A DNA stretch of 64,000 nucleotides, taken from the NCBI GenBank assembly GCA_006384855.1, contig VCJN01000960.1, positions 1 to 64,000 on the forward strand, read 5' to 3'. The stretch is from Tetraselmis striata. Taxonomy: Eukaryota; Chlorophyta; Chlorodendrophyceae; Chlorodendrales; Chlorodendraceae. The position numbers and the translations under genes were made by a program. Position 1 is the first letter of the stretch. The number at the start of each line of letters is the position of its first letter. A model generated the notes under the pieces. It was not told the origin of the DNA and searched no databases. It saw nothing but the letters and a program-made list of their open reading frames with translations. Shown one piece after another: positions 1 to 64,000 of the stretch.

Positions 1-425
1 TCGGAGTACACAGGCATGGTCTTCGGCACAGTGAGTGAGGTGAGCAAGGGGGTGCGCCGCACAGTGCGTGGTATCGCTTGCTTGGCTGCGGATCGGGGTG
101 CCCTCTCATCGCGGGGCACTCGGTGCATCACCCGGGCCCACCAGGAGGCCTTGCTCGCAAGAGATTTCCTCGGGGTCTTGAGCTTGGTGGCCGCTCGAGA
201 GCGCGCTCGCTGCCTCATCAGACGGCGCAGATTCGTCTGCCATCCCGTTGCTGTAGCTGCACAGCACGTCCGAGGGTCACCCACGCACACACTTGCACGC
301 GTGGCCCGGACTCTGAACCGTGTGCGCATCACTCATCCATCCCGCCTTATGCGGGATGCGGGCCGCTTTTAGGCGCCTTGCTGTGTTGATTTTCTCATTA
401 TGGGGAACTGCCTTTTTGGTAATTC
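1..425 (+). repeat. 3' end of a dispersed repeat element (cut by window edge)
   Basis: This stretch reappears in inverted orientation at about 3988-4437, and its last ~105 bases again at about 47503-47608. All copies end in GCGGGATGCGGG..., a TTGATTTTCT block and then GTAATTCACAC. The minus-strand copy at 3988-5425 extends into reverse-transcriptase-like coding sequence, so this is probably the 3' terminal part of the same element. No coding potential of its own is convincing. Confidence 0.7.
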
Positions 426-429
426 ACAC

Positions 430-520
430 CAGTGGCGAGTACCCGGAGCGAGTACCGAGTAGATAGTAGCGAGTAGCCAGTAGCGAGTAGACAGTAGCGA
501 GTAGCCAGTAGCGAGTAACG
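430..520. repeat. AGTAGCGAGTAGCC minisatellite
   Basis: Short tandem repeat of AGTAGCGAGT/AGCCAGTAGCGAGT units immediately outside the left terminal repeat of the piggyBac-like element. A related AGCGAGTA motif in inverse orientation lies just outside the right end (2249-2268), so it may be part of the element's outer termini. Confidence 0.6.
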
Positions 521-2248
521 ACTAGTGCCTCGGGCAAAAATGCTGTATATATACAACAAAAAGTATGGGCCCAGTGCTATGGGCAAAACTGGCATGATGA
601 CCACCAGGGCGTCAGGGGAGGTCCCCCAAGCGCCAAATAGTATACTTAAGTTGACCCGGGCCCGTTGGAGTCCGCATATCGGCCAGCACAAGGCGGCCCC
701 CACCACCCACCCACCTCTCCACCATGAGGAAACCTATCGAGATCAACAGCCGTGTGGCCGCCCGTCGAGGGCCATTTGAACCCGGTGCCCTTGGCAGAGT
801 ACGCCAAAATAGGGCCTTGAAGTTTGGTAACGTCGTCGAGTCGGTCGCCAACAACCAGTTCCGCATCATGTGGGATGACGGCACAGAGTCATGCGAGACC
901 ACCAACGTGCTGAAGCTGCAACCCACCGGCGCTGGCGCCCTGCCCCAGGTGTGTCTCCTCTACCACCATGCACTCGTCTAATACCTTGCCTGGACAGTAT
1001 GTCGTCGGCTTGTGATGATTTTGTCGACGTGTGTGGGTGGCGCGGCCGTGCGATTGCGTCTGTCCGAGGCACGGAATTTGAAAAAATTTTCAAATATTAC
1101 AAAGACAACTGACTCGCCTACGCCCCGCAGGCCAGAGCACTGTCGACGGTCCCCTTCACGGAGCCGAGACAAGCTATGCCCTGCCCGTCACCTCCCGTTC
1201 GCCCCGGAAGTGTCCATGGTGTCGTGGCGCCTCTCGCGGCGGCGCCGGCTGTCCGTCGTGCCCCAGTGCCAAACCCCAAGTCCCGCCAAAACCCCGTGCC
1301 ACAGCTCCTCGTCTCCGATCCTGCTCCGTCACCCGGCGTCTCGATTCCTGTGACAGAGGTGCTTGACCAACCGGATATACCACTCGTTTCAGTCCAGACC
1401 GAGTCTACACCTGACGGTAGCGTCACGGTACGGCTGGCTGTACAGTCGGCGGCCGGGTCGGCTGGCTGCTCCGCTGCATCGGCCGCTACCTCGTCGCATG
1501 CACACCACCATGGCCGGCATTCACGTCACCGACTGTTGGAAGCTCGCGAAGCACCACCTCCCGAGGCACCACCCACTCAAAGAGTCAACCGCTGTCAACT
1601 TCGCCGACATGATGTGCAAGGCCCTGATATACAATGGGCTGACAGGGGAGGTGGAGCCGACTCGCAGGACCGAGCGCGTACTGGCCGACATCACCAACGA
1701 GCCACCCCTGCTGCCTCACAGCATCATGCACCTCGGCAAACACCCCGGCAACGACAACGCCATTAAGCAAGCCCGCTGCACTATGTGCCGTGTGGACGAC
1801 GACAATGTGGGTTGGACGTCCTACAAGTGCCCGGACTGCGACATCCCTTTGTGCATCCCGAGCAAGAGGCGCAAGGGCGTCGCATGCTGGACCCGGCACC
1901 GCCGCATGACCGCCCAACAGCTCGCGGTTCACGGCGTCAACCGCCGCGCGGACTAGGCCGCCACCGCCACCGCCACCCTCCCCGTACCCAAACCCCTTCC
2001 CTCAAGACCTTCCTTCCCCGGTCGGCTGGCGGCTGTTGGTTGCTCCTCCGCAGTGCCCCGGCCGGAACCGGTGGTGTGATGCTGGTTCAGCGAGCTACAG
2101 CATCTTAGAGGGCGACGCTTCTGTTAGCAGCGCGGCCCGCGTAGTATTAGTAGTATGTAATTAAAATCCGTCAATGATGCCGACGCGACCCGTGTTGTAT
2201 ACTCGTGTTGTATATATACCATACAACATATTTGCCCGAGGCACTAGT
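521..2248 (+). mobile_element. piggyBac-like element, internally deleted, with 28-bp TIRs
   Basis: The ends are inverted copies: ACTAGTGCCTCGGGCAAA... at 521-548 and its complement at 2221-2248, matching at 26 of 28 positions. Between them lie a Tudor/chromo-like N-terminal segment and a piggyBac-type C-terminus, but no room for the full DDE catalytic core. I see no TTAA duplication exactly at these ends, so the true boundaries or the family assignment may be slightly off. The element is inferred to be a non-autonomous deletion derivative. Confidence 0.55.
724..1956 (+). pseudogene. remnant of piggyBac-like transposase
   Basis: Two parts can be read. The N-terminal part starts at 724, runs to a GT donor at 949 and resumes after an AG at 1130. 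It carries a short SH3/Tudor-like stretch (GRVRQNRALKFGNVVES, then IMWDDGTES), followed by a Pro-rich linker that ends at 1766. The C-terminal part, in another frame (about 1500-1956), reads GIHVTDCWKLAKHHL, then a Cys-rich finger (CTMCRVDDDN..., YKCPDCDIPLC) and a final CW..H. That order, a VTDxWKL helix followed by a CxxC finger, is typical of the C-terminus of piggyBac (DDE_Tnp_1_7) transposases. The catalytic aspartates are absent and the two parts are out of frame, so the gene is dead. Family call is from motif memory. Confidence 0.55.
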
Positions 2249-2293
2249 GGTACTCGCTACTCGCTGCTAGTAATGGAAAAAAATAGTGTTTTC

Positions 2294-2313
2294 TTTTTCG
2301 CCTCCGGGACAGG
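2294..2313 (+). repeat. dispersed motif TTTTTCGCCTCCGGGACAGG
   Basis: One of five copies in the window of a ~22-bp motif (consensus TTTTTTCGCCCCCGGGACAGG or its complement). This copy has one C-to-T change relative to the others. Confidence 0.6.
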
Positions 2314-2345
2314 AAAAAATAATGGTACTCGCTAGTCGTCATCAC

Positions 2346-2607
2346 AAGCGCTTATCTACTGACATGAACTACTAAGTACTATAATCCGGTGGAGCCGCCG
2401 CTCGAAACGCTATCTGCGCGAAATGACTTCTATGCAAGCCACACGCGAGTTCTTACTTCAAAGCGCTTGGCAATGCAATTCATGGAACTGTAGGCATGTG
2501 ATATAGAACCCGATCTTTAAAAAAATTCAAAAAAATTGACGCATCGCTGATTCAACTGTCAAGTTACTTCATAGTACATAGTTATACATGTCAGTAGATA
2601 AGCGCTT
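2346..2607. mobile_element. 262-bp MITE with 21-bp terminal inverted repeats
   Basis: AAGCGCTTATCTACTGACAT(G) at 2346-2366 is perfectly inverted at 2587-2607; similarity extends with gaps to about 37 bp (ACTAAGTACTAT inside the left end, ATAGTACATAGT inside the right). The interior is AT-rich and non-coding. I could not define a target-site duplication. Confidence 0.6.
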
Positions 2608-2835
2608 TATTCATGCACCTATAGGCCCAATCAGCTGCACTATACGGGTACCCGTACGGCAATAAACCGCACCGCCGAAAAATCGACGCCTCGCTTGATT
2701 ATCAGTATGCGCCTTGCTGCCAGTATGCTAGGTCTAGGTACCAGTATGAATAGACGCCCCCCCACGCGGGGACCCGCGGATGCGTATGCCCGGCACCTTC
2801 CTCGAGCGTACACGCCTAGCGCCTCGCTAGGTGTG

Positions 2836-3540
2836 AGGAGATATTTTCACGATATATATACGATACACTCGCAGTGTGTCATCCACGGATCCTCCGCGCT
2901 TTTGATATAGCGCGGCTATGAAAAGCTACCTCATGACATTAAAGCGCGGAGTCCACGGATCGAATCCCGGTGTGGGTCGGTTAGCGGTTGTCACGCATTA
3001 CATACGATATGATATAACCAACTACCAGTGTCATATCACGATAACCACGATATGACCAACTAACAGTGTCATATCATACCATGCATGGCCAACTAAAAGT
3101 GCCAACCGCTACACCTACCTTTCAGGGGGATGGAATGTGAAGAGATATCCTCACGATATATATATGCTACACTCGCAGTGTGTCATCCACGGATCCTCCG
3201 CGCTTTTGATATAGCGCGGCTATCAAAAGCTACCTCTTGACATTAAAGCGCGGAGTCCACGGATCAGATCCCGGTGTGGGTCGTTTCGCAGATGTCACGC
3301 ATTACATACGATATGATATGACCAACTACCAATGTCATATCACGATAACCATGATATGACCAACTAACAGTCTGTGCCAACCGCTACACCTACCTTTCAG
3401 GGGGATGGAATGTGAGGAGATATTCTCACGATATATGTATACGATACACTCGCAGTGTGTCATCCACGAGTCCTCCGCGCTTTTGATATAGCGCGGCTAT
3501 CAAAAGCTACCTCCCGACACTAGGTAGGCGTAGTGTACGC
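2836..3540. repeat. ~300-bp tandem repeat, 2.4 copies
   Basis: Units begin at about 2836, 3139 and 3416 (303, 277 and a partial ~125 bp) with GAGATATTCTCACGATATAT. Each contains a strong hairpin, GCTTTTGATA...TATCAAAAGC, around GCGCGG, and a sequence GGATCGAATCC that is one base from a tRNA-type B box. No protein is encoded. Confidence 0.75.
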
Positions 3541-3987
3541 GTTGCGCATAGCGGGGAGTAATACAGTGTAATATTGTATAATATCGGGGGTCGATAAGAC
3601 TCGTTGTGGGAATAACAAAGCTAGGATAATCATTTATTGAACATGTTCCCCATGAAGCGCTCGCGGAAGAATCTTCCCCGCGCTCTTCACCTTAATACAA
3701 CAGCAGCTCGTCACTCCTGCTTTCGGCGGACGCCACGCGCGCTCCGCCGACACTGATTGTTTTTTCTGCCCCCGGGACAGGACTAGGCAACAGTACAACC
3801 CTTGCCGCGTCTCTGCGACGGCCGATTAGGCAGCGATCCAGTTACGGAAAGCCATGGGTAGGCAACGCTCCGTTATAGTCAATAAGTAAATTGCCGAAGC
3901 ATTCTGCAATACTATTTGAAGGCTAGAGACGGAATTCCAACACTGTTGAATCCCCGTAGGTCTAAAACGCTGCCATCAAATGCCCAC
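3541..3987. other. no gene seen
   Basis: Non-coding spacer between the tandem repeat and the inverted repeat element. It holds a copy of the dispersed 22-bp motif (3760-3781) and small GC-rich palindromes, nothing else recognised. Confidence 0.6.
3760..3781 (+). repeat. dispersed 22-bp motif
   Basis: TTTTTTCTGCCCCCGGGACA(GG): second copy of the motif; an inverted copy lies 1.6 kb away at 5341-5361. Confidence 0.6.
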
Positions 3988-5425
3988 TAGTGTGAATTAC
4001 AAAAAGGGCAATAATAATCCACCTACTACAAAAAGTAGTACTAGAAAATCAACACAGCAAGCCGCCTAAAAGCGGCCCGCATCCCGCATGAGGTGGAATG
4101 GTTGAGTGATGCGCATACGGTTCAGAGTCCGGGCCACGCGTGCACGTGTGTGTGAGGGTGACCCTCGGACATGCTGTGCAGCTTCAGCGACGGGGTGGCA
4201 CACGAATGTGCGCTGTCTGACGAGGCAGCGAGCGCGCTCTCGAGCGGCCACCAAGCTCAAGACCCCGAGGAAATCTCTTGCGAGCAAGGCCTCCTGGTGA
4301 GCCCGGTGGTGCACCGAGTGCCTCGCGATGAGAGTGCACCCCGGTCCGCAGCCAAGCATGCGACACCTCGCACTGTGCGGCGCACCCCCTTGCTCACCTC
4401 ACTCACTGTGCCGAAGACCATGCCCGTGTACTCCGACATATCCAGGATGTCTCGAAGAGAGCCCTTCTGCTTGGCTCCATGTTATGCCACGCTGCATCCC
4501 GCGCAGCCAACCCCCGTTGTATGTCGCCCAGCAAGGAGCGCTCAAACCGATCCACAGCCATGGCCCGGGGCACTGCAGTGTACTTGACCCCGTACCGCAT
4601 AGTCTTGAACTCTAGCCGCGCGGACTTCAAGCTCCGGAGATCATAGCTCCCGGTCACCACGTTGAACGCCGGAAGGGAGAGTTCTGCGTCCGGCACTAGG
4701 TCCTTGAGTTCATCTCAGGGTACAGTGTTGCCGAGAGGCACTGCCTGCTGGAACAAGTCATCCACCTCCCGGCGTACATGGTTACCCAGGTCGTAAACAC
4801 AGTGATCGCGGAAGGCGTCTGCGATAGCGTCGTGTTGTACACACCAGTGGGCGTCTCCTGGCGCCGGGAGGTTCATGAGCGCGTCGCCATAGTGACACAG
4901 TGACGGGGTTGTGCTCCGTCGAGCGCAGAATGATCTGGCTTCCAACTACCGGGGCCAAGCACGGGCTCGGCAGAAAGAAGTACCCGGCAGCAACCTCCTG
5001 CAGCTCATGCGGGGTCATGACCGTCCGCGCGGTGGGGATGGCCACTGTCCACATGCCTGACGCCGCATCGAGCTGGTTGAACAAGATGCGCTCCCTGCAT
5101 GTGGCAGGGAGAGCGCACACCTCATTTCCAAGCCGAGAGTTGTTGGCCTGGTCCAGAAATGCCGTGAGCTCCGTTTGCGAGCCCGAAAATGCCCACTGGT
5201 AATTCTTATTACTGCATTATTAGCGTCTGTTGTGCCTTGCGCCCCCCGCCTCCCCTTGCCTGCCGCCCATATTAGTACTTTGCCTTCGCCCGACTCTGCC
5301 CCGTGGAACCAAGCCTCCGTCAGCTCACTCCTCTCCCGTGCTGTCCCGGGGGCGGAAAAAAGCAGCTCATTCTGCTCCGCCCGCACTTTTGACCAACAAC
5401 GAAGCAGTGTGCTGAGCCCGGCCAT
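3988..5425 (-). mobile_element. reverse-transcriptase-type element relic, 3' part
   Basis: Read on the minus strand, coding fragments in three frames follow each other: FHGAESGEGKVLIWAAGKG (near 5350), LFNQLDAASGMWTVAIPTAR (near 5060), WCVQHDAIADAFRDH (near 4830) and VPDAELSLPAFNVVTGSYDL (near 4680). The order W..aiPt, C..HD.iadaxRdh, PDxxl resembles the region downstream of the RT in algal and oomycete non-LTR-type elements. There are frameshifts and stops, so it is inactive. The last ~440 bases match window positions 1-425 in inverse orientation. The RT catalytic core itself is not visible. Confidence 0.45.
5341..5361 (-). repeat. dispersed 22-bp motif (inverse)
   Basis: CTGTCCCGGGGGCGGAAAAA(A), inverse orientation relative to 3760-3781. 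It lies inside the RT-type relic. Confidence 0.6.
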
Positions 5426-5492
5426 TTTTGGTTGTAGTACCCTGGTAGTACCTCAGAGCCTGCGTCATGGCACGCACGGTGATAATGTCGTC

Positions 5493-7320
5493 ATGGTTCT
5501 GACGCGTGCGAGGCGAAAGAAGGCGGCGGACGGCGGCTGTCGGGAGCTGTCGGCGGACGATGGTGGCGAGCAGTTGGGCGGCGCAGACGGCGGCAGCTTG
5601 CGCGGCGTGCTACAGGGTGTGTGCCGTGCGACGAGCACCGGCGTAGACGGCGCGGCTGCGATCGCCAAGGGCGGGCGGCGGATCGACCCCCTAGAACTCG
5701 CAACCAGGGTGGGCTTCTGGCGTGGGCGGCGGAGCAGGGCTGCGGGCTGCTTCGCGACGAGCGCACGGTGGGAGCGGTTGGGGAGAGCGACGGGTTGTGC
5801 GTCCTGTAGTGGGGGATACGGCGGCTAGCATGGGCGCTGTCCTGCACCGCCATGAGGAGGGCAGCCAAGGCGAGATAGCTGGAGGTGCTGCAGTGGGAAA
5901 CCCGGGACCAAGGCTGCACCTTGGACGACAAGATCTGCGCCGTGGCCGCCTGGGGAGGGCGGCTGAAGGGGCTGCAGTGGGTACGGAAGCGCGGCTGCCC
6001 TTTGGAGGAGCTCACATGCGCTGCCGCCGCTCATGGAGAAATTGGAGGTGCTGAAATGGGCCAGAGCACATGGCTGCCCCTGGAATTAATGGACCAGCAA
6101 GTGGACATCGCGGACCAGCAAGCGGCATGCGGCGAACACATGGACATATTGCACTGGTCAGCAGAGAGTGGGTGCCCATTGGAGGTGGACATCTGCAAAA
6201 TCGCAGCTGAGGGAGGAGATATGGCTGCCCCTGGGATGCGGATGTCTGCAGGATTTCAGCATCCAGGGGGATCCTGGGGGTGCTTTTGTGGGCACGGGGG
6301 CACGGCTGCGCATGCAATCGATACACCTGCAGCCGGGCCGCCGGAACAGGGCATCTGGAGGGCTGCCCCTGGGACGAAGAAACTTGCATGTATGCGGCCA
6401 GAGGAAACCATGTTGCTGTGCTGCAGTGGGCGAGGGCGCAGGACTGCCCCTCGGATGAGTCCACCAGCGTGGGGGCAGCTGTGGGAGGCCACCTGGAGCT
6501 ACTGCAGTGGTTGCTGGAGCAGGGCTTCCCCTGGGACGAGGAAACTTGCTCGTATGCAGCCAGAGGAAACCATGTTGCTGTGCTGCAGTGGGCGAGGGCG
6601 CAGGACTGCCCCTCGGATGAGTCCACCTGCGTGGGGGCAGCTGTGGGAGGCCACCTGGAGCTACTGCAGTGGTTGCTGGAGCAGGGCTTCCCCTGGGACG
6701 AGTGGACTTGCGCCACCGCAACGCTAGCTGATCAACAGAAGGCGCGTTGCAGTGGGCGCGGGAGCGCGACTGCCCCTGGGATCAGAATACCTGTGGTATG
6801 GCGGCGTACACGGGAACTTTGCACTGCTGCAGTGGGCAAGAGCGCATGGCTGCCCCTGGGACGAGGACACTTGCGCGCGGGCAGCCAAAGCTGGGCACCT
6901 GGAAGTGCTGCAGTAGGGACGGGAGCAAAGCTGTTCCTGGAATAAAGACAACTGCAAGATGGCAGCTGAGGGTGGTAACCTCGAGGTGCTGCAGTGGGCG
7001 CGGAAGGGGGGTTGCCCCTGAGATGCGCGGACATGCGCTGCAACGGCTGAGGGCTGGCACTTGGCGTATTGCGGTGGGCGCAGGCGCAGGGCTGCTGCCC
7101 GTGGGACGAGGCCACCTGTGTGGATGCGGCTACAAGAGGCCACCTGGCGGTGCTGCAGCATGGCTGCCCCTGGGACGCCCAAGTTTGCTACACAGAAGCG
7201 AGCAGCAAAAGGCAAAGCGCAGTAGCAAAGTGGATAGCGCAGTACATACGAGAATTATATGCAGCCTGTCTCCAGCATGCAGCGCTGCCTAAATTCGCTA
7301 TTCCCGGAAGGATCAGCGAT
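5493..7320 (+). pseudogene. ankyrin-repeat protein pseudogene
   Basis: A basic N-terminus (MVLTRARRKKAADGG at 5493) is followed by about a dozen 27-residue repeats of the type LQWARAQDCPSDESTCVGAA.GGHLEL. The LQWxRxxGCPWDExTCxxAAxxGHLE pattern is the divergent ankyrin form abundant in algae and in nucleocytoplasmic large DNA viruses. The repeats jump between all three frames (near 5830, 6060, 6270, 6740, 6920, 7020) with in-frame stops, so no intact protein is possible. Two 54-residue blocks are near-perfect tandem copies (6371-6695). It lies 0.5 kb from the EsV-1-7-like gene on the opposite strand. Interpretation as one decayed gene rather than several fragments is inference. Confidence 0.7.
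6371..6695 (+). repeat. 162-bp tandem duplication inside ankyrin pseudogene
   Basis: The blocks starting at 6371 and 6533 are almost identical and a third begins at 6695. Each equals two 27-residue ankyrin units. Their near identity contrasts with the decayed flanks. Confidence 0.75.
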
Positions 7321-7799
7321 TTCCACCCCTTTGACCAGACCGCAACGATATCTATGGCATCATGCCACGCGGATTTGCAACTGTTGTCGTTTGTGATTCC
7401 CCTGTCGTGATTCCAGGGAAAGTGCGATTCGGGGAAAATCCCACTGCGTTTCAAGTGTGCCGAAATTCCGAGTGCCTCATGAGCATTTGCAACTGGAAAA
7501 GAGCTCCTCATGAACCGATGGCATATGATATTTGCTGCGCCCAGCAACCACGCGGCACTGCATGTGATCCCTCCCGCACCCTTCCCTGGAACAGGCTCAG
7601 GTTGTAGAATTCCAAGCATTTAGCTCGTCAGACAAGAGTAGGCACTCATTCAACTCGGATAAGTGTTCAGGCACCGTGCAGCGATATAATTGAGGTGTAC
7701 TACCACTGCTTTGCATCAGAAATTCGCTGCTTTCTTTCAAAAATATCTCAGACATCCCAGCGCAAGGAAATAAACATGAGCAGTGTGTGTTGAAAGACG

Positions 7800-9869
7800 T
7801 CAAGCTGCACGCTTCCGCTTGCTCACCACATTCACTGCGGCGTCGAGCTTGGTGGGGCAGGAGGCGCACCAGCGCGCTGACGCTCTGCCCTCCCCAGAAA
7901 GCCCCAAGGACGGGAGGCTTTTGCCGCACTCGCACCTCTTCTTCACCACATTCACTGCATTGTTTGGCTTGGTGGGACAGGAGGCACACCAGCGTGCGGA
8001 GGCGCGCCCCTCGCCAGGCAGCCCAAAACATGGTATCTTCTTCTGGCACTCGCACTTCTTGCTTACCACATCCACCGCGGCGTCTGGCTTGGTGGGGCAG
8101 GAGGCACACCAGCGTGCTGGCGATCGGCCATCTCCAGGCAGCCCGAAGTGTGGCTGGCTCTTGCCGCACTCGCACCTCTTCTTCACTACATTCACTGCGG
8201 TGTCCGGCTTGGTGGGGCAGGAGGCGCACCAGCGTGCTGTACGGCGCCCCTCCCCGGGAAGCCCCAAGGACGGGAGGCTTTTGCCGCACTCGCACCTCTT
8301 GCTCAAGTTTATGGCATTGCTTGGCTTGGTGGGGCAGGAGGCACACCAGCGCGCGGAGGCGCGCCCCTCGCCGGGCAGTCCAAAACATGGCATCTTCTTC
8401 TGGCACTCGCACATCTTGCGTCCCACGTTCACTGCTGTGTCTGGCCTGGTGGGGCATGATGCACACCACCGCACTGACCCTCTGCCCCCTTCAAGCAGAC
8501 CGAAGTATGGCTGGCTCCTGCCGCACTCGCACCTCTTGTGCACCACATTCACTGCGGCATCTGGCTTGGAGGGGCAGGAGGCGCACCAGCGTGCTGGCGA
8601 TCGGCCCTCCCCAGGCAGCGCGAAGTATGGCTGGCGCTTGCCGCACTCGCACCTCCGGCTCACCACATTCACTGCGGCGTCGGGCTTGGTGGGGCAGGAG
8701 GCGCACCAGCGTGCTGAGGTGGGGCCCTCCCCAGAAACCCCCAAGGACGGGAGGCTTTTGCCGCACTCGCACCTCTTCTTCACCACATTCACTGCATTGT
8801 TTGGCTTGGTGGGACAGGAGGCACACCAGCGTGCGGAGGCGCGCCCCTCGCCAGGCAGCCCAAAACATGGTATCTTCTTCTGGCACTCGCACTTCTTGCT
8901 TACCACATCCACCGCGGCGTCTGGCTTGGTGGGGCAGGAGGCACACCAGCGTGCTGGCGATCGGCCATCTCCAGGCAGCCCGAAGTGTGGCTGGCTCTTG
9001 CCGCACTCGCACCTCTTCTTCACTACATTCACTGCGGTGTCCGGCTTGGTGGGGCAGGAGGCGCACCAGCGTGCTGTACGGCGCCCCTCCCCGGGAAGCC
9101 CCAAGGACGGGAGGCTTTTGCCGCACTCGCACCTCTTGCTCAAGTTTACGGCATTGCTTGGCTTGGTGGGGCAGGAGGCACACCAGCGCGCGGAGGCACG
9201 CCCATCGCCGGGCAGTCCAAAACATGGTATCTTCTTCTGACACTCGCACGTCTTGCGTCCCACGTTCACTGCTGTGTCTGGCCTGGTGGGGCATGATGCA
9301 CACCACCGCACTGACCCTCTGCCCCCTTCAAGCAGACCGAAGTATGGTTGGGTCTTGCCGCACTCGCACCTCTTGTGCACCGCATTCACTGCGGCGTCTG
9401 GCTTGGTGGGGCAGGAGGCACACCAGCGTGCTGGCGATCGGCCATCTCCAGGCAGCGCGAAGTATGGCTGGCGCTTGCCGCACTCGCACCTCCGGCTCAC
9501 CACATTCACTGCAGTGTTCGGCTTGGTGGGGCAGGAGGCGCACCAGCGTGCTGTACGGCGCCCCTCCCCGGGAAGCCCCAAGGACGGGAGGCTTTTGCCG
9601 CACTCGCACCTCTTCTTCACCACATTCACTGCCGCGTCTGGTTTGGCGGTGCAGGAAGCACACCAGCGTGCTGACGCTCCGCTTTCTCCGGGCAGCCCGA
9701 AGGAAGGCGCGCTCTTGCCGCACTCGCACTTCCGGCTCGCCCTGTTCACTGCGGCGTCTGGCTTACTTGGGCACGAGGCACACCATCGTGCTGAGGCCCT
9801 CCCTTCCTCGGAAAGCCAAAAGGAGGGCTGGTTCTTGGCGCACTCGCATAGTCGCCGACGCTTTGGCAT
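7800..9869 (-). CDS. EsV-1-7-like cysteine-rich repeat protein
   Basis: A single-exon frame of 689 residues opens with MPKRRRLCECAKNQPSF and ends SKRKRAA, both basic tails. It is 17 repeats, mostly 40 residues, of the form CECGKSLPSLGLPGEGRR, then TARWCASCPTKPDAAVNVVK. This resembles the EsV-1-7 repeat known from Ectocarpus IMM and phaeovirus EsV-1 (C-x4-C-x16-C-x2-H with a P.FGLPG core and a MVNV tail). Here the second Cys has moved (C-x1-C-x19-C-x2-C) and the terminal His is Cys, but the first-to-third Cys distance (22) is preserved. The repeats probably bind zinc; function is otherwise unknown, with one brown-algal member affecting developmental patterning. All 17 repeats keep all four cysteines and the frame is open, which argues for selection. 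Start choice: first Met before repeat 1. The antisense frame is also open and is regarded as a shadow. Confidence 0.75.
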   Translation of the reverse strand: MPKRRRLCECAKNQPSFWLSEEGRASARWCASCPSKPDAAVNRASRKCECGKSAPSFGLPGESGASARWCASCTAKPDAAVNVVKKRCECGKSLPSLGLPGEGRRTARWCASCPTKPNTAVNVVSRRCECGKRQPYFALPGDGRSPARWCASCPTKPDAAVNAVHKRCECGKTQPYFGLLEGGRGSVRWCASCPTRPDTAVNVGRKTCECQKKIPCFGLPGDGRASARWCASCPTKPSNAVNLSKRCECGKSLPSLGLPGEGRRTARWCASCPTKPDTAVNVVKKRCECGKSQPHFGLPGDGRSPARWCASCPTKPDAAVDVVSKKCECQKKIPCFGLPGEGRASARWCASCPTKPNNAVNVVKKRCECGKSLPSLGVSGEGPTSARWCASCPTKPDAAVNVVSRRCECGKRQPYFALPGEGRSPARWCASCPSKPDAAVNVVHKRCECGRSQPYFGLLEGGRGSVRWCASCPTRPDTAVNVGRKMCECQKKMPCFGLPGEGRASARWCASCPTKPSNAINLSKRCECGKSLPSLGLPGEGRRTARWCASCPTKPDTAVNVVKKRCECGKSQPHFGLPGDGRSPARWCASCPTKPDAAVDVVSKKCECQKKIPCFGLPGEGRASARWCASCPTKPNNAVNVVKKRCECGKSLPSLGLSGEGRASARWCASCPTKLDAAVNVVSKRKRAA
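7921..9594 (-). repeat. 837-bp higher-order duplication within the EsV-1-7-like gene
   Basis: A block of seven repeats (six of 120 bp and one of 117 bp) starting near 7921 recurs starting near 8758 with only scattered changes, shown for example by the shared GCATTGTTTGGCTTGGTGGG at 7958 and 8795. The gene therefore grew by in-frame block duplication. Confidence 0.75.
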
Positions 9870-9879
9870 CCCCGCCCCC

Positions 9880-9901
9880 CCCCCCGCCCCCCCCCCCCCC
9901 C
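9880..9901. repeat. poly-C tract upstream of EsV-1-7-like start
   Basis: C-run interrupted by two G just upstream of the minus-strand start codon; in the mRNA sense it is a G-run. Its role is unknown. Confidence 0.6.
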
Positions 9902-9937
9902 GCCTTCCAGATGGACAGTACCGTGCCTGACACCCTC

Positions 9938-9993
9938 AGATCACGTGATGGTCGGCTGGGGCTAGCTGCAGCTCGGTGGTCAGAGGGTATATA
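9938..9993 (-). promoter_or_regulatory. candidate core promoter of the EsV-1-7-like gene
   Basis: A TATATA box inside the palindrome GGGTATATACCC (9985-9996) lies about 120 bases upstream of the start codon, and a palindromic G-box TCACGTGA sits between them near 9940. Position and sequence fit a promoter; no transcript evidence. Confidence 0.35.
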
Positions 9994-12019
9994 CCCCCTA
10001 CGCATAACAGGGCAGGTATCGATCGTCGGGCGCTGGCTCTGTAAGGAAACGCACTACGGGGCAAGCACCTTCCGAGCAGGCCACCGAACAAGTTATCAGA
10101 TGGTCGCCACTGCTACCGTAGCCGCCACGGCGGGCGGTATGCCCGCACCGTTGGCCCCATTACTTGGTGCTTTAGTCGTTAGGGCTTCCTTGCTACCTTG
10201 TATGGCAGACGTCTTGCGGGAGGTGGGTAATTACGGTCATAAGGAGTTTCATTGGGGCACCCAAATCGAATACCCCAATAATTGTCCATTTAATACCGTC
10301 GAGTAGTCGCCTTTTTGGGGCACCGATACTATTGCTGAGCTACGACGTCGCTGGGGGATGTAGTTCTTAGTCCATATACCGTTAATTATTAAGGCCAGGA
10401 ATGCCTTGCCAAATGGCTATACAGTAGTATTTCAGGGTACGACTTGGACTCATGTAATTTTTACTTGTACTCATGTACTTGTACCACTTCTACACCCCTC
10501 CACATAAGTCCGGGTTTTACATTTTCGATCGCAAAGCGCATGCATGGGCGAGGATAACGCCGGCTGCATGTGCATACATGCTAACTACAGTGGGAATAGT
10601 TCGGGCGAACGCCTATTGTGCGCTTTATACCCACCCGCGCGACAACACGACCATTTGTGGGCGCCCTTTCAAAAACGCGAAATCAATGCATGATGCGTTG
10701 GCGCCAGAAAGTTGTGGGTTGCGCCAACCGTCCAAACCTATGGAAATTGCGGCACTCGTCGCACCAAACTCGGTGGATACGGCCCTTGGCATAAGTTGCA
10801 CACACCGTGCGTGTAGGCCACTGAAAGCATGTCGCTATAGGCACGACGTGACATCCCAACGACAAGTTGGCCACTGTGGGGAGCAGTTTCGGGGTGAAAA
10901 TGCTGCTGTTTCTGTGGCGAACGCACGTAGGAGAGGCGCTCGATGACCCCCTTGGTGTAGGGCGATGCTCTCCTATGGGGGCGCGTGGTGGAATGCCAGT
11001 TGCACCGTTTCGTGGGCGGGGTGGCGCGGTAGAGGCGTGGATTGTGATTCATATGAAATTCCTTGAAAAATGCTGTGGAAAATGGCATTTTGGCTGGAAG
11101 ATGTGTGTATCGCTAGGAGGTGGCACATGCCAAGTGTTGGTGGTCCGTGGTCATCCACATACATAACTCTCTCGCGCAACTGAGTATGGGGCTTAGACAC
11201 GCACTTGGCGCAAAGCCACGCGCCCGATATGGGTGGGCACATGAGGCAGTGAGGGGCAACTTGGATGATCATCTTTGGGGATTTTTTCGGGGACCAAAAA
11301 AATCGATTTTTGATTATGGAAGATTGTTTTTGACGCAGATTTCAACGACGAATCGCGTGGTATTTTTAAAAAGTTTTTCTGAGCAAACCCTGAGAAGTTA
11401 TAGCGTTTTAAAGCCAAGGGGGTGTTGCTGCGCGTGGCCGACACTGATGCCATGCCAGTATCGCAACGCGACATGTACTGGCCGCCGCCCACACGGCTGC
11501 ACCCCAACCAAATGCACCCGAGCCCCTCGCCAATGTGTTTCCTCACGCGTTCATGGCCATCCCGCCGTTTGGTTGTCTATTCACGCGCGTCGGCGTGTGC
11601 GTGATACCGACCCCGGTTTTGGTGCAGTTGCAGGCGACGCCCATCCACGCACCAAGTGCAGCGTGATTCCCTAGTCAAAGGTCTTTAAGCCTCGGTCTGA
11701 GCCACTCGTCATGCAGGTTTATAAAACCCTCTAAGATTCCAGGGTTTCATCTCATATGCCCTACGTTCAGGTACCCTAGACTTCTGAAGTCTTGAGACTG
11801 CCGAAAAGGGACCCCAAACTTATGTGTAGGGGTGTACAACCACTTAGTCGCTAGAGACCGGTACATGGGGCCATCGACTTTTTATAATCTACTACTGCTA
11901 TCTAAGGATCACTATCTACTATCTACTGCATTCTACAGGGTATGTCATCTGATCATCTCCTGCTACTCCCATCTCCTATAGCGACTACTACATAGGTACC
12001 ATCTGATTACATCTGCTAG
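9994..12019. other. no recognisable gene; degenerate sequence
   Basis: Open frames here are short and switch strand. Minus-strand pieces such as GVCNLCQGPYPPSLVRR (about 10770) and VMYVDDHGPPTLGMCHLL (about 11130) look like eroded coding sequence, possibly transposon-derived, but I cannot assign them. The last 150 bases are CTA/CTACTA-rich. Confidence 0.5.
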
Positions 12020-13891
12020 ATGCAACATTCAAGAAATCCATACAGAAATCCAAAAACAAATCCAGAAGGAAATCCAGCAGTACCATCTACTACTACTCTT
12101 AGAGACGCTGCAAGGGTTTCACTGGTGCCAAGCCTGTCCCGGGGGCGGAAAAAAACCATCTACTACCTATCACTCCTATTACCTATCAGTACTCCGCATG
12201 CGCGCCGCCCGCCATGGTCCAAGCCGCACCCCTCCGCCCCCCTTTCCCCAACCACACCCGCTCCCCTCCCCATCCCCGCAGCCAATCCACCGCCGGCGCG
12301 CATCCCCGAGTCACCCGCGGCACCGTCCGAGGCAGCTTCACAGCACCTATCTTCGCCCGTCGGTCCGCGCTTCACGGTGATGATGACTCCGCATGCGCGC
12401 CGCCCGCCATGGTCCAAGCCGCACCCCTCCGCCCCTCTTTCCCCGACCACACCCGCTCCCCTCCCCATCCCCGCAGCCACACCACCGCCGGCGCGCATCC
12501 CCGAGTCACCCGCGGCACCGTCCGAGGCAGCTTCACAGCACCTGTCTGCGCCCGTCGGTCCGCACTTCACGGTGATGACTCCGCATGCGCGCCGCCCGCC
12601 ATGGTCCAAGCCGCACCCCTCCGACCCCCTTTCCCCAACCACACCCGCTCCACCGCCGGCGCGCATCCCCGAGTCACCCGCGGCACCGTCCGAGGCAGCT
12701 TCACAGCACCTGTCTTCGCCCGTCGGTCCGCACTTCACGGTGATGACTCCGCATGCGCGCCGCCCGCCATGGTCCAAGCCGCACCCCTCCGCCCCCCTTT
12801 CCCCAACCACACCCGCTCCCCTCCCCATCCCCGCAGCCACACCACCGCCGGCGCGTATCCCCGAGTCACCCGCGGCACCGTCCGAGGCAGCTTCACAGCA
12901 CCTGTCTTCGCCCGTCGGTCCGCACTTCACGGTGATGATGACTCCGCATGCGCGCCGCCCGCCATGGTCCAAGCCGCACCCCTCCGCCCCTCTTTCCCCA
13001 ACCACACCCGCTCCCCTCCCCATCCCCGCAGCCACACCACCGCCGGCGCGTATCCTCGAGTCACCCGCGGCACCGTCCGAGGCAGCTTCACAGCACCTGT
13101 CTTCGCCCGTCGGTCCGCACTTCACGGTGATGACTCCGCATGCGCGCCGCCCGCCATGGTCCAAGCCGCACCCCTTCGCCCCCCTTTCCCTAACCACACC
13201 CGCTCCCCTCCCCATCCCCGCAGCCACACCACCGCCAACGCGCATCCCCGAGTCACCCGCGGCACCGTCCGAGGCAGCTTCACAGCACCTATCTTCGCCC
13301 GTCGGTCCGCACTTCACGGTGATGACTCCGCATGCGCGCCGCCCGCCATGGTCCAAGCCGCACCCCTCCGCCCCCCTTTCCCCAACCACACCCGCTCCCC
13401 TCCCCATCCCCGCAGCCACACCACCGCCGGCGCGCATCCCCGAGTCACCCGCGGCACCGTCCGAGGCAGCTTCACAGCACCTGTCTTCGCCCGTCGGTCC
13501 GCACTTCACGGTGATGACTACTCCGCATGCGCGCCGCCCGCCATGGTCCAAGCCGCACCCCTCCGCCCCTCTTTCCCCAACCACACCCGCTCCCCTCCCC
13601 ATCCCCGCAGCCACACCACCGCCGGCGCGTATCCCCGAGTCACCCGCGGCACCGTCCGAGGCAGCTTCACAACACATGTCTTCGCCCGTCGGTCCGCACT
13701 TCACGGTGATGATGACTCCGCATGCGCGCCGCCCGCCATGGTCCAAGCCGCACCCCTCCGCCCCTCTTTCCCCAACCACACCCGCTCCCCTCCCCAACCC
13801 CGCAGCCACACCACCGCCGGCGCGTATCCTCGAGTCACCCGCGGCACCGTCCGTACTACGCCGTAGTCTCTTGTTGCTTACGCTTTTGTAA
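12020..13891 (+). CDS. Pro-rich repeat open frame, doubtful gene
   Basis: A 623-residue frame from an ATG at 12020 is almost wholly built of a 64-65-residue Pro/Ala/Ser-rich repeat (HARRPPWSKPHPSAPLSPTT...). The other two forward frames and one reverse frame are also open over most of the array, so openness alone means little. In favour: every unit length is a multiple of three, and recurrent differences (CCC/CCT, CGC/CGT, CTG/CTA) fall on third positions in this frame. Against: other changes are replacements, the leader is low complexity and contains the dispersed 22-bp motif, and no known domain is present. Confidence 0.25.
   Translation: MQHSRNPYRNPKTNPEGNPAVPSTTTLRDAARVSLVPSLSRGRKKTIYYLSLLLPISTPHARRPPWSKPHPSAPLSPTTPAPLPIPAANPPPARIPESPAAPSEAASQHLSSPVGPRFTVMMTPHARRPPWSKPHPSAPLSPTTPAPLPIPAATPPPARIPESPAAPSEAASQHLSAPVGPHFTVMTPHARRPPWSKPHPSDPLSPTTPAPPPARIPESPAAPSEAASQHLSSPVGPHFTVMTPHARRPPWSKPHPSAPLSPTTPAPLPIPAATPPPARIPESPAAPSEAASQHLSSPVGPHFTVMMTPHARRPPWSKPHPSAPLSPTTPAPLPIPAATPPPARILESPAAPSEAASQHLSSPVGPHFTVMTPHARRPPWSKPHPFAPLSLTTPAPLPIPAATPPPTRIPESPAAPSEAASQHLSSPVGPHFTVMTPHARRPPWSKPHPSAPLSPTTPAPLPIPAATPPPARIPESPAAPSEAASQHLSSPVGPHFTVMTTPHARRPPWSKPHPSAPLSPTTPAPLPIPAATPPPARIPESPAAPSEAASQHMSSPVGPHFTVMMTPHARRPPWSKPHPSAPLSPTTPAPLPNPAATPPPARILESPAAPSVLRRSLLLLTLL
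12133..12154 (-). repeat. dispersed 22-bp motif (inverse)
   Basis: CCTGTCCCGGGGGCGGAAAA(AA), a full-length match to the consensus, located just before the Pro-rich minisatellite. Confidence 0.6.
12191..13857. repeat. Pro-rich 195-bp minisatellite, nine units
   Basis: Units start at 12191, 12386, 12578, 12746, 12941, 13133, 13325, 13520 and 13715. The eight complete units are 195, 192, 168, 195, 192, 192, 195 and 195 bp; the ninth is truncated. Each starts ACTCCGCATGCGCGCCGCCC. Length differences are 3 bp (GAT repeats at the junction) and one 24-bp deletion. Confidence 0.95.
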
Positions 13892-14064
13892 TCCAAACCT
13901 ATCAGTACTACTCCACCCCGTCACCCAGCGTTATCCAAATCCATAAAACTAGTCCACTACCCTGTATGACTGTATCCGGGTAGCGACTACCTGCTGTAGT
14001 CGCTACAGGTACCTGTACTACTGTAGTATTTTTTTGGTTAATACAGGGAGAGTCACCCTTTTTG

Positions 14065-14102
14065 TAATACAGGGAGAGCGTCAAGAGAATGCACGGAAAG
14101 TA
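14065..14102 (+). repeat. dispersed repeat with core GAGCGTCAAGAGAATGCACG
   Basis: TTACAGGGA followed by the core and GAAAGTA. A second copy is at 14193-14228 and a third 12.8 kb away at 26969-27004; a partial copy starts near 14040. Confidence 0.75.
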
Positions 14103-14192
14103 CCTGTACTGCTCCCCTTATCATTGCAATTCACACCTGTACTACTGCTCCCCCCCGTCGCGCCAGCCCGCCATCGTTTTTTATCTTTTTGG

Positions 14193-14228
14193 TTACAGGG
14201 AGAGCGTCAAGAGAATGCACGCAAAGTA
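14193..14228 (+). repeat. dispersed repeat, second copy
   Basis: GGTTACAGGGA plus the same core, one base different (GCAAAGTA for GGAAAGTA). Preceded by TTTTT as is the third copy. Confidence 0.75.
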
Positions 14229-14497
14229 CTGGGGAAGGAAAAAGCCTACATTTAAGCAGAACCCTCAGCCGCCATCGTCGACGTCGGGTTGCATCGGCGC
14301 GGCGCGCGGGGGCGATATGCCGATATGTGCGGCCGCCGCCGTCCGAGTGACGCTGTTGTCGACGCAGTACTCCTTACTGCCTGTCGCCAACGAGCGCGGC
14401 TGAGTCAGGCGTTCCTGCACGTCGGCATCCACCCTTAAACAGAAGGTCAAGGGCTCGTTCCCTGGCTGCGTCGGGTGTGCGAGGAGGGCGCGGCAGC

Positions 14498-15838
14498 ATG
14501 GCTGAGCTGGAGGACGTCAGCGCAAGCGATGAGGAGGAAGCGGTGGGCGGCGCCGTCTATAGCGGCGGCGGCGCGGACGGGGGGGATGGGGACAATAGCG
14601 AAGGGGGGGCGAGTGACAGTGATGTGGCGGTGGATGATGATGAAGATGAGGGGACTGGGTGGAGGCGGCGAGAAGGGGGCCTGACGGCGGAGGAGGATGC
14701 GTTGCTGCGCGACGGAGGCGGCGGCGACGCGGCGTTGCTGCAGCTAGAGGTCCGCCCCGCGCCCCTGCCGGGCGCCTCGTATCGTGAGCCGTCTGCCCTC
14801 TGCATTCACTCTCCCCCCTCCGCCCTCGGACGCGGCCGATGCTCCTCAGCTCCCTTCACCGGCTCCTCAGCCCCTCCGCTCCCTTCAGTCTCCCACATGC
14901 ATGCACCGCCTGTCCGACGTCAGATGGAGGAGTTGCTGGGAGAGACGCGCGCGGAGTACCCGCCATCTGCCAACGCGGAGCCCTTCGTGGAGGCTGTCAA
15001 GGAGCTGCTGCTGGCCATGCCGGCACGAAAGGTATGGGGTGCAACATGAAGCACCATCTTCCCCTTGCCCCCCTCCCACTCCTCCCCGCTTGTGTCCCCC
15101 CACTCTGCTCCCCACCCCCCCCCCCCCCTTCCCCCCGTACTCGGCTGTGGCTGCTTCTCTATGCCACTGCGCAAAACTCCACGCGAGCACACAACCCAGC
15201 CGTGCTGCTGCTCCCGGCCCCAACTACCCAAGGCGCCACAGTAGCCCAAGTGTGACGCAACGCCCTGTCCTTGGGGGCGCAGGTCAAGGCCGAGCAGCTT
15301 GGCAAGGGCTTTCTGGCATCGCTTAGCGCAGAAGCGATCACCGAGCTGCCCTTCCTACCCCCTAGCCAGGTGTGCGGCGTGGCCCAACCGCTGACCTGCC
15401 TCATGCTTTATAGGTGCTACCCCCTTGGCTAAATCATTCGCCTTCATCGCCCTGGGTCGCAGGTGGAGGTTGTGGGTAGCTATGCCGTGCAGACCATGGC
15501 CAGGCCGCATGTCACCATTGACCTCGCGGTGACCATGCCCAGGTGACCGACCCTGCTGTTCTCACCCCCTTCCTTCCCCCACACCCTGCCGCTATTCCGC
15601 CCAAGCGCTCGTCCATTCTTCGCCCCAATCCATTCCGCCTTGAGTATGACTCTTGCCTGTAACGCTTCTGTACCTGATTCTGGGGTTTGCATCCCAATAC
15701 CGCACATGCACAAACTTTTGTGGTGGCGCTTGTTCTCTGAATGGGGTTTTTTGGCAATGGAGAGGAAGCAGGGCGATGTGCATGAGCGAGAGAGTATGTG
15801 TGGGTGTCTGTGCGTGTGGGTGTATGTGCATGTGTACA

Positions 15839-15893
<55 letters not shown>

Positions 15894-17355
15894 GAGTGAG
15901 TGAGTTAGCTGGGAGCAAGGGCAGCAGAGTTTAGGGCATGGCGCGCCCTGAACCCCCTTACCCCTGGTTCCCATGTCACAGGAAGTGCTTCCATGAGAAG
16001 GACCAGCTTAATCACCGATACCACGCCAAGCGTGCGCTGTACCTGGGTGAGCTGGCGCGCGCGCTAGCCGCCTCACCCCCAGCACCCGGCGCGTCCGCGC
16101 GGCTGGCCGCGCTGGACGGCGACGCTCGCCGGCCGGCGCTGCTGCTGGCGCCGCGTGGCTCCGCGCCGCCGTTTGCTGTGAGGCTACTGCCCGCGCTGCC
16201 CCCGGGCGCCTTCCCGCTGCGCAAGCTTGCGCCGTCGGGGAACAATCTGCGCTCGGCCCGGGCGCCCGGGGGCGGCGGCGAGGCTGCGGCGCCCACACCG
16301 ATGTACAACGCGGGGATGCTGGCGGACATGATGGCCGCCCGGCACGCGGCGCACCTGCAGGCCCTCTTTGCGCGCCTCCCCTGCCTGAAGGACGCGCTGC
16401 TGCTTCTCAAGGTTACCCTTCCCCCCCCCCCCCCCCCTTCATTCCCCACTTCTTGTCCACCACCGCGACAGCTGCGGGTCCTCGAAATTATTAAATGGAT
16501 ATAAGCAAGAAAATTATTCACACTGATTGTAAGCATTAATGTTTTAATATGGTAAAAGCTATGAATAAGCAAGTTGCAGCGCAGTGGCTGACTGCTACTT
16601 GGGGGCGGCTGGGTGCGGGCCAGGTGTGGGCATCGCAGCGCGGTTGGCGCAACGGCAGCGGGCCCAGCGGCTTTGCGCTGTCGCAGCTGCTTGCGCGCCT
16701 GGAGGCCGCCGGGCTGCTCAGCGGCGCCATGAGCGTGCTACAGATGTTCCGCGCCGTGCTGGGCGTGCTGGCTGGCGGCGCGGCCGGCTGGGCGCGGCTG
16801 GGGGGTGGCGCGCTGGGCGGGGCGGAGGGCGCCGAACCGACGCCGCCGGGCTACGAAGCCTTTGTGGACGCGGCGCCCCCGGGGGGTGCGGTGCTGCTGG
16901 ACAGCACGGGGTGGATCAACACGCTCTGCGCGCTGCCGCCCTCCAGCGTTTCTGAGATGGCGGCAGCAGCCAGCGCCACTCTTGCGGCACTCGGCCGGCC
17001 CGCTAGCGTGGACACCACCTTCCAGCAGCTCTTCCTGCAGAAGTACCCGCCCTCGGGTGGGACCCCTGCTCCCTTTCCCCTTGCTTCCTTTCGCCCAGCA
17101 CACTATGCTTTCGCCTGGTATTGCCTCCTCGTGCACACATTGCTCGGCTGGCAGGCTAACTGCTGTCCCTTGACATGCATGCGCAGCCGTATATGATCAC
17201 TTCTTCACAGTGGCTGTGTCCAACGAGGCCGCAGACGCGGCGCCTGCCATGGCAAATGACCTGCCTGCTTGGCGGTACGTGATCATCTCCCCCCCCCCCC
17301 CCCCCCCCCCCCCCATTCCTTACCTTCCCTTATCCCCCCCCCCCCCCCCCCTCCA

Positions 17356-17386
<31 letters not shown>

Positions 17387-20300
17387 TTCTGCATGGTGAT
17401 CTCATCCCCCTCATTGCAACCCCCGGAATGCTCCGAAAACAGCGCACATGCAGGGATCGTCGCGCAGCCGTGTTGGGGCAATTGGGCATACTGCATGAGA
17501 ATTGCGTCCTTCCGTTTCACATTCACTGTTCCTTGGCATCCCCAGCCCGGAGCCATGTTGAATTTTGTCCGACTCCCGGATGCTCTCTCAATGCGTACCC
17601 TTGCCTCTCGGGAGACAGGCTGGAGGAGCTGGAGGTTGAGCGAGTCGTGCGGCTGGGGCTGGGCAACCGCGCCCACGCGGTGCGCGCTCTCCCCCGCACG
17701 CCGGACGTCAGCCTCAAGAAGGGGATCTCGGCCCGTGCGGAGTGGGGCGCCATCCAGCTCTGCGTGCTGGTGCGTCCCTGATGCCAGCTTTGCCCCGGAG
17801 CCCCTCTGCCCACACTGTGCAGAGCTAAGCTCAATACGGTTTGCGACCAGTGCATCCACTCTGCAGCATATACGTGGTTTGCAGTGCAGCACACTATGGG
17901 CACTCTGTTTGAAAGATGTATCCTTAGTACTTATGCCAAAGTGTCCTGGATTTGCTATGCTGGGTTCGGTGATTGTCCTCCGCTGCCATGCTTTCCTGGC
18001 ACCCCTTTCCTTCCCTCTTGTATTTCCGGACTGCGGATCTCCCCCTCTCTTCCCCGCCCACCTGCTCCCGATACTTATCTGGGCCCCATCACTCTACCCC
18101 GGTCTCCAGCGTTCACCCCTCCACCAAAGTGAAAAAAGCAGGAACGATGATGTACAATCTTTGTGGGATCTGATGAGCTCCTCCTCCAAGAAGGGCGCGG
18201 ATATCACGAACACAATGTCTGACGTTCCGTTTGCTTTACGCCACTCCTCTCTCTCCTGCCCCCCGTCTCCATGCTCCAGTTGTCAACCCTTCCCCCCCTC
18301 CCCAATCGTGTCCCCCGTTCTTAAGTCGAGTGTCAAGGAGCAAGTGATGCACAAACTTTGTGGGATATATGAGCCCCTCTCCGGAGGGGCACTGATCTTA
18401 CTCATCTAGGTTATTTGTTCTGATGCTCCACCGCCGGCCAGGATGCGGGTCTTGCTCCCTTTGTTCGCCTGTATGTCCTCCTCGCAGCCCCCTAGATTTC
18501 CAGCTCTTGTCCCTCCCCACCTTCGAGGTTTGCTAGTCAGGGCAGGAACAGTGATGTACAATCTTTGTGGGATCTGATGAGCCCCTCCTCCAAAAGTGGG
18601 CGGGCGCGGATATCACAAACACAATGTCTGATGTTCCACCCGCCTGTCCTCCTGCAGTAATCCTGCCGCAGCTGTCCCTGCATAACTCCTCCCACCTCCC
18701 TCACATCCCACAGCCTCTATACAAATTCGCCCCTCCATCCCCGGAAGTGTTGAGGAGCAAGTGATGCACAAACTTTGTGGGATATATGAGCCCCTCTCTG
18801 GAGGGGCACTGATCTTACTTATCTAGGTCATTTGTTCTGATGTTCCACCGCCGGCCAGGATGCGCCTCGTGCCCTTAACATCTTTATATATCCTCCTGCT
18901 AGCCCGCCTCAGGTCTCTGGCTCTTGTCCCTCCCCACCTCTGAGGTTTGCCAGTCAGGGCAGGAACAGTGATGTACAATCTTTGTGGGATCTGATGAGCC
19001 CCTCCTCCAAGGGAGGGGCGTGGATATCACAAACACAATGTCTGACGTTCCGTCACAATGTCCTTCGGTAGTCTTTCGGCCGCAGCTGTCCTTGCATCCC
19101 CGGGTCCACCCCTCCTCTACGCTGCTCCCTTCCTGCAAGCTCTCTACCACGCCTTGATTCGCCCCTCCATCCCCGGAAGTGTCGAGGAGCAAGTGATGCA
19201 CAAACTTTGTGGGATATATGAGCCCCTCTCCGGAGGGGCACTGATCTTACTCATCTAGGTTATTTGTTCTGATGCTCCTGCTTCACTGTCGCTTTTGTCG
19301 CTCTTCGCCTTAACCCTACCTACCTTAAAACTAACCCTCTCCGCGTCCGCATCCCGTCGTCGTCCAGTATGGATCTTTTGCCGACGGCAGGCCAGGAACA
19401 GTGATGTACAATCTTTGTGGGATCTGATGAGCCCCTCCTCCAAGGGGGGGGGCGTGGATATCACAAACACAATGTCTGACGTTCCATCCGCCTGTCCTTC
19501 GGCAGTCATTCGGCCGCAGCTGTCCTTGCATCCCCGGGTCCACCCCTCCTCCACGCTGCTCCCTTCCTGCAAGCTCTGTACCACGCCTTAATTCGCTCCT
19601 CCATCCCCGGAAGTGTCAAGGAGCAAGTGATGCACAAACTTTGTGGGATATATGAGCCCCTCTCCGGAGGGGCACTGATCTTACTCATCTAGGTTATTTG
19701 TTCTGATGCTCCTCCACCGCCGGCCAGGATGCGCCTCGTGCCCTCCACATCTATATATATCCTCCCGCTAGCCCCCCTCAGGTCTCTGGCTCTTGTCCCT
19801 CCCCACCTCTGAGGTTTGCCAGTCAGGGCAGGAACAGTGATGTACAATCTTTGTGGGATCTGATGAGCCCCTCCTCCAAGGGGGGCGTGGATATCACAAA
19901 CACAATGTCTGGCGTTCCGTCACAATGTCCTTTGGCAGTCATTCGGCCGCAGCTGTCCTTGCATCCCCTGGTCCACCCCTCCTCCACGCTGCTCCCTTCC
20001 TGCAACCTCTCTACCACGCCTTGATTCGCCCCTCCATCCCCGGAAGTGTCAAGGAGCAAGTGATGCACAAACTTTGTGGGATATATGAGCCCCTCTCCGG
20101 AGGGGCACTGATCTTACTCATCTAGGTTATTTGTTCTGATGCTCCACCGCCGGCCAGGATGCGCCTCGTGCCCTCCACATCTATATATATCCTCCCGCTA
20201 GCCCCCCTCAGGTCTCTGGCTCTTGTCCCTCCCCACCTCTGAGGTTTGCCAGTCAGGGCAGGAACAGTGATGTACAATCTTTGTGGGATCTGATGAGCCC

Positions 20301-23300
20301 CTCCTCCAAAAGGGTGGTGGGCGCGGATATCACAAACACAATGTCTGACGTTCCGCCATGCCGTTGCACCGCCCTTTCCCCCACTGTGCTCTAAAGGCAG
20401 CCGCCTGGAATCCCCTCTTCTATCTGATGTCCTCGGCAATGACCTGCTGCCCGACCAGGTCAACCCCAAGGAGGCGTCCCGGCTGGTGGACGTAGGCCCA
20501 TCCCCCGACAACATTGCAGAGGCCGCCAAGTTCCGGAAGCTGTGGGGCGAGAAGGCGGAGCTGCGCCGCTTCAAGGTGGTTGCTCGGAAACTGAGACAGA
20601 GTTACAATTGACAAATGAATTAAAGCTGGTGAAGCCCCATCCCACAGCGCTGCCTGACTCGTTTGAGTGGCTGCCACGTGACAGGACGGCAAAATCTGCG
20701 AGGCGGTCGTCTGGGACAGCTCCCCCTCGCAGCGGCACATGATTGTGGAGCAGGCGGTGGCGCACTTGCTGCCGCTGCACTGCTCGGCCTCCCTGGTGGC
20801 CGGCAGCGCGGGGATGCTGGACGCGGCGCTGGTGCCCGCGGTCGCCGCGGCCTCCGGCGACGCGGCCGTGGCCGCCGATGGGGCTACGCTGTCGGTGCGC
20901 GCGATGGAGGGCGCGGCGGATCGGCTGGGCAAGCAGCTCAAGAGCCTGGACGAGGTGCGGCCGGGCGTGGTGGGCATCCAGCCCGTGGGCGCCGCGTTGC
21001 GCGGCACGGCGCTGTTCCCGCCACACCCGCACCCGCTCGCGGGGGGCCCGCCCAGCCGGGGCGACGACGTTGTGGGCCGCTGCCTGGCGCCGGTCGAGCT
21101 GCTGGTGCAGCTGGAGGGCTCAGGTGCGTGACCAACCACCCTGGTCCACCACATACTTCCCTGTTACATGCGTGCGTGCGTGCATATGTGCGTGGCGATT
21201 TTGTCGCAGTCCTCATCGCAGATCGGCGTCACGCCAATGCTGCTACCATTACCGTTGGAAGAGTATCCAGAGGAGACGGGCACACACCTGAGTGCACTGC
21301 GGCACAGTTGAGGGCGGTGATGTAGGTGTATGCGAATGCGTAAGATCACGTGTATGTGTTGTGAATCATTGTCCCCTTGGTTGTCTAAGTATATTAGCTG
21401 GTCCTGGGCGCCACTAGTGGCCAGTAGCGTGCATCCGGCCACTGACACTGCGCACTGCGTGTAGCCTTTGTGGGCACAGCCCTAAGCTCGCTGCTGACAC
21501 CGGCTTGATCGCTGCTGTTGCTGTGCAGGCAACTGGCCGGAGGACAGCATGGAGGCGTTTCTCAACACCAAGGCGGCCGTGGGCGTGCAGCTCGCGGACG
21601 CGCTGTCCTCCTCTTACAACGTCCGGTCCCGGGTCGCTCACGGCCATGTGGTGAGATGTCCCGCTCCTGCCCCTCTCCGCATTCAAGGGAGGCAGAAAGA
21701 AACGTCCCTGTGCTTGACTGGCTTTACCTCGGATCGATGCAGTTTATCTGACACTCTCTTGCGCCGCCCAGGATGTGTTTGTGGACGGCTTCGCGTTTCG
21801 GCTCGTGCTCTTCTCCGACCGCGAGCCCGCCCTGCGGAAGAAGCTGCTGGGCGAGGCGGCGCTCGCGCATCAGGCGCCATCCAGCAACGTCGCCCTGCGG
21901 CAGTGGCACCACGGCGCCATGGCGCTGGTGGGCGGCGAGCACCCCGCGTTTGCCGCCACCGCAAGGTGACCTCCCCCTCTCATCTTGCCGATCCCAATGA
22001 AAGTGACAACGAAGACAATAATGGTCTGTGAAGACTGGGGAACTCAGACACGCCCTGGAAAGTAAATGTAGGCTGACTGTCCGGGCGACAAGTTGCCATA
22101 TTGGTTCGAATGGGGTAACCAGACAGCTCGGCAGCCGAGGGCCTTCCACCCTGCACGTAGGCCTGGTTTGACTTTGGGTGCCGACGCACCTGTCAGAGCC
22201 CTTAGTCCAAGCCTCGAATTGGCGCTTGCGTGCACCCTATACGGACATTCGCGTCATTTTTGTCTGCATTTGACCTCTTGCATAGCAGTTTCTTATGTGC
22301 AGTGTTTTTATAGCCGCGTTGTCAGCCATAATAATTGTGTTCCGCTGTCGGACGTTGGATGGGCAGGCTGGCGAAGCGCTGGATCTCGGGCATGATGATG
22401 GAGGGCACCGTGGCGGAGGAGGCGGTCGAGCTGCTCGTGGCCGCGTGCTCCACCGCCCCCGGCGGCGCGGTGCCCCCGGGCGCCCACACCGCCGGGTTCC
22501 TGCGCTTCCTGGCGCTGCTGGCGGAGCAGCCATGGGACCTTGCGCCGCTGGTGGTGGACCCACACCATGAGCTCACGCGACCCAAGCTGGCAGGCATCCG
22601 GGACGTGTTTGAGGTGCGCCCGGGCACTGTCCACCCGCCCGGCCCGATGCCCCCCCACCAGCCCGCGCCTCGATCGCTGCGCTGACTAGGTCCCGACGAA
22701 CCGGCGTTGTGGGATTGTCCCAACAACTCGAAAGCTTACTGGGCATTCATCTGCCGACGATAGAGCTGCGACAATGAGCAAGAATGCGGTGGCAGTATAT
22801 CATGACATGCCGTTACCATGCCATGGGTTCGTTGCATGTCAGTTTTTGTTCTGACCCCCTCTTTAGTACTTATCATCTGGCAACGCATCATCAGGATGCA
22901 CCGCGGACATGGTGCACAACCTGCGAGCCCATGGTGCAAAACACTTCATTGATTTTGCAACCTGCGAGCACGACTAAACTGTTACGGCACAGGCTCACGG
23001 CTTTGCGCTCCCCTTCACCCCCCCTCACTCTTCCTCTCTCTCCCGCGTGTGCGCGTGTGCGTACCCCCACACGTAAATGCAACCCCCTGCGATCACCTGC
23101 CAGGATGTGTCTGCTGCGATTCCCCCGCTGGCACTGCAGTCTGGGGTCCTGCCCCTCTCCGCCGCCCCTTTCACATCCCCCCTCTGCCCGCCCCGGAATG
23201 GTCCCCCAGGCTGCTCGCGGCAGTGGCGCTCCGGCAATGTTCCTGGCAACTGCCTTTGACCCCGCATCTCTCACCTGGTGCGCCCCCCCGCCCGCAAGCC

Positions 23301-24902
23301 CCCCCCCCCCCCCCCCCCTCCACACACACACACACACGCGCGCGCGCAACCCCGCTGCATCGCGTGCCGCCCGGCCGCCCCGCCCCCGGCGCTGACGTTC
23401 CTGTGTGAGCCCCGCAGGACTCGCGAGCGGCCCACTCGCGCCGAGACGGTGCGCCTGCAGGCCGCTGCGCGGCGGTCCCTGTCGCTGCTCCAGACAGCGC
23501 TGTGGCCCGCCCCGGCTCCTCCTGCCACCAGCTCTGGCGGCAAGAAGCGGGCGCGAGGGGGCGAGGAGGGTGCACCCGGCTGGCGGGCCGTCTTCTCGGC
23601 GCCGCTCGACCCTTTCGATGCGCTCCTCCTGTTCCACAAGGTGATGCCGCTTACTATGGTGGTGTTGGGGGAGGGGGGGTTAAGGGCACCGCGTTGTCAC
23701 ATGATTCCGGAATCGTATATGTGAATGTCCTCATCTGCGTCTGCTATTCACCCCCCCCCCCCCCCCCCCCCTTTGCAGGATGCTTTGCCGCATGAATCGA
23801 CCCGCGCCGGGGCGCATATCACCGCGAGCTGCCACAGCGGCACCGGCGCCGTGGCACAGCTCCTGCCGGATATGGGGAGCAAGCGCAGAAAGGAGGCGCC
23901 GCCCAAGCTCGCCAGGGCTGTGATCCGCACGGTCCCGCATGGTCCGCCCCCCCACCCCCCCCCCCTCCCTTTTCAAATCCCCTAGATGATTGCCTGATAA
24001 CCATCCATGTCCATATTTTTGGATTTCTTCTTGAATACTAAGCCAACGCGGCCCTGAGTTATTCGCAATGAACAAACCGCACATGACAAGCACGATGCCA
24101 ACACACCTAGAAAAAGCCCCCAATGTAAGCCTCATCATGTTGGGCTTGCACCGTATCCACAGAAATATTCACTACTACTACACACCGTTCCGCAACGTTC
24201 AATAGGTGTATCGATATCTGATCCCTCCCAGGTTGCGCATGCTCCTTTTATAAGTCGTCCCCTTTCCTTGTTGGCACCGGTATATCATTTCCCGCCAAAT
24301 ATCGCACGCCTAGCCGCCGTAAACACCGACTCGGGCTCTTTGCTTATTAGATCGCTCATCCAGTAGGCTTGCGTCGCCGTGACAGGGTTTGCCATGTTCA
24401 GAGATGGGCCATCGCCAGCCATGAGCTCGGCAACGGACGCACTGTGATTACGACCTGTGGTGGATCCGCTCTGCCCTGTCCCGCCCTCTTACTTTGTCTT
24501 GTGTGCTTCCGGCCCGCAGCCTTGTTGAAGAAGAAGTCTCCGATGGCGCTGCAGGGCGAGCTGCTCGTGGGCTTTGACCCGGTGGGTCAGCTGGTGGGGC
24601 TCCTCCGGACCCGGTTCGGCCATCTCGCGGAGTTTTGCGTCGGCGGGCTGGAGGAGAAGCTGGTGGGTGTCAAGTGGCGCCCGCAGGCGTTTGCGCCCGG
24701 CCCGCTGCGGGTGCCGACCGCGCACACCGCGTTGCCGCTGCTCATCTCCACCCCCGCGAACGACGCTGGTGGCAAGCCGTCCAAAGCGGAGGCGGCCCAG
24801 CTGGCGGTGGTGGACGCCGCGTCGGTGATAAATGAGATGCTGGCGATGGGGGAGGGGCTCCTCGTCGACGCGGTGCTCCCGGACAGCAGCGCGCTGCTGT
24901 AG
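14498..24902 (+). CDS. NOL6: nucleolar protein 6 (NOL6/NRAP/Utp22), 17 exons
   Basis: Exons: 14498-14749, 14924-15031, 15283-15369, 15463-15542, 15982-16411, 16624-17056, 17187-17274, 17619-17769, 20459-20575, 20685-21123, 21529-21650, 21772-21965, 22367-22613, 23210-23277, 23418-23640, 23779-23941, 24520-24902. All are GT-AG, phases match throughout and the total is 3585 nt (1194 aa; human NOL6 is ~1146). Diagnostic blocks in order: acidic N-terminus; VEVVGSYAVQTMARPHVTID; KCFHEKDQLNHRYHAKRALY; VYDHFFTV; FRKLWGEKAELRRFK; FAATA-RLAKRWIS; GELLVGFDPVGQLVGLL near the end. NOL6/Utp22 is a scaffold of the UtpC module of the small-subunit processome, acting with U3 snoRNP in nucleolar 18S pre-rRNA processing; it has nucleotidyltransferase-like folds without known activity. 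Intron 8 (17770-20458) holds the snoRNA-like array. Introns after exons 5, 7, 14 and 16 have poly-C runs close to the 5' splice site. Confidence 0.93.
15839..15893 (+). repeat. (TG)n(AG)n microsatellite in NOL6 intron 4
   Basis: TGTGTG run joined directly to an AGAGAG run, about 55 bases, within the intron between exons 4 and 5. Confidence 0.95.
17289..17384 (+). repeat. poly-C plus (CA)n compound tract, NOL6 intron 7
   Basis: Two C-runs (17289-17314 and 17334-17351) followed by (CA)14. The first begins 14 bases after the GT donor. Same architecture recurs at 23299, 27345, 50065 and 52355. Confidence 0.95.
18141..18228 (+). ncRNA. candidate box C/D snoRNA, family A copy 1
   Basis: Terminal stem GGAAC/GTTCC encloses a C box (ATGATGT) and a D box (CTGA). 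Internal CTGATGAG and a TTTGTG/CACGAA-type helix follow. The most divergent A copy: the apical stem lacks the perfect GCCCCTC pairing. Confidence 0.55.
18337..18429 (+). ncRNA. candidate box C/D snoRNA, family B copy 1
   Basis: Perfect 6-bp terminal stem GGAGCA/TGCTCC; C box GTGATGC next to the 5' strand and D box CTGA next to the 3' strand; internal hairpin GCCCCTC-TCCG-GAGGGGC and a second CTGA after it. Confidence 0.6.
18545..18637 (+). ncRNA. candidate box C/D snoRNA, family A copy 2
   Basis: GGAAC/GTTCC terminal stem, C box GTGATGT, D box CTGA, internal TTTGTG/CACAAA helix. The loop region carries extra bases (AAAGTGGGCGGG). Confidence 0.6.
18754..18846 (+). ncRNA. candidate box C/D snoRNA, family B copy 2
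   Basis: Terminal stem GGAGCA/TGTTCC: one C-to-T change keeps pairing as a G-U wobble. C box GTGATGC, D box CTGA. Confidence 0.6.
18962..19051 (+). ncRNA. candidate box C/D snoRNA, family A copy 3
   Basis: GGAAC/GTTCC stem, GTGATGT C box, CTGA D box, apical stem GCCCCTC/GAGGGGC intact. Confidence 0.62.
19186..19278 (+). ncRNA. candidate box C/D snoRNA, family B copy 3
   Basis: GGAGCA/TGCTCC stem, C box GTGATGC, D box CTGA; same length (93) as the other B copies. Confidence 0.62.
19395..19485 (+). ncRNA. candidate box C/D snoRNA, family A copy 4
   Basis: GGAAC/GTTCC stem, GTGATGT C box, CTGA D box. Upstream spacer is unrelated to other units although the RNA island is conserved. Confidence 0.62.
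19620..19712 (+). ncRNA. candidate box C/D snoRNA, family B copy 4
   Basis: GGAGCA/TGCTCC stem, C box GTGATGC, D box CTGA. Confidence 0.62.
19831..19918 (+). ncRNA. candidate box C/D snoRNA, family A copy 5, D box mutated
   Basis: Same fold as the other A copies, but the D box reads CTGG instead of CTGA, so this copy may be non-functional. Confidence 0.5.
20053..20145 (+). ncRNA. candidate box C/D snoRNA, family B copy 5
   Basis: GGAGCA/TGCTCC stem, C box GTGATGC, D box CTGA. Confidence 0.62.
20261..20354 (+). ncRNA. candidate box C/D snoRNA, family A copy 6
   Basis: GGAAC/GTTCC stem, GTGATGT C box, CTGA D box; loop differs (AAAGGGTGGTGGGC). Last island, about 100 bases before the 3' splice site of intron 8. 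Confidence 0.6.
23299..23337 (+). repeat. poly-C plus (CA)n compound tract, NOL6 intron 14
   Basis: Run of 20 C followed by (CA)8, starting about 20 bases after the donor of the intron between exons 14 and 15. Confidence 0.95.
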
Positions 24903-24980
24903 CGTGACATGGTGCTCTGCCCCTGCCCGTGGAGGCCTCCCGGTGAATGAAGGGTGCGCAATCAGGGCGATGGGTCCGCA

Positions 24981-24985
24981 TGTAA
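24981..24985 (+). terminator. TGTAA polyadenylation signal of NOL6
   Basis: TGTAA 79 bases after the stop codon. UGUAA is the usual poly(A) signal of chlorophyte mRNAs. Confidence 0.6.
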
Positions 24986-25143
24986 GAGTTATATCATAGC
25001 AGCCCCCTGTGTGTGCTGTGGTAGCCGCCATGCTTGTGCGCGGCGGCTTTCCATTTCCACCGCAGCAATGGGGTCAAATGATGTCCGGAGCGCTGCCGCT
25101 GCATCACCGTGCCGTTTTACCGTTACAGCCCTGCCAGAGCGAC

Positions 25144-25169
25144 ACCCCCCCCCCCCCCCCCCCCCCCCC
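25144..25169. repeat. poly-C tract between convergent genes
   Basis: Run of about 26 C in the intergenic space between NOL6 and the Cys-rich gene. Confidence 0.9.
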
Positions 25170-25289
25170 ACTTGCATGCATATGATCCATATTGCCATCC
25201 TACCACCAGGCAGCGAGAATGCTTTGAAAGCCATGGCGTTCTATAAATGCAAATCGTGCGTCCCCGTTGTTTCGTAATCCGCCCAGTAT

Positions 25290-25294
25290 TTACA
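25290..25294 (-). terminator. TGTAA polyadenylation signal of the Cys-rich gene
   Basis: TTACA on the plus strand (TGTAA on the coding strand), 74 bases beyond the stop of the minus-strand gene. Confidence 0.55.
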
Positions 25295-25367
25295 GGAAGC
25301 TGGGCAGGCACCATCAGGTGCCGTGCACCCCAAAAGTTGCGGCGAGGGCAGGACCGGAACGTCGCTC

Positions 25368-25618
25368 TCAGTAGGGGCACCATTTTCCATAGCATTCGCT
25401 ACACTGACCTTCCGCCACACTGCACCACTTGTCCGCCAAGGGGATCTTAGAGCCGCAGTCGTTCCCGGCGTCGCTGCAAAAGCCGAACGTCGGGCACCAG
25501 GTGCCGCGGCAGCCGGTCACGCACTGCGCCGCGCTGCCGTCGCAGAAGTCGTCGTTGGAAGGGTTACCGTTGCAGCCGTCCCAGTTGCAATACCCTCGAC
25601 CGCTGACGTCGTCGCGGC

Positions 25619-25652
<34 letters not shown>

Positions 25653-26258
25653 GCTGCTCTCGGCGGCGGGGCATGCGAGCCCGGCTGCGACGCTGGCGGT
25701 GTCGACGCATCCGCCGGCAATGAAGGCCTCCCTGCCGATAGGCCGCGCGCAGGCCGCACGGCACGACCCGTCTTGCCACACGCAGTCATTAGCGACGCAG
25801 TCGTCGCAGCCGGAGACAACGCTGCAGAGCATCTCCTTGGTGATGCAGTCCGCAGGCACCGTGCCGGGCGCCAGGCACTCCGGATCGCCCGGGACGCACT
25901 GCGTCGCGCAGCCGGAGGAGCGCTGCCACGCGCAACCGGCCGACAAGCATGCCTCGCAGATGTTCGGCGCCGCGGCGCAGTCGGGCAGAGGGCAGCGAAT
26001 GGAGCTGCCGGTGAAGCAGGTGGGCGTGTCGGGGTTGCGCGAGTCGCCTTGGCAAGCGGGCTGGCAGCCACCTGGGTTCTGGTAGCTGCACCCCACCAGC
26101 AGGCACCCCTGGCAGCTGAAGGAGAAGAGCGAACACAGCGCGGGCCCGCCGGAGGCCGCCGGCTCCGCCTGGGCAGCGATCGAAGCTGCCTGCAGCAACG
26201 ACAGCGCCACTGTGACCCCCAGTGCCACGGAGCCCCGTGCCCCCCTGAGCGGTGCCAT
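25368..26258 (-). CDS. secreted cysteine-rich protein with PSI-like repeats and poly-Ser linker
   Basis: Single-exon frame of 296 residues. Residues 1-30 form a signal peptide (VALGVTVALSLLQAASIAAQ). Residues ~40-185 contain three related Cys modules with the pattern C-x2-C-x4-C-x-W/Y then a later C (CQGCLLVGCSY, CEACLSAGCAW, CDDCVANDCVW), resembling PSI/plexin-type Cys knots. A run of 14 Ser (~residues 201-214) leads to a C-terminal part (~221-296) with two WC-rich motifs, FCDGSAAQCVTGCRGTWCP and WCSVAEGQCSECYGKWCP. The layout suggests an extracellular or cell-wall protein, perhaps carbohydrate-binding, but I do not recognise the C-terminal module with certainty. Tail-to-tail with NOL6. Start: first Met, directly before the signal peptide. 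Confidence 0.75.
25619..25657 (-). repeat. (AGC)n microsatellite coding poly-Ser
   Basis: Trinucleotide run within the Cys-rich gene encoding the serine linker; likely length-variable. Confidence 0.9.
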
Positions 26259-26968
26259 GACGCGCCGGTCAGGAACACGATAATTTATAACTTCCGCTCG
26301 GCGAGTTTAACCGCCGTCGGTGCCGACACCGGCGGTGCTGAAGTAGCCGCCGCGTCAAACTATCCACCTACCGCCTGAGCACTGTTCGGCCGCCGCCACC
26401 GCAAAACTTGAGAATCAAGCACGGTTATGCGGTTGCTGGGCTTGGAACTGCACTCGATATCGTGAAGCTGCCTTGTCTTTCTGCGCATCCCGCGGCTCTT
26501 CTCCACCGGCTCAGCAGCGTGGCATCGACCGCCACGGCAGCGCTTGGCAGACGGGCGGATAGAAGATGGGGGCATCATTAGCACGCAGCGGTCCCGCGCC
26601 ATCGATCGATCATATATTACCTGTGGGCTAGCTGCACAAGGCAATCAGGAAATCATCCGAAAGTCAGCCGAAATAACCCGCCATGTCATCAGCGCGACAA
26701 AAAATAATATAATCAATAAGAGCGGTCTGCACCACAAAATAGCGCGATATAATCGCGTACATCACGTTGTGCTTCCGCCAATATTATTGGCTCAAGTGCA
26801 ACCATTTCTGACTCGTCGCAGCGGTTCCGGTTCCCCGGCTTGCTCGCGGCGACAGTAGCGCAGTAGCCACGTCTCGTACGAGCATTAGCATTGGAGTATC
26901 AGTACGAGCATTAGATGACCTATATGATTTCTTATCCATCAAGATAACGGTTTGTTTTAAGTTTTTGG

Positions 26969-27004
26969 TTACAGGGAGAGCGTCAAGAGAATGCACGGAA
27001 AGTA
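26969..27004 (+). repeat. dispersed repeat, third copy
   Basis: TTACAGGGA plus the core GAGCGTCAAGAGAATGCACG, preceded by TTTTTGG as at 14193. Confidence 0.75.
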
Positions 27005-27064
27005 ACGGAGATAACGGTATGTCGGAATGTCGTTGAACGGTATGCATAACAGCGTAACATACTA

Positions 27065-27093
27065 TTTTTTCGCCCCCGGGAGGCCGGGACAGG
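27065..27093 (+). repeat. dispersed 22-bp motif, with 8-bp insertion
   Basis: TTTTTTCGCCCCCGGG then AGGCCGGG then ACAGG: the consensus with a short internal duplication. Confidence 0.55.
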
Positions 27094-27344
27094 ATCACAG
27101 GACTGGCTCCAGTGAAAACCCTTGCAGCGTAACATACTATGGGTCCTCGTCACGATCACGTGGATATGACGTGCTGTTCGACTTTTAATAATCGACTATT
27201 ATTAGCCCCCCCCCCCCGCCCCCCCACTGGGGAGCGAGCGGGGGACATACAGTACACGCTTATCCGTGGACGGGTACAGTACGGCAGGATAGTCGGTGCT
27301 GCCGGTGGCTAGTCACTGCCAATTGTGCCTGTTGCTCCTGACAA

Positions 27345-27350
27345 CCCCCC

Positions 27351-27381
<31 letters not shown>
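27345..27381 (+). repeat. poly-C plus (CA)n compound tract
   Basis: Run of about 23 C directly followed by (CA)7. The only example of this compound not inside a gene I could model. Confidence 0.9.
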
Positions 27382-27383
<2 letters not shown>

Positions 27384-28064
27384 GCTATTCCCAACAGGCT
27401 CCTGCACATTGCAGTCCCTACGTGTTGTACGAGTACACGCGCCAGGCGCAGGTGGCGTGGCAGGTAACATGCGCTGTGGGCTGTACGCCTCACAGCGCCT
27501 CCACGCCAACGGCGGCCAGCGGTGGCAGCCCGCTCGCCAGGTACCACGCCGAGCTGTGCGTAACGGAGGTGAAAGCAACGACACGCCCGTCAGTCCAGCG
27601 CAGCGTCCTGCCAATTGGCAGTGTTGGCACCGTGGTCAGCTGCGCATGGGTGAGAATCAGGCGCCGTGACCCCCTGCACCGGAGGAAAGTGAGTATCCCG
27701 AGGCGAGTCGCACTGCTATAGTGTCTCTCCAACGCGCTTCTGATGGCGGAAACCCATCTTCAGCACATATATCTACAGGAGCTACCAGTAGCTGCGGCAG
27801 ACTATTCAGACGATGTATTTTTGAAAGCAACCTCAAGCGCCCACTACTGCGACTGCTAGTGAGAAGCGGCAGGAGGAGGATGAGAACGCAAGGGCATCCA
27901 TCCATCACACCTACGCGTCGACCTCGTGCGTGTTTGTCCGCTAGCGAATTGTGCACCAGCACAACTTTCCGTGTCGCCACTCGCGTGCATTCTCGCCGGT
28001 TGAAACACTTGCCTGCCCCCCCCCCCTCCCCCCCCCCCCCCCCCCGGGCAATCGCCACTCGCTC

Positions 28065-29748
28065 ATGAGCACAGCCGCAAGCACGCGGACTGCGATGGCG
28101 TCCTCGAACGCCGGCGCCACGGACACGGACATCCTGATCGTGGGTGGCGGCCTGAGCGGGCTCTCGCTGGCCAATGCACTGCGGCGGCAGCAGGAGGCGG
28201 GCGCCGACGTCCGTTTCCATCTGGTGGAGGGGCGCGATGTGCTGGGGGGGCGCGTACAGTCCCTGCCGGAGGTCGACGCCAGCCCACTGGGAGACGGTGT
28301 GGACGCGTACGACATGGGGCCCGCGTGGTTTTGGCCGGGGCAAGCACGGATGGAGGCGCTCCTGAAGGATCTGGGCCTGGAGCGCTTCAACCAGTACGCC
28401 GAGGGGGCGATCGTGGTGCAGGCAAGTGGCGCAATGCGCCACCGCGGCATGCCACTCCCTTCACCCCCCCACCCCCCCTCTCCAACAATCCCTCTTTCCG
28501 ACTCGGCCACACTGCGCATCGTTAACTCCACTTTTTCTTCGTTGCCTGCAGGGGCCAAGTGGTGGCGTTCAGGTGTATGACCAGGGCATGGGCTCAATGG
28601 CGGGGTCGTACCGCGTGGTGGGTGGCCTGGGGCGCGTCACCCAGCGCCTGGCGGAGCGCCTCCCACCAGCAAGCCTGTCGCTGGGCACAACGCTCAAGTC
28701 GGTGTCGATGGGCGAGGGCGATGCAGCTGTCCAGGGAGAGGTGCTTGGCCCTGGGGGGGTGCGCTCCGTCATCGTGGCAAAGGCGGTGGTGATCGCGGCG
28801 CCGCCGCAGCTTGTGGAGGCCACCGTCACCTTTGAACCCAAGCTGCCCGCCGCTGCCATCAGTCGAATGAAGCAGATCCCCACGTGGATGGCAGGTTGGT
28901 GTCCGATGGCTTTGCTACTCGCCTCTCGTTTCCCACAATGGACGCATCCCAGTCAAGTTAGTCATGGCGGGGATAGCGGAAAGTGTTTCTGCCAGGGTGG
29001 GAAGCGTGTTGAGAGGTCATCTATGGGGCGCTTCCACTCTGTGCCAATGCCATGCAATATCACGCATGAGGACGAATCAATGGTAGTGGTTATCGTAGTT
29101 TGAGGGGGGCGCGGAATAGCCAATGTGACATTGCTAGCATGCAAGCCCAAGCACTGCTTGGCCTTGTGTGATAATTGTAGGCGTTTGTTCCTGATAGTAT
29201 CTCACAGCTGGCAACGAGCCGCCTAAGCGCGCAATCGACACTGCCATGCTGTAGGCCATGCCAAGGTGGTGGCGATCTACGACACGCCCTTCTGGCGAGC
29301 CGCTGGTCTGGCCGGAGATGGCATGAGCCATGCCGGCCCGCTGGGCGAGATCCACGACGCATCGCCGGCGTCCGGCACGGCCGGGGCGCTCTTTGGATTC
29401 GTCCGCACCCCCGCCTCGGAGCGCCAGCAGCCAGGCTTTGACCTCGCCGCAGCCTCTGTGCGCCAGCTAGAAGCAATGTTTGGCCCGGAGGCTGGCCGCC
29501 CACGCAAGGTGTTGGTCAAGGACTGGGCGGCCGACCCCTCGACGGCCACACCGGGGAAGGGTGTGCAAGTCTCCCGAGGCCACCACCCATATTTTGCGCC
29601 GAAGGAGCTGCAGGGCATTTGGGGCGGGCGCTTGCTGTTTGCGTCCACCGAGGTGGCGCCCGAGGATGGCGGCTTTCTGGAGGGCGCGCTTGCAGCCGCC
29701 GAAAGCGCGCACGGCGCTCTGCGAAAGGCCGGCATTGCTCCCTTATAA
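28065..29748 (+). CDS. FAD-dependent amine oxidase, three exons
   Basis: Exons 28065-28421, 28552-28894 and 29255-29748 sum to 1194 nt (397 aa) with consistent phases. The protein is a flavin amine oxidase/monoamine-oxidase-type oxidoreductase: Rossmann FAD motif DILIVGGGLSGLSLANAL at residues ~24-41, then VEGRDVLGGR (~58-67), DMGPAWFWPGQ (~84-94), GSYRVVGGLGRV, the HAKVVAIYDTPFWRAAGL block (~235-252) with the GPLGEIHDAS stretch, and a C-terminal FAD-contacting STEVAPEDGGFLEGAL. The substrate cannot be deduced. No signal peptide is evident; the Ser/Thr/Arg-rich N-terminus could be a weak plastid or mitochondrial presequence. Intron 1 uses a GC donor (CAG|GCAAGT). The ATG is the first after a poly-C leader. 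No TGTAA close behind the stop. Confidence 0.85.
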
Positions 29749-32501
29749 CAGGTGATGATAATTTGTTAACCTCTGCAATGACCGCCCGAGTGAAGCCCCA
29801 GCAGCATTTCTTACGGACGATGCTGCAATATGCCTCGACCAAAGTTTATGAAGGTGGAGGTCCTCGTCCTGGTTGGGACGGTTGCTGCAGGCCTGTGTGA
29901 GTAAAGTTATGCTGTACACCTTGGTACCGTGACCCAAATGCCGTCAACAGGGCAATCCCTGTGGACTTTACGGAGTGTTGAACGCCGTCTGCGACATGAG
30001 AACAGCGAACGGGGCAACGCTTTTGCTTGTTCCACCAGGCGCCCAGCTAGACATCGCAACGCCACAAATGAACACAGACGGGCAGCCTCATGCATCATAC
30101 ATATGACATGCCCATGGAAGTCGTGCTTGTAGATGCGTTGATACACGGACATCAACACTGTGAATAACCTTGCTGCGACTGCTAAAAGTGGTTCAAGAAT
30201 CATTTGCAAAAATACTCAAACGGGGATACAAATCTCTGCTGACTTTTATTGCAGCTCCCGATTCACAGCATGCCCCATCAAGAGCTGCTGCATGCCGCCA
30301 GCCACTCGGAAACAGCGTGACAAGGGTCCAGTGATAATATGTTAACATTAATCCAACATTCATCAGCAGCGTTGCAGAACAGAGTGTCTTATATCTGCCA
30401 TTTCACATAAATGGAAATAACTGATACCAGTAGCTTAATGTCGTGCACTGGAATGGCGCGCTGCATTTGACTGTTGCGTCCTCACAAAGCTCTGATTTCC
30501 TCTGCAAAACGACGGTACGCAGTATTCCTTGAATGGGCCGTCACCTAACAGGTTCAGCAGCAGAGAGGCAAACTATTTTGCGGTCAGTGCCACAAAACTT
30601 TATGCGGCTGTTTTCTAGACAACGATGCCCTAATCCTGGGGAAATCCGTCACTGATCTAGGCTAGTGGAATCCGTGGCATTTTTGCCCGATGACAATAAC
30701 GGAGCGCCTTCTTGCATTTCTCAGGGCGGTACGAAAGTGGATTGCTGTAGAAAACAGTCAGCCAATTTCGAGACGAAGCTGCACGGGATTTATAACTGCT
30801 GCCAGTCCAGTCCCGGGAGGAAATACAAGTGAAAAAAGGCGCCCTGGATGTAGCGCTTATCAGGTACACATTTTCTGGGCAATACTAAGAGCGTGTTTGC
30901 ACCCGACAGTGTTACTTGTAAGCTTCCGATACACTTCAAGTCTGGGAAACGATGGCGTGACTAGAACCCCTGTACCACGAGTTGGTCATGCTGCGCTCAC
31001 TAGAATAACCAACGCGGTAATTGCATGATCAAACTAGTTGTTTACCAAAAATGAGAGCATGGGGCTGAAATGCAAAGTGAACTAGCCGCCATCATGCCGA
31101 AATCATCCTGGTGTTCGGAGTAGGGAGCGTATGTGACCTTTCATGGCCGCTACGTCTCGACCTGCTCCCGTGGAGGTTCAGGGGCACTTGCTTCATGATC
31201 GCTTCCATCGGCGCGATTGGCGGACGGCAATGTGATATATGCTGCTCCTGTGCGACAATTTTGAGTGATGGCGCCGGTTACAGCTTATTCCATGTCACCG
31301 TTGACAGCTCGGGGCAGCGACCAACTGCGTGCGGCCTCCGCACAATGGCCAACTAACCGCCATGATACTGATTACAACTGAATTTGACATCGGAATTGGC
31401 TACATAATGCTAGTATGCCGTTCTCCAATGCTCAGCCGGGCCTGCGATCTCTAACCTCGATGGGAAACACGTAGTGTAATCACAGCTCAAGTTACGTCCG
31501 GCCTCCGTTTATTTCCAGCCCCGCCTCCGTCCATCACGTGATCAATTGCTGTGTCATTTTCCGGTAGTCGCAAAGAAGGAGCGACTACCCCTAGTTGGCA
31601 GTACAGGGGTCATTAATGATGTACTCGCCCCATCCCGTAACTATAAAGGCTAACCTACACATTTGTAATCCATCGGCACCGCGCGATGCTACGGTTGCCC
31701 TGCGTCTTGGCTCCACCTGCCGCCATCGCTGAAAACTTCTGGCGCAGTGAAGGATTTCGTGGCAAAGTGTACAGCTGCTCCCCTCTCGGCGTTAAGACCT
31801 CGCAGCGAGGCGTACGGTTGCTTCCTTTTGCAACCGGACCCTCCGGAGAAGTGTATCCTTCCTGGCGAAATGTACGAGGTGGCGGCGACATCATATATAG
31901 TAGTATCGCCGCAAGACCGAGCTGAGGCGGCGACATCCCAATGTCGCATTATCCCAAGGCGGGACCCGGACTAGTGACGGGATCTCCAAGCGGGACGCAT
32001 AAGGATGACTACCTACAAAATACGAAGTAATCTACTCTTGGTGGTACGGGGCGCAAGAATAACATTGTAGCCGCAGGTAAGTAGCAGTGAAGCATCTTAT
32101 GAGACCAATTAGACAAGGACAACACCTGACGCGGCCGTGGCACGTCATGCGTGTGGCGCGCGCGCGTGCGATTTCAGCTCTACTGCTTAGTCCCCGTTGC
32201 TCACAATAGGGATATATTCACTATAGGGGTGTATTCATTATAGGGATAGTCCACGCGCTACCGTGTTAAGTGATCCCCCCCCCCCCCCCCCCCATGATAT
32301 ATTTACATCGGGGCTTTCACAAAAACGCACTACAAAGAGAACTAAGAGCAATTATGAGAGGTTGCCAGCAAAAGAGATACTTAAGCCTGAAAACAAGGTC
32401 GAACAGGAGGACAGGGAGCCAATAGACAAAAAGGAGCCAAGGGAACCACGAAGTCACTTAGCTGCCAGAAACTCCAAGAACCCCCGCCCCGGGGTAGGCT
32501 A
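29749..32501. other. no recognisable gene
   Basis: About 2.7 kb of lower-GC sequence with only short frames on both strands and no domain I can recognise. A small inverted repeat GTAGTCGC/GCGACTAC occurs near 31570, and a poly-C run at 32275-32293. A GGGATATATTCACTATAGGG-like duplication lies near 32210-32245. Confidence 0.5.
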
Positions 32502-33113
32502 TCAGGCACGGCGAGGACGCTTGCAGCCAATGACCCGGGTCATAGCAACACATGCCGACGAACGACGCGACGCGGGCGCAGGAGCACCATCACGTGCCAC
32601 ACGCGCGGCCGCGACCCCGCCAAGAACATTGTCTGCATGAGCCATGTTGATGAGCAAGGAGAAACGGCGGCGCCACGCAGACAAGAGCTGGCCGATATTC
32701 TTGCCAGTGTGTGCTTGGCTAGCTTTCGCGAGCTCCACCAAGAAGGCCTCAGCGTGCGGGGCCAGCGAGCCAAACTCGGAAACGGCGAAAGGGACAAAGC
32801 GAAGCATGCCGGCGGCGTTTCGGACACCCTCGTCATACTTCTGGATTTTGTGGCGCTCTGCAGCCCGCAAAGCAGTCGTTGGATCCGGGGTTGACACGCC
32901 GAGGATAGGGGCAATGGTGGTATCGACAGCAACCGTGTTTCCGCGGATACCGCCATACCCAAAAAGCCCAACATCGGCGGGCCGCCCGTCGCTGCCCTTC
33001 GGGAGAGAAACAAGCACCGACGGCTCCGTGAGGATCTGGACACCCACGCCCAGCGCTGACTTCACGTCGTGGCAAATGTCGGAAAGGCCATGTGCCGCCC
33101 ACTCGTGTGTCAT
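32502..33113 (-). pseudogene. fragment of a reverse-transcriptase-element C-terminus
   Basis: A 203-residue frame carries GSDGRPADVGLFGYGG, AVDTTIAPILGVSTPDP, a AAERHKIQKYDEGVRNAA stretch, FVPFAVSEFGSLAPHAEAFL and a C-terminal LLSAWRRRFSLLINMAHAD. The succession RPADVxx.....xxxAVDxT, then K..KY, then F.P.AVE.FG, then a RLS/RFSxxxxxxNA helix is the conserved tail found after the RT in many non-LTR-type elements of algae, oomycetes and animals. No RT core is adjacent, so this is a 5'-truncated copy. It is probably the same superfamily as the relic at 3988-5425. Confidence 0.55.
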
Positions 33114-34079
33114 ATTAGGAGTATTGGTACCCCCCCCCCCCCCCCCATATGTTGACTATAGGAGTAGGTTTACTGCAAGGGTGTTCATATTAGAGGTATT
33201 GGTAGTGTCATTGTACATGGAGATATATCACTAGCAACCCATATCTGCAGCGCAGTCTACTACTGCTGCTCTTGCGAAAAAATGTCGGTTGTTCTAAACT
33301 AGTTTATATGGTTTCTCTCACTTTTCGGGATAGCCCTAGCGTGGCGTATGTATACAGCGCGCGTATGCGCGCGCACGTTAACGGAGCCCCGTCAAGACCA
33401 CCACCTGCCTCCACGGTGGCCGACATGTCCACTCTCCTTTGATGTGGCACACTCCATCGAGGGCACCACATGAAAGTCACGGCAATTTTTTCCGCGCAGG
33501 GTGCCGGTCTTCCTCCATCGTGCCATGCACGTTGAGCGTAGCCTTTCGGGCCCTCCCATGGGGAAAACCCGTTAGGGTTTGTGTGGTTGATGGATGCGCG
33601 CCGCTTGCAATGCGCCAACTCGTACCCGCACACGAGCTGCTCCTTACTCGCCCAACGCGAGGAGATGACGAAGCCGCAGCGCTACCCCACTCACATGAAC
33701 AAGGTCCAAGCCCTTCGACAAGTGTCGACCAACAGTAACCCCTAGCTGCCCCTCCCGTATGGACATGGCTCGATCCGCATTGGCCCCTACTCGGCGTAGG
33801 TGCGGAGATGCGCTTCGATTGGGGCGCACGCCGGCCCATGCCCGTCGTCTAGTAAAGATTCGAGTACAAAGTGACACTGCACTGCCAGTGATGGCCAAGC
33901 CAACGCCCATTGGCACATGGCTACTCCCTCGCCGCAGCACTACTAGTGTGCCGCGCACCGTGGACCTTGACGATGACGCGAGAGGGCCAACATAGCGACA
34001 TGGCGCTTTGCTCGCCCCCCTCGCGACATCCTACGCGCCGATAAATGCACTCGAGTCCCCCTTAATGAAACATTGCATC
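33114..34079. other. no assignable gene
   Basis: Contains a poly-C run (33128-33146) and short frames on both strands. Sequence from about 33340 to 34080 may be the upstream (Gag-like) part of the DIRS element that follows, but I see no motif that proves it. Confidence 0.4.
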
Positions 34080-34340
34080 TGTCGAGATCTCGGCAACCGG
34101 CAAGCTGATAGTGCGAATCGCCGTGTTCTCAACTGGATTTCTACAGGTGTACGCGTTCCGTTTTCGGACGGGCTTGCCCCCCCCCCCCCCCCTTTCTTTT
34201 CATCAGGGGGTGCCAATGAAGGATGCTACTCCGGCCCAACTCCAATCTTTGGACACTGAATTGGCTCGCTTCTTGATTGGCCGTTGGGGCATGGGACGAG
34301 GCTACTGCGCAAAATGGGTTTCCCAGCTCTTCTTAGTTAC
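34080..34340 (+). pseudogene. DIRS-like element, segment 1 (start of RT)
   Basis: VLNWISTGVRVPFSDGL (34120-34170), then after a frameshift in a poly-C run (34179-34193) LQSLDTELARFLIGRWGMG and CAKWVSQLFLVT. This is the region that precedes and begins the RT of algal DIRS elements (xWISxGVxxPF..., CxxWVSxxFLVxKPG). It breaks exactly at the LFLVT / KPG point, where the fold-back element is inserted, and resumes at 38028. Confidence 0.75.
34336..34340 (+). repeat. target-site duplication GTTAC (left)
   Basis: GTTAC before TGTTATG; the second copy is at 38023-38027 after CATAACA. Confidence 0.8.
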
Positions 34341-34658
34341 TGTTATGTACTCTACACTGCTGTACTTTGTACTGCGGGAGCCGACGAAGGAGCGAAGAAC
34401 TGGCGACTGAGGCGGACGAGAACGAGTACAAGCCAAGCGAAGTACGAGTATGAGCATTGCGAGTGCGAGTACAAGTGAAGGCGAAGTACTGGTACGAGGA
34501 CGACGAGGCGTCAGTACGAGCGACTACCAGGCGACTAGTAGTGCAGGACAGTATTACGAGTACCCACATGGGGTGCGAGTAACCTGTACTTACGCCTGCG
34601 TACCAGCAGGAGCGCGATTGTCGTACGCTATGGTGTCACCTGCGAGGGGATGATGATA
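34341..34658 (+). repeat. A repeat copy 1 (left terminus)
   Basis: 318 bp from TGTTATGTACTC to GGGGATGATGATA, rich in GAGTAC/GCGAGTAC. Nearly identical to A2, A3 and inverted A4. Confidence 0.9.
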
Positions 34659-34783
34659 TTATTCCTGGCCGTGTGGAATAACGATCCAATGGGCCCTCGA
34701 CACAGCTCCTGCTTTAGGACTATCTATGGCTAGACGACTATTCGGCCTAAGTCCTAAGGGGGCTGTAACACTTGGTTTCGGAG
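34659..34783 (+). repeat. S repeat copy 1
   Basis: 125 bp (TATTCCTGGCCGTGTGGAAT... to GGTTTCGGAG) repeated directly at 35499-35624. Suggests that A2 plus its downstream sequence arose by segmental duplication or insertion. Confidence 0.85.
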
Positions 34784-35101
34784 TCTTATGTACTCTACAC
34801 TGCTGTACTTTGTACTGCGGGAGCCGACGAAGGAGCGAAGAACTGGCGACTGAGGCGGACGAGAACGAGTACAAGCCAAGCGAAGTACGAGTATGAGCAT
34901 TGCGAGTGCGAGTACAAGTGAAGGCGAAGTACTGGTACGAGGACGACGAGGCGTCAGTACGAGCGACTACCAGGCGACTAGTAGTGCAGGACAGTATTAC
35001 GAGTACCCACATGGGGTGCGAGTAACCTGTACTTACGCCTGCGTACCAGCAGGAGCGCGATTGTCGTACGCTATGGTGTCACCTGCGAGGGGATGATGAT
35101 A
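34784..35101 (+). repeat. A repeat copy 2
   Basis: Direct copy of A1, starting TCTTATG instead of TGTTATG; followed by CCAAGCGT as is A3. Confidence 0.9.
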
Positions 35102-35498
35102 CCAAGCGTTAGATGGAGCGCTGCCTTAGTGAGTATTAGTAGTAGGTACTAGAGCCTACTAGAACTATCTAGAATGCTATAGCACTTGCTATAGCAATAG
35201 TAGTCAGATATTATATCACTGTGCTGCGGACAGGCGAAGGTGCTAGGAACCGTGTCTGTACTTAGTAGTGTGAGACTAAAATAGCGACGGGCCGCGGATT
35301 AGGACCGGACACGTCGATTTTAGTATGAGTCTAGTAGTTACACGCAGCACAAGTGGCGGAAATTGGATCAGTACACAGCGCACGGAATGACGGAAACCAG
35401 CGACTATAAATAGGCCGGCAAAACCACCGCCGGGCCAGTCACCCAGGCTACCGGCATTCCGGTATTGTAAGAATCCCTTTTCCCAAATCTCTGCTCAT

Positions 35499-35624
35499 TA
35501 TTCCTGGCCGTGTGGAATAACGATCCAGCAATGGGCCCTCGACTCAGCTCCTGCTTTAGGACTATCTATGGCTAGACGTCTATTCGGCCTAAGTCCTAAG
35601 GGGGCTGTAACACTTGGTTTCGGA
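35499..35624 (+). repeat. S repeat copy 2
   Basis: Direct repeat of 34659-34783 with a few differences (extra GCA after ATCCA; GACT for GACA). Confidence 0.85.
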
Positions 35625-37419
35625 GCGGTGACCGGAGCACATGGTTCCGGATTCCACAAGAGAAGCGGCATAGCGACGAGAGCGAGAGGCGAGATAGGGA
35701 CAGAAGAAGACTTCAGATGTCAAGGATCCTATGGCGGGGACGCCCACCGAGGATGCGCACCGGCTTTGATAGATGGAGTCAAGTTCGACGTGGCGAGAAC
35801 GATGTAGCGACGATGAGGAGGATGCGACAACGAGCGAGCGAAATTATGAACTAGCGAAGGGACGAAGATCGCGAGTACCAAGGAGCAGCCGAACGTTCGA
35901 TCTGAGATGTGTAACGATGACGCTGCAAGCTGCGAAGCCATGAGGGCGGAGCAGCGTGCGACTCGCGACCCCAGCTACAGTTCCGACGACGCGAGTTGGC
36001 GATGGCGCGACATCAACCAGAACCGACCTGTATCAGCCGTTATCGGCACAGTAGCGACTACTGGTAACGAGCTGGTATAGCGAACAAGAAGAACCGCAGA
36101 TTTTTTTTTCTGCGATGAAGAATGAACCTGCCACATGAAAATCGAACTCAGAAGAAGAAGAAGACAGAACAGCTGTGGTTACCGGTACAACCATGAGGTG
36201 CTGGTACGATTAATTTCGTACGCGAGTACAAAACAGCTGTAGACTCAGATTCGAGGGGAGCGCTGCGAGATTTATGACATGAGCCGTCAGGTGAAAATCC
36301 TGGGTGACCACGGCTCATTGTCCGGACGCGCGCATTTCTCTCGACATGATGCGGTATGGCGGAGGAGACCCTGCTGCCTGCTGCCAAGTAAGAAGACTCG
36401 ACGACGGCCAACGCGAAGATGGCGCGATGGGAGCTGCGGAGAGGCGACCGAGACTCGGCGCGTTACCTGCCTGTACATGCTGTATGCTGTACGGTACCGA
36501 ATGGAGCGCGTTGTACCACAGTAGGAGACACCGAAGCAGCGACTACGAATCTACTACTGTGGAGGCCAAGAGTGCAAAATACAGGAAAAACAGGAGGATA
36601 TTTGCACAAGTATGTCTACGACTCACTGCATCAGAACCAAAACCAGTATCACCGGTATGGGACGGAGATGTTGTACTGCTGCGATGAGTAATCGACTACG
36701 AGTACAAATGGCGAGGAGGTATCCGGTATGGGACGGTTATCTACTTGCGGAAGTACTGTAAGGTACTGGCCGATGATTCCCTCTACCAGCCCTGCTACGA
36801 GCTTTGACCGAAATCGAGAGTAGAAAAATCCGTGGACGACATGCGACTACGGTTCAGCGAGTGAGCGACTCCGAGCACGAGTGCTGTTGTATCGGGCGCG
36901 ACATGTGACGCACCGACGACATCTCGAGCAGCGACGACCTACTGCTAAGCGATGAGCGACACCGAAGCGCGGCGTGCCGATGCCGACACCGCTGAGAAGA
37001 TGCGAGCCTGCTAACTCGGCGAACTGCGACGCAAGAGCCTTTGGTATGAGATCTTTGACTACGACTATGCGAGTGTGCGTTCCGATGGCAACATGGGGGC
37101 GACGGCGCACACGGACGAGGCAATGGGGACTTGCGACAGTTCGACGCGACGAGGATGAGCTCGAAGAACGCTGCATTTCTGTGGCTACCCACCGAACGAC
37201 ACCTATCGGTGCCATTGGTGGCGTTTTGCTGCGACTTGCTGCACCACCAGATGATGCTCGACTATGAGGAATTTTTTTCCCAAAGGGACTGCCTCCATGA
37301 CGAGTGTCACCACTGTACATATGTGTACATATTCTGGCTACGCGACTCTACAACGACGACCGAGTTCTGCTGAACGTACTGGCGAACAGCGCGGCCGCTG
37401 TTCATTAACAGGGTGAGAG

Positions 37420-37730
37420 TGTTATGTACTCTACACTGCTGTACTTTGTACTGCGGGAGCCGAGCGAAGAACTGGCGACTGAGGCGGACGAGAACGAGTA
37501 CAAGCCAAGCGAAGTACGAGTATGAGCATTGCGAGTGCGAGTACAAGTGAAGGCGAAGTACTGGTACGAGGACGACGAGGCGTCAGTACGAGCGACTACC
37601 AGGCGACTAGTAGTGCAGGACAGTATTACGAGTACCCACATGGGGTGCGAGTAACCTGTACTTACGCCTGCGTACCAGCAGGAGCGCGATTGTCGTACGC
37701 TATGGTGTCACCTGCGAGGGGATGATGATA
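37420..37730 (+). repeat. A repeat copy 3
   Basis: Direct copy with an 8-bp deletion in the GAGCCGACGAAGGAGCGAAG stretch. Forms one arm of the palindrome with A4. Confidence 0.9.
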
Positions 37731-37733
37731 CCA

Positions 37734-38022
37734 AGCGTACGACAATCGCGCTCCTGCTGGTACGCAGGCGTAAGTACAGGTTACTCGCACCCCATGTGGG
37801 TACTCGTAATACTGTCCTGCACTACTAGTCGCCTGGTAGTCGCTCGTACTGACGCCTCGTCGTCCTCGTACCAGTACTTCGCCTTCACTTGTACTCGCAC
37901 TCGCAATGCTCATACTCGTACTTCGCTTGGCTTGTACTCGTTCTCGTCCGCCTCAGTCGCCAGTTCTTCGCTCCTTCGTCGGCTCCCGCAGTACAAAGTA
38001 CAGCAGTGTAGAGTACATAACA
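37734..38022 (-). repeat. A repeat copy 4 (inverted, right terminus)
   Basis: Inverted copy lacking the last ~30 bases of A. With A3 it gives a ~285-bp-arm palindrome around a ~30-bp spacer. Confidence 0.9.
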
Positions 38023-38579
38023 GTTACTAAGCCTGGAACAAACAACTGGAGGCTTTTCATTAACCTCCGCCCCTCGAACCGCAACTGCGAGACGCGCGAT
38101 CTTTCGTTCGAGAAGCTTTCGCATTTGCGCAATTTGCTGCGGATGGACTTGCAAGATGGAGTTTACACGGCTAGAATCACCCCTTAGGACATCGACTTTT
38201 TCACTGTCGATTACCACGCACGGCACACAGTACCGATTGGTTGGCCTTTCCATGGGCTGGTCTTTGTCTCCTTACTAATTCGGTCAGCTTGCCGACGTCC
38301 TCACTAGGGCATTTATGGCGTCGTAACCCGACTGAAGCAGACAACACACCAGTTGCCCGGCGCCGATTTGGCATGCGCATATTGCCCTACATGGACGATT
38401 TCATGTTTCTAGCTCGGACTCAGGCTCGGGCCATCTAACAACGATACTACATCGAGCGCCACCTCTCGGGATTTGGCATGTTGCGCAACTGCAATCAACA
38501 AAGGCGTCTGGGACGAGCCCACGAAGAAGCTTGTGTACCTGCCTCGGACATACGCGAGTCTCTAGAAGCAATGAAGGCG

Positions 38580-38731
38580 AGTTTCTCAGCGGGCGCACGA
38601 AGAGTAGGCGACCGACCGGTTAGAAATCGACACGTCGGGGTCGCCTACTCTTCGTGCGCCCGCTGAGAAACGCCGACCGGTTAGAAATCGACACGTCGGG
38701 GTCGCCTACTCTTCGTGCGCCCGCTGAGAAA
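38580..38731. repeat. hairpin plus tandem duplication inside the DIRS relic
   Basis: GTTTCTCAGCGGGCGCACGA... at 38580-38612 is inverted at 38638-38670, and the block GACCGGTTAGAAATCGACAC... with its right arm is then repeated in tandem to 38731. Confidence 0.85.
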
Positions 38732-39249
38732 CTCGCCGTCATTGCTCGCACAGCAAAACACGTGATCTAGCGAGCGAAACGCGACCGTACGTGGCTGCAT
38801 GCTCGAGAGTTGGTCTCCTTCGCGGCCAAGTGCCAGTTTCTCTACTTGGCCATCGCCCCCGCCCGTTTCTCTGTGAGCTGCATGATGTGCTTAAGACTCA
38901 CGACTCTTGGTCCGGCCGCGTCAAACTTACCCGCTTGCTCGAACGTGACCTGCAATAATGGTGGGTGGGCGTGCCCACCCAACACAACGGCCGCCCCATT
39001 AACCGCCCTATCGAAACCGGTTACTTGCACGTCGACAGTTCGTCGTACGGCTGGGGTGCCGTTCTTAACGAACACCATGAGGCTCGGGGTTTTCGGCGCG
39101 ACGATGACCGCTCTTCGTACATTGATACCCCGAAAGAGCTATCCATTTGGCTATTGAGTAGTCCGTCCTCCCACTGCTCCGCAACCGTCACATCCGCTCG
39201 CACGAGGATAACCATGCGGTTGTCGGCGTCCTCGCCAACCTCACCCCTC

Positions 39250-39254
39250 GCTCC
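39250..39254 (+). repeat. target-site duplication GCTCC (left)
   Basis: GCTCC precedes the 5' LTR; the second copy is 45653-45657. Confidence 0.9.
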
Positions 39255-39605
39255 TGTTAGGGTTGCGCCTAGCGACTACCCTAATACCACCTGCGACGTT
39301 TTATGGCCAAGTAATCTTACTGTTGTACTGCTGATATTTCAGCACGCGTATTATGTACTGGTACGGCCACAACCAGGCGCCAGTAATAAATATTCCTTGT
39401 AACATAAATACAGTACGCGCTACAACTCCTAATCATCAGGATAGCGCTACTAGCTGCCTGTCCGCGGTGCCCAGTTGCACCGCTATAGGATAATTATCCA
39501 ATGCCACCAGCATGTTGTAAGAGATTACATTCAGCAACCAACTCAATTCGCCAAACGCTACGAGTAAGAGTCTTGTTTCACTAAGTACTGCCACGAGTAC
39601 TTACA
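39255..39605 (+). repeat. 5' LTR
   Basis: 351 bp, TG...CA. Differs from the 3' LTR by T/A near 39330 and T/A in AGAGAT(T/A)ACATT. The following CTGGTTTCGGCTTCC contains a TGG that could start a primer-binding site; the tRNA is not identified. Confidence 0.95.
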
Positions 39606-39759
39606 CTGGTTTCGGCTTCCTGTTACGATCCATCTCCACCTGCCGACCCACCGCGACCTGCTCTCGCACGCACGACGATACATTCGCGATTTCGCTGGTC
39701 CTGCCGACCCTTGGTAACGATGATGTACCCTTCAAACCTTATCCGAGTCGCATGTCGCC

Positions 39760-40926
39760 ATGGCATCGCACCGGAGCGCCCGTCAAGCCGGTTACCCTCC
39801 CGGTGGTCCACCCGCCGAGCAGTCTATGCGTCAAATTGTCGAGAAGAAGATGCTGGAAGCCCGCGTTGTGGCGCCAACCCAAAACATCTCTCACAAGCTC
39901 GCCGACGTTCATGACTTCCCGGCAGTCAAGGCTTTTCTGGAGAACTACGCGCGACACGGCAAGACCCGTCGGAGACTACGCGCGTGACATCGGCGCCAAG
40001 CCGAGCGACCCCAAGATAGCTACCTGTTGTGTCGACTTGCAGCGCAAGCTACAAGCCGCATTTGCCTTGTTGCATAATGAACCTTCGCTGTGCCTGAGTA
40101 CTTGCAAGTGCAGCGTATTTTGCAGGTGATTCCCAAACACGAGAGAGCCGAGGTGCAAAGGATGGCTAACCACAACAACGAGGTTGTCTTGACTCATGAA
40201 GTACTTTTCAGACATCTCTCGGCTATCGACGAGGAGCACCGCGTCGCTGTCGAGATTGCCCAAAGGAGGCAGACCAACATCAAGAAACACAAGCGTCGCT
40301 ACGAGGAGTATTCAGGTCGTTATCACATGCCAACCTCCACAAACCCGTGGTCACGCAACAACGGAGCATCAACCAGCTCTGCCCCAAGTCATCCTGCTGC
40401 TCACAGCAGCTTCCCCAGTCGTCAACCAAAAAAGAGTCGCTTCTCTGGTGAGTGCGCCAAATGCGGCAAAAAAGGCCACTCAATTTATGAATGCCGCCAT
40501 GCGTCTGAACATGACAAAGAACAGTTCAAAGCCAAAGTGGCAGCTAACAAGCTAGCCAAGCAAGTCGACAAGATCGACTTACATAAAAACAAATGACGGT
40601 GTTGGGCGACATGCCAACCTGTGCCTCTCAATGTAATTGAGACAATTGACACTGACATGTCGCCGAGTCCATGCAAACATGCATGCACTGCTAAACTGCC
40701 TGCTCAGCCCCTGCATGAGATCGAGGATACAGATGTCGATATGGTCGAGCATTGCGCTCCCGCGGCACTGAACCCCTCCGACTCACAACCTGAGCATGAA
40801 GCTCATGGGTGTTCCTGTGCTCATTCACACCTCGTTGCCGACATCGAGGACGAGACAGGGTGCAGAAAAATGTCGACAAAAATGTCAAAGACAAAAAGAT
40901 GCATGCTAAACTGCATGCCAAACTGA
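39760..40926 (+). pseudogene. gag region of the Ty3/gypsy element
   Basis: Begins MASHRSARQAGYPPGG at 39760. The frame shifts by one near 39970 (IGAKPSDPKIATCCVDL continues) and returns near 40090 (VPEYLQVQRILQVIPKHERA). A retroviral-type zinc knuckle CAKCGKKGHSIYEC (C-x2-C-x4-H-x4-C) lies near 40460. A TGA ends the frame at 40594, but the same frame is open again to 40926 (acidic, His/Cys-rich). The two Gag frameshifts compensate each other, as expected for small indels. Gag packages the element RNA. Confidence 0.8.
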
Positions 40927-41441
40927 CAATCATGCAAAAGAGATCTCGAGTGCGCAGAATGCGTACCAAAAACAATAATCAAAAGAATGACACTGAAATT
41001 GACAAATATGCAAAACCAAATGCATGTCCAACTGACTCTGTTGTGTTTGACCAAGCAGAATTCAAGAGACTGAATTATGCCTATGGTCCAGTCACTTTTG
41101 ATGCCTGTGCCTCAGCATATGATGCTGTCTGTTCAGATTATTGCAGTGCTGAAAAACCATTTCTGCAACAAAATATCAAAGGTAAAACTGTGTTCATCAA
41201 TCCAGTGTATGATGACACAGCCCTGCCTATCTTGCAGCATTTTGAGATGCAAAGACAAGAGTCACCTTTTGACACAAGAGGTATTATTGTTATGCCCAGA
41301 TGGTCCTCACAATTAGGACAATCCTGGAAACCACTGCTTTCAAAATATAAGAAAATTCATAGCTACCCGCCTGGAACATATCTGTTTCACACACCCAGTT
41401 CAGCGACTGATACTGAACCTATGGGACCCACTGAGTGGTAG
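40809..41441 (+). CDS. methyltransferase-like domain upstream of protease
   Basis: 211-codon frame, -1 relative to gag with ~118 bases of overlap. Motifs: VVFDQAEFKRLNYAYGPVTF, then DACASAYDAVCSDYCSAEKP, INPVYDD, GIIVMPRWSSQLGQSWKPLL and MGPTEW. I recognise this from Ty3/gypsy polyproteins of algae, where it resembles the phage Dam-type N6-adenine methyltransferase fold (FDxCA ... NPPY ... P.W). Here the NPPY-like catalytic motif reads NPVYDD, so activity is doubtful. It ends at a single TAG (41439) that is in frame with the protease/RT frame downstream. Function in the element is unknown. Confidence 0.5.
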   Translation: MFLCSFTPRCRHRGRDRVQKNVDKNVKDKKMHAKLHAKLTIMQKRSRVRRMRTKNNNQKNDTEIDKYAKPNACPTDSVVFDQAEFKRLNYAYGPVTFDACASAYDAVCSDYCSAEKPFLQQNIKGKTVFINPVYDDTALPILQHFEMQRQESPFDTRGIIVMPRWSSQLGQSWKPLLSKYKKIHSYPPGTYLFHTPSSATDTEPMGPTEW

Positions 41442-44400
41442 GTTGATGTCTACCTGGCTGACTACACTGTTGAGGAACGTTCAGCCCAGGCAATTAATGA
41501 CGTCGTTACCACTGAGGAACTCAAAACCATGCTGGCTGAACAGCAAGGTAAGGAATATAAACCAAAAGCCACAAAGTCCCACCAGTCACGTATGATGACA
41601 GAAAAATGTTTTGTTACCAGCAAGTCTGATCATGACTTACTGCTATTACACCCAACATGTGCTGAATTTAATATAACACCTTCCGTACTGGTTGACAGCG
41701 GTGCTACTTTGAACTTTGCCAGCACCAAGTATGTCAAAGAAAATAAAATACCAACTACACCACTTCAAAACAAAGTAAGAGTTATTCTTGCTGATGGTAG
41801 AATGGTTCTCGCCTCACAAAAAATCACCCTTGAATTAAACATCAACAATTACACAATACCCATTGACTTCACAGTCACACCGTTACAACATAATTTCAAT
41901 CTGGTTTTAGGGATGCAATTCCTGAAACAACACAACCCACATGTTGATTGGGAATCTGGTCTGATGACATTTTCCACAGGACTAAAAGTCCAATGCCAAA
42001 CAGAGCCCCGCCAGGCTAATGTCAGAATGGTTCATGCTAATGCCATGGCCAGAGAGATTGCCAAGCATGATCCTGACACAGTTTATTTCTGCGCCATTGT
42101 TAAACAATACAATGCCACCAAAGAGAATGATGAGCTCGATATTGATGATGAGATAAATACAATTGACACTGACCAGTCTGCAGCTTATACCGCTCAGATC
42201 AGAGACTTATTGCGAAAGCATAAACCAATATGCTCTCCGCTTGACAACCTTCCACAATTACGCCCTGGTCTTGATCATGAGATCCCTCTTGTTCCTGATG
42301 CTCAAGTTCCTGCAGGAAAAATATACAGATTATCACCTGCAGAATTAGAGGAACTAAGAACACAACTGAATTCTTTTCTTGAGAAACAGTTTATACAGGA
42401 GTCCTTCTCTCCATATGCAGCTCCTGTTCTCTTCGCCCGCAAGGCCAATGGCGGTCTGCGCATGTGCATTGACTACCGTCAATTGAATAAGTACACCAAA
42501 AAGGTCGAGTTCCCTGTTCCACCTGCTGATGCATTACTTGATATGCTATCTGGTGCTACTGTCTATTCAGCTCTTGATCTCGCCTTAGGTTATCACCAAC
42601 TCCGGATTAATCCACCTGATGTTCCTAAGACAGCGTTCCGAACTGTCTATGGCCAATTCGAGTGGCTAGTAATGCCATTTGGACTCACCAGTGCTCCCTC
42701 CTCTTTTCAACGCCTGATGACATCTATACTCCAGCCACACAAGCATACCTTTATACTTGTATACCTGGATGATGTCTTGAGGAACATTTGCAACATTTGG
42801 ACACAGCTCTTACTATGCTCGAGTCTAATGACATTAGACTACGATTACAGAAATGCTGGTTTGCCAAGAATGAACTAGAATACCTTGGACATATGGTATC
42901 ACACGCTGGCCTAAGACCCTCGCCTAATAAAATCAAGGCTGTTCAGGATTGGCCCAGGCCTAAGAACGTTCAGAATGTCCAACAATATCTTGGTTTCTGC
43001 AATTTTTACCGACGCTATGTGCGCAATTATTCTGCTATTGCAGCACCGTTATATGCCCTCACAAGAAAGGATAAAATATTTGATTGGACAGTTGAATGCC
43101 AAGCTGCATTTGTAAAACTGAAGCAAGCCTTGTGCCAGTCCCCAGTGCTGGCAAGCCCTATCACCGGCAAAGATGCTGAGTTTGTAGTGGCTACTGACGC
43201 CAGCAAATATGCCTTAGGTGCAGTTCTGCTCCAGGCTAATGCTGATGGCCACTTACACCCCTGCAGCTATTATGCAAAGACAATGCAGGCTGCACAAACA
43301 AATTATCCCACCTATGACCAAGAACTCTTGGGTGTGGTATGTGCTCTGAAAGAATGGCGCTGCTACTTGGAAGGCAGTCGCCGTATTACAGTTATAACTG
43401 ACCATGCCACATTGAGGCATTTGCCTACACAGGAAGGACTAGGCAGACGCCATGCCCTATGGTTACATGAAATTTCACCATACATGGCAGTCAACCCACA
43501 GACTAATGAACCTGTGTTGCAGATATTATATCGCAAAGGCGCTGACAATGAGGCTGATGCTCTCTCTCGCCGCCCTGACTTGCATTATGCATTGACTGAA
43601 TATGAAAACCAGCTGGTCGAAGCTGACCTTGAACAAATGCAGGACTATTTGTCAGCAATGTCCGCCTTGCAGATTGACAGCAAGCTAATCAACAAGATCA
43701 AAGCTGCCTACATCACTGATGTTGCCTACAGTCATGGACGCACCCCCAACGGTGTGCGACAAGATGAGACTGATGGTCTCTACTACATGGCAGATAAGGT
43801 CTGTATACCCAATGATTCTGAACTGAGAAAACTCATCATTGAGGAGTATCATGTTGGTAATGGACATCCCAACCATACCCGCACTCTTGCCAACATACTG
43901 CGTATGTTTTGGTGGCCACGTATGAATACCACAGTCAAGCATTACTGCAAACACTGTGATACTTGCGTTAGAATCAAAGCAGCTACCACCAAGCCTCATG
44001 GTTCTTTATTTCCCTTGCCAAAGGCAACCAAGTCTTGGGAGATAATCTCAATGGATTTTATAACCAACTTACCTGAGGTGGATGGCTACGATGCTATTGC
44101 TACGTTTGTTGATACATTCACCAAACAGTCACATTTTGTGCCATGCAATATTAAGATTGATGCGACACAGCTGGCCAGATTATATTTGGACAATATTTAC
44201 AGACACCATGGTCTCAGCAGATGTATCATCTCTGACAGAGATCCCAGGTTCACTTCAGTGTTCTGGAAATCATTGTTTACAGCTCTACAAACTAAGCTAA
44301 ATATTTCCAGCGCTTATCACCCGCAAACTGACGGTCAAACTGAACGCACCCACAGAACTATTGAGCAAATATTACGTGCGTTTGTTCACAAGCAACATGA

Positions 44401-45181
44401 CTCTTGGTTAAGTCATTTGGCTCTTGCTGAATTTTCTTACAACAATTCAGTCCATTCAGCAACACATTATGCCCCTTTTGAGGCAATTTATGGCATGATG
44501 CCACTGACACCACCTGATCTGATTGCTACTGCCAACCAAGATGCACGCAACACAGTTGCAAATATTCAAGATATTCACATGTTAATTACTGAGCAACTGA
44601 AGCTTGCTGATGAATATCAAAAGGTCTATGCCGACCGCAAAACCAGCCCTGTTGAGTTCGCAGAAGGAGACAAAGTCTGGCTCTCAACGGAGCACTTGCT
44701 CATACGCAACCAGCCGGCGCGCAAGTTCCGACAGCGCTACATCGGCCCCTACCCGGTCACAGCCAAGATCTCCAGCCAGGCGTATCGTCTGCGCCTGCCA
44801 CCAACGTTCGACTGCCACAATGTGTTTCACATCAGTCGACTGCGCCAGTGCGTCAACCCAGATGCACAGCCCGATACAATACCGTCCAGTGTGGAGCCCC
44901 CTGTCGACGAGTTCGTCGTTGAACGCGTGCTCGATTTCTCTATCGAGCGCCGCGAGGATCTGTACAAGCGAGGACTCTGCCTCGTCTTTCTGGTGCGTTG
45001 GCTGAACTACGACTCAAGTCATGACAGCTGGGAACCATACAGCGCGCTGCGACGTGTCGAGGCGCTACACGATTTCGCGAAGACGAGCCGACATCTGCAA
45101 GACACGCTACGCTCAAAGGAATACGCCAACCTGCGAGCGCGCCACCCGTCACGTTTTCCAGAGTCCATCCCGGAGCGTTGA
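41442..45181 (+). pseudogene. pol: protease, RT, RNase H, integrase, chromodomain
   Basis: First half 41529-42878, second half 42788-45181 in another frame. Protease LVDSGATLNF near 41690. RT from LRPGLDHEIPL (42262) through CIDYRQLNKYT, TAFRTVYGQFEWLVMPFGLT to the catalytic YLDD at 42762. Right after YLDDVL about 20 bases are missing compared with relatives (the IFSxT stretch), shifting the frame before EEHLQHLDTAL. RNase H VATDASKYALG (43190). Integrase zinc region HPNHT...CKHCDTC (43870-43970), catalytic core with MDF near 44055, SDRDPRF near 44235 and the Glu of GQTERTH near 44340; GPYPV module; chromodomain VVERVLDFSIE...VRWLNYDSSHDSWEPY at 44915-45090. The chromodomain probably directs integration to heterochromatin. 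Confidence 0.9.
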
Positions 45182-45289
45182 CACCTACTGCTGCTGTTGC
45201 TGTTGCTATATCACGCTTCCACCGCCAACCGACATCTGGGCCAGGCCTTCGGCGACGCGAAAAGACACTTTCCAGTTCGTCATTTATCA

Positions 45290-45301
45290 GAGGGGTGGGA
45301 A
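45290..45301 (+). other. polypurine tract
   Basis: AGAGGGGTGGGAA immediately before the 3' LTR; primes plus-strand DNA synthesis in LTR elements. Confidence 0.75.
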
Positions 45302-45652
45302 TGTTAGGGTTGCGCCTAGCGACTACCCTAATACCACCTGCGACGTTTTATGGCCAAGTAATCTTACTGTTGTACAGCTGATATTTCAGCACGCGTATTA
45401 TGTACTGGTACGGCCACAACCAGGCGCCAGTAATAAATATTCCTTGTAACATAAATACAGTACGCGCTACAACTCCTAATCATCAGGATAGCGCTACTAG
45501 CTGCCTGTCCGCGGTGCCCAGTTGCACCGCTATAGGATAATTATCCAATGCCACCAGCATGTTGTAAGAGATAACATTCAGCAACCAACTCAATTCGCCA
45601 AACGCTACGAGTAAGAGTCTTGTTTCACTAAGTACTGCCACGAGTACTTACA
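45302..45652 (+). repeat. 3' LTR
   Basis: 351 bp, 349 of 351 positions identical to the 5' LTR; followed by the GCTCC duplication. Confidence 0.95.
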
Positions 45653-45830
45653 GCTCCCCGCGCCTCATCGTTGAGCTACCCGTACCCAAAGCAAAACAGG
45701 GAACCTCATGGACACGCACGGTATTATTCTTTCCGTACTCTACATCCGTTCCGCGGCGAATATTTTGGTTGAACGCCTTAGTCGCGAGATTGACCGCGGC
45801 GACTGGTCTAGGGCTTGGTCTAGGTCGTAA
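45653..45830 (+). pseudogene. DIRS-like element, segment 3 (end of RNase H)
   Basis: Directly after the Ty3 element the interrupted RNase H frame resumes: LMDTHGIILSVLYIRSAANI and LSREIDRGDWSRAW, ending at a TAA (45828). YIRSAANxxxxxLSRExDxxDW is the conserved C-terminal block of DIRS RNase H. No tyrosine recombinase is recognisable further on. Confidence 0.85.
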
Positions 45831-46929
45831 ATGACCTCACTTCGATAATGCCCTATGTGTATGGTCAATAGTGCTTATACCAAGGGTGTTGTGGTATGAG
45901 TACAGGGGCTGTGGTAGTTTCCCATGCCTAATTGTGCACACGAGTGGCGTAATTTGTGGTTTTGAAGCGCTGGCTCAAGGTAGTGAGAAGCCTTGCTTTT
46001 GCCCGAATGAAAGTCTTGACGGCAACAGCTACCACACGTGGCAATATGGAGTGTATCGCGCTATCGCGGCATTTCCTCCCAGCCGTACGATCCTGAGTAA
46101 CACGCATGCACGCGCGCACGGTCTCAGTAGTGTAGCCGCGCATGGGCATGTGGATCAAAGTCGCAAACCCCATACTTATGTGGAGCGGTGTAGATAGGAT
46201 TTACGACCGCGCATGGGCGCCCACTTCGAGCAAACACCGTAATGTAAGGCAGAAATTATCATTCGTCAACGAAACGCGCGCGCGGTATGTGCCCACTGTA
46301 TAGGAACCGCGGGACCCGCCGATACAACCGGGCCTTTCTCCGACGGTCCAGCACCCGCAGCTAACCCCAAGTTACGATTCGCAAATAAACGATATCGCGC
46401 GGGATGCGCATTTCGCTCTCGAACGCGCAATACGTCCGCTGCGGCCTCCTTCTCCAGCCACTCATCGTCATAACAATACCCAGCAGCTCGCGTCTGGAGA
46501 CGTGAATGCCGGGCCCGGCGGCCTGAGCGCTGCGCCATAACTGCAACAGTTGCTCCTGGCTTCAGGGATGGCCGGCCCGCCGGCTGCTAAGCCCGAAGCC
46601 CCTACGGCCAGAAGACCGCCGATGTCGGGGCGCAGCCCGAAGCCCCGCGCTGTCCACCCCGCGGGTCATGTGCCCGCCCAGGAGCCGAACAAAGCTGCAC
46701 TAGCCCAGCCGGTCTCCCCCAACGGCGAGGGCAGCCCGTAGGGCCGCTAGCGCGACGCTCCCAGCCCGCCTTCGCGCGCCGGGTGTTGTGCTTGCCAAGA
46801 GGCCTCCGCGCCCCACGCCCCTCAAGATCCCCGGCAGCGACGCGCAGGAGCTGTGCGCCGAGGAATCAAGCCGGAGGAGGGGCATGCTCGGGGCAATCGC
46901 CCGCCATTATGTCGTCACCTGGCTTCACA
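45831..46929. other. no assignable gene
   Basis: Short frames only. A minus-strand stretch (46266-46546) reads as coding-like in two frames (for example GPGIHVSRRELLGIVMTMSG), perhaps an eroded transposon, but it matches nothing I can name. Confidence 0.4.
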
Positions 46930-47045
46930 TGTCGCCAAGTACATTCCTTGTCCGCTCGCCGGTTGAGCGGTCGTCTCGTATGCGAGAAGTCCCGGGATCG
47001 ATTCCTAGTTGATGTATTTCGGCAATATCGTCCCGCGTTGCCTGG
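46930..47045 (+). repeat. possible tRNA-derived SINE fragment
   Basis: A tRNA-like D arm (GCTC GCCGGTT GAGC) is followed 30 bases later by GGATCGATTCC, one base from the pol III B box GGTTCGANTCC. The anticodon and acceptor stems do not pair well, so it is not a functional tRNA. Confidence 0.3.
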
Positions 47046-47502
47046 GTTTAACCAGTTGATGCATTAGTCCTTCGGGGTTCAAATGAGGCAAGGGTCTTAA
47101 GGGCTATGCCAGACCCACGACTGCAATTGGCGCAATGAGAGGCCTAGGTCAAGTGAGGGGCGGCTTCAGCCGAGCGATGTCCCGAGGCGAACTTTATGTC
47201 GTCACCCGGTGGCTTCTAACGAGGAAATACGCTCCAATGGAAGGAAGGGGAGTCCGGTCGGAGGAATGAGCTCCTACAACGTTTCTCCGACCATTCATAG
47301 GAGGGAAAATGAGATCACCGACGAATGATATTAAAAACTGAAAAGGGCGCGGCGACCGTTTCCCTACAGTCGGATAATCCGGAAGAATCCGTAGGATTTC
47401 TACATTGTAGTTTCAAGGACGAATGATAACTTCTGCATAAGTACTGTGTTCACGTGAATTAATCTTGGCCCAGCAACTACCGTACCGTACCCGTACAGGC
47501 CT
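47046..47502. other. no gene seen
   Basis: Non-coding; no repeats recognised apart from GTCGGAGGAATG/CTCCGACCATTC-like small palindromes near 47270. Confidence 0.5.
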
Positions 47503-47608
47503 CATGCGGGATGCGGGCGGCCGCTTTTCGGCGGCTTGATGTTTTGATTTTCTAGTACTACTTTTAGCAGTAGGTGGATTTGTTACTGCCCTTTTTGTAA
47601 TTCACACA
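47503..47608 (+). repeat. terminal fragment of the dispersed element of 1-425
   Basis: CATGCGGGATGCGGG... through TTGATTTTCTAGTACTACTT to GTAATTCACAC; matches 4092-3988 (inverse) and 345-431. Confidence 0.8.
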
Positions 47609-48440
47609 GGTACTTCGAAAAGAGTATAGAGGTTCCTTAAAATCCTCAAGACCCGTCGACGGCTTGCGGGGATGATTGCTTGAAGCAGGTTGTCCCCTCA
47701 TTGTTGTGGGGCTGCCAAACAAACGTAGCAATATAGACCACGAGGTCGGTGCCGAACCACCGCCCAAAACGCCGGCAGGGCCAGTGTCACAGGCGCCCCC
47801 TCGCGTGGAGGCCGACAGGATGGCCGACGAGGTGCGCGCCGTCGCTGCATATAGTGGGCGGCTCTTTCTGCCAGTTTGAGAACGAATAAATAGCAGGACG
47901 AATGCACCGCCGTCGGGCGTGCGTCGCGGCGGTAGTGGTAGGGTCAATGACCGCTCTCAGAGCAGCGCTGCCGCTGGCCGTGGCGACGGTGGTGGTGGCG
48001 GTGGTTGCTGTCCTGAGACGAGGGACGAGGGGCTATGGGAGGTAACGACTTGGGCGGGACGGGGCCACTCGGGTGCTGGCGCGCCAGCTCGGCAGCTGCC
48101 CGTCACGTGGGGACCGAGAGGGCTGCCCAAGAGGGCCAAGCGCGGCGCGGCGTAGTGTGCGCGCTGCCCAGCGCCGCCCAGTATCACCACCTTCGTATCC
48201 CGAGCTCGCGCTGCCTGTCCTGACCTCGATTGGCCTGGTTGTGCCTGCTGGGCGCTGGCGGAAGAGGGCTCACGTTGTACTCGCGAGCTCGACGGCGGAC
48301 GGGGGAGGAGCAGGACGGGGGTGGGGGGGGGGGGGGGGGGGGGTGAAGAAGGGCGGGGGCGCAAGGGGGGTGGGGTGCGGGTGGGGGTGGGGGACGAGCG
48401 CGGCTGAAACGCTACTGCCTGTGGTGCCTCCGCGTGGCAG
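47609..48440. other. upstream region of the acidic RIIa protein gene
   Basis: Should contain the 5' exon(s) and promoter of the following gene, which I could not identify with confidence. A short ATG frame at 47947 is out of phase with exon a. A 23-base G-run is at 48320-48343. Confidence 0.4.
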
Positions 48441-51400
48441 GGCGCCTCCAAGGCGCGCAAGTCGCCCGGCAAGATCGCGGGCCTGGTAGGGCGGTGGGAG
48501 CAGCTGAGCGCTGGCGGCAGCAACGCCGGCGGCGCGTCGTCCCCTAAGCCGCAGCAGCCGGTGCGGACGTCGTTCCGCCGCGACGACCCGCCTGCCACCC
48601 CGCCCGCGGAGCTGCCCAAGGTCAGCCCGGTACGGCCCTGCTAGCGAGCCCCGCCCAGCCCTGACCTGTGTGCACCAGCCAGATGCGGCAGAGGGAGATG
48701 AGCTCCCCCTGAAGCTCCTCCGATGGCCACACCACCTGCTCTCCCCACCCGCTATCCCCTACCTCCGCTCAAGGTTGCCGGCCGGCTGGTGGCCACAGGC
48801 GGCGGACTATGAAGAGAGCGTATCCTCTGAGGACGCCAGAGGTGGCGGCGGCAGCAGTGGTGGCGGCGATGCCGATAGTGGTGGCGGAAAGGCGCCCGCA
48901 GAGCTGCTTGACCTTGAGCGTGATGACGGCGACATGCTGCCGCCGCACCTGCGCGCCGCCGCCAGTGTGGGCGAGGATTTCTCCGCCGACATGAGCCCGG
49001 TACGGTCGGTAGCGGAGCAGCGGCGCATGGTGGCGTCCGGCTTGGCTCACGCCAGCCCGGACCTGGTGGACCTGGACGACAGCAGCGAGGAGGAGGGGCT
49101 GGCGGAGGAGGTGGAGATGGATGCCTTACACGGCATGGCATTGAGTCCACTGAGGGGGGATGAGGCTGTCAGACGAGTGGGGCTAGAGGAGAAGGAGGGC
49201 AGCATCATTGACCTGGAGGGCGAGGAGGGGGAGCTGGTGGCGGAGGATGAGGCGGAAGGCGGCCTGGCCGGCATGACGATGAGCCCGCTGAGGGGGGATG
49301 AGGCTGTCAGACGAGTGGGGCTGGAGGAGCAGGAGGGCAGCATCATTGACCTGGAGAGCGAGGAGGGGAAGCTGGCGGCGGAGGATGAGGCAGAGGGCGG
49401 CCTGGCCGGCATGACGATGAGCCCGCTGAGGGCGGAGGAGGCCGGCGGGAGAGTGGGGCTGGAGGAGCAGGAGGGCGGCATTATTGACCTGGAGAGCAAG
49501 GAGGGGGAACTGGCGGCGGAGGATGAGGCGGAAGGCGGCCTGGCCGGCATGACGATGAGCCCGCTGAGGGGGGAGGAGGCCGGCGGGCGACTGGGGCTGG
49601 AGGAGCAGGAGGGCAGCATCATTGACCTGGAGAGCGAGGAGGGGGAGCTGGCGGCGGAGGATGAGGCGGAGGGCGGCCTGGCCGGCATAACGATGAGCCC
49701 GCTGAGGGGGGAGGAGGCCGGTGGGAGAGTGGGGCTCGATGTGGAAGCGGGCGGGCTGGTGGATCTGGACGCGGCGGAGGAGCTGCTGGCGGAGCTGTCG
49801 CCCGGCGCGACCGGCGCGCTGGACAGCAGCTTGGACGTGGGGCGGGCGGGGCTGGGTGCGGTGGCGCGCTGGGCGGGCGGCGAGGGCCTGGAGGCGGAGG
49901 AGGAGATCGTGTTCTACGAGGACGACGAGGGGGGCGGGGACGAGGGCGCAGAGTGGGGGGCCGAGGAGGGCGAGGAGGAGCTGGAGCTGGATACGGAGCT
50001 GGCGGCCAGCGCGCATCGCATGCCGGCGGGTGGTGGCTACGGTGAGCGCCCTGAGGCCCTGGTGCCCCCCCCCCCCCCCCCCCCTCCCCCCACACACACA
50101 TAGACACACACACACACACCTAAACCCAACACCCGATTACCTAAAGCTCTGACAGGGCAGCCTTTGCCTCACATTACTTAAAGCATATGCATGCGCACAC
50201 AGACATATGCATATGTGATCAACACATATTTAATGTTGATGTGGTAAGCGGTTGGACATGCGCTTTTTAGTACTGTTTTATACCCCGGCTCGAATGCCTG
50301 CCATGTGAGGTATGAATATGCCCGCTGCCCACTGCCTGTTGTCATACACTTTGCTTCTTCCCTTCACGGTTCAATGAGTATTGTGTGCGGGTGCTGGTGG
50401 TCAGTTGTGGCAGGATGTGGTACATATTTTGAATATCAACGATAACATGCCGTATGTGAGGCCCTCCATCACAATGTAATTCCCTGGCCCCGGCATGTAC
50501 TGCAATACTGCCGCCATAGAAGTGAGGACTGATTGCCAGATATTGACCACCACCTCCCTCCCTCTTTATGCGCAATAATGCCTACAGCTTTGATGGCGTA
50601 CGGCTGGAAATGAACGATGTACTGTGCACTGTCCTGATCGGCGGGTATAATCCGCAATCAGACCATGTAACGTCTTGCGCTGCAGGTGGCTATGCGGACG
50701 AGGAGTTTCCGGTCGAGGAGGAGGAGGAGGAGGAGGAGGAGGAGGAGGAGGAGGAGGAGGGCGGCTTTGTGCGTGTGGAGGTGCCGGCCAGGCGCCCCGG
50801 GCAGGGCCCTGTGCAGCACGGCAGCATGCTGGCGGCCGCGGGCGACGAGGAATTTGACGTTAGCGAGGAGGAGGAGGAGGAGGGGGGGATCGAGGAGGCG
50901 ATGCTGGGCGCTGGGGAGGAGGAAGAGATGGAAAAGGAGGAGGTGGAGCGGGGGCTGGCGGCGGTGAATCCGGCTGCGGACAGCTCGGGCCAGGAGCTGG
51001 CGGCGGCAGGCGACGAGGAGTTTGATGTGAGTGAGGATGAGGAGGATGAGGAGGAGCGGGGGCTGGCGGCGGTGGAGCCGGCTGCGGGCAGCTTGCGCCA
51101 GGAGCTGGCAGCGGCGGCGGCGTATGCAGACGAGGAGTTTGACGTGGAGGATGAGGAAGACGCTGAGGTGGAGGCGTACGCGGCGGGGGAGCTGCTGCCA
51201 GGAGAGGTGAGTCAGCGCCCCCCCCCCCTCCCCCCCCCCCCACCCCCCCTCCCCCTCCCCCCCCCAACAGCCCCCCTTGTCCCCCAAGCTTAGTTGGCGC
51301 GCCGCCAAGGGCCCGGGTCCAGCGCTCAAACTGGCGGCCGCCCCCCAATTGCTGTGCGCCGAAGTTGTGTGACGGAGCCTTGCGATGCCTTTTGTAATAC

Positions 51401-54400
51401 TTGTACGGACACTGCATCCCGTCCTTCACTAACGGATGTCGATGGGGAAATAAGAAAATTCGCCATTGGCAAACTTTTAGCGGTAGTGCGATGGGCTTTC
51501 TTGTATGATGTATACCGCTGTCCGGTATGACTTTATCTGAAGTACGACGGGAAAAGGTGAATGCGAATGCTTTCTTACTGGGGAATTTCTTCGCGACCTG
51601 CCGGCACACGTAGATGCGCTTTCAGTTTATAGGGTGGCCTTTCACCTTTTCTTGGAGAGTGTGCCGTTACGCAGCAGTAAGCAGGCAAAAGCATGTGAAC
51701 TGGTACCATGGGTAAGGAGTGGCACTGGGACGCACTGAACGTGCACGCGGGTGCAGGCGTACGCGCCCGGACCGGGCTCCGGCATGGTGGACCTCGGCGG
51801 CGAGGACAGCTTCCACGTGGAGGTGGACGGCTCGGGCGTGCTGGACACCTCCATCAGCCGGGTGTACGGCGCGCCGGGGGAGGACTCCACCGTGGGCGCG
51901 GACGACCTGTCGTCCGACGGGGGCGGCAGCTCGCTGGCGCTGTCCCCCGTCTGGGAGGTGAGCCGCCTTTGTACCCGAGCATCGACCATCTCTTTGAGTA
52001 TCAAGTAGTCAGGGACTAAGGAAACTCGCAAGTGCCAGTCACTGCAAGCGTAAGACAAGGGCTCCAAGAATGCTAAACGAAAATCGAAATTGCAGGATAC
52101 CTACGATAGCGCGAAGTGTAATTATGTTGTCGACTACTATGTTGAGTCGATTGAATACACTTATCCATTTACTTTCTTTCTCGGTGTTTTAGTGCAATTG
52201 GCCCGGGGTGGCCTATCCTTTTGGTGTCTCACCCACTCACGCCAACCTCGTGTTGGTTTAGTTAGAGCCTTCCCTAGTAAGTAGACCTGAGTGACATGGG
52301 ATTATAGGGAACTCGGTCTATATGTAGCTTTGATAACCTAATGACCCTACAGTGCCCCCCCCCCCCCCCCCCTTCCCCTCCTCAACACACACACACACAC
52401 ACTCCCACAACCACAAAACACTTTGTTGCCTGCAAAGCGGCGGGCTGATGCAGCACGCGGTGCCGCCGCCGCCGCCCACCCGCGGCTCCCCTTGCAGGTG
52501 CCGCGGTCGCCCCAGTTTGATCCCACCTTCACCAACGAGGTGTCCAACATCAAGCTGACGCCAGAGTACCTGGAGCCGCGGGTCGACGTCACGCAGCCGG
52601 CGCCCCCCGAGCAGCGGGAGCTGGACTTTGAGGCGCGCAGCGACGCACCATCAACTGCGAGCGGCATCTCGGAGGACATCCAGGTGCTTCTGGAGGGGGA
52701 ATGGGGGGGCAAAAATAGATAGGGCTAGGGTTTAAGAGGTTTAGCCCTATCGGTGGCCCTAGTCCAAGCAAAGGGGTGGATCTCGGAGGGCATCCACGTG
52801 TTGCTTTGTGGGGGGGATAGGGTGTAGGTGGGCCAAAATTAGGGTTTAAGGATTTCTGCCCTATTTCATAACCATAGTTCAAGCAAAGGGGTGCATATCA
52901 GAGGACATTGAGGTGCTGCTTTCTCAGTCTTTATTGGGGGCGGGGAGCTATGGTTTGGTGGTTTAGACCTAGTTCATAAACTCTCTGTTACGCAGAACGG
53001 GACATTCCGCTGGCTGTGGCTGTCCTAGGAGCCGCCGCTGACGCGGTGCTTCGGCGTGCAGGAGGTGCTGGAGGACTCGAGCCCTGGGGAGGAGGAGAAT
53101 GGGAGCCCGCTTGCCGCAGCTGAGGGGGCAGCGCCCGAGGTGACCCCCCCGCCCCCCCCCCCCCCTCGCGTCACCACCCCCTTCTTCTTACCCTTGTTTC
53201 ATGCCCGGCGTCGCATCACCGCCACGTCGGGCAGACATGGGCCCCTCCGTCCAGGGCCGAAGCCCCCCACGCCAAGATTCAACCCTACGTTACTCTCCCG
53301 CCAGTATCCTGGCCTTTCCACGCGACTCCGTTGTAACTGTTTACGGGTGTCGACGCACCACTATGCGCCCTTGTTATAAGCCTCCAAGTGGGCTTGCGTG
53401 CAATCTATCGGACCGTTTGCTATAGTCCCGCTTTAGTTTAGTCTATATTGTACCTCTGGCAGGCAGAGCAGGTTCTTATTACTCGCAGTGTTCTCATTCC
53501 CGCGGCGGCACCCGAGTTTGTTTGCTCGTTTTTGCTGGGCGATGCTGGGCGGCGATCCACTTCTAGAGACGACCTGTCAACCGCATGTCCTCAAGATGGC
53601 CCGTCACAACCCCCTGCCCCCAAGGACACTCATGCATCGCGTCATCACTGCCACCGGCCTCTGACGCCAATGCTCCCACCTGACCCACCTGGAGCCGCTG
53701 ACCTCAACCTGCTGGCATGCCCCAGCTCGCACTTCCGAATGGCCAAAGCGCCGCCACGCCAGCGTTTGGCCCAGCCGCGCCGCATTGACTCCCACACATG
53801 CGGGCACGAGCACATGTGTGTTGCCTCTATCCGCACTGCTCTCTAGGCATGCGTTGCTCTCCATTATTGTTCGGTCAACTCTCTCTCCCTTATTGCTCTC
53901 CAGTGATGGATGTATTGCCCCCCTTGTGACAGGACGCAACACTCTCCGCCTAAGCGTACCGGCCGGCCAGCACCGTATAGCGGAGCTCACTGTGCTTGCA
54001 TGCGTGGCCGCCCCGCAGGACGGAAGCGATGGAGAGGCCGCACCGCATGGCGGCCCGCGGGCGCTGGAGCCGCATTACGACAGCGTGTCCGAGGGCTACG
54101 CCTCGGAGGGCGAGGGCGAGGGTGCGGAGGACGACGAGCCGTCCGGGGGCGCCTCCACGCCTGAGGCTGTCGGCGCTGATGAGCGCGAGGCGCGCGGTGT
54201 GTCAGCTGCGTCATGCGGGCCGCTGCATGGGGAGCAGCCAGCTCCTAGCTCTGGCGTGGAGCTCGTCCAAGGCAGCGCAAAGGAGGAAGAGGAGGAGGCC
54301 GAGGCGGAGCGGCGGCGGATGGAGGAGGAGGAAGCAGAGGCCGAACAGCTTCGACTTTTTGCTGAGGAGGAAGCAGCTGATGCCGAGAGGCAGCGCGCTG

Positions 54401-57333
54401 CGGAGGCGGAGGCGGAGACGGAGAAGCAACGTGTTGCTGCAGAGGAGGAAGCTGCTGAGGCGGAGCGGCTTCGGGTTGTCGCGGAAGAGGAGGCCGAGGC
54501 GGAGAGGCTTCGGATTGTTGCTGAAGAGGAGGGAGCCGAGCGCCTGCGTATTGAGGAGGCTGAAGCACAGCGGCTTGAGGTGGTTGCGCAGGAGGCGGCA
54601 GCTGAGGCGGAGCGGCAGCAGGCTGCCGCTCAAGAGGCAACAGCTGAAGCCGAGAGGCTCCGCGTGGCTGAAGAGGAAGCTGAGGCGGAGCGGCTGCGGA
54701 TTCTTGCGGCGGAGGAGAAGGAGGCTGAGGCGGAGCAACAGCGCATCGCTGAAGAGGAGGCAAACGCAGAGCAGCTGCATATTGCGGAGGAGGCAGCTGA
54801 GGCGGAGCGGCTCCGATTGATTGCAGAAGAGGAGGCAGAGGCGGAGCGGCTGCGCATTGCGGAGGAGGAGGCAGAGGCGGAGCGGCAGCGCATTGCGGAG
54901 GAGGAGGCAGAGGCGGAGCGGCTGCGCATCGTGGAAGAGGAGGCGGAGGCGGAGCGGCAGCGCATCGTGGAAGAGGAGGCGGATGCGGAGCGGCTGCGCA
55001 TTGCGGAGGAGGAGGCGGAGACGGAGCGGCTGCGCATCGTGGAAGAGGAGGCGGAGGCGGAGCGGCTGCGCATCGTGGAAGAGGAAGCGGAGGCAGAGCG
55101 GCTGCGCATCGTGGAAGAGGAGGCGGAGGCGGAGCGGCAGCGCATTGCAGAGGAGGAGGCAGAGGCGGAGCAGCTTCGACTGGTTGCAGAAGAGGAGGCA
55201 GCCGAAGCGGAGCGGCAGCGCATTGCGGAGGAGGAGGCAGAGGCGGAGCGGCAACGCGTTGCGGAGGAGGAGGCGGAGGCGGAGCGGCTGCGCATCGTGG
55301 AAGAGGAGGCGGAGGCGGAGCGGCAGCGCATCGTGGAAGAGGAAGCGGAGGCAGAGCGCCTGCGCATTGCGGAGGAGGCTGAGGCGGAGCGGCTGCGCAT
55401 TGCGGAGGAGGAGTCAGAGGCGGAGCAGCTTCGACTGGTTGCAGTAGAGGAGGCAGCTGAGGCGGAGCGGCTTCGACTTGTTGCGGAAGAGGAGGCTGAA
55501 GCAGAGAGGCAGCGCATCGTGGAGGAGGAAGCGGAGGCGGAAAGAATTCGGATTGAGGAGACGGAGGAGGCAGAGGCGGAGCGGCTGCGGATCCTTGAGG
55601 AGGAGGAAGCGGAGCGGCTTCGACTTGTTGCGGAGGAGAAGGCAGCCGAGGCGGGGCGGCTTCGGCTTGTTGCTGAAGAGGAGGCGGCTGAGGCGGAGCG
55701 GCAGCGCATCGCCGAAGAGGAGAAAGAGGCGGAGCGGCTGCGGACGGCCGCTGCGGAGGAGGCCGAGGCTGCCGCTCAGGGCTCCCAGAGGCGGCGAGGG
55801 CCGGGAGGAGCCCAGCCTTGAGGAGGAGTACCGCCACAAGAACCTCGACGTCTCCTCGTCTCTGGAAGTCTCGGGAGTGGCGTCCTCCTCGCCGGATGCG
55901 TCGGGCGGCGAGCCGCTGCAGTCGCTGGCGGAGGAGGCCGACGCGGAGTCTGCTCCCCTGAGGAGCGCAGAGCCGCCGCGCCTCACGCACGAGCTGCTCA
56001 ACCCCGGGCAGCGGACGCCAGACGAGACGGCGGCGGCGGCCAAGCAGGCGGCAGCAGCGGCGGCTCCGGCGGCCGGCTTTGGGCACCGCTGGTCCGCCGC
56101 CAAGCTGGGCGGCGATGACTGCGGCGGCGACGGCATTTACGAGGAGTGCTACGAGGAGATGCTGGAGGAGGCGGCGGCGGACGACGACTCGGACGCCACG
56201 CCCGGCGGGGAGCCGCGGCCGCCCAGCCCCAAGACGGTGGCGCGCATGGAGGAGTGGTACGCCCTGAATGAGCGCTGCGAGAAGGTGCGCAGCCATCATA
56301 CCCCCCCCCCCCCCCCCCCGGCCCGCCCCCACCACCCCCATCGCATGCCTGTTGCGCTCGGAATTCCCCGACAGTGCAGCCGGTGCAAGACACACGACGC
56401 TTGCAATGTACATTGTAGACATGTGCCGGCATAATCTCGAGCGGTGCGGCGCTTGGTATGCCTATCTTCGTGACGGACAGCTTTGTTGCTGGCACGATGC
56501 CCAGGCATGCTGTGGTGGGAGGTGTGTTGGTTTCGAATTGGATATACAGTCATTTGTGTGGGAGGGTGGAGAGAGCGCGTGCGGAGCATCGGGGTATGGC
56601 ATGTAGTTGTCTGGCAGTGGTGACCATATCGGTACCCGAATTGAGGACCCACCCCCCCCCCCCCCCCCCCCGCCAACCACCACCACCACCACCCGGGTCC
56701 CTCAGGATTATTCCGGAGGCCGCGGAGGGCTGTAGCGCTTTTAGCATCCCACTGTCTTCAATATACTGCCATAAATGCAACCGCCGCTAGTCATTCGTTC
56801 ATTACTCGAGGTATGGTGCGTAACAAGCATGGTTGAACCCCCGACGAAGCGGACCTTGAAGTGGTGGCTAGGCTCGGGGGCATCACCCATGTGTGATCCG
56901 GACTGCAGCCCAATTATACTTATATGCATGAACACGCATGGATTTCCAATACATATAGAATATGTATGTAGATACGTATATTTGTCCTACATGCTTAGAA
57001 TAAGTCCTCCGCTGCCATCTGATTTCCTCCCTTCATTCTCGCAGCGCGAGGCGGAGGCCAAGACTGCTGCACCAGGCCCGCCGCCCGGCTGGAAACCCCG
57101 GCCGCCGGACTCCCTGGAGGTGAGGCCGCCCGGGATGCTGGCGGATCCCTGGCTGGGCGTTGCGACGCTCCGTGCGGCCGCGGCGTGCGGCGCTGAGCTG
57201 AAGGCGCGCGCTGTGTCGCTCCCCGCCGCAGGAGGCGCTCACGGAGGCGCTCAAGCAGTTTTCGATGCTCGTGTTGCAGGAGCAGCCGGACGACGTCAAG
57301 CGCTTTGCCGCGCGGTGAGTCCACATTTATATC

Positions 57334-57400
<67 letters not shown>

Positions 57401-57807
57401 ATCGTACTAAGTTTATCCGGCGCCCTGCTGAGGACAATGACGGGCACGTCCTTGGCGGGGCATTGCCGATTTTATAACTGGGGCTACCCATTATGATTTG
57501 GTTCATTTAACTTTATTTACTGCCTCATGAGTGCCCACTTCAGAATCTTTTCTTTGATTGTCAGCTCAGCTTAATAATGATGACTTTTTTGTAACTGCAG
57601 TATAATTAAGAGCCTTACGTGGAGCTGTAAGTGGTTTAGGGGCAATTGGCAAAGCTGCCAAGCCCTTCAATTACTGGTTTTATCATCATTGTGGTTATAA
57701 GGAACTACCTTACTGCCGGACCAGCGAGGATGGAATGATTACCTGAGGCCGCGCCGCGTGTCTGCAGGTACTTTGCGGAGGCCGCGCGCCGCCAAGGCAG
57801 CGCCTAG
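48441..57807 (+). CDS. large acidic repeat protein with C-terminal RIIa docking domain (5' end missing)
   Basis: Phase-consistent exons: 48441-48620, 48799-50041, 50686-51206, 51757-51957, 52498-52683, 53062-53139, 54019-56284, 57045-57119, 57232-57314, 57768-57807 (stop TAG), about 1620 residues plus an unseen start. Order: a basic KIAGLVGRWEQLSAG segment; acidic region with five 46-residue repeats (MTMSPLRGDEAVRRVGLEEQ...); poly-Glu; a very long Glu/Arg hendecad region (EEEAEAERLRI) predicted as a single alpha-helix or coiled coil; then DSLE-EALTEALKQFSMLVLQEQ-PDDVKRFAARYFAEAARRQ at the end, a clear RIIa-type dimerisation/docking module as in PKA regulatory subunits, CABYR and radial-spoke/FAP proteins. 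This suggests a scaffold binding AKAP-like helices in the flagellum. Exon 54019-56284 is 3n+1 long: the frame shifts near 55775-55800. Confidence 0.75.
49135..49824 (+). repeat. five 138-bp (46-aa) coding repeats
   Basis: Units start at 49135, 49273, 49411, 49549 and 49687, each encoding a variant of SPLRGDEAVRRVGLEE followed by GSIIDLESEEGELAAEDEAE. The last degenerates after about 15 residues. Confidence 0.9.
50065..50122 (+). repeat. poly-C plus (CA)n compound tract, intron of RIIa gene
   Basis: C-run starting 24 bases after the GT donor at 50042, then an imperfect (CA)n. Confidence 0.95.
52355..52402 (+). repeat. poly-C plus (CA)n compound tract, intron of RIIa gene
   Basis: C-run and (CA)9, here nearer the 3' splice site (AG at 52497). 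Confidence 0.95.
52664..52921 (+). repeat. 116-bp tandem repeat spanning an exon end
   Basis: ATCTCGGAGGACATCCAGGT (52667, the exon end with its donor) recurs degenerately at about 52780 and 52896, each followed by a GGGTTTAAG..CCCTA..TCCAAGCAAAGGGGTG block. Confidence 0.75.
54280..55770 (+). repeat. 33-bp coding repeat (11-aa hendecads)
   Basis: Dozens of units encoding EEEAEAERLRI or EEEAEAERQRI with A/V at the variable position. An 11-residue period of alternating acidic and basic charges is typical of single alpha-helices/coiled coils. Confidence 0.9.
57336..57397. repeat. (TA)n microsatellite
   Basis: About 60 bases of alternating TA in the last intron of the RIIa gene. Confidence 0.95.
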
Positions 57808-59117
57808 CAGCCTTCCGGCGCCGCGCTGCGCTCGAGGCACCGCTGCACTGGGAAGCCGGGGCGGAGCTAGAGAGGCGGCGAGGGGGGCAGCAGTGCGCGT
57901 GGCCATGGATGTATCGGACAGTGAAAATGCTGGTTTGAGAAAAGATCAGCTAACCTCGCTCCTTCCGATCCTATTCCCGCATGTGGACCTGCCCTGTCTG
58001 CCAAAACCGATCGCCCGCTCAGTACTCGCTGCTCCATAGAGCTGTGGCAGCTCTGTCCCTAAGAGTTTGGAAAAGAACAGTGCACGATCATATGTGCGGT
58101 TGGGGTGCAAACCACTGAACGAGCAGCGAGGAAGTAGAATGGAGATGGTCCAGCTATCTAGTCCAATGGGGTCATTGCACAAACCACTACGGCTACGCAA
58201 TCACCCCTCCTGCCATGTACTTGCCAGACGATGCAATGGGGTGCGTGAATAATATCTGTTCGGAGTCAGAACCAGTAGCGCTTAACAATATAAATGAAGG
58301 AAAAAAGGCGCTTCCGTCCTAAAATTTCCCTTGCGGTCAACTACTTGCTCACACCCGGGGAACGATACGGTTGCGCAAACATCGCTTTGCGGCCCTCCGA
58401 GCGAACGTTCGATTGTGCGGCTCAAGTTCGCCAGGCGCCGCCGGCAGACACTTAAGCCCATGAGAGACAGAAATGAGAGAAATCTCTATTGTTGCGAAAC
58501 AGGAGGGGAGATGTGAATGTGTAATACAGTATGTGTTACATCATGTTGAGCCTACGGGTTCCGATGCGGTGATAGGGACACTGCGAATAAGAAGCTGCGA
58601 CGATGCCTACCAGAGGCAAAATGTAGACGAAACTATAGTGAAGTTATAGCGAATGCTCTTTTACGATGCATGCAAGCCCGACCTGAGACTACATAAAAAG
58701 ACTAAAAGAGTTGTTACAGGTGCGTCGGCGCCCGTAGCAATTAACCCCTCCAGTCATGTTGGGCGATAGCGGGTCGTTTCCATTGACACAGCACACGGGA
58801 ACGGGGGATATGCCCACTTCTTCTGGTTTAAACATGGACCATTCTAAATTCCCCTGAGATCACATGGAATCCGACACAAAAGAAATCCGACACAAGGGGG
58901 AAATCCGGCTGTAAAAGACATTTTGTTCGCAATGAAACGCAAATGTGCATGTTACTTATTCAATAGGGCGTGTCAAAAATCGAAACCGCTGCGCGGATTT
59001 ATCACGGGCCGTGGCCTGAAAAAAAAGTGGGGTGATTTGCAAGGTCCGTGCGCTGTGGGTGCTTCCCCATCAACCTGGCGCTGCCGCCAAGCCAGGTGTA
59101 TCTTCTGGCCCGTGCCG
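57808..59117. other. no recognisable gene
   Basis: 3' flank of the RIIa gene and 3' flank of the minus-strand SET gene. Short frames only, no repeats of note. Confidence 0.5.
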
Positions 59118-61338
59118 CTACTCCAGCTCCAGCTCCTCGCGCCCCTGCCAGAAAGTGCGCCCATAATCCACCAGGAGCTCCTCCCCTGCGGGACAGAGCG
59201 GTCATTGTCGTCAGCGCTGAGCAGCCCGATACTTTGTTGGTGCCCAATGCACTCCAGGCACCGGCATGCGCTGCTGCCAGGCTTGCAACCGGCCAGCGAG
59301 ACGCCTACCTGGCCGGATGTCGCGCGAAGCGTAGAACCAGATGCGCCCCTGGCGGCGGTCGTACCAGCGCACGACATTGTTTCGCAGCCTGCCAGCAAGG
59401 AAGCAGGAAGGGAGAAAGGCAGCTCAGCGGCGCTGCGACTGGCCGCCGCATGGCGGATCGCTCTACCCCACCGCCATGACATATAAAATCGCGGTATCGT
59501 GGCAGCGATGACCGGGCCAGGCAGCCTCATGGCCAACCGGTGCTCAAATGCGCGCTAGTAGTAGTATGAACTACATACCAATGCACACGCCCTGTGAGGC
59601 AGCGGGAAAGGCGCCGATGCGACTACGAGAATCCCTAGAAAACGCCTTCAATCGGAGTCGCATATCAGTACACACACCACCTATGGGAACATTCTATGTG
59701 TTTTAATTCCGATGGTATATTAATCTTCTCGTATATCCATTCATTGAATCTAGACAAAATTCCGTGACTATTTGGTATATATTTGGCCTTCGGCAGGTAG
59801 GGCGACTCTCGTTTACTCGCGGTGTAACTGTCACCGCGCCTGCACCCATGCTTAAAGTGGATCACCCGTAGCACATGCGTTGTTGCTGTAGTAGACCCTC
59901 AGCCCGATCCAACGCGGCCTCGTAAGACATGTGGGCCTGCGCTTGTCAATTTGACAACGTTCCGAGACAGTAAGCTCTCAGCTTGGAGTGAGGCGCCGCG
60001 CCGCCCGACCGGCGCGCCTCACCTGGAGTGGTTGACGTGGCCAGCGGTGAAGTCATTCCCCTGGGAGGCAACGGCCGCGTCAATGACGCGCTCGGCATCC
60101 AGCATCATGCAGTAGTCCGACACGCCGTCCGGGTACCTGGACAGATCCGGCGGCCGGTCAGCGCTCGCTGAACCGCACTGTGCCGCCCGAAATGCTGCCA
60201 GCATCGTCGGAAGGGGCTGACCCAGGATGAGAGTTGCCGGCTGTCAGTGACTGGCTGCGGTCGGCGGGGGCGGCTACCTCTGGAAGTACTCCACGTTGCT
60301 CAGCATGTCGCCTTCGTACTCGGTCAGCATCGTGTCCTTGGGGATCGCCGTCGTGGCAAAGGCGCCGCGCCCTGCGCCGAAACCCACAGCAGCAGCGCCC
60401 CATCATGGCAACAGCCGAGGAGACGATGGGGGTGGGGGGGGGTGGGAGAGGAAGGGATGCCATCTGCCGACTGAAGGCAGCCGGAATCGTGCCGCTGCTG
60501 ACAGCAGCTCCAAATAAGCGACTCCTGCGTGCATCTCCTGAGAGCATCCGCATTTACTGACTGCTGCGACCAGCGTCTGTAGACTACTCCCGACTAGACA
60601 GGTCGATGCATCAGGCCACAAAACAACATATTTCCAGGATCCTGGGCATCTTTCTCCGCCCCTAACATTATCTACGCAGAGCATGTGTTAATGCTTGCAT
60701 TGGTGCTGGAATACCGCACAACAGCAGGTGAAACCGCTAATCAAACTGTCATACTAAGTGCTTCTAAGTACACAATTTATTGCACATGCGAAAAGATGGC
60801 TGCGTGGCGCAGACAGTGTATATCCATCGAGTTTTGGCGCGGCACAAAACGGATTTCAAGAGTAAACAAGCGGTTGCCTTTTGAGTCGGTATTCAGACGA
60901 ACGAAAATATCATTGAGTTACAGCGGAATTTGAGAAAGTCCGCCTGGGCGGCCCTCCTAAATCTCTTTAGAATATATACTTTCTTCCTGCCGCACCATGC
61001 CCATACTGCTGTGAGGTGTAGTGGTAATGATACCCATAGTTCAATGATACACTGCACCACACAAAAATATACCTAACAGTATTGTGACACCAAGCGAGAT
61101 GGATGCAATGCACGCCAATTTTGTGGAGTGGTGTAAAGCATGGGAAGCTTTTGCCCCTCCCCTCACTGCCTACCTCGCGCATCGCCCGTCTGGCGCACCG
61201 CCACGTCTCCGGGCCGGATGGCCCCTCCGGAGGGCCGGACGCCCGGTTGCGCATACATGCGCCCGCCGACGCACTCAAGCGTTGCCAGCCGCCCAACCTG
61301 CACGGCACAGTCGCCCCCTGCGCGCCGCCAAGATGCAT
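59118..61338 (-). CDS. SET-domain protein (histone-lysine methyltransferase-like), 5' end missing
   Basis: Five phase-matched exons on the minus strand: 61338-61174, 60371-60278, 60136-60023, 59388-59309, 59185-59118 (stop at 59118). Together ~172 residues forming a SET domain: GDARGRGAFATTAIPKDTML, TEYEGDMLSNVEYFQR, MMLDAERVIDA, the cofactor-site motif GHVNHSRLRNNV, then RIWFYASRDIRPGEELLVDYG and a short acidic tail. NHS (for NHxxxPN) and the ELLVDYG block with its Tyr are the S-adenosylmethionine and catalytic elements, so activity is plausible; the lysine target is unknown. It ends without a post-SET Cys cluster. The intron between the first two exons is 802 nt. N-terminal exons beyond 61338 were not found. 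Confidence 0.8.
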
Positions 61339-62219
61339 CTGTCAAGTCACCGCTTCACGCTGCTGCCGCTGCTCCGCTATGCCGGCCGGCTAGGCATCGA
61401 GAAGCGGTTGAGGATCTACCACAAAAGGGCTGCGCTCCCCGGCTGGGAGAGAAAATATAAACGCTACCCTTGGTTATGGTCCAGTACCGTCTGCTAAGAG
61501 AAGGTCGAAATGGGAGCACGAGAAGGCGCATGGTGGATTGTGCTTTGTCTGGGAGCGCGTTGTCAAGGCGAGGTATAGTTATATCAAGTGACGTGCGTCA
61601 AGTGCAAGCGCGGGGTCGGATTTTAATCATCACTAGTGCGGAATCTCCAGCTGCAGTATAATTTAGTTTATATTGGATTATTCAAACGCCACAGTCATAT
61701 GTAGTGTCAAGCACACGAGACCGCTGCGCTGCAGTATCTCGTTGGCCTCCGCTCTTGCCCCCTAAAATCAGAATCACCCGGGGGCGTTTCCCTTTCAAGA
61801 GCGGCGAATAGATCGTAAGGCGACGATTGAACCCGCGCCAGGATCGGACGGCTCTGTAATTTGTGTCAGGATTCCTTCACCGCGTGATGGAAATAGCAGT
61901 AGCAGTACAGTTAATCCCGTACTTGGTAGAACAAAGGGCTCTGGGTTATCTCGCGCCACTATAATAGCAATGCTTGCGTACTGCATTGAAATCCGACGCT
62001 GCACTTGGAATACTGTTGGGCCGAAAACTGGAGGAAATGAGATGACAAGCAGTCCATAATATCGTGTAGGACAGCAATGAGGCGATATCATTCTGGTCCG
62101 GTTGTTTCCTATATGCCCCATGTAAACAAAGTTACGCATCAGCTTCATGCATATATCTTGAAGCTGAATTCACCATTACGTTCCAAATTCTTTGTCTAGA
62201 GAGTGCGAAATGCACTAGC
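61339..62219. other. no gene resolved
   Basis: May contain upstream exon(s) of the SET gene; nothing convincing is visible. The sequence is lower in GC than its flanks. Confidence 0.4.
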
Positions 62220-62407
62220 CTAACCTCTCTTTGCTATGGCAGTCAGCACAGTTGGAGCAGGAGGTGGCGGTAGCGGTGCAAGATGTGCCCAACGTGCACA
62301 AACGTGACATAGTGTGGATTGGGGCACCCGGCATGAGCGGCTGATCCCATTGCAATGCAGCCTCTTGACAGACGGCACTGCCCTCTGACTTAAAATGAGG
62401 AAGAGGA

Positions 62408-62427
62408 GGGGGGGGGGGGGGGGGGGG
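62408..62427 (-). repeat. poly-G tract (poly-C on the minus strand)
   Basis: About 20 G on the plus strand, downstream of the membrane-protein exons in the minus-strand direction. Confidence 0.9.
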
Positions 62428-62499
62428 AGAGATGCAAAGCTTCCATAACACTGATGATACCGGCATAGTAACAACTGATTCCGTCGCACTGACAGCCTG

Positions 62500-62966
62500 A
62501 ACATGGTCCCAAACGCTGCCTTGACATACGCACCGAGTTGCGGCAGAGTGACGCCGCCTACCATTGCTGCGCCCGCAGATACGAGCATTGGCACCAGCCT
62601 GCATGGGGAGGGGGCGGGTGGCATGAGGGTGACCCGTCAGTCCGCCACTGGACGCGTTGCTTGCGTTGATCCCCCGGGTGAGTGCGCAGATTGGTCGGCA
62701 GACGCCGGGGGTCACCCCGGGGGAGGCTGCCCGGCGGTGTCACAGGAGTCCAGCGCGCCCAGCAGCGCCAAGCCCGTTCCCATGATGCCGACCGCGAACG
62801 CCAGACCTGTCTCCCTGCGCCCGTGGGGGGCGGCCCAGGTGAGAGAGGAGCGCGCCGCCATGGGTGCTGGGTCAGACAGTGCTGCTAGTCCAATGCGGTG
62901 GGGTGAGCAGGCGCGTACCTCACGCGCCGCCTCCTGTCCAGCTCTTCAGCCAGCTGCAGGTTCAAC
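62500..62966 (-). CDS. small membrane protein, partial gene
   Basis: Three phase-matched exons on the minus strand: 62966-62919 (LNLQLAEELDRRRRVR), 62814-62716 (ETGLAFAVGIMGTGLALLGA plus LDSCDTAGQPPP) and from 62598 down (GLVPMLVSAGAAMVGGVTLP, then QLGAYVKAAFGTMF). Two hydrophobic segments of about 20 residues each would span a membrane, preceded by an Arg-rich stretch. I do not recognise the family. The 5' exons and the true 3' end are not resolved: the last frame runs on to 62220 but passes through a G-run that is probably intronic. Confidence 0.5.
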
Positions 62967-64000
62967 CTGAGGCACATGTGGCCCGGCAGGCGTGTCATTG
63001 CTGGGCAGCATCGGTGGCGATGGCGAGCTCGGAGGGTGTGCGCTGCGGGACACCGTGCGGCTGGGCACATGAGCGCGGCCTTTGCGTCTGCTACTGTGCA
63101 GCCGCGGCCACGGGGAAACAGAGCTTCCCGGCAGGCTGGCGCCCACCTGTCCTCCGCCACGTGCCCATCTGCCTCCCCCCGGGCTGCCTCGCTGCCTCGC
63201 TCGCCCTGGCTGTTCTCGCCTTGGCTGCTGCCTTGTGCGGACTGAGCCGGCCGCCATCCCTGAGCCTGTTCCTGCCGCTGCCAAATCGGGCGTGGCCGCC
63301 AGGTGGACCTCCTGCCCCGGGTGAGCGGTAACGTGTGCGTGTGTGTGTGTGGCGAGGGGGCCGCCAGGGGGGGGGGGGGGGTCTCAGGACACTGTAAGGT
63401 GGACGAGTGGGTGGCGGAGTCGCGCCACCTTCCAACTGCCCTGCCTCCGTATTCTCACCGCGCTGAGTTGTTAGCTGCGTATGAGCGTGGCCCAAAGTTG
63501 GCCGAATGCTGAGAGTAGTCGCTGCTACCGTAGTCAGTAGTTGATCACAGCAGCAATGGCACTTGCGATTGTCTTATGAAACCGCGATAGCCAGCCCGGA
63601 CGCGATACAGCTTTCGTCCGTCGGGCCGTGCTGCGGTTAGGTGGGGAGGGGGAGGGGAGGGGGACTTGAAGCCCAGGCCCAGGGGTCTGCAGGCGTCGTC
63701 TCTGTCACGTACGCCGGACCGCCCTGCGTCTGGCTGCATTGCTGCACTAAGGCGACAGTTCCGTCGCGTCGCACCTGCTATGCTCGCCGCTCTTGCCGAG
63801 ACGCGCGCTGCCTAGGCAGCGACCCGCCCCCACCGTCGCCGTGCGCAGGCGATAATGTAGACCCGCCGGCATCGGACTCGCGGGCGCCAGCGGCAGCAGC
63901 GAGCTTCCTCTCCCACCGCGTCAGAAACGGCCTTCGCGCATAGCGTTTCCGTCGGATCCCAAGCGGACACAAAACAGTCAAGCACGCGATGAACTTGCGC
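62967..64000. other. no gene resolved
   Basis: Possibly 5' exons of the membrane-protein gene. It contains a poly-G run (63367-63381) preceded by a short TG run, which is the minus-strand form of the poly-C/(CA)n type seen in introns. Frames to the window edge are short. Confidence 0.35.

Follow-up and report, generated by a model that had tools for sequence, protein, structure and literature searches.

What the short, similar islands in an intron of the Nrap/NOL6 gene of the green alga Tetraselmis striata encode, and what their products might act on, is the question raised by this locus. The window analysed here is a stretch of 64,000 nucleotides from contig VCJN01000960.1. The original prediction, made from the sequence alone, was that the islands are box C/D snoRNAs of two alternating families, here called A and B.

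Box C/D snoRNAs are stable RNAs bound by fibrillarin, NOP56, NOP58 and SNU13. They carry box C (RUGAUGA) towards the 5' end and box D (CUGA) towards the 3' end, a terminal stem that draws the two boxes together, and internal boxes D' and C', which are sometimes degenerate. Adjoining D or D' are guides that form approximately 10 or more pairs with rRNA or snRNA, following the D+5 rule. Judged by such marks, the islands are very probably box C/D snoRNAs of two paralogous families, arranged as a polycistronic array within the intron.

Array and host intron

The islands were found where the original prediction had placed them, at 18141-20354 of the window, in a strict alternation of six A copies (88-94 nt) with five B copies (Table 1); the B copies do all have the same length (93 bases in 5/5). 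Pfam Nrap domains are present in four of the six exon ORFs of the host gene that were scanned, and ORFs with this domain flank the array-bearing intron on both sides, in agreement with the assignment of the whole array to one NOL6 intron. The consensus donor (17770) and acceptor (ending at 20400) put the reading frame out of phase across the intron, so that the ends given here are approximate. Ribosome-biogenesis genes host many intronic algal snoRNAs, according to excerpts of PMC7671301. No report of NOL6 as a snoRNA host was present among the matches listed in a full-text literature search.

Table 1. Positions of the islands, two antisense elements and the host intron in the window.
Feature	Position	Strand	Basis
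A1, candidate box C/D snoRNA, 88 nt, box C ATGATG	18141..18228	+	C/D/stem rule
B1, candidate box C/D snoRNA, 93 nt	18337..18429	+	C/D/stem rule
A2, candidate box C/D snoRNA, 93 nt	18545..18637	+	C/D/stem rule
B2, candidate box C/D snoRNA, 93 nt, terminal-stem G-U	18754..18846	+	C/D/stem rule
A3, candidate box C/D snoRNA, 90 nt	18962..19051	+	C/D/stem rule
B3, candidate box C/D snoRNA, 93 nt	19186..19278	+	C/D/stem rule
A4, candidate box C/D snoRNA, 91 nt	19395..19485	+	C/D/stem rule
B4, candidate box C/D snoRNA, 93 nt	19620..19712	+	C/D/stem rule
A5, probably degenerate copy, 88 nt, box D CTGG	19831..19918	+	missed by C/D/stem rule
B5, candidate box C/D snoRNA, 93 nt	20053..20145	+	C/D/stem rule
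A6, candidate box C/D snoRNA, 94 nt	20261..20354	+	C/D/stem rule
Internal antisense element, A3 (same in six window A copies), complement of CTCATCAGATCCCACAAA	18981..18998	+	approximate yeast 25S, Rfam LSU consensus
Box D antisense element, A3, box D included, complement of TCAGACATTGTGTTTGTG	19028..19045	+	approximate yeast 25S
Host intron, Nrap/NOL6 gene	17770..20400, ends approximate	+	Nrap ORFs both sides; consensus donor and acceptor

Boxes and terminal stems

Box C (RTGATG) is found in all eleven islands. The form GTGATG, proposed for every one of them, holds for ten, while A1 differs in its first base and still reads RUGAUG. In place of the final A of RUGAUGA, family A has T and family B has C. 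Similarly, the CTGA expected throughout is present in 10 of 11 islands, the exception being A5. The counterpart of A5 on a second contig carries the same CTGG. A5 is probably a degenerate copy.

A terminal stem of 5-6 pairs closes each of the eleven islands. At pair 4, the A copies have A-U and the B copies G-C, except for G-U in B2, which bears out the earlier observation of a stem change in B2 that keeps pairing. Pair 6 is G-C in A1, A-U in A2 and in B, and an A.C mismatch in A3-A6. Two terminal-stem pairs, 4 and 6, are thus altered on both sides with pairing kept. Counting against the snoRNA reading are the A.C mismatch, the damaged box D of A5, the lack of an Rfam match (see below) and the RNAalifold consensus fold, in which the covariation term is unfavourable (+1.93) and just one of 28 predicted pairs is changed on both sides. 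By eye, a possible D' box (CTGA or ATGA) can be picked out ahead of the apical hairpin, and a possible C' box (GTGGATA in A, CTGATCT in B) beyond it. The families have a common 5' half (C box, antisense element and start of the apical stem) and different 3' halves, and they therefore seem to descend from a single ancestral snoRNA.

A rule drawn up after the islands had been seen asks for RTGATG, followed at a distance of 50-140 nt by CTGA, and for a stem on the flanks with five or more pairs, two or more of them G-C. It gave 10 matches on the plus strand of the whole window, all within the array. The mean was 0.35 (maximum 3) in 40 shuffles of the window and 0.0067 (maximum 1) in 300 shuffles of the intron. 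On the minus strand, the sole match is distant (60300-60406). The testable sequence marks of box C/D snoRNAs are therefore present in both families, damage to box D being confined to A5, and this supports the original reading.

Islands, spacers and a second contig

Among the copies in the window, mean pairwise identity is 91.8% for A (6 copies) and 98.3% for B (5 copies), as against 60.4% for the A-B spacers (n=5) and 66.1% for the B-A spacers (n=5). This confirms that islands are conserved and spacers diverged; equal divergence of the two, named in advance as evidence against the snoRNA reading, is not what the array copies display. B1 and B3, for example, are 100% identical, while the spacers preceding them are just 34% alike, and beyond the terminal stems the similarity of the islands breaks off. 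An identity of 91-97% in some spacer pairs points to recent unit duplications; array units h3 and h4 are identical, as are h5 and h6.

A longer version of the array, with 8 A and 6 B copies, is carried by the second contig, which is probably the other haplotype. There, the counterpart of B2 is cut down to a 3' remnant. Between the contigs, the 6 island pairs compared, with 549 bases in all, showed 3 differences, and the 4 spacer pairs compared, with 472 bases, showed 7, a contrast in the same direction as that among copies, but small. A DNA search of the assembly returned 14 A and 11 B matches, all on contigs C759 and C2355, and no A or B copies outside these two. A covariance model (R1), run over the window and six loci, recovered 11 and 14 plus-strand copies, as well as weak minus-strand matches (E ~0.1) on B copies (4 and 6).

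Relation to described snoRNAs

A covariance search with known snoRNA models, which the original prediction had put forward as a check, brought no match: at the gathering threshold, none of 4227 Rfam families matched anywhere in the window. With E up to 10, the region 17800-20700 gave 8 matches and no relevant snoRNA among them; the sole snoRNA model was sR53, located in the next exon (20504-20561) and scoring 13.7 bits against a threshold of 49. Identity with U14, U16 or U24 was dismissed on the known targets of these snoRNAs. The arrangement of the array is of a known type, but the two RNA families match none described in Rfam.

Candidate rRNA targets

Complementarity to rRNA upstream of CTGA had also been suggested as a check. 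For these comparisons the yeast 25S sequence was an approximate one, not a database record, and the antisense elements were chosen after matches had been seen. The complement of the A internal element, which includes a possible D' box (CTGA), agrees with this yeast 25S at 17 of 19 positions, a score reached by 4 of 2000 shuffles; against the Rfam LSU consensus it has 17 matches, 2 mismatches and 1 gap. For the A box D element, 3 of 2000 shuffles reached the score. The B elements gave no significant match (1016 and 1870 of 2000 shuffles reached their scores), and a whole-molecule test gave 0.03 for A and 0.21 for B. The complementarity is thus suggestive for A against the approximate yeast 25S, but no significant target emerged for B.

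Wider scans, by shared words and by guide rules, covered nine eukaryotic rDNA contigs from bacterial genome records together with approximate reference rRNAs. Under strict guide rules, D-anchored sites were common to at most two of these rRNAs. Words of 9 bases common to three or four rRNAs comprise two LSU words for A and SSU words for B; the latter fall in the B apical hairpin, and in neither family does such a word lie at the D-anchored guide. The best match of the A element lies at the GTPase-associated-centre site in just two of nine database LSU sequences (L018 and L023). In predicted folds, the A internal element is largely paired within the RNA. Elsewhere in the assembly, the A elements were found with at most 1 mismatch only in A copies (14/14 matches each). 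Two 18S sites were tried for B and rejected: pairing with AAUAAAUAAC (10 pairs, one G-U; yeast A474) is weak and does not correspond to a mapped Arabidopsis site, and at the known Am436/A440 site the alignment is one base off and mismatched.

The rDNA unit of T. striata itself is not assembled, and searches of the assembly found only fragments. These consist of a 5.8S match inside another gene and a sub-threshold one, an 18S fragment at 81% alongside three bacterial-type 16S, and 62 nt of 25S that break off short of the domain I site.

Taken together, the comparisons suggest the 25S stretches GCTCATCAGATCCCACAAAG and TCAGACATTGTGTTTGTG as candidate pairing sites of family A. Chances are about even that its targets lie just 5' of the GTPase-associated centre and in domain I. 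In Arabidopsis, Table 1 of PMC8053127 lists no mapped 2'-O-methyl site in either stretch.

Alternative explanations

The tendency of the islands to fold as long imperfect hairpins (minimum-energy folds down to -34.8 kcal/mol, in A4) would suit some other structured small RNA, such as microRNA precursors or intronic hairpins. Such an identity is scarcely credible, since in 10 of 11 copies the C and D boxes lie next to the terminal stem with the spacing of a kink-turn, and it is in that stem that the two-sided changes sit. It is also very improbable that the islands are DNA tandem repeats without RNA function, homogenised by gene conversion and unequal exchange. The array is indeed a tandem repeat with recent unit duplications, and its length differs between contigs. 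However, exchange should carry the spacers along, yet the islands are alike beside spacers that cannot be aligned; moreover, they end at the stems and contain C and D boxes far above chance. The view that they are C/D-type RNA units under selection has good support.

Genuine box C/D snoRNAs might still be orphans, with another RNA target or acting in cis on NOL6 splicing or dosage. The failure of strict rules to find a target in the rRNAs used and the lack of a significant rRNA match for B speak for this, as does the presence of 17 orphan C/D snoRNAs in Ostreococcus tauri (excerpts of PMC7671301). On the other hand, both A elements resemble complements of 25S, and the scans covered the rRNA of other organisms rather than that of T. 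striata. An orphan status is possible though somewhat unlikely; the two predicted small RNAs probably mark or shape ribosomal RNA.

Proposed mechanism

If the islands are rRNA-directed snoRNAs, the NOL6 pre-mRNA would be spliced and the intron then processed, each island being trimmed back as far as the terminal stem and the kink-turn of boxes C and D, the presumed seat of the core C/D proteins. A and B, apparently derived from one ancestor, would now carry different guides beside box D. The likely job would be 2'-O-methylation or chaperoning of 25S rRNA. For the A internal element, the pairing partner may be the strand immediately 5' of the GTPase-associated centre, at the base of H42; for the A box D element, it may be the domain I site. 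The many near-identical copies would raise the dose. A bolder and rather doubtful version makes A a two-site 25S snoRNA of a type unmapped in Arabidopsis. An antisense stretch of ~20 nt spanning the D' box of A would then pair with the rRNA strand where the GTPase-associated centre (P stalk) has its base, and the box D element would pair with domain I. In this role A would keep hold of two distant 25S domains as a folding chaperone, guide methylation at new sites, or both, with a dose set by an allele-variable array in a small-subunit-assembly gene.

Comparison with known systems

The mammalian SNORD115 and SNORD116 clusters consist of many near-identical C/D copies in tandem, in variable number, and the NOL6 array resembles them in this respect. 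In those clusters, however, every copy sits in a separate intron of a non-coding transcript, whereas one intron of a protein gene holds all copies of the NOL6 array, and here two families alternate. Clusters in introns of protein genes are also known from Chlamydomonas reinhardtii, with many duplicated multigene families (Chen et al. 2008, Genetics 179:21, as cited in PMC5122169, PMC7671301 and PMC8226300); the likeness is drawn through the citing papers only. Excerpts of PMC7671301 give 72 intronic snoRNAs for O. tauri, "33% of a large fraction" in ribosome-biogenesis hosts, and two intronic snoRNA clusters. According to the same excerpts, O. tauri snoRNAs are single copy save for 3 exceptions, in contrast to the 11 to 14 near-identical copies of the NOL6 array.

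If the pairing at the GTPase-associated centre is true, a modification or a folding aid is predicted where the Arabidopsis map has none. The locus adds two candidate snoRNA families without an Rfam match, and the two contigs, probably haplotypes, differ in how many snoRNA copies they carry.

An alternating array in the NOL6 intron

The original prediction placed eleven islands of two families, A and B, in an intron of NOL6, and they are present there as claimed, with six A (A1-A6) and five B (B1-B5) copies alternating without exception. Pfam Nrap domains are matched by exon open reading frames on either side of the intron (four of the six scanned); Nrap/NOL6 is the homologue of yeast Utp22. 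The intron junctions, and with them the claimed numbering as intron 8, are unproven, since the consensus donor and acceptor leave the reading frame out of phase.

Features and sites (C2355, second contig bearing the array; L, fetched loci; G000, the assembly)
Feature	Location	Remarks
Island array	window 18141-20354	
Candidate intron donor, acceptor	window 17770, 20400	consensus
Stop-free stretches	window 12020-13920	~585-623 codons, three frames, both strands, over repeated peptide motifs; mark of a minisatellite, not three genes
Segment absent from window	C2355 9451-12674	~3.2 kb; absent at window 26833-26850; possibly an insertion
5.8S rRNA-like stretch	L013 9294-9447 (G000:C870:181294-181447)	155 bits, above Rfam cut-off; amid an apparent protein gene; 18S and 25S not found in the 20-kb stretch examined
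25S rRNA fragment	L058 1427-1488 (G000:C2429)	62 nt, 89% to provisional yeast sequence
Bacterial-type 16S genes	L025 (G000:C2280), L026 (C2317), L027 (C1557)	
Candidate site of A internal element	yeast 25S ~nt 1186-1204	Rfam eukaryotic LSU model positions 1199-1218
Candidate site of A D element	yeast 25S 434-452	D box included

The D box (CTGA) claimed for every island is found in ten of the eleven, while A5 has CTGG. A scan rule devised after the islands were seen (RTGATG, then CTGA 50-140 nt downstream, with 5 or more base pairs in the flanking stem) gave 10 matches across the window's + strand, every one within the array, against a mean of 0.0067 in the shuffled intron (300 shuffles) and 0.35 in the shuffled window (40 shuffles). 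Both families have sharply defined ends, GGAACR...YGTTCC for A islands and GGAGCA...TGYTCC for B islands. In the terminal stem, pair 4 reads A-U in A and G-C in B, except for G-U in B2, which is the claimed change that keeps pairing; at pair 6, A1 has G-C, A2 and B have A-U, and A3-A6 have A.C. The outer motif of B (GGAGCA-AGU-GA-UG opposite CU-GA-UGCUCC) fits a kink-turn. RNAalifold found two-sided change in one of 28 pairs, with an unfavourable covariation term, in an alignment where the B 3' half was misplaced.

Conservation is limited to the islands, as had been proposed: mean identity among window copies is 98.3% for B and 91.8% for A islands, against 60.4% and 66.1% for the two spacer classes. 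The B1 and B3 islands are 100% identical and the spacers preceding them 34% alike. When A copies are aligned, length changes are confined to the apical loop and the stretch from box C to ATGAGC is nearly constant. Alignment of the nine distinct copies gave 49 invariant columns, 35 of them within the first 43 bases of A1 (C box, ACAA.CTTTGTGGGAT, ATGAGC.CCTC); the 3' halves of A and B, including the guide adjoining box D, are unlike. A single ancestral snoRNA that duplicated and changed its D guide would explain this common 5' part and the unlike 3' halves.

Variation in array length

DNA searches of the assembly (224 Mb, 2903 contigs) found no A or B copies beyond the window contig, C759, and C2355. 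The latter begins within the same NOL6 intron; its first 19.6 kb are collinear with the window, with interruptions, at 97.0% identity outside the array (6495 aligned columns). The simplest reading is that C2355 represents the other haplotype, a segmental duplicate being a possible alternative. It carries eight A and six B copies, its units h3 and h4, and likewise h5 and h6, are identical, and the counterpart of B2 survives as a 3' remnant alone. The array therefore changes in length, probably by unequal exchange. Across the two contigs the contrast between islands (3 differences in 549 bases, six pairs) and spacers (7 in 472, four pairs) is small.

Relation to known snoRNA clusters

Intronic snoRNA clusters were said to be known in green algae, and two are indeed described in Ostreococcus tauri, where many of the 72 intronic snoRNAs have ribosome-biogenesis genes as hosts (PMC7671301); the present array resembles these in being intronic and in the function of its host. 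Chlamydomonas snoRNAs are described as clustered and multigenic (PMC7671301). The suggested covariance check failed to match a known model, an Rfam search of the window being empty for both families. In one survey, land-plant snoRNAs except U14 and snoR96 had no identifiable green-algal homologues (PMC5122169); such poor homology may explain the empty result, provided that the source is a green alga. Among titles and abstract openings returned by a literature search for snoRNA with NOL6 or Utp22, no host role was reported. The arrangement belongs to a known kind, of which this member is new.

Putative rRNA targets

Universal 18S and 25S words had zero matches in the assembly, the rDNA of the organism being found as fragments alone. 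One contig with a bacterial-type 16S gene, C2280, may be a bacterial contaminant; another, C2317, may be organellar, because its ORFs resemble LAGLIDADG endonucleases by eye. Targets were sought in a provisional yeast rRNA sequence and in nine eukaryotic rDNA contigs (LSU in all nine, SSU in five) from records filed as bacterial genomes (L015-L023), which are contaminated, since they bear eukaryotic LSU rRNA.

Strict guide-rule scans of these references found no site common to more than two rRNAs; one site common to two (L018 and L023) is that of the A internal element, at the base of H42. The complement of this element, GCTCATCAGATCCCACAAA, agrees with the provisional yeast 25S at 17 of 19 positions and with the Rfam consensus at 17, with two mismatches and one gap. 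The matched strand lies just 5' of the GTPase-associated centre. The yeast score was reached in 4 of 2000 shuffles and that of the A D element in 3 of 2000, figures that are flattering because the elements were picked after the matches were seen. That the H42-base site is the best match in only two of the nine database LSU sequences (L018 and L023) counts against it as a target. The A D element, taken with its D box, resembles its candidate yeast 25S site, and the D element of B has no significant match (1870 of 2000 shuffles). The B internal element aligns at A's site because of its kinship with A, without significance (1016 of 2000). An earlier test over the entire molecule, with 300 shuffles per family, had yielded 0.03 (A) and 0.21 (B).

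The sequence itself shows boxes, stems, conservation confined to the islands and a difference in array length, and we infer that the islands are transcribed, processed, bound by protein and directed to targets. Most likely, the NOL6 intron would be processed into separate snoRNPs acting on the large subunit, and the many copies would raise output. By yeast-Arabidopsis correspondence, A's two sites presumably fall within the Arabidopsis 25S intervals A1143-A1263 and G399-A661. Neither interval contains a mapped 2'-O-methyl site in Table 1 of PMC8053127, a study that failed to confirm 145 of 244 sites previously predicted or detected, most often for weak pairing (46.2%). A's sites, if used, would therefore be lineage-specific methylations or chaperone contacts.
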